20,579 bases of DNA from a virus. Below the pieces are notes generated by a model. It was given only the letters and a program-made list of their open reading frames with translations. It did no database searches and was not told the DNA's origin. This document shows positions 1 through 20,579 of the stretch, in pieces (the stretch's first letter is position 1; every line of letters starts with the position of its first letter). The translations under genes were made by a program, and so were the position numbers. The stretch is from the IMG/VR virus record IMGVR_UViG_3300010149_002575, positions 1 through 20,579 of that record; one strand, written 5' to 3'.

Positions 1-56
1 GATAATGCATCGCCTACTATTGTTAATGTTGTATGATCTTGTTGGGTATACTTCAT
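1..56 (-). CDS. Partial gene, 5' end only, product unknown
   Basis: The reading frame starts at an ATG (56-54) that overlaps the primase stop in an ATGA, and reads MKYTQQDHTTLTIVGDAL before leaving the window. The overlap matches how most genes here are joined, so this is probably the next gene of the same transcript. Only about 18 residues are visible, so no function can be given. The start is supported only by coupling; no clear ribosome binding site is seen. Confidence 0.55.
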   Translation of the reverse strand, partial: MKYTQQDHTTLTIVGDAL

Positions 57-1027
57 AATAATTTACTTTTAACCTGTGCCTTTATTTTGTTTGCTGTAGC
101 ATAACTTAGAATACTTTGTAAAGTTCCTAACCGTGTATATTTATTTACTGCATCAGCGGCATCTTTGCAATCATGATGCCACGGTGGAAAACTTACTTCC
201 CAACCCAAAGCAATAGCCTGATCAATTAATTCTTTACCTGCACTATCTCTGTCAGGACACAGTATAACACGTTTGCCTAACTTTTCAATTAAGTGTGCTT
301 GTTCTGGTGTAACACTGTTTCCTAATACACTAACACCATCTATCAGTATAGCATCAAATACACCTTCGGTAACAATTACAACATCTCTGTCTGTGTCTGC
401 AAACTTATCTATATTAAACACATAACCTTTTTGCATATTATGTAGATACTTTGGTGTCTCCTTGTCTGGTGGATTAATATGTCTAGCAGTCCAGCCCACC
501 AATTCATTATTGTAAGTAAATGGAACTACCAATCTCTGCTTGTACAAACTTTCGTTAATGTGTAACAATGGATATATGCCCAGTAGTCCTCTTTGCTTTG
601 CATACTGTTTTACAGGATGATTCTCAGGTAAGTGAGATACACTTTCTACTGTTTTAGGTAATTGTACAGCATCAAATTTTGCCATTGAATAAACATAATC
701 TGTTTCTGTTGTTGCAGATAACTCTTCGCTATGTTTTAATAATTCTAATTGTACAGCATGTACATCTGCCGAACTTGCACCTAACTTTTCACAGAGATCT
801 TTGTAACGTTTACCCATATGAGGACTCGGTGTCCAGCCAGTAGTATAATTACAATTAAAACAATGATAACTTATTTTAGTGCCATTTGTGATAATACCAC
901 CACGTTTTCTTGTGTCACTGCACATAGGACAATCCATGGTAATCCAACCACTAGGAGTTTTGTTAGTTTTAATAGGTAAATTACTAACCACTAAGTTGTG
1001 TACTGAGTAAACAATCTCATCAATCAT
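53..1027 (-). CDS. DNA primase, T4 gp61-like (zinc-binding and Toprim)
   Basis: This 324-residue protein is a DnaG-type primase that would lay RNA primers for lagging-strand synthesis with the phage helicase. Near the N-terminus two Cys pairs (CPMC about residues 33-36, CFNC about 56-59) form a zinc-binding module. The Toprim core follows: VTEGVFDA with the conserved Glu near 221 and PDRDSAG with the metal-binding Asp pair near 259/261. Length is close to T4 gp61 (342). An upstream GTG (1042) gives a longer frame, but it lies inside the -10 box of a strong promoter, so ATG 1027 is preferred. That puts the start codon six bases after TATAAT with no ribosome binding site, suggesting a leaderless message. 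Confidence 0.9.
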   Translation of the reverse strand: MIDEIVYSVHNLVVSNLPIKTNKTPSGWITMDCPMCSDTRKRGGIITNGTKISYHCFNCNYTTGWTPSPHMGKRYKDLCEKLGASSADVHAVQLELLKHSEELSATTETDYVYSMAKFDAVQLPKTVESVSHLPENHPVKQYAKQRGLLGIYPLLHINESLYKQRLVVPFTYNNELVGWTARHINPPDKETPKYLHNMQKGYVFNIDKFADTDRDVVIVTEGVFDAILIDGVSVLGNSVTPEQAHLIEKLGKRVILCPDRDSAGKELIDQAIALGWEVSFPPWHHDCKDAADAVNKYTRLGTLQSILSYATANKIKAQVKSKLL

Positions 1028-1033
1028 GTGTTT

Positions 1034-1062
1034 ATTATACACTCTAAATGTCTATAAGTCAA
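1034..1062 (-). promoter_or_regulatory. Sigma70-type promoter of the primase gene
   Basis: On the minus strand TTGACT (1062-1057) is followed after 17 bases by TATAAT (1039-1034). The -35 box overlaps the last codons of the gene upstream. Six bases separate TATAAT from ATG 1027, so the predicted first transcribed base is at or next to the start codon. Confidence 0.75.
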
Positions 1063-2125
1063 GACAATTATAGTTTCTTTTTCTTGCTGATGTTAGCCTA
1101 GCCAAAGCTCGTTTATTGGAAAGTAACCTAGGAAATAACTTTTGATATAGTGCTTCTAAATTTTCTCCTGATAAAAATTTAACTGCCTCAACTGGGTCTG
1201 CAGGAAAGTCTGCTTCAAAAGTGTAAAAACCTAATTCACGTAACTTGGCATGTGTAGTAGTTTCTCCTACAACCATGAAAGGTCTCATTCCTATAATTGG
1301 TTTGTAAGTTTTTTCTGTGAGCAAAGGTATGTAGTGATCGTCACGTTGTTCGCCTAATGTTTCAGTTACAATACATAAAAAACTTTTTTTCCAAATATCT
1401 GAAATACCCAGACTGAATGCATCTGCAGGAATTTGATATTGGTCGTCATCACCAGACATAAGGGAGTTCATGCCATAATTGTTTTCATCAAAATTTCTAT
1501 AGTGAGGAGGCTTTCCTTCCCAAGTTTCATAATCTTTGGTTTGTACTCCCATAGTAAATACACCCTTATCTAAAAGGTTGTTCTGCATGAATTCGTATTG
1601 TAATTTAACTCTGTGAGCACTGGGCTTTCTGTTATAACAAAGATAGGTATTTGTAAAAGTGTCATATGGCTTGATTTCTTCATCTGTGTATTTTTTGAAG
1701 AATGTATCACATGCAAGAAACCAATAAGGTATGTACTCGGCATTGAATTCATCACTTGCTACATTGCCAACTACTTTTACATTATTGGCGCCTAAGCGAT
1801 CAATGCAATACTCAAATGTGGACCACCAATTATCTAAATGCATTTTATCAAAAAACTCATAGAACATTATGCATTGTATGTCAGGATTACCATCTAGTAG
1901 TTGTTTGACTTGTTGGTATTTAGGTACATTTGATACACCTAATTCTTGCATGTTTCTATTGTTGTTTACAGGATCAAATTCCCACATGGTATTAACTTTG
2001 ATTCCAGAACGTTTACCAAAGTAAGTAGTGTACAATCTATCAGAAAGTTCAATGTCAAAATTAAATGTTGTAGATTCGGGGTTTGGATAACCGGCACCAA
2101 AAAGGTCGTAATGTATGTGTGTCAT
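1052..2125 (-). CDS. Putative glycosyltransferase-like protein
   Basis: This 357-residue soluble protein has no signal peptide or membrane segment. The most telling part is near residues 265-290, LLTEKTYKPIIGMRPFMVVG. A Glu-Lys-[ST]-x-Lys-Pro-Ile ... Arg-Pro-Phe arrangement resembles the nucleotide-sugar-binding C-terminal half of GT-B glycosyltransferases found in phages and in polysaccharide clusters. The N-terminal half is rich in aromatic and acidic residues and not recognised. It could modify host surface sugars, virion proteins or DNA, but this is inference from one motif. It sits between a virion-protein gene and primase. ATG 2125 has no ribosome binding site, and a promoter-like TTGACA lies 30 bases upstream. 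Confidence 0.6.
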   Translation of the reverse strand: MTHIHYDLFGAGYPNPESTTFNFDIELSDRLYTTYFGKRSGIKVNTMWEFDPVNNNRNMQELGVSNVPKYQQVKQLLDGNPDIQCIMFYEFFDKMHLDNWWSTFEYCIDRLGANNVKVVGNVASDEFNAEYIPYWFLACDTFFKKYTDEEIKPYDTFTNTYLCYNRKPSAHRVKLQYEFMQNNLLDKGVFTMGVQTKDYETWEGKPPHYRNFDENNYGMNSLMSGDDDQYQIPADAFSLGISDIWKKSFLCIVTETLGEQRDDHYIPLLTEKTYKPIIGMRPFMVVGETTTHAKLRELGFYTFEADFPADPVEAVKFLSGENLEALYQKLFPRLLSNKRALARLTSARKRNYNCLDL

Positions 2126-2131
2126 TGTGTG

Positions 2132-2160
2132 CTATTAATTTCTTAACAACACTTTGTCAA
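2132..2160 (-). promoter_or_regulatory. Possible weak sigma70-type promoter
   Basis: A perfect -35 TTGACA (2160-2155) is followed after 17 bases by TAATAG (2137-2132), a poor -10 match. Six bases then lead to ATG 2125, the same geometry as the primase promoter. It lies in the 3' end of the upstream gene. The weak -10 makes it a candidate only. Confidence 0.35.
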
Positions 2161-2935
2161 TTGATCCTGATTCCGGCTTACTTAAAATTCTTACCCAATT
2201 ACAATTAATATTAAAATTCGTGTGGGAAATGGACGATGTATTACTTAGGTCAATGTTTTTAACATCAAACCAATCGGTACTTGCATCATCATTGTCAGGC
2301 ACTGCTGTTAAACAACTTGCCTGAATTGTAACTTGTCCTGTGTAAGTGTTTGGATATATTGCCATAGTGTGTTGTGCATTAGCAAAGTTTCTATCTAAAT
2401 TTCCGTAGAGTGCGTTTGTAACAAAAGTATTAGATGCATCGCCAATCATTGTGTTGCCTGTTTGTAAAAAAGTATTTTGAGTTTGTGTTGGAATTGGTGT
2501 TAGGCCCAGTTGGTCTGCAATTTCTATATCAAACGCAACATTGTTATTTTGATCACTGTACACAGGCCTGTCTTGTACTTCATCTTCTGACATAGTTATA
2601 TAAATTTTATATAAGCCTGGGTTGATACCTGCTAAGTCTCCTTCAGATAGTGTTAATTTAAGAACACCAATGTCTGAAGTATGTTCTAGTATACGTGATA
2701 CCAATCTTTTTTTAGTAGTAGGACTAACTATGTATGCTCTTAATGTATGTGCAAAAACATTCTGTTTTTTCCTATCTCTGTCACGCACATTTAGAAAAAT
2801 GTCGTTTGTAACGCCCTTATGGGCAACTATTCGTCTGTTATTCATAGGTCTATTATCCAAGTTCAGACTGTCTCCGCCGATTACATAATCTATATGCTGT
2901 TCATATAGATACAGTCTGTTATTCAAAATACTCAT
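2135..2935 (-). CDS. Probable virion structural protein
   Basis: This 266-residue protein has no enzyme motif. It is rich in beta-prone segments, Asn, Thr and Ser. The last 75 residues hold GQVTIQAS, a DWFDVKNIDL segment, NFNINCNWVRI and a closing GSIDKVLLRN. In phage tail and baseplate proteins such strings mark small beta-sandwich domains built as G-x-V-x-I ... W ... V ... NW-x-R-I ... I-x-K-V-L-x-R-N. I infer a tail, neck or baseplate component. The longest frame starts at 2992, but ATG 2935 (MSILNN) is preferred because an AGATAAATA late-promoter-like box lies just upstream and because 2992 would overlap the divergent gene's start. Confidence 0.6.
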   Translation of the reverse strand: MSILNNRLYLYEQHIDYVIGGDSLNLDNRPMNNRRIVAHKGVTNDIFLNVRDRDRKKQNVFAHTLRAYIVSPTTKKRLVSRILEHTSDIGVLKLTLSEGDLAGINPGLYKIYITMSEDEVQDRPVYSDQNNNVAFDIEIADQLGLTPIPTQTQNTFLQTGNTMIGDASNTFVTNALYGNLDRNFANAQHTMAIYPNTYTGQVTIQASCLTAVPDNDDASTDWFDVKNIDLSNTSSISHTNFNINCNWVRILSKPESGSIDKVLLRN

Positions 2936-2940
2936 AACTA

Positions 2941-2949
2941 TATTTATCT
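2941..2949 (-). promoter_or_regulatory. Late-promoter-like box AGATAAATA
   Basis: Reading on the minus strand, AGATAAATA sits 5 bases before ATG 2935. It resembles the T4 late -10 element TATAAATA, and no -35 box is visible. The identical nine bases occur before the gene at 17988-19247. Both downstream genes look like late genes. Confidence 0.4.
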
Positions 2950-2976
2950 GTCTTTCAAGATTGGTAAATATGTTTA

Positions 2977-3342
2977 ATGTCAGAAAACCCATATCAACAA
3001 TTAGAATTCTTAACAGGAATATCGTACGCTGGTGAAGAATACGTTGGCATAGTAGTGAACCAAGATAACCAAATCATAACATTTTATGATGTACAATCAA
3101 TCCCATCCAATGAGGCAAGAAAGGACTTCTTGGAGTATGGAGAACTTTGGTGGTGGGAAAGCAATAGACAGATACCAATAGATGTATTTTTGCATCATGA
3201 GATGAAAACATTTTTACCTGCTATAAAGACTTTTGCTATGAAGGATGTAGAAATATTGTTTGGTCCTGTAACTAGCCTACAAAAACTAATTAGAAAAAGA
3301 ATTAAAAGACGTACTGTCCAACTAGTACGTAAAACTGACTAA
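2977..3342 (+). CDS. Conserved-looking phage protein, function unknown
   Basis: This 121-residue protein is the only plus-strand gene in the window. It has an acidic, aromatic middle (LEYGELWWWESNRQIPIDVF) and a strongly basic C-terminus (KLIRKRIKRRTVQLVRK) that could bind nucleic acid. No enzyme motif or signal is visible. I believe similar proteins occur in marine T4-like phages, but I cannot name a function. The gene is divergent from the virion-protein gene and convergent with the DnaE-like gene: the two stop codons overlap (TAA here, TAG on the other strand), so no terminator fits between them. There is no clear ribosome binding site; a TAAATA lies 6 bases before ATG 2977. Confidence 0.75.
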   Translation: MSENPYQQLEFLTGISYAGEEYVGIVVNQDNQIITFYDVQSIPSNEARKDFLEYGELWWWESNRQIPIDVFLHHEMKTFLPAIKTFAMKDVEILFGPVTSLQKLIRKRIKRRTVQLVRKTD

Positions 3343-3914
3343 CCCAACTGCTCAACTATTAAATTTAACTGTGCTATAATAGCAATAGCATATCCATAAC
3401 TGTGACTTTTCTTAAAGAAGTAAGTGTCGTCTTGTGGCTTTACCCAAACATCGGCCTCAATTTCTTGCCATGTCTTGCCAACTAAATGTCTTTTACCAGG
3501 TCGGATCATTGCTAGTATCATTGCTAGTTGATCTACACTTGTAGGAGGATATTGTTTTACAATATCCCAATGGTTGTTGATGTGAAATAATTGCTCTACA
3601 ATGTCTTGATGTTCAAACAATTCCCAAATAGGTTCAGCATCTATTAGACTTTGTAAATGGCTTTCACTTTTTACATCTTTGTATATGTGATTATTAAGGA
3701 AGTCGACCTTGAACCAACCTTGCTCTTCTGCATCTTTATAATCAATGGTGCTGTATCCTTCTATTGGAAGAAAAGGAATGTTCTGAAAGTACACGCCAGT
3801 ATTGTGTTTTGTGTATTCACCGTTCTTCAATATACTAGCAGGAGTTGTCTTAACTAATTTTAAGAACTCATCTCTGTTAAACATATCGATGTCTACATCA
3901 AAATCAATCTTCAT
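3339..3914 (-). CDS. Miniature DnaE-like (Pol III alpha palm/fingers) protein
   Basis: This 191-residue protein lines up, in order, with separated motifs of bacterial DNA polymerase III alpha (DnaE). Residues 4-15 (DFDVDIDMFNRD) match DnaE PDFDVDFCMEKRD, with D6 and D8 at the positions of catalytic Asp401/403. H37-x2-G40-V41 matches HAGGVV. Residues 57-73, ending WFKVDFL, match the segment ending VKFDFLG, with D71 at the third catalytic Asp (555). PTSVDQLAMILAMIRPG (124-140) matches the fingers segment ending RPGP, and FFKKSHSYGYA (166-176) matches GFNKSHSAAYA. The PHP, thumb, clamp-binding and OB regions are missing; DnaE is about 1,160 residues. Activity is unproven. It overlaps mazG by 11 bases. 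A T4-like phage would normally carry its own family B polymerase, so the role is probably different. Confidence 0.7.
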   Translation of the reverse strand: MKIDFDVDIDMFNRDEFLKLVKTTPASILKNGEYTKHNTGVYFQNIPFLPIEGYSTIDYKDAEEQGWFKVDFLNNHIYKDVKSESHLQSLIDAEPIWELFEHQDIVEQLFHINNHWDIVKQYPPTSVDQLAMILAMIRPGKRHLVGKTWQEIEADVWVKPQDDTYFFKKSHSYGYAIAIIAQLNLIVEQLG

Positions 3915-4161
3915 CGCTGAACAACATACTCCACTTCATTAATTTTTCTTTTTTCTCTTTCATTCTATCTGTGATTTGTTCATTGGTGACGAGACCACTC
4001 ATTTTCATTATCTCAATCATGGTCATAACGTCACCAATTTCGTCTTGGAGATTACGCAAATACTTTGTTTTGCCTTTAGTACGGATTACTTTACTACAGG
4101 CTTGTATTAACTCGCCACATTCTTCCATAGTAATGACTAACATTTCTTCGCGTTTTTTCAT
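3904..4161 (-). CDS. mazG: MazG-like nucleoside triphosphate pyrophosphohydrolase
   Basis: This 85-residue all-alpha protein has the MazG metal-binding pattern: EECGE at residues 13-17, then DEIGD at 40-44 (E41, D44). MazG-family enzymes hydrolyse nucleoside triphosphates to monophosphates and pyrophosphate. Marine phage versions have been proposed to act on dNTPs or to affect ppGpp signalling. The length fits a single MazG domain. ATG 4161 overlaps the thyX stop as ATGA, so translation is probably coupled. Placement after thyX suits nucleotide metabolism. The substrate cannot be told from sequence. Confidence 0.85.
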   Translation of the reverse strand: MKKREEMLVITMEECGELIQACSKVIRTKGKTKYLRNLQDEIGDVMTMIEIMKMSGLVTNEQITDRMKEKKEKLMKWSMLFSDED

Positions 4162-4817
4162 ATCTCTTTTCCTTTGAACTCCTCTGCTAACGGAAATATT
4201 TCTGCTATAACATCTGCCACAGCATGAGCAATATCCATATGCTCTTGTTGTGTGCCATTAGCACCACGTAATTCAATATAATGAATCCAACTACGCAACG
4301 TACCATTAACGTACAAGCGGCTTAGTGTGTTTCCTTCCGGAAGTACTGCTCTTGCCTGCTCTTTGGCAATACCGTTGCTTACAGCGAAGTTATAAGCGTC
4401 TAAGGCGGCATCTATAACAGACTTTTGCATTTCCTGCCATGATAGTTCTAATGCAGGATCATCACTAGGAATACTATTTTGCCTATTTTTAGGGTCTTGC
4501 ATTCTTGCTTCACGTAATTCAAATTCTAAATCTTTTGTTGGGTCAGCATAACGTTGACTAAACTCTTGGAAACTAAAACTCCTATGACGTAACAGTTGTC
4601 TTGCTATGTCTCTGGTTGTTTCTACTTCCATACACACTGATACCATTTCAAGTGGTGACCAATGTTTGTGTTTCATCAAATACTTCACAAGTTTTTCGCT
4701 TGTTTCTTTGTTGTTTTGATTATCTGGATTACTTACTCTGGCACAATAGGCCACTAAGTCTAATGCTGACTCATTGTAATCTGGTGCTTGTGAGTGACTA
4801 ATTAATTTTACTTTCAT
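4158..4817 (-). CDS. thyX: Flavin-dependent thymidylate synthase ThyX
   Basis: This 219-residue protein converts dUMP to dTMP with methylene-tetrahydrofolate, FAD and NADPH. The ThyX signature is intact: RHRSFSFQEFSQRY at residues 77-90, which supplies FAD and dUMP contacts. Upstream, the HKHWSPLEMVSV stretch (50-61) is also typical, and the C-terminal half has the usual RSWIHYIELR segment near 175. Length matches the family. The start overlaps the preceding stop as TAATG, so expression is probably translationally coupled. ThyX instead of ThyA is typical of marine T4-like phages. Confidence 0.95.
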   Translation of the reverse strand: MKVKLISHSQAPDYNESALDLVAYCARVSNPDNQNNKETSEKLVKYLMKHKHWSPLEMVSVCMEVETTRDIARQLLRHRSFSFQEFSQRYADPTKDLEFELREARMQDPKNRQNSIPSDDPALELSWQEMQKSVIDAALDAYNFAVSNGIAKEQARAVLPEGNTLSRLYVNGTLRSWIHYIELRGANGTQQEHMDIAHAVADVIAEIFPLAEEFKGKEI

Positions 4818-5521
4818 TATATACCTGCTTGTTCACATGTGTCTTTAATTGCTTGAACCTCATCTGGATTCTTTGCAAATACTTTAAGCCAAAATTGAGC
4901 ATCAATAACATGCTCAATCATTTTGACTTGTTCACTGCTAAACCTTGTTAGCAATTGGTCTCCAGTGTTGCTCAAATAGATCAACCATGGGGATATTTTT
5001 ACAGCTCTGATATCATGAACTGCTCTTGGAGCACTAACTAGTGTAAAATATTCAGTCCAATCAGCATCATTATCATTCGCCCACTCAGTGAGATAAATTA
5101 CACTACGTTCTAATGCTCTCAATCCTGGTTCTTTCTTTACATACTGTAACAAGAACTCATCATACAGTTTATCTTTACTCCAGTCTGCTAATTTCTTAGC
5201 ATTCTTAATCAACCATTCTGCAAACTTTTCTGGTTCTAAATATTCATTGCGAATACAACTACGACCAAACTTAGTAAAACCTTCATAGTATTGGCTACGG
5301 ATAAAGTCTTCCATAGTCTTTGGCTTACTTACAGTTGTGTTCAACTCATAGAACATTTGAAATACACGATAACCTAATCTAACGTGTGTCATATCTTTGT
5401 CTGCCCAACGTCTTTTACGTGGACACATGTGAGCGGCTAGTGTGCGTTCGCTACGAAAAGTTTTTTCGCACCACTTACACTTATTATCACTTTCCAAAGA
5501 TATCTTTGATTGCTTTGTCAT
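4817..5521 (-). CDS. Zinc-finger protein of unknown function
   Basis: This protein of about 234 residues opens with a single compact zinc-finger-like motif, C-x2-C-x12-H-x-C (CKWC ... HMC), close to the N-terminus, followed by a basic RKRRW stretch. The remainder, roughly 195 residues, is mostly predicted alpha-helical with many Trp, Lys and Glu, and is not recognised. The arrangement suggests a DNA- or RNA-binding protein; this is inference. The start is uncertain: ATG 5521 or ATG 5530 are both possible and neither has a good ribosome binding site. Either start overlaps the upstream gene by 35-44 bases in another frame, unusually long for this region. Its stop overlaps the thyX start. Confidence 0.7.
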   Translation of the reverse strand: MTKQSKISLESDNKCKWCEKTFRSERTLAAHMCPRKRRWADKDMTHVRLGYRVFQMFYELNTTVSKPKTMEDFIRSQYYEGFTKFGRSCIRNEYLEPEKFAEWLIKNAKKLADWSKDKLYDEFLLQYVKKEPGLRALERSVIYLTEWANDNDADWTEYFTLVSAPRAVHDIRAVKISPWLIYLSNTGDQLLTRFSSEQVKMIEHVIDAQFWLKVFAKNPDEVQAIKDTCEQAGI

Positions 5522-5957
5522 CGTAACCATGTGCTTCTGCTAATTGTTTTAATTCATCTTTAGTGTTTATATCTAATATCATTTCCAACTCATCTGATTT
5601 GAGTGTGGGAAACAAGTCTGATAAAAACTCTGTAACCTTGTTCTTTTTCTTTCTGCTGTTTGGTGGCTTGATGTAAGGATGAAATTCTATCTTACCTGTG
5701 CCACACATACTCATCAACATCCATTGCAATTCTGGGTGCTTGTAAATCTCTTCAAAATTTTTGTTTACAAGTTCATTAACCATAAAAATAAAATGTGCGG
5801 CATTCTTGCCTTGCACACTACTTGCATATCTCATCATCATCCATGTGCTAAATGCTTTTGTCTGTTCAGCATTTAGTCTATTATACCAACCTTTGTCTCT
5901 TTTGTCAATGGCGGCCATAACAGTTTTCAATGGCAATGCTGGTTGCTTCTTAGGCAT
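5487..5957 (-). CDS. Conserved-looking phage protein, function unknown
   Basis: The protein has 156 residues. It has no signal peptide and no known catalytic motif. Features are an N-terminal basic region, a helical segment WYNRLNAEQTKAFSTWMMMR, a basic linker PPNSRKKKNK and an acidic helical C-terminus. It may be a replication accessory factor by context, but I do not recognise it. The frame can be extended to 6005, but ATG 5957 is chosen because AAGGA lies 5 bases upstream and overlap with the nucleosidase is then only 8 bases. A perfect-consensus sigma70 promoter lies inside its 5' third. Confidence 0.7.
   Translation of the reverse strand: MPKKQPALPLKTVMAAIDKRDKGWYNRLNAEQTKAFSTWMMMRYASSVQGKNAAHFIFMVNELVNKNFEEIYKHPELQWMLMSMCGTGKIEFHPYIKPPNSRKKKNKVTEFLSDLFPTLKSDELEMILDINTKDELKQLAEAHGYDDKAIKDIFGK
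5880..5908 (-). promoter_or_regulatory. Perfect-consensus sigma70 promoter inside a gene
   Basis: On the minus strand TTGACA (5908-5903) is separated by 17 bases from TATAAT (5885-5880), matching both hexamers exactly. It lies inside the 156-residue gene, where it encodes part of AIDKRDKGWYN. Predicted transcripts would start near 5873 and cover the zinc-finger gene, thyX, mazG and the DnaE-like gene. No open frame of useful length starts immediately after it. Confidence 0.55.
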
Positions 5958-6477
5958 GATAGTCCTTGTAGATTGTAATAAAGTGTTCTTCGCCCTTTGC
6001 AACATTGTCTAGCCAACTTGTATCTGCACTGTCGTCTGCATTGTCGCTTACATACTTGTAACATTTGAAATCAATGCCTCTTTGCTGACAGGCTTTTGCA
6101 ATAGCAAATGCCTCCATATCAACAACGTGAGCTGGTATTTCTAAATCTGGATCTGTAACAAAGTTATCTCCTGTGCTACATGTATACCCAATACCATTTG
6201 AAATAGTAATTGGATCTTTTGGTAACATCATTTCTATTGCCTCAGGACACTTGCCTTTATCTCGTTCAACAAAGTTAACCATTTCATGGCATCCTTCTTT
6301 TAACACAATACCACCTGCTGTTCCAAAATTCCAAACTCTAATTGGCTTGAACTTCTGTATTAACCTAGCGGCTGTTAGTGCGGCATTGATTTTACCTACA
6401 CCAGTAAAAAATACATTATCCCATTTGGCCATGTTAGGTGCCTCATGTTCTAATGCTATTAAAATTAAGTCTTTCAT
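5950..6477 (-). CDS. mtnN: MTA/SAH nucleosidase (PNP/UDP phosphorylase family)
   Basis: This 175-residue enzyme would cleave S-adenosylhomocysteine or methylthioadenosine to adenine and the thio-ribose. It carries the family landmarks in order: an early acidic site LEHE (residues 9-12), TGVGKINAA (25-33), FGTAGG (51-56), STGDNF (101-106), VDMEAFAIAK with the nucleoside-contacting Met-Glu at 121-122, and SDNAD with the catalytic-type Asp at 145. It is shorter than the E. coli enzyme (232), so loops are trimmed and exact substrate choice is uncertain. ATG 6477 overlaps the apt stop as ATGA. A longer frame to 6516 is rejected for lack of a start signal. Its product adenine is the substrate of the gene just upstream. 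Confidence 0.8.
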   Translation of the reverse strand: MKDLILIALEHEAPNMAKWDNVFFTGVGKINAALTAARLIQKFKPIRVWNFGTAGGIVLKEGCHEMVNFVERDKGKCPEAIEMMLPKDPITISNGIGYTCSTGDNFVTDPDLEIPAHVVDMEAFAIAKACQQRGIDFKCYKYVSDNADDSADTSWLDNVAKGEEHFITIYKDYHA

Positions 6478-7004
6478 TCGTTTATATCCATGACGCTGAA
6501 TGTTTCCACTCCGCAATAGTCCTTTAGTTTAGCAGTTCCTTCTAAGAAAGTCAAGTCTATTATGCAGGCATAATTTATATCATATCCTCCTGCTTGTTTA
6601 ATTAATTCTACCATAGCATTAGCAGTACCACCTGTAGCACTTACATCATCTACAATGCATATTCTATCAGTGTATGCAAACTGAACACTGTCTAGCATTT
6701 CTAAAGTTTCTTCACCGTACTCTAATGTGTATGAATATGACTTTACTTTGCCCGGCAATTTACCAGGCTTACGAACAATGTGTAAAGGGATGCCTAATGC
6801 TAGTGCAACAGGAGCACCCCATATAAAGCCACGAGCATCGGGTGCAACAATCTGTGTTGCTTTGATACTTCTGCAATATGCAACGACCTTATCTACAGTG
6901 TACTTAAATGCTTTTGGGTCTTCGAGTATGCTTGATATATCTTTGAACATAACTCCCTCTATTGGGAAGTCAGGTACAGTACGGAGTATTTTATTGAGAT
7001 CCAT
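6474..7004 (-). CDS. apt: Adenine phosphoribosyltransferase
   Basis: This 176-residue enzyme joins adenine to PRPP to give AMP. The sequence follows Apt closely: a TVPDFPIEGVMFKDIS start, APDARGFIWGAPVALALG (54-71), the adenine-site RKPGKLPG (78-85), LEYGEETLEM (94-103) and the PRPP loop CIVDDVSATGGT (116-127). Length matches bacterial Apt (about 170-183). An upstream TTG would add nine residues, but ATG 7004 overlaps the lipoprotein stop as TAATG, which is typical coupling, so that start is used. It lies between the lipoprotein and the nucleosidase and fits adenine salvage after SAH or MTA cleavage. Confidence 0.93.
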   Translation of the reverse strand: MDLNKILRTVPDFPIEGVMFKDISSILEDPKAFKYTVDKVVAYCRSIKATQIVAPDARGFIWGAPVALALGIPLHIVRKPGKLPGKVKSYSYTLEYGEETLEMLDSVQFAYTDRICIVDDVSATGGTANAMVELIKQAGGYDINYACIIDLTFLEGTAKLKDYCGVETFSVMDINE

Positions 7005-7489
7005 TACTGAGGGAACACCCTTAGAGGACAATTTTGAGAATACCTTCTCTTTTGAATATGTCCACTTAAAATAACTTTGTCTCCTGTGGTAAATGTGTAA
7101 TCACCTGCTTCTTGTGATACACTGATTCCTGACCCACCATTGTGTATATCTACAAACAACATCACACCTGGTCTCGACATACCTTGTCCAACTCTATTAC
7201 CAATTGCATTTCCTATTGCGACACCTGCTCCTGTTGCAAGTACTTTTGCTAATTCGCTTTCGTCCTTTGCAACACGATTACCAACGTAACCACCAGTAAT
7301 AGCACCTGCGGCTTGTGCTGTTTCAACATCGCCTTCTATGATAATATCCTTAACAGATATAACTGTACCGGTTACAAACGGACATGGCTCTCTGGCCTCA
7401 TCACGTTTAGTTACTTCAGGTTTAAGACTGCCACCAACCGCACAACCTGTGAGTGCTAAAATTAACAACGTACTTAATAATACTCTCAT
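7004..7489 (-). CDS. Outer-membrane lipoprotein with glycine zipper (SlyB/17-kDa-like)
   Basis: This 161-residue protein begins with a lipoprotein signal peptide, MRVLLSTLLILALTGC, with lipobox LTGC and the lipidated Cys at 16. Cys+2 is Val, not Asp, so outer-membrane sorting is likely. Residues about 58-103 form a glycine zipper with GAITGGYVGNRV and GAGVAIGNAIGNRVG, as in the SlyB/PcP and rickettsial 17-kDa antigen family. Before and after are beta-prone segments (VTGTVISVKDI and DYTFTTGDKVILSGHI). The family is bacterial, found in the Gram-negative outer membrane; a phage copy is unusual. A ribosome binding site AGGAGA overlaps the metK stop. It may stabilise the envelope during infection or be host-derived cargo; neither can be decided here. 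Confidence 0.8.
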   Translation of the reverse strand: MRVLLSTLLILALTGCAVGGSLKPEVTKRDEAREPCPFVTGTVISVKDIIIEGDVETAQAAGAITGGYVGNRVAKDESELAKVLATGAGVAIGNAIGNRVGQGMSRPGVMLFVDIHNGGSGISVSQEAGDYTFTTGDKVILSGHIQKRRYSQNCPLRVFPQ

Positions 7490-7497
7490 AATATCTC

Positions 7498-8598
7498 CTA
7501 GAACAAATTAACTTGTTCCCAAGGTAAATCTGCTTTACCAAAATGACCATAATTAGTTGTGGTCGTTAAATCTAAACCAAACAAGTCAAACCTATCAATG
7601 ATACCTTTGGGTGTTAAGTCTACTAATTGTTGAATTTCGTGTGCTAAGTCAGTTCTAACTTTGCCATCTGCATACACATAAACACTAGTTGGTTCTTTGA
7701 TACCAATAGCATAACTTAATTGTACTGTGGCATTCTGTGCTTTACCACTTGCTACAATGTTCTTAGCCAAGTAACGTGCCATGTAAGCCGCACTTCTGTC
7801 TACCTTGGTACAGTCTTTGCCACTGAATGCTCCGCCACCGTGCGGTGCGTAACCGCCGTAAGTATCAACAATAATCTTTCTACCAGTTAATCCTGTGTCA
7901 CCATCTGGACCACCAACAACAAACTTGCCAGTTGGATTGATCAAGTATTCAGTATTCTCATCAATTGGTGCATTACATTCTTGTAATGCTTTTACTACTA
8001 ATTGTCTAATAGCATCACGAGTGTGTTCAAGTGGATAGTCTTCTGTGTGCTGACTGCTACAAACAACTTTGCTAATTCTTAGAGGTGTATTAATGTCTGC
8101 ATATTCCATAGTGACTTGACTTTTGCTGTCTGGTCCTAACCATGTACTTGCTTTATTTCTTTCTTGCTCTAAAAATTTTAGAATCTTGTGACTGTAATAA
8201 ATTGCACTAGGCATGTAATCTTCTGTTTCATTACATGCATATCCAAACATCAGTCCTTGGTCACCAGCACCAAACGTGTCTGTGCCTAATGCAATATCAG
8301 GTGATTGTCCGTGTAGTTCATTGTAAACTGTTAGTGTAGCCCAATGGAAGCCATCTTGCTCGTAACCAATTTCTTTTACTACGTCTCTGACAATTTTTTC
8401 AATTGCCATTTTGTTAAATTTATCACTCTTGTACTCACCTGCCAATGTAACCATGTTGGTAGTAACCAGTGTTTCTACAGCCGCTCTGTGGCTTAGTTTT
8501 CCATCAATTAAAAATGTTGCTACAGCATCTGAAATATGATCTGCAACTTTATCCGGGTGTCCAATACTTACACTTTCGCTAGTAAATTGGTAACTCAT
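7498..8598 (-). CDS. metK: S-adenosylmethionine synthetase
   Basis: This 366-residue enzyme makes SAM from methionine and ATP. All main motifs are present: GHPDKVADHISDA near residue 13, GAGDQGLMFGYA near 110, GPDGDTGLTGRKIIVDTYGG near 230-250 and GGGAFSGKDCTKVDRSAAY near 253-272. Length is close to bacterial MetK (about 384), so it looks complete and functional. The ATG overlaps the preceding gene's stop as ATGA, with AGGAGA upstream. It heads the lipoprotein-apt-nucleosidase set. No methyltransferase lies in this window, so the SAM consumer must be elsewhere in the phage or in the host. Confidence 0.96.
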   Translation of the reverse strand: MSYQFTSESVSIGHPDKVADHISDAVATFLIDGKLSHRAAVETLVTTNMVTLAGEYKSDKFNKMAIEKIVRDVVKEIGYEQDGFHWATLTVYNELHGQSPDIALGTDTFGAGDQGLMFGYACNETEDYMPSAIYYSHKILKFLEQERNKASTWLGPDSKSQVTMEYADINTPLRISKVVCSSQHTEDYPLEHTRDAIRQLVVKALQECNAPIDENTEYLINPTGKFVVGGPDGDTGLTGRKIIVDTYGGYAPHGGGAFSGKDCTKVDRSAAYMARYLAKNIVASGKAQNATVQLSYAIGIKEPTSVYVYADGKVRTDLAHEIQQLVDLTPKGIIDRFDLFGLDLTTTTNYGHFGKADLPWEQVNLF

Positions 8599-9092
8599 AC
8601 TAAATCTCCTATGTCTAAATCTGATACCTTGTTAAACTCCTTGACAAAAAATGCACATCTGGGTTTCGGCTTATCCTCTAATGGTATTGCTAGTAAATGA
8701 CCATTTTTTAGTTTAGGAAAGTACCATTTTACATCTTGGTAAATGTTCGTTATACTTATTTCAAAACTGTCTGGTATCTTGTTACTTAATGGATTCATTG
8801 CTAATGCTCTAAACCCTCTATTGTTGAGACTTGTCAACGGCAAACATTCAACGCCGCCATAGTCCTCGTCACATAAAAGTATACTCCAATCCATTGGCAT
8901 CTGTACATTATAATCACCAATCTGTAAACAAATTGCTGGGGCATAAAAACTTTCTAAAAAGATCAATGGTAAAAAATAAAAATCAACATCATCTGAATCA
9001 CTGGCATCTAATGCACAGTATCGTAAATCATCAATTTCTTCTGGCACCGTATCTAAATCATACGGCAGATTTTCAATAGTTAATATCTTCAT
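8595..9092 (-). CDS. Conserved-looking phage protein, function unknown
   Basis: The product has 165 residues and is acidic, with an Asp-rich stretch DASDSDDVDFYF near 30. It lacks a signal peptide, membrane segment or known catalytic motif. Middle segments such as DYGGVECLPLTSLNNRGFRALAMNPL and TNIYQDVKWYFPKLKNGHLLAIPL look like a mixed alpha/beta soluble domain. It overlaps uvsW upstream and metK downstream by ATGA junctions, so it is probably made with both. I believe similar proteins follow uvsW in marine T4-like phages, but no function is known to me. Confidence 0.75.
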   Translation of the reverse strand: MKILTIENLPYDLDTVPEEIDDLRYCALDASDSDDVDFYFLPLIFLESFYAPAICLQIGDYNVQMPMDWSILLCDEDYGGVECLPLTSLNNRGFRALAMNPLSNKIPDSFEISITNIYQDVKWYFPKLKNGHLLAIPLEDKPKPRCAFFVKEFNKVSDLDIGDLV

Positions 9093-10546
9093 TTATACTC
9101 CACTTTGGTTACAGTGTGACGAAAGTTCTGCTCCTTGTAATATGTCTTTCTTTTAGTTAGGTGTCGTCTACTGTATTTTAAGTTACTTGTTATGTCAATT
9201 ATGTTAACATAATCTTTATCTTCTGCTTTTCGAATACCCCTTCCGATACTCTGTATGACTCTTACAAAACTTTTACCTGGCTCTAATAGAACCAAATTAA
9301 ATATCCTTGGTATATTAATACCAACTGCCGCAACGCCATATGTTGCAACAATAACCTTATTGTTCATCTCAGATATTTCATCATACTCAGATTGTCTATC
9401 CTTGACTTTCATACCACCACTAACAAATGCCCAATCAGGATTCATCTCAGAAAATATTTCTCCAGTTTTAATTCTATCAATTAATACTAGTGTGTTTCCA
9501 TGAGTAGACAACTCTTTAATCACAGTTGAGAGATGTGTGAGTCTATCAATGTCAGTTGTGAGCCACTTTAATTCTTGTGCATAACTGTTGAATCCTAGAG
9601 GACCATCTTGCATTTGTAATATACTAATGTCGAGGTCTGCTAGTACGCCCATATCTTGTAACTCTTTACTACTGAGCTCTCCTATAACTGGACCTAATGC
9701 ACATACACAACCAACTGCTTCATGTTCATCCTTTGGTATTGTTCCAGTAAGTCCCCAACGAATAGGAACGTTCTTAAACATACCACTCAACTGATCTCTG
9801 AGTACATCTGCTTTGGCTTTGTGTACTTCGTCTACCATAATGCAAACTACGTCCTCTAAGAATACATCTAGGTCAACTTCGGCTTCACCAGCCTTTGTTT
9901 TCTTTTCTAATACTGCAAGACTTTGCCATGTACAAATTGTATGTGTCTTGTCATATTCTTTTCTGTCACCAAACAGTACACCAACATCCATACCTAAATT
10001 CTTATAATCTTTTTCTGTTTGTACAACCAAGTCTTTGTTAGGTACAATAACAATAGTCCTGCCATAGTCTTGACACTTGTGACTAAGTACAGCAGTGATT
10101 AAAGTTTTACCTGCACCAGTTGCAATTTGTTGCAAACATTGAGGATTAGAAAGGAATCTATTAATTGCTTCTACTTGATAGTCTCTTAATATAATAGGCA
10201 AGCCTTCTGCTGGATGATTCTTTGGCCACGCAATGTGATCAAAACTACTTGCTTCAACAGGTTCAAAGTTGAAATCCCAACTCTGTCTATTATCAACTAC
10301 CTCAACATTGTAACCTTCTTTGGTTACTATTGGTAGCAGTTGATCAAGTAGGTTGAGATATGTTCTACCGCCTATATCGCAAAATCGAACACAACCATCC
10401 CATCTACCTAATTTGTATGCTGGCATATGATAAGCATACGGCAAAAAGTATTTCACTGCATCTGAAATCTTGCGTCTTGTTTTAACATCAAGTCCAACAA
10501 ATTTAACGTTGACTTCGTCTCTAATTTCTAAAGTTACTTTTGCCAT
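9089..10546 (-). CDS. uvsW: UvsW-type recombination helicase (SF2)
   Basis: This 485-residue protein is a superfamily 2 helicase like T4 UvsW (503), which remodels branched DNA in recombination-dependent replication. The N-terminal accessory domain aligns from the first residues, with KLGRWDGCVRFCD (45-57) matching T4 YGNWDGRIRLLD. Helicase motifs follow: Walker A TGAGKT (143-148), VPNKDL (168-173), Walker B DEVH (239-242), LTGT after it, and motif VI QSIGRGIRK near the C-terminus. The N-terminal match supports ATG 10546. No ribosome binding site precedes it, and a promoter -10 box ends seven bases upstream. It leads the long operon down to 3339. Confidence 0.93.
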   Translation of the reverse strand: MAKVTLEIRDEVNVKFVGLDVKTRRKISDAVKYFLPYAYHMPAYKLGRWDGCVRFCDIGGRTYLNLLDQLLPIVTKEGYNVEVVDNRQSWDFNFEPVEASSFDHIAWPKNHPAEGLPIILRDYQVEAINRFLSNPQCLQQIATGAGKTLITAVLSHKCQDYGRTIVIVPNKDLVVQTEKDYKNLGMDVGVLFGDRKEYDKTHTICTWQSLAVLEKKTKAGEAEVDLDVFLEDVVCIMVDEVHKAKADVLRDQLSGMFKNVPIRWGLTGTIPKDEHEAVGCVCALGPVIGELSSKELQDMGVLADLDISILQMQDGPLGFNSYAQELKWLTTDIDRLTHLSTVIKELSTHGNTLVLIDRIKTGEIFSEMNPDWAFVSGGMKVKDRQSEYDEISEMNNKVIVATYGVAAVGINIPRIFNLVLLEPGKSFVRVIQSIGRGIRKAEDKDYVNIIDITSNLKYSRRHLTKRKTYYKEQNFRHTVTKVEYK

Positions 10547-10553
10547 ATACTAT

Positions 10554-10582
10554 ATTTTATCTTATCTCAATGAAAAAGTCAA
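10554..10582 (-). promoter_or_regulatory. Sigma70-type promoter abutting the uvsW start
   Basis: TTGACT (10582-10577) and TAAAAT (10559-10554) are 17 bases apart on the minus strand. The -35 box lies in the last codons of the receptor gene. Only seven bases lie between TAAAAT and ATG 10546, so transcription should begin at or one base before the start codon. It probably drives the long operon from uvsW onward. Confidence 0.65.
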
Positions 10583-12178
10583 GAAGATTTTTTGTCCACC
10601 GACATTATATCCTGGAAGTATTTCAGTTACATCATCAAGTAAGTCTTGTACTGTTAAAGAAACTTCAAACTTGTCTGAAACTTTTCTTGTTAGCACAAAG
10701 TCTATTGAGGATATATCTTCTAATACTGCACCATCATATGGCCCAGGTTCTCTTTCAAACTGCCCACGGTATCTAAGTTCAGCAGTTGAATTTCCAAAAC
10801 TTGCAAAATATGACACACTGCCTTTGTACTCAGGTACTCTAGGTTGATCTGTATCTGTGTATGCTAAGAATACATTTAGACTTCCATATGGTACTGGATA
10901 CGTATCTTGGAACCTAATACCTTTTGTGTCGTACTTTCCTGTGTTTACATACTGGCTAATAGTTCCGTCATAGTCAATGTTTTCTTCAAACTTGTAACTG
11001 AACAATGAGAAACCTATGTAACCAAGTTCAATACCCATACCTTCTTCTGGTTGTAGATTTGGATTTGGTTGTACCCATGAATCTCCATACTGCTGATACA
11101 ATGTTGGATTTCTATAACTAGTACTGAAGTTACCATAAAGCCCTTCTAACTCATACCCAACACGATAAACTGTTGCATCTTCACTAATACGAGCACCAAC
11201 TTGAAAAGTATCTCTAAAGTTAATAGTTGCATAACCACTAACATTATCTTGGTTTTCACCAGCGTATTCTTCTTTGTCGTAAGTAATACCTGCAATAAGT
11301 TTTGCTGGTGGATAACCTAGTTCAAAAGATTCTCTGGCATCAAAGTAATAACGTTTTGCATCACTTTGCCAAGTGCTAACACCTTCAGTGAAGTATTCGC
11401 TATCTGTGTTACTGTAACCAAGAGTTAGATTGTTATTTCTAATACTGATATCAGTTTTCTCGCCGGACTGTAAACAATCATTTGACTGTGAAAACGATGC
11501 AGTATAGCAGTTGTCATAGTCATAATCATAATCAACATGTGACATTGCCACTGTGAATCCTAGCACATCTTTAACTGACTTAATGGTTGTGTTTTTATAA
11601 TCATCTTGTTCAGTGTTATCATTACGCACACTGTCATTGACTACATCAAACGATGTAATACTAATTGCATCAAACAGTGCTACATTTAGCAATCGGTGAT
11701 CTTCACCAATTCTTACAACACCTTGATTTGATATCTCATCATTAATAAACACAGTACCACCAAGACTACCAGAGCCATAAAGAACACCGTTTGGTCCACT
11801 AACAACTTTTACTGATTCCAACCCACTAACAATATCATGTGCAAAGTCATACCAACCTGCACCTGCATCATTAACCGGGACACCATTTCTGTAAACAGTT
11901 GTGTGTACTGTTTGAGCACCACGCTCATTGAATAATGCCGCACCGCCATAACCACCTGCAACAAATGATGTTGCTGGCATTAATGTTTCAATCAAAGAAA
12001 GATCCTGGGATACATCAGTTGCGTCTAGTATTTCTAAACTACCGACAACCACAATTTCTTCTATGTAGTCATTATTATTTTCTTCTGCCTTTAGATCAAA
12101 TGCAATCATCATCACTAACATAATAAATGCCGTTATATATAATGGCATAAAGTTTTTATCAAAATTTCCTAGTTTCAT
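10562..12178 (-). CDS. TonB-dependent outer-membrane receptor (BtuB-like plug and barrel)
   Basis: This 538-residue protein looks like a complete TonB-dependent transporter. A signal peptide (hydrophobic about 11-27, probable cut after LKA at 31) is followed by a TonB-box-like EEIVVVGS (40-47). The plug domain spans about 48-150 with RGAQTVHTTVYRNGVPVND and the hallmark LESVKVVSGPNGVLYGSGSLGGTVFI. The rest alternates aromatic residues as in a 22-strand beta-barrel. An Asp/Tyr-rich loop with two cysteines (224, 235) may be extracellular, with a disulfide or calcium site as in BtuB; this is inference. It is shorter than BtuB (614) and ends FLTFSLR, without the usual terminal aromatic residue. 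AAGAGG lies 4 bases before ATG. Substrate is unknown; cobalamin or a siderophore is possible. It is flanked by phage genes. Confidence 0.88.
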   Translation of the reverse strand: MKLGNFDKNFMPLYITAFIMLVMMIAFDLKAEENNNDYIEEIVVVGSLEILDATDVSQDLSLIETLMPATSFVAGGYGGAALFNERGAQTVHTTVYRNGVPVNDAGAGWYDFAHDIVSGLESVKVVSGPNGVLYGSGSLGGTVFINDEISNQGVVRIGEDHRLLNVALFDAISITSFDVVNDSVRNDNTEQDDYKNTTIKSVKDVLGFTVAMSHVDYDYDYDNCYTASFSQSNDCLQSGEKTDISIRNNNLTLGYSNTDSEYFTEGVSTWQSDAKRYYFDARESFELGYPPAKLIAGITYDKEEYAGENQDNVSGYATINFRDTFQVGARISEDATVYRVGYELEGLYGNFSTSYRNPTLYQQYGDSWVQPNPNLQPEEGMGIELGYIGFSLFSYKFEENIDYDGTISQYVNTGKYDTKGIRFQDTYPVPYGSLNVFLAYTDTDQPRVPEYKGSVSYFASFGNSTAELRYRGQFEREPGPYDGAVLEDISSIDFVLTRKVSDKFEVSLTVQDLLDDVTEILPGYNVGGQKIFLTFSLR

Positions 12179-12204
12179 TTTACCTCTTATTGTTATAATA
12201 AAGT

Positions 12205-12230
12205 ACCCCCCGAAGTTATCTCCGGGGGGT
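12205..12230 (-). terminator. Rho-independent-type hairpin after the AAA+ gene
   Basis: A perfect 8-bp GC-rich stem (ACCCCCCG paired with CGGGGGGT, loop of 10 bases) lies 30 bases after the AAA+ gene. On the minus strand it is followed by a loose T-rich stretch (TACTTTATT), so termination may be partial, leaving read-through into the receptor gene, which has no clear promoter of its own. Confidence 0.7.
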
Positions 12231-12259
12231 TTGTGTTGCTACACTATTGTGGGAGAATG

Positions 12260-13282
12260 TTATGCAACACGTTTCATACAGGTTGATTCTGCAAGTTCTT
12301 TCCAAGTGTCTGGACTCATTTGTCGTAAGTCAGCAATCTTGAGAACCATCCTGAGTGAAATTTCACGTAATCTTGCACTCTTCAATAACATGAAGTCTAC
12401 AATTTCAGTATTCTCATCTGGTGTCCAACCATATTCATCGAGCATACCATCACGTACAATTTGATTGATTCTTATGAAACGATCTTCCACACTATCCATT
12501 TCCAAATCAATGTAGTGACAACGTGACATCAAAGCCGCTAAGTGATCTTGAATCTTCTTAGAACGAACATTCTCAAAGTTCACGTTAGTGATAAAGATCA
12601 CGCCACCTTTGAAGTCAAACCTATCAGGTATACCTTCCCTACGCAAAGCCACTGATTCTGATTTCCAAGAAATAGTTCTCTTCTTACCGGAGTCAAGTAC
12701 TGCCTTCAACATGTTCAAGCAAACCTCGTCAAACAAGATGCTGTCACAGTCGTCAAACACAAGGATGTCACCTTTTGCTGAATTGTTGTAAAGAGTTTGA
12801 AACAAACCAATTGGTGTCATTGAGCCTTTAACAACTTCAGTTCTAGGCGGCTTGTTAGACAATTTTTGCATCATGTCATATTCGTCTAGAATCTTTTCAA
12901 CACCAAAGGACTTACCAACTCCAGGAGGGCCACTTACAATAAGACCTCTAACAACACCGTTTGCCACAGCATCAGTCATCTCATCGAGGATATTGAATCT
13001 ACGTTTGATTCTATCCATAGCCTCTTCTACAGTTTCTTTTTTCTCAGCCTTTACAGGAGTTTCCTCAGCAACCTCACCAACATACTCAACATGTTTTGGA
13101 TCTTCGAGTAAAACTCTAATAGCAGTTTTGTCTGGACCTAATACCTTGCTGGCATCTACAGTTACAAACAAACCTTTCTTACCGAATGTACTAGGCTTGA
13201 CCAACGGAAACACAGTATCAGTGATAGGTGCATTTCTGTAAGTGCCTTGGATAATTCGAACTTGCTTTTGCGTATTTTTCAT
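12260..13282 (-). CDS. AAA+ ATPase, function unknown
   Basis: This 340-residue protein has a central AAA+ module: Walker A GPPGVGKS (about 118-125), Walker B DILVFDDCD (about 172-180), a sensor-1-like IFITNVN near 241 and a conserved Arg in the following helix. The N-terminal 75 residues form a separate beta-rich domain, joined by a charged linker (VKAEKKETVEEAMDRIKRR). The ATPase part resembles MoxR/ClpX-type remodelling ATPases, but the partner is unknown. ATG 13282 is chosen over an upstream GTG because GGGAGG lies 7 bases before it. It has its own promoter and a terminator, so it is an independent unit. Related ATPases occur in marine T4-like phages, to my knowledge without a defined role. 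Confidence 0.8.
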   Translation of the reverse strand: MKNTQKQVRIIQGTYRNAPITDTVFPLVKPSTFGKKGLFVTVDASKVLGPDKTAIRVLLEDPKHVEYVGEVAEETPVKAEKKETVEEAMDRIKRRFNILDEMTDAVANGVVRGLIVSGPPGVGKSFGVEKILDEYDMMQKLSNKPPRTEVVKGSMTPIGLFQTLYNNSAKGDILVFDDCDSILFDEVCLNMLKAVLDSGKKRTISWKSESVALRREGIPDRFDFKGGVIFITNVNFENVRSKKIQDHLAALMSRCHYIDLEMDSVEDRFIRINQIVRDGMLDEYGWTPDENTEIVDFMLLKSARLREISLRMVLKIADLRQMSPDTWKELAESTCMKRVA

Positions 13283-13319
13283 AATTTTGCCTCCCACAGC
13301 AATTAATTAATATACATAT

Positions 13320-13347
13320 AGTATAACATCTTTTAGGATGTTGTCAA
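13320..13347 (-). promoter_or_regulatory. Sigma70-type promoter with inverted repeat in the spacer
   Basis: TTGACA (13347-13342) and TATACT (13325-13320) are 16 bases apart on the minus strand, in the extended context AAAAGGTTGACA shared with other promoters here. The spacer is filled by a perfect 6-bp inverted repeat (AACATC, 6 bases, GATGTT; 13325-13342), a plausible operator. It drives the AAA+ ATPase gene. Confidence 0.75.
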
Positions 13348-13352
13348 CCTTT

Positions 13353-13859
13353 TTATGCTACCTGTTTGTTAGATTCAAACCACTGAGTAAGTCCTGCATA
13401 GTTTACAGACTGCTGGTTGTCCATCAAGAACGTTTGAGCATAATCCTTCTGCTCACCACCCCTTGCCATAGTCCACGACTCTGTCTTCTTGAGGATTTCA
13501 CGACGCATGTAGCCCATGTCACCGTTATCAGAAACACGAACAGCATTCCACAACTTGCTCTCTGTGTCGAAGAACATAACAATGGGAGATTCCCATTCTT
13601 CGCATACAACTGCATCATCTTCTTCGATGCTCCAGTCCAGGATGTACTCCTCAAACATCTCGCTCTTGCTCTCAATGAGCAGGCTCAATGTAGGGATACC
13701 GTGCTGAGCAATCTTGTTGACTGCCTTGCCACTAAGACCCTCGACAACATACGTGTTGCCACCCTTGAACTTCCAGTACTGAGGACATTCGCCCTCACCG
13801 TCCCAATCATGGGCACCGTAGTTCTCTTTGTGTTGGGTTTGAATAACTAACTTTGACAT
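13353..13859 (-). CDS. Unknown 168-residue protein, GC-richer than its neighbours
   Basis: This protein of 168 residues opens MSKLVIQTQHKENYGAHDWD, then has a PQYWKFKGGNTYVVEG segment, a strongly acidic middle (DWSIEEDDAVVCEEWE) and a C-terminus rich in Gln. There is no signal peptide, membrane segment or known motif. I believe similar proteins occur scattered among unrelated phages, but I cannot give a function. Its DNA is visibly richer in G and C than surrounding genes, which may reflect transfer or high expression. AAAGG lies just before ATG 13859, and a strong promoter sits 36 bases upstream, so it is transcribed on its own. Confidence 0.8.
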   Translation of the reverse strand: MSKLVIQTQHKENYGAHDWDGEGECPQYWKFKGGNTYVVEGLSGKAVNKIAQHGIPTLSLLIESKSEMFEEYILDWSIEEDDAVVCEEWESPIVMFFDTESKLWNAVRVSDNGDMGYMRREILKKTESWTMARGGEQKDYAQTFLMDNQQSVNYAGLTQWFESNKQVA

Positions 13860-13894
13860 ACCTTTCTACTCCTGTTTTCTCAAACTATGCATAT

Positions 13895-13922
13895 ATTATA
13901 GCAAATTTACAGGTTTTGTCAA
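13895..13922 (-). promoter_or_regulatory. Sigma70-type promoter of the 168-residue gene
   Basis: TTGACA (13922-13917) and TATAAT (13900-13895) match both consensus boxes exactly with a 16-base spacer, and GG precedes the -35 as in the sister promoters. It lies downstream of the tRNA gene. Confidence 0.8.
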
Positions 13923-13959
13923 CCGGATTATTTCACTAGTAGAATCAATGACTTAGAGG

Positions 13960-14034
<75 letters not shown>

Positions 14035-14041
14035 AAAAATA

Positions 14042-14063
14042 ACCCCCAGTTGCTTCTGGGGGT
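14042..14063 (-). terminator. Rho-independent terminator upstream of tRNA-Glu
   Basis: A perfect 8-bp stem, ACCCCCAG with CTGGGGGT and a 6-base loop, is followed on the minus strand by TATTTTT, which runs up to the tRNA. It ends transcripts from the promoter at 14458-14485. Alternatively it stabilises the precursor 5' end of the tRNA. Confidence 0.8.
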
Positions 14064-14077
14064 GCTACTCTTATGCA

Positions 14078-14254
14078 CTATTTTGAGAGTCCAAGTGCTG
14101 TTGACTCGCAAGTTGTGGCTTTGTTGTTTCTCTTCTGTTCAAACCTCCACGCAACATGGGAAAATCAGAAGTTATTATTATTTGCTGTTTGCAGTACACT
14201 TAGGGAATTTACAGGACTATATCCAACCCAATTTACGAAATACCACTCGGGCAA
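14078..14254 (-). other. Untranslated or degenerate stretch with an open frame broken by TGA
   Basis: Between the 60-residue gene and the terminator no independent gene is seen. In the frame of the upstream gene, after its TGA (14255), 29 sense codons follow that read protein-like (EWYFVNWVGYSPVNSLS), then a second TGA (14165-14167), then 28 codons to TAG (14078). It may be a decayed gene end, a long 3' untranslated region, or a read-through extension. TGA is an ordinary stop elsewhere in this genome. Confidence 0.3.
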
Positions 14255-14437
14255 TCAGCAACCGTGTGTCATGTGTTCGTATGCATCATTGCAATCTTCC
14301 AACTGCTTTCCGCAAACACATTCTTCACTTTCTTCTAGTGAAGGCGCACCAACTAAACTACGAACTTGGTCTTCACGCAATTTCTTGCGTTCTGCGTCTG
14401 CCCAACCACTTTCTATGTGTAATCCAACTGGTCTCAT
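14255..14437 (-). CDS. Small Cys/His-rich protein, unknown
   Basis: This 60-residue protein has a helical charged N-terminus (WADAERKKLREDQVRSLV) and a C-terminal cluster of possible metal ligands: C40, C42, C49, H55, H58 and C60 in ECVCGKQLEDCNDAYEHMTHGC. A small zinc-binding fold is plausible. Support for a real gene is good: GAGG lies just upstream of ATG 14437 and a strong promoter (14458-14485) sits about 20 bases before it. Longer plus-strand frames across the same bases have no start signals and look unlike proteins. Function unknown. Confidence 0.7.
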   Translation of the reverse strand: MRPVGLHIESGWADAERKKLREDQVRSLVGAPSLEESEECVCGKQLEDCNDAYEHMTHGC

Positions 14438-14457
14438 ATATACCTCACTAAAACATT

Positions 14458-14485
14458 AGTATAGCATCAAAGATATGTTTGTCAA
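14458..14485 (-). promoter_or_regulatory. Sigma70-type promoter of the small Cys/His protein
   Basis: TTGACA (14485-14480) and TATACT (14463-14458) are separated by 16 bases on the minus strand, in the extended context AAAAGGTTGACA. It lies directly after the oxygenase gene and drives the 60-residue gene and, by read-through, perhaps the tRNA. Confidence 0.75.
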
Positions 14486-14489
14486 CCTT

Positions 14490-14984
14490 TTATTTCCATT
14501 GTGGGCCATATAGCCAAGTCACAAGGGATAATCTAGAACCTGTTTTTACAGGTGCAACAGAATGAGGAAGGTAACTTGGAAAGATTACAGCATCGCCTTT
14601 TTCTATTTCCATGACCTCTCCCATAATTTCTAATTCGCCGCCAGTGAAATCATCTGTAATAAGTATAGACATACTGAGCTTTCTTACATCATCTTGTGAG
14701 TAGTAAACGTCTTGGTGCAATCCATAATTGCCGGCGTCTTCTTCGCGATATAAAATTAGTTGACTCTCAAATTTGTTATTTGTATCTACATTGTTGTAGT
14801 ATTCAAACAACGGTTTCACAACTGCTTCTACAAGTGAATTGCTTGTCATGCTTTCAGCCCAACATCTGCGTATTGTAGAAATAGACTCGTTGTTTATTTG
14901 AGCACGTTTCCAATCAATTGGTATTTCTATTATGTGATCTAAAAAACTTTGTGGTACTGCGTTATGGACTACTATTGGTGTCAT
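14490..14984 (-). CDS. 2-oxoglutarate/Fe(II)-dependent oxygenase
   Basis: This 164-residue enzyme has the double-stranded beta-helix signature of prolyl-4-hydroxylase-type dioxygenases: iron ligands H90-x-D92 (GLHQDVYY) and H141 (FPSYLPHSV), and R151 (SRLSLVTWLYGP) for the 2-oxoglutarate carboxylate. GGELEI before the second His is also typical. Such enzymes couple oxidation of 2-oxoglutarate to hydroxylation of a protein, nucleic acid or small molecule; the target is unknown. Length fits a minimal single-domain member. ATG 14984 overlaps the previous stop as ATGA, so it belongs to the gp32-uvsX operon. Oxygenases of this type are common in marine T4-like phages. Confidence 0.9.
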   Translation of the reverse strand: MTPIVVHNAVPQSFLDHIIEIPIDWKRAQINNESISTIRRCWAESMTSNSLVEAVVKPLFEYYNNVDTNNKFESQLILYREEDAGNYGLHQDVYYSQDDVRKLSMSILITDDFTGGELEIMGEVMEIEKGDAVIFPSYLPHSVAPVKTGSRLSLVTWLYGPQWK

Positions 14985-15442
14985 TCTATTACAATATCTT
15001 CCATACCAGCAGTTCTCAGTCTAGTAATGTGACCAATTTGCCATTGCTTGGTATCTAACCCCTTCATTATTCCAAGATATTGGTTTCTTAAAAGGGCGTA
15101 TTGGTTTGATAGGTGGGTTAGAGTTATAACAGAATCTTCACCATCAACAAACTTTTCAGCATCTCTACTGCTGAGTTGTCTATTGTAACTCTCTAGATAT
15201 TTTCTAAAGACTTTACTGCGTTCTCTGCGTAACTCGATATTTAAGTGTTCTAGTATTGCTTCAATCTCTTGTAGTTGATTAAAACGATACTCAGTAATAC
15301 CAGGTAGGGCAGAGCTGGATCTCTCCAGACTGCCCTTGATCCTGCATTCGTACCGGGCTTCTTGTAATTCATTCTCAAAGTATTGTATTGAATCAACAAT
15401 ACTACCTAGATCTTCAACTACTTTATTATACCAAGTACTCAT
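14981..15442 (-). CDS. Coiled-coil-like protein next to uvsX, function unknown
   Basis: This 153-residue protein is almost entirely helical and charged, with heptad-like stretches FNQLQEIEAILEHLNIELRRERSK and LSNQYALLRNQYLGIMKGL. The closing IGHITRLRTAGMED faintly recalls the end of T4 UvsY (AIKHIQDMRAFEAG), and UvsY is also a small helical partner of UvsX. The match is too short to call homology. I believe similar proteins follow uvsX in cyanophages. It overlaps the oxygenase gene by ATGA. A possible internal promoter lies in the gene before it. Confidence 0.75.
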   Translation of the reverse strand: MSTWYNKVVEDLGSIVDSIQYFENELQEARYECRIKGSLERSSSALPGITEYRFNQLQEIEAILEHLNIELRRERSKVFRKYLESYNRQLSSRDAEKFVDGEDSVITLTHLSNQYALLRNQYLGIMKGLDTKQWQIGHITRLRTAGMEDIVIE

Positions 15443-15448
15443 AGTTTT

Positions 15449-15691
15449 TTACCATTCTTCGCTATCTTCATCATCGAATTCGTCATCAAGTCCTTCATCA
15501 TCATAATAACTTACTATAGCAGTTTTCATAACTTTGTCAAACTCATGTTTGTAAATTTCGATTTCGCTAATGTCAATAGACTCGTCAAATAGTCGTAGCA
15601 TACTGTCTGCTACGTGTAGGCGATCCTTCGCGGAAATATGTGGTTTCACTAATTCCCACGACTCGCTTAGAAGTGCAACTTCAGGACTCAT
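15449..15691 (-). CDS. Small acidic protein after uvsX, unknown
   Basis: This 80-residue protein has a helical N-terminal two thirds (MSPEVALLSESWELV ... AKDRLHVADSMLRLF) and an extremely acidic tail (DDEGLDDEFDDEDSEEW) resembling the acidic tails with which replication proteins contact partners or mimic DNA. ATG 15691 is chosen over 15715 because GAGGAG lies 7 bases upstream and the protein then overlaps the uvsX end by only 11 bases. No function is known to me; context suggests recombination. Confidence 0.7.
   Translation of the reverse strand: MSPEVALLSESWELVKPHISAKDRLHVADSMLRLFDESIDISEIEIYKHEFDKVMKTAIVSYYDDEGLDDEFDDEDSEEW
15513..15540 (-). promoter_or_regulatory. Internal sigma70-like promoter candidate
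   Basis: TTGACA (15540-15535) and TATAGT (15518-15513) are 16 bases apart on the minus strand, inside the 80-residue gene. It could raise expression of the coiled-coil and oxygenase genes independently of gp32. It overlaps codons for EFDKVMKTAIV, so chance is possible. Confidence 0.4.
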
Positions 15692-16790
15692 CGACTGTCT
15701 CCTCAGATAAATCATTATAAGTGTCTAGGTCATCATCAAGATCTACTGCTTCTTTTTGTGCAATAGGATTTTGACCCCACTCATCTATAATTACCTGAAG
15801 TTTGTCTCCTGTCCAGCCTTTTCTGAACTCCTTTATTTCTTCACCTGTTACTGGTGAGACATAAGAGAGTTTGTTGCCGACTTTTTCTACAATACCTTTT
15901 GATTCAAGCATTTCCAATAGGCCACTATATGGATCCATGCCTGTTTCATATGGTATTTTAATTTGAACGCCTTCAAACGGTTTGCTGTAACGTGACTTCA
16001 TCACTTTACATGCGGCTCTAATACCTTGTACTGTTGATACTTTGTTGCCATCTAAATCCTCTTTGAGTTTTAGTTTCTTCATTGCAACAACAATACTACT
16101 TGCGTATATAAAGCCCTGTCCACCACTGATTTTGTCATCTGGGTCAAACATGTCCTGTGATGCGTATGTGTGGTTAGTAGCGATTAATGCAATTGGAAAA
16201 GGAGCAATCTGGTTAACAGTGTTTCTAACCAAAGCAGTTAATGCCTTAGGTTTTCTACCCATGTCACCTTTCATGTCACCTTTTTCAAATTGTGCTACAT
16301 CAGTGGGTGTTAATAACATACCTAAACTGTCAATTACGAAAACAAGTTTAGGCATTTCATCGTATTCCAAGTCACCATAATTAGACTTGTAGTCTTTCAT
16401 GAATTCCGAAATGGCTTTTGCTACATCGTCAATCATGGAAACTGAAATACGCAATAGTTTTTCTGGACTAGTATCAACATCGAGTGCTTGTAACCATTCT
16501 TCATCAAGAGCATTCTCTGAATCGAACAGTACAACCTGACAGCCCATTTCCTGGGCTGACTTTACAATGTTGCCTGAACAGATAAACGATTTACCAGAAC
16601 CTGACTCACCTGCGAACACACTGACTTTTCCTAATGGAATGCCTTTATTGAAATCCTGAGATATCAAATAGTTTAGTGTGTAATTGCCAGTGCTGATCCA
16701 ATCCTTAGGGTCGAAAAAGCCAGCACTAATGCCTGTGATGCTTTTAGTCAGTCCAGTTCTGAACTTAGTTAAGTCAAAAGGTTTCTGCAT
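15681..16790 (-). CDS. uvsX: UvsX RecA-like recombinase
   Basis: This 369-residue strand-exchange protein forms filaments on single-stranded DNA and drives recombination-dependent replication. The RecA core is clear: Walker A GESGSGKS (61-68), FDSENALDEEW (89-99), Walker B KLVFVIDSLGML with D154, and an L2-region-like ATNHTYASQDMFDPDDKISGG. The C-terminus is acidic (DLDDDLDTYNDLSEETVDES). T4 UvsX has 391 residues. Strong ribosome binding site AAGGAG lies 6 bases before the ATG. Order gp32-uvsX on one transcript fits joint assembly on single-stranded DNA. Confidence 0.95.
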   Translation of the reverse strand: MQKPFDLTKFRTGLTKSITGISAGFFDPKDWISTGNYTLNYLISQDFNKGIPLGKVSVFAGESGSGKSFICSGNIVKSAQEMGCQVVLFDSENALDEEWLQALDVDTSPEKLLRISVSMIDDVAKAISEFMKDYKSNYGDLEYDEMPKLVFVIDSLGMLLTPTDVAQFEKGDMKGDMGRKPKALTALVRNTVNQIAPFPIALIATNHTYASQDMFDPDDKISGGQGFIYASSIVVAMKKLKLKEDLDGNKVSTVQGIRAACKVMKSRYSKPFEGVQIKIPYETGMDPYSGLLEMLESKGIVEKVGNKLSYVSPVTGEEIKEFRKGWTGDKLQVIIDEWGQNPIAQKEAVDLDDDLDTYNDLSEETVDES

Positions 16791-16799
16791 GGTAACTCC

Positions 16800-17801
16800 T
16801 TAGTTCTGTCTAGAACGGATCATGCTGAGGATATCCTCTGCTGATTTTTTACCGGAATCAACCTCTGCACTAGGTGCAGGTGCGACTTCAGCAACTGGTG
16901 CTGGAGCAGGCGTACTTGCAACTGTAGGTGCAACTGGTGCAGGTGCAACTGGTGCCGCTGGTGCTGGTGCTTGTTGAGCAGGAGCACTTGTAGCAGGTGT
17001 TGCTGTGCTTGGAACTTCTACGCCATATGGCTTGTAAAAGTTACCCCATTTTGCAGGATCATAAAGATCGCCTTCGACACTTGCGTGGAACATTTCTGCA
17101 ATGGCTTGGTAGCCTTCAGCAGTAGGTTGTGTAGGCAAGAAGTCTTTCAAGTTGAACAATCCATGTTGATCAACTGCCGCAAGTTGCACTTCATCTAATG
17201 CACTCTCTTTACGAGCCCATTTTGAAGTACTATAATCAGCATACTGTCCTTTAGTAGTTTTAGTAATTCTAAAGTCAGTGCCATTAACGTAATCAGTTGG
17301 AATGTTTTCCATATCTGGGTCCATTAATGATGCTTTAATAATGTTAAAGATCTGAGGTGAGATAACAAACCTTCTGATTGGATTCTCTGGTGATTCCTCA
17401 GCCAAAGGATTCTCAGTAACAAAGCCTTGGAAAATGTATGAACGTTTTTTCCAATACTTTCTGCCCATGTCTTCAAGACTTGCATCTTTGAACCAAGGAC
17501 GTACTTCAGTGAGAACAGGACATGTGTCACCATACATTTCACCGCATGGTACTTGTACTGTTACAGGTTTATTTTCGCCACCAACAACACCTGGGAAGGT
17601 GAGTCGGATCATTTGTCGTTCTACCCAAAAGAACGCATTGTCAGTATCAGAGTCAGGTAAGAACCTCAGTGTTGCTGAAGTACCTTCATCGATATTCCAA
17701 TGTGGGTAGATTGCTTTGTCGCTCTGTTGTGAGCTATTGGATCCAGGCTTGGATTCCATTTGTGCTAGTTTCGCACGGATTTCATCTAATTTAGAAGCCA
17801 T
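16800..17801 (-). CDS. Single-stranded DNA-binding protein, T4 gp32-like
   Basis: This 333-residue protein matches the marine-phage form of gp32, which coats single-stranded DNA in replication and recombination. The N-terminal basic LAST-type region is MASKLDEIRAKLAQM. The core has RQMIRLTFPGVVGG, VPCGEMYGDTCPV (C86, C94), RPWFKD, GRKYWKKRSYIFQGFV and DYSTSKWARKE. T4 gp32 binds zinc with H64, C77, C87 and C90; only two Cys are evident here, so zinc binding is doubtful. About 60 residues (257-318) form an Ala/Pro/Val linker before a short end AEDILSMIRSRQN. Ribosome binding site AAGGAG is present, and a promoter and a hairpin leader precede it. Confidence 0.93.
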   Translation of the reverse strand: MASKLDEIRAKLAQMESKPGSNSSQQSDKAIYPHWNIDEGTSATLRFLPDSDTDNAFFWVERQMIRLTFPGVVGGENKPVTVQVPCGEMYGDTCPVLTEVRPWFKDASLEDMGRKYWKKRSYIFQGFVTENPLAEESPENPIRRFVISPQIFNIIKASLMDPDMENIPTDYVNGTDFRITKTTKGQYADYSTSKWARKESALDEVQLAAVDQHGLFNLKDFLPTQPTAEGYQAIAEMFHASVEGDLYDPAKWGNFYKPYGVEVPSTATPATSAPAQQAPAPAAPVAPAPVAPTVASTPAPAPVAEVAPAPSAEVDSGKKSAEDILSMIRSRQN

Positions 17802-17839
17802 AATGTTTTCTCCTTATATGTGCCATATTTGCCATGTTC

Positions 17840-17862
17840 GTAATACACAACATGTGTATCAC
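17840..17862 (-). promoter_or_regulatory. Hairpin leader of the gp32 mRNA
   Basis: On the minus strand GTGATACACA, TGT, TGTGTATTAC form a 10-bp RNA stem (one G-U pair) with a 3-base loop. It begins within a base or two of the predicted transcription start and lies about 40 bases before ATG 17801. T4 gp32 represses its own translation through a structured leader; a similar role here is inference. It could also be a DNA operator or protect the mRNA 5' end. Confidence 0.5.
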
Positions 17863-17868
17863 TATTCT

Positions 17869-17897
17869 ATTATAATGCCTAGATAGAAAAAAGTCAA
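17869..17897 (-). promoter_or_regulatory. Sigma70-type promoter of gp32-uvsX operon
   Basis: TTGACT (17897-17892) and TATAAT (17874-17869) are 17 bases apart on the minus strand, in the context AAAAAGGTTGACT shared with other promoters here. It lies between the upstream terminator and gp32. Confidence 0.85.
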
Positions 17898-17936
17898 CCT
17901 TTTTGTTAAACTTTTTTTCTAACAATGTTATTTATG

Positions 17937-17962
17937 AAAAAACCCGCATAAAGCGGGTTTTT
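17937..17962 (-). terminator. Terminator, symmetrical, before gp32 promoter
   Basis: AACCCGC and GCGGGTT pair around a 5-base loop, with an A-run on one side and a T-run on the other, so the stem extends into A-T pairs and can work in both directions. On the minus strand it ends in TTTTTT and closes the transcript of the upstream 419-residue gene. Confidence 0.85.
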
Positions 17963-17987
17963 CTGGTTAGTTTAATAAGCCCAATAA

Positions 17988-19247
17988 TTATAGTATATCG
18001 AACTGTTCTAAAAACCGTTCGTATCTAGATTCTGCACTTTCTGCTACACTAGTTTTCATACGAGGTTCGTTTGCACTTAATAAACAACTTTTGATAGTTG
18101 AATATTCAAATTGATTTAGCGATTGACCGCCGTGCAATTTCTTACTGATGCCGTTGAGATAGTTTCCTAACATGGCATCATTTGATGCTATGCTCATTTG
18201 ACCTACTTGGTATCCTAATTTTGCATGTGGTGTAGTAAAATCCAAACTGTCATTTTCACTAATCAAATCCTTCAGGCCACTAAAAGATTCTTTTGCGATT
18301 GCTTCTTGTATTCTACTTTCGAATGATTTTCTTCTTGCCATTGCATTCTTGATAGTACCAACTACCCCAGATACTCTATCATCAAAATGAGTTTCAGTAA
18401 ATTTGCTTTCTAAATCTATATCATCCTCTAAAATTTCTACAGAGTTGCGATGCTCTACTTCGTTAACAGTACTTGCATAAGTTTTAGTACCTGCAAGTTT
18501 CTTAAACGTTCCTCTTATAGAAGATATATTTTCTAAAGCAATATTGACAAACTCTTCGTTAGTTTCATTAATTAAATTTGCTGATCTTACGTATCTAACA
18601 AACTCTTGTAACTTACGATATTCTCTTGCCATTTCAGTGATGTTTGTTCCGATTGCATCAAAAGTTTCACCACCTTTTTGTATATGACGAGCCATTGCTC
18701 TTGCGGCTGATAAATTATTCTCTGACATCTTGAATCTTTCATCGCCACGTTGGATAAAGATGCTGTGAATATTTCTACTTCTAGCACCTCTGATTTCTTC
18801 ATTGACTGGCTTTTTGTGTTTTACAACTATCTTAACATTATCAAGACCTTGATAACTTGTTTTGGAACTACCAGTCATTGTACCGAAACCTTCCATTACA
18901 TCTGCCATATCTTTCTCCGATGACTGAACTATATCTATTTTTTCAGCCTTTGGTTTTATAGTTTTATTAAAAATTCTAAAATCGAATGTTAATAAAAAAT
19001 CATTTGCTATTTCTTTTAGACTTCCTCGTAAACTATCATGGTCTACTGAGTCGCCCACTGCTAATGCAATTTCTTTTGTATTGGCATCTAGTCGTACTAG
19101 CAAATTTGGTTCTGCGACTGCAAATCTTGTTGCTTCTTGTGGATCAGTTACTAGTTCACCGTTTTTGTTAAAACTTTTCACTACATATCCTTTACCTTTC
19201 AGTAAATTGAATATTTTTTCTGATACCACTTCTGTATTTACAGCCAT
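17988..19247 (-). CDS. Large phage protein of unknown function beside terminase
   Basis: The protein has 419 residues, is soluble and mixed alpha/beta, with no signal or enzyme motif. Recognisable blocks are an N-terminal AVGDSVDHDSLRGSLKEIANDFLLTFDFRIF, a basic GARSRNIHSIFIQRGDERFKMSENN, and a helical AARAMARHIQKGGETFDAIG. I believe relatives occur in cyanophages and pelagiphages as unnamed, possibly virion-related proteins. ATG 19247 is preferred over an upstream TTG because GAAGGAGAA lies 4 bases before it. An AGATAAATA box 19 bases upstream and a strong terminator downstream suggest late expression. Confidence 0.75.
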   Translation of the reverse strand: MAVNTEVVSEKIFNLLKGKGYVVKSFNKNGELVTDPQEATRFAVAEPNLLVRLDANTKEIALAVGDSVDHDSLRGSLKEIANDFLLTFDFRIFNKTIKPKAEKIDIVQSSEKDMADVMEGFGTMTGSSKTSYQGLDNVKIVVKHKKPVNEEIRGARSRNIHSIFIQRGDERFKMSENNLSAARAMARHIQKGGETFDAIGTNITEMAREYRKLQEFVRYVRSANLINETNEEFVNIALENISSIRGTFKKLAGTKTYASTVNEVEHRNSVEILEDDIDLESKFTETHFDDRVSGVVGTIKNAMARRKSFESRIQEAIAKESFSGLKDLISENDSLDFTTPHAKLGYQVGQMSIASNDAMLGNYLNGISKKLHGGQSLNQFEYSTIKSCLLSANEPRMKTSVAESAESRYERFLEQFDIL

Positions 19248-19265
19248 TGAATTCTCCTTCAATAC

Positions 19266-19274
19266 TATTTATCT
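19266..19274 (-). promoter_or_regulatory. Late-promoter-like box AGATAAATA
   Basis: On the minus strand AGATAAATA precedes the 419-residue gene and is followed after about 7 bases by its ribosome binding site AAGGAG. It resembles the T4 late element TATAAATA and lacks a -35 box. The same nine bases occur at 2941-2949. Confidence 0.45.
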
Positions 19275-19286
19275 TCTTGTATAGGT

Positions 19287-20579
19287 TTAGAGGTATGGCA
19301 TGGGTTCATCATACTCGTCTTCGGGTATCATGATTTCTGCATTTGTGAGATTACTATTGACTATGTTATATACTTCATCTTCAAAGGTTGATATATACGA
19401 TATCATTCTCACGCCTAATAAGAATGACATAACCAGGTCATCGTGTTCTCCTGGTTTAGCACAAAAACTATTTCCTTTTGCAACAAAGTTTTTAAGTTCG
19501 CTAATTAATGCTTTACTGTTTAACTTAAACTTGTCTTGTTCTATAAAACGTTTTAATTGTACACATGATTCTACTTTTGTTCTATGACTGGTATGGAAAC
19601 CTTTGCGACCTTTCTGCCCTTGTATCTTCTTTGGTTCATGTAGCATGTCTCCTGGAAAACTTTCTTCGCCTGTGTCTCTGATCACTACCAGTGCCGCTTC
19701 ACCAATACTATTATTCTCTACACTCCAATAAATTTGCTGTACTTGTAATTCTTTGAGATATTGTAGTATCTCCATCATAGTACGCATTTGTCCTTCTACT
19801 GGAGTTCTGTTGTGTTGCCACTCAGCAATCTGTGTCATTGTGGGCAATTCTATTACTTGTATTGCACTGTAATCTCCACCTGTTCCTGCACTAGGATCTA
19901 AACTTACAACATAAGTGCAATTAGGATGTGGATGTTTATACCAACGAACTTGTCCCATTTGACGTATAGGATCTATGCCATGTAAGTCAACCAATTTCAA
20001 AGGAGAAATTAATGTTTCATCATAGATAACAAATTCACAATCATGTTCACGTCTAAAACGTTCAGTGCCAATACTGGACTTTTCTTGTAACGCCCAAGCC
20101 TCATCACGTTCTGGGTGTTCGTCCCATTTTGCTAAGAAAGGCTTAAAGCCATTAACACCAACTTCTTGTTCATTGCCGTGTTCATCAAACATTTTATTTG
20201 CACCACGCCAAATAGTTGCAAACTGATCATCATCATTGTTTGGTGTTGATGTTACAATAGCCTTACCACCTGTTGCTAGTGTGGGTGATAAGGAAGTCCA
20301 AAACTCTTTCGCAATAGTATTACGCACAAACGCAAACTCATCACAATATATAAGTGTTAAGGACATACCACGTCCAGTGTTTTCTGTTGTTGTACTACTA
20401 ACAATACGTGAACCATTATCAAAGGTTATACTGCCTTTGTTGTATTCTGCAACACCTGCTCTTATATAATCGGGTACATTCTCATAAGCATAACGTATAC
20501 GTTGCATGATTTCACTTGCACCTGCCGCTTTGTGTGCCGCAACTAATATTGTACTATCAGGCTTAAACATAGCATACCA
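19287..20579 (-). CDS. Large terminase, T4 gp17-like, 5' end outside window
   Basis: The frame enters the window open (WYAMFKPDS), so the start and Walker A lie beyond 20579; 430 residues are visible. This is the DNA-packaging motor. The ATPase part shows Walker B LTLIYCDEFAF, and the coupling motif region VTSTPNNDD. The C-terminal RNase H-like nuclease has YVVSLDPSAGTGGDY with the first catalytic Asp, WSVENNSIGEAA with the Glu, and HDDLVMSFLLG with the last Asp, as in T4 gp17 (LDCSEG, IELNST, YHDDLVMSL). All nuclease residues are present, so it looks functional. Confidence 0.93.
   Translation of the reverse strand, partial: WYAMFKPDSTILVAAHKAAGASEIMQRIRYAYENVPDYIRAGVAEYNKGSITFDNGSRIVSSTTTENTGRGMSLTLIYCDEFAFVRNTIAKEFWTSLSPTLATGGKAIVTSTPNNDDDQFATIWRGANKMFDEHGNEQEVGVNGFKPFLAKWDEHPERDEAWALQEKSSIGTERFRREHDCEFVIYDETLISPLKLVDLHGIDPIRQMGQVRWYKHPHPNCTYVVSLDPSAGTGGDYSAIQVIELPTMTQIAEWQHNRTPVEGQMRTMMEILQYLKELQVQQIYWSVENNSIGEAALVVIRDTGEESFPGDMLHEPKKIQGQKGRKGFHTSHRTKVESCVQLKRFIEQDKFKLNSKALISELKNFVAKGNSFCAKPGEHDDLVMSFLLGVRMISYISTFEDEVYNIVNSNLTNAEIMIPEDEYDEPMPYL

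Follow-up and report, generated by a model that had tools for sequence, protein, structure and literature searches.

Does the short open reading frame at positions 3339–3914 of this viral DNA encode a complete polymerase core, or part of one? We refer to the whole analyzed stretch of 20,579 bases, from an uncultured virus, as the window, and to the frame, which lies on the minus strand, as ORF-C. An earlier note had placed the frame correctly, without giving a strand, and had read its 191-residue product as a self-contained miniature of the DnaE catalytic core. Our analyses instead indicate that ORF-C is half an enzyme, which the earlier note took for the whole. Based on its match to PHROG 11778, its AF2 model and VIA-align comparisons, the protein is probably the C-terminal half of a two-piece, minimal family C (Pol III alpha) nucleotidyltransferase.

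Five DnaE motifs had been recognized in ORF-C, and indeed all are present and in the DnaE order. Specifically, these are, on the minus strand, D6-x-D8-x-D10 (3885–3899), which aligns with D401/D403/D405 of Escherichia coli DnaE and is invariant in sets of 26 and 61 sequences; H37-N-T-G40 (3795–3806), the HxxGV motif, with H37 and G40 invariant in both sets; K69-V-D71 (3702–3710), also invariant, which contains the third catalytic aspartate and is aligned by profile with K553-F-D555; R138-P139-G140 (3495–3503), aligned with the DnaE RPG motif and with R138 and P139 invariant; and K168-KSHS (3399–3413), aligned with the E. coli NKSHS sequence and with K168 and H171 invariant. The frame at 3339–3914 encodes predicted metal-binding palm strands together with remnants of the fingers. 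As had also been proposed, the PHP, thumb, clamp-binding and OB parts are missing, the chain being only 191 residues long and without a Pfam match, and the fingers are reduced to short pieces. In its palm fold, its catalytic aspartates and its ordered HxxGV, KxD, RPG and KSHS motifs ORF-C resembles DnaE and PolC, whereas it differs from them in these missing or shortened domains.

A profile search matched residues 4–189 of ORF-C to PHROG 11778, annotated as "DNA polymerase", with an E value of 3.2e-69, and all 61 aligned sequences, the window included, matched this family. Residues 46–141 matched PHROG 405, the full-length DnaE family (E 2.7e-5), as did 42 of the 61 aligned sequences, the window again included, at E ≤ 0.001. 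Single-sequence searches of ORF-C against Pfam and NCBIfam gave no match, a single-sequence PDB search did not find a polymerase, and DNA_pol3_finger of Pfam was matched by one of the 61 family members (E 0.006). Sequence comparison links ORF-C weakly to DnaE of solved structure, with an E value of 0.13 in HMMER and, in hhalign, a probability of 71% and an E value of 5e-6.

The residues expected at a family C active site are strictly conserved. D6, D8, D10, K69 and D71 are invariant in all 61 aligned ORF-C sequences, the window included, as are the columns H37, G40, R138, P139, K141 and H171, and the four aspartates and K69 are likewise kept in the 26-sequence set, which includes ten named phages. 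In E. coli DnaE, where we take D401, D403 and D555 to be the catalytic triad, the profile alignment places DFDVDF from D401 onward and KFD at K553-F554-D555. The HMMER alignment yielded an alternative register two residues off (D6 = D403), and an ungapped match of D4-F-D-V-D to D401-F-D-V-D gives the same shifted register. We prefer to align D6 with D401, because D4 is unconserved while D6, D8 and D10 are conserved, and because relatives that begin MPDIDIDF put D6, D8 and D10 on D401, D403 and D405. This register agrees with the previous assignment of D6, D8 and D71 to the catalytic aspartates of DnaE.

The ORF-C genes of two other loci, L001 and L003, are nucleotide-identical to that of the window, and a third (L002) has three synonymous differences. 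The dN/dS ratio was about 0.03 for L004/L005 and 0.05–0.10 for five further loci compared with the window, the latter values being rough because dS is about 1.5 or more and near saturation. Four closer pairs among the relatives gave ratios of 0.04–0.07. Purifying selection thus acts on ORF-C.

An AF2 model of ORF-C was built from the window sequence and 60 relatives in IMG/VR, 61 in all, and has a mean pLDDT of 93.7 and a pTM of 0.80. Foldseek searches of the PDB with this model, an approach that the earlier note had suggested, returned Pol III alpha for each of the first seven matches (E 0.009–0.15); none reached an E value of 0.001 or better. VIA-align superimposed 187 residues on PolC (3f2b; Z 9.9, rmsd 3.4) and gave Z scores of 9.8 with 3e0d and 8.8 with E. 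coli DnaE (2hnh). The top 11 rows had Z scores of 7.2–9.9 across 184–189 residues, and the top 14 were bacterial replicative polymerases throughout, the first unrelated row having a Z score of 3.7. Twelve of these 14 are named as Pol III alpha or PolC; the other two, 9qpc and 9qrl, are titled simply "DNA polymerase", yet aligned at PolC-like residue numbers. The clear fold matches of the predicted structure are thus to family C (bacterial replicative) polymerases only. The family C alignment spans the entire model, residues 1–191, and on E. coli DnaE about 185 residues align within 397–780, most of that stretch being skipped. Together with the PHROG 11778 match, this full-length fold match upholds the proposed relation to the DnaE/PolC palm, which along the whole chain is seen in the fold, and in the PHROG 405 profile only for residues 46–141.

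The reading of ORF-C as a self-contained core did not survive. The GxGRGS (GS) motif is absent from the chain, which begins at the catalytic DxDxD, and, unlike in DnaE and PolC, this motif is carried by another protein, the N-terminal partner (hereafter N) of relatives. In 11 of 13 related records, PF07733 matched one other small frame, around the GRGS region. Because of this second frame, and because the ORF-C model covers only E. coli 397–780, we dropped the stand-alone miniature. The second small protein corresponds to PHROG 11127 and stops just before DxDxD. All ten N frames that we extracted contain GxGRGS, and they end with EF(L/F)(K/N/R/E) plus at most one residue. On the 20,579 bases of the window the PF07733 profile had no match, and the N gene was not found on this fragment.

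The break point of N is nearly constant. Among 83 N copies from IMG/VR (74 distinct, one cut by its contig), the distance from GxGRGS to the end was exactly 35 residues in 72 and 36–40 in 10. GRGS was one of the two patterns in the scan that fetched 80 of these 83 copies, which in part guarantees that they carry the motif; the fixed spacing between motif and stop is no artefact of the pattern choice. In an alignment of 46 N copies, all matched PF07733 at E ≤ 0.001, and the GxGRGS residues were invariant, with the same selection by motif applying. A model of N (pLDDT 86.8) matched 13 listed polymerase entries with Z scores of 8.3–13.1, covering N residues 54/55–158. When both models are placed on the same polymerases, N and C tile without overlap: at 275–393 and 397–780 of E. 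coli DnaE (2hnh), 292–455 and 458–837 of 2hpi, presumably the Taq polymerase structure, 303–413 and 417–807 of Mycobacterium tuberculosis 7pu7, and 821–965 and 968–1295 of PolC (3f2b). When aligned with DnaE by profile, N likewise reaches no farther than E. coli residue 393. No fused or adjacent N–C pair was seen at the 83 N loci, where C-type proteins were sought with a crude regular expression. N genes adjoin a Cpn10 (GroES)-type gene at 86 of 94 N loci, duplicates included, as judged by tblastn (E < 1e-8) with the phage PBECO4 copy, itself a Pfam Cpn10 match (E 2e-5). The gene beside N in Alishewanella phage Slicko01 was considered as GroES-like and rejected, as it has no Cpn10 match.

Both halves are widespread in large phages. 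By tblastn, ORF-C was found in 63 of 50,697 phage records, each at ≥80% query coverage and <60% identity. The best 60 of these are mostly 280–490 kb, and hosts among the listed matches include Klebsiella, Escherichia, Salmonella, Erwinia, Pseudomonas, Agrobacterium, Xanthomonas and others. IMG/VR yielded 151 stretches with ORF-C when a single protein was the query and at least 572 with an alignment query, 80 of each being kept, as well as at least 597 stretches with the N half. When the best 60 of 63 phage records were compared for each half, 59 were common to N and C. Phage RAS14 had only N among the listed matches, and its C half was found in a separate search; W12-3, an unverified record of 109.5 kb, has C, while N was not detected. 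Profile searches of 26 records, each picked for holding one half, found both halves in 15, only C in 6 and only N in 5; each of the 13 records with a length of at least 250 kb had both. Slicko01, a circular genome of 141 kb, also has both, ∼11 kb apart. The largest record with only C is 221.6 kb (G004), and N was likewise absent from a 98.6-kb record (G002) whose ORF-C gene is L003. The window, G002 and G004, which show no N, are or could be incomplete.

These phages were expected to have a family B polymerase, and 11 of the 13 related records do have one, as do 2 of 2 more; the two related records in which it was not found are fragments of 98.6 and 83.4 kb. Of the 13 records that are at least 250 kb long, 11 were tested and all of these have it; it was not found on the 20.6-kb window fragment. 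A family A polymerase as the main replicase was rejected, as none of 13 records had one. In three phages the family B polymerase lies in two open frames (Slicko01, 3529–5033; Atu_ph07, 212336–213688; Paride, 88906–92683).

A split minimal Pol III alpha has been predicted in group 2.2 jumbo phages (Iyer et al. 2021, PMC7824862). The available text of that paper describes an NTP-binding N protein and a Mg2+/template-binding C protein that are encoded by distant genes and carried beside a family B polymerase, and it names Atu_ph07 as a carrier, in which we also find both frames. The window ORF-C, which comes from an uncultured virus, joins this described system. Relative to that text, our analyses add the exact break point, the residue invariance, the tiling of the models and the purifying selection, as well as a 141-kb carrier of both halves and a near-constant PHROG 11637 neighbor. 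In phage CBB, a truncated Pol III alpha of 172 residues, CBB_328, has been reported (PMC5259590), a length equal to that of the N partner that we found in CBB (172 residues matched), and gp316 of Atu_ph07 is a predicted Pol III alpha (PMC6102473). The available descriptions of CBB_328 and gp316 make no mention of a C half (PMC5259590, PMC6102473). Titles and abstracts of the open-licence literature yielded no experimental test of the N/C pair.

The neighborhood of ORF-C is that of replication genes. A convergent gene on the plus strand (2977–3342), encoding a 121-residue protein of PHROG 11637 (E 4e-34), runs 4 bases into the end of ORF-C. By tblastn this gene was present at 184 of 190 ORF-C loci, a set in which some contigs were fetched twice, on the opposite strand in 184 of 184 and adjacent (gap <120 bases) in 174 of 184. 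BLAST did not find it at L085, L090 and L167, and three other loci had no downstream room. In an alignment of 23 PHROG 11637 sequences, W58, W59, E61 and the basic C-terminal K107-R108-x-K110-R111 are invariant. A primase and/or replicative helicase lies a few kilobases downstream of ORF-C in 9 of 10 annotated relatives, XacN1 being the exception, and UvsX, UvsY, a UvsW-type or another helicase is annotated upstream in 7 of 10. The window also encodes SSB, UvsX-like, UvsW-like and primase genes. Upstream of ORF-C, at 3904–8598 on the minus strand, are MazG-like, ThyX, nucleoside phosphorylase and phosphoribosyltransferase genes, and this nucleotide and one-carbon run includes a three-domain S-adenosylmethionine synthetase (7498–8598, minus strand). 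A small lipoprotein-like frame at 7004–7489 (minus strand) has a glycine-zipper match too weak to pass our cut-off (E 0.0016). At 10562–12178 (minus strand), amid phage replication genes, is a 538-residue TonB-dependent receptor with a Plug domain (E 1e-11) and a beta-barrel (E 5e-13). It has relatives at 41 IMG/VR loci, and several of the contigs concerned also have ORF-C, for example 3300006990_004842, 3300046411_000678 and 3300017735_002163.

Taken together, the most likely function for ORF-C is as half of a metal-dependent nucleotidyltransferase that would assemble in trans and serve in replication or repair. In family C folds, the incoming nucleotide is held by its triphosphate in the GxGRGS loop. 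ORF-C would provide the two-metal site, D6, D8 and D71 with D10 and K69, and bring short fingers remnants in the form of the RPG and KSHS helices, and a separate protein of ∼155–190 residues, encoded elsewhere, would provide the GxGRGS loop. The two proteins probably associate, so that a single palm active site is restored, and the N gene of the window's own virus would presumably lie beyond the sequenced fragment. Since there are no thumb, PHP, clamp-binding or OB parts, we would expect few nucleotides to be added per binding event. Its place is probably alongside the family B replicase, in tasks such as gap filling, repair or strand-specific synthesis. Two features sit uneasily with this assembly: the genes are far apart and N adjoins a Cpn10-type gene, so that the proteins may not be coexpressed, and the loss of the thumb and most of the fingers leaves the holding of DNA unexplained. 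If active, the pair would rank with the smallest cores of family C polymerases, would indicate that a palm can still work with a break separating the nucleotide-binding loop from the catalytic aspartates, and would help to explain a second, bacterial-type enzyme in phages with a family B replicase. Because the two proteins are short, widespread and free of accessory domains, the pair is directly testable.

The paired halves might, alternatively, no longer polymerize but, with the DnaE shape kept, scaffold or regulate the replisome of the phage or of its host. The loss of the thumb, PHP and most of the fingers, the family B polymerase of 11 of 13 related records and the position of ORF-C among replication genes would suit such a role, which we nevertheless consider unlikely: shape alone does not need D6, D8, D10, K69 and D71 to be invariant in 61 sequences and GxGRGS to be so in 46, albeit motif-selected, N copies. 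Indeed, the conservation of catalytic residues in both halves disfavors the regulator and decoy functions that the earlier note had put forward. It seems very improbable that ORF-C has nothing to do with the N gene and acts solo or with host DnaE, for which it would be a decoy or a dominant-negative partner. In favor of this reading, N was not found on the window fragment or on the 98.6-kb record that shares its ORF-C sequence. Against it, both halves occur in every one of the 13 records that reach 250 kb, N and C are complementary in their tiling on four polymerases, and the diversity of hosts fits a host-specific decoy poorly.

Pol beta-like folds have many template-independent and signaling roles, and the thumb and DNA-holding domains are lost here, as might be the case in a template-independent or signaling nucleotidyltransferase with the same fold that is not a DNA polymerase. 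Given that every clear fold match is a DNA polymerase and that ORF-C sits in a replication cluster, we regard this as rather unlikely. The large deletions relative to DnaE could also mark what is left of a captured DnaE gene in decay. This is scarcely credible for frames that are intact and near-constant in length in many lineages, and we rejected it on the dN/dS values of about 0.03–0.10, of which the comparisons with the window are rough (dS about 1.5 or more), near-identical copies excepted.

A variant of the trans-assembled polymerase would have three parts, the GRGS protein, the metal-site protein and the PHROG 11637 protein, with the split having arisen by insertion of an intron or homing endonuclease. 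We hold this combined proposal to be rather improbable. In it, the PHROG 11637 protein, with its basic KR-x-KR tail, would replace the thumb as the DNA-holding subunit. By analogy, a mobile intron or homing endonuclease inserted at the catalytic motif may have started the split, as a LAGLIDADG gene lies within the DnaE gene of Lysinibacillus phage LC76P1.

The LC76P1 gene (L116, 7080–11626) is broken at the catalytic DxDxD motif. Its gp68 contains PHP and PF07733 12–103 and has the C-terminal end FLNPSRVSLAD; the LAGLIDADG-type gene (E 1.5e-12) follows gp68, and a TIDIDF frame lies upstream of gp70. An Rfam scan of this region found no known intron at gathering scores. Like the split Pol III, this is a phage family C enzyme with the same DxDxD break; unlike it, PHP and finger domains are retained (Pfam) and the pieces are neighbors on either side of the LAGLIDADG-type gene. 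There are sequence hints that larger DnaE genes in other phages, too, may be split just before D401. PHROG 13169 and PHROG 12219 match E. coli DnaE 9–397 and 399–903, respectively. Bacillus phage KLEB27-3 (L115, 6984–11354) encodes DnaE as two frames around an annotated HNH endonuclease, with the break elsewhere in the protein.
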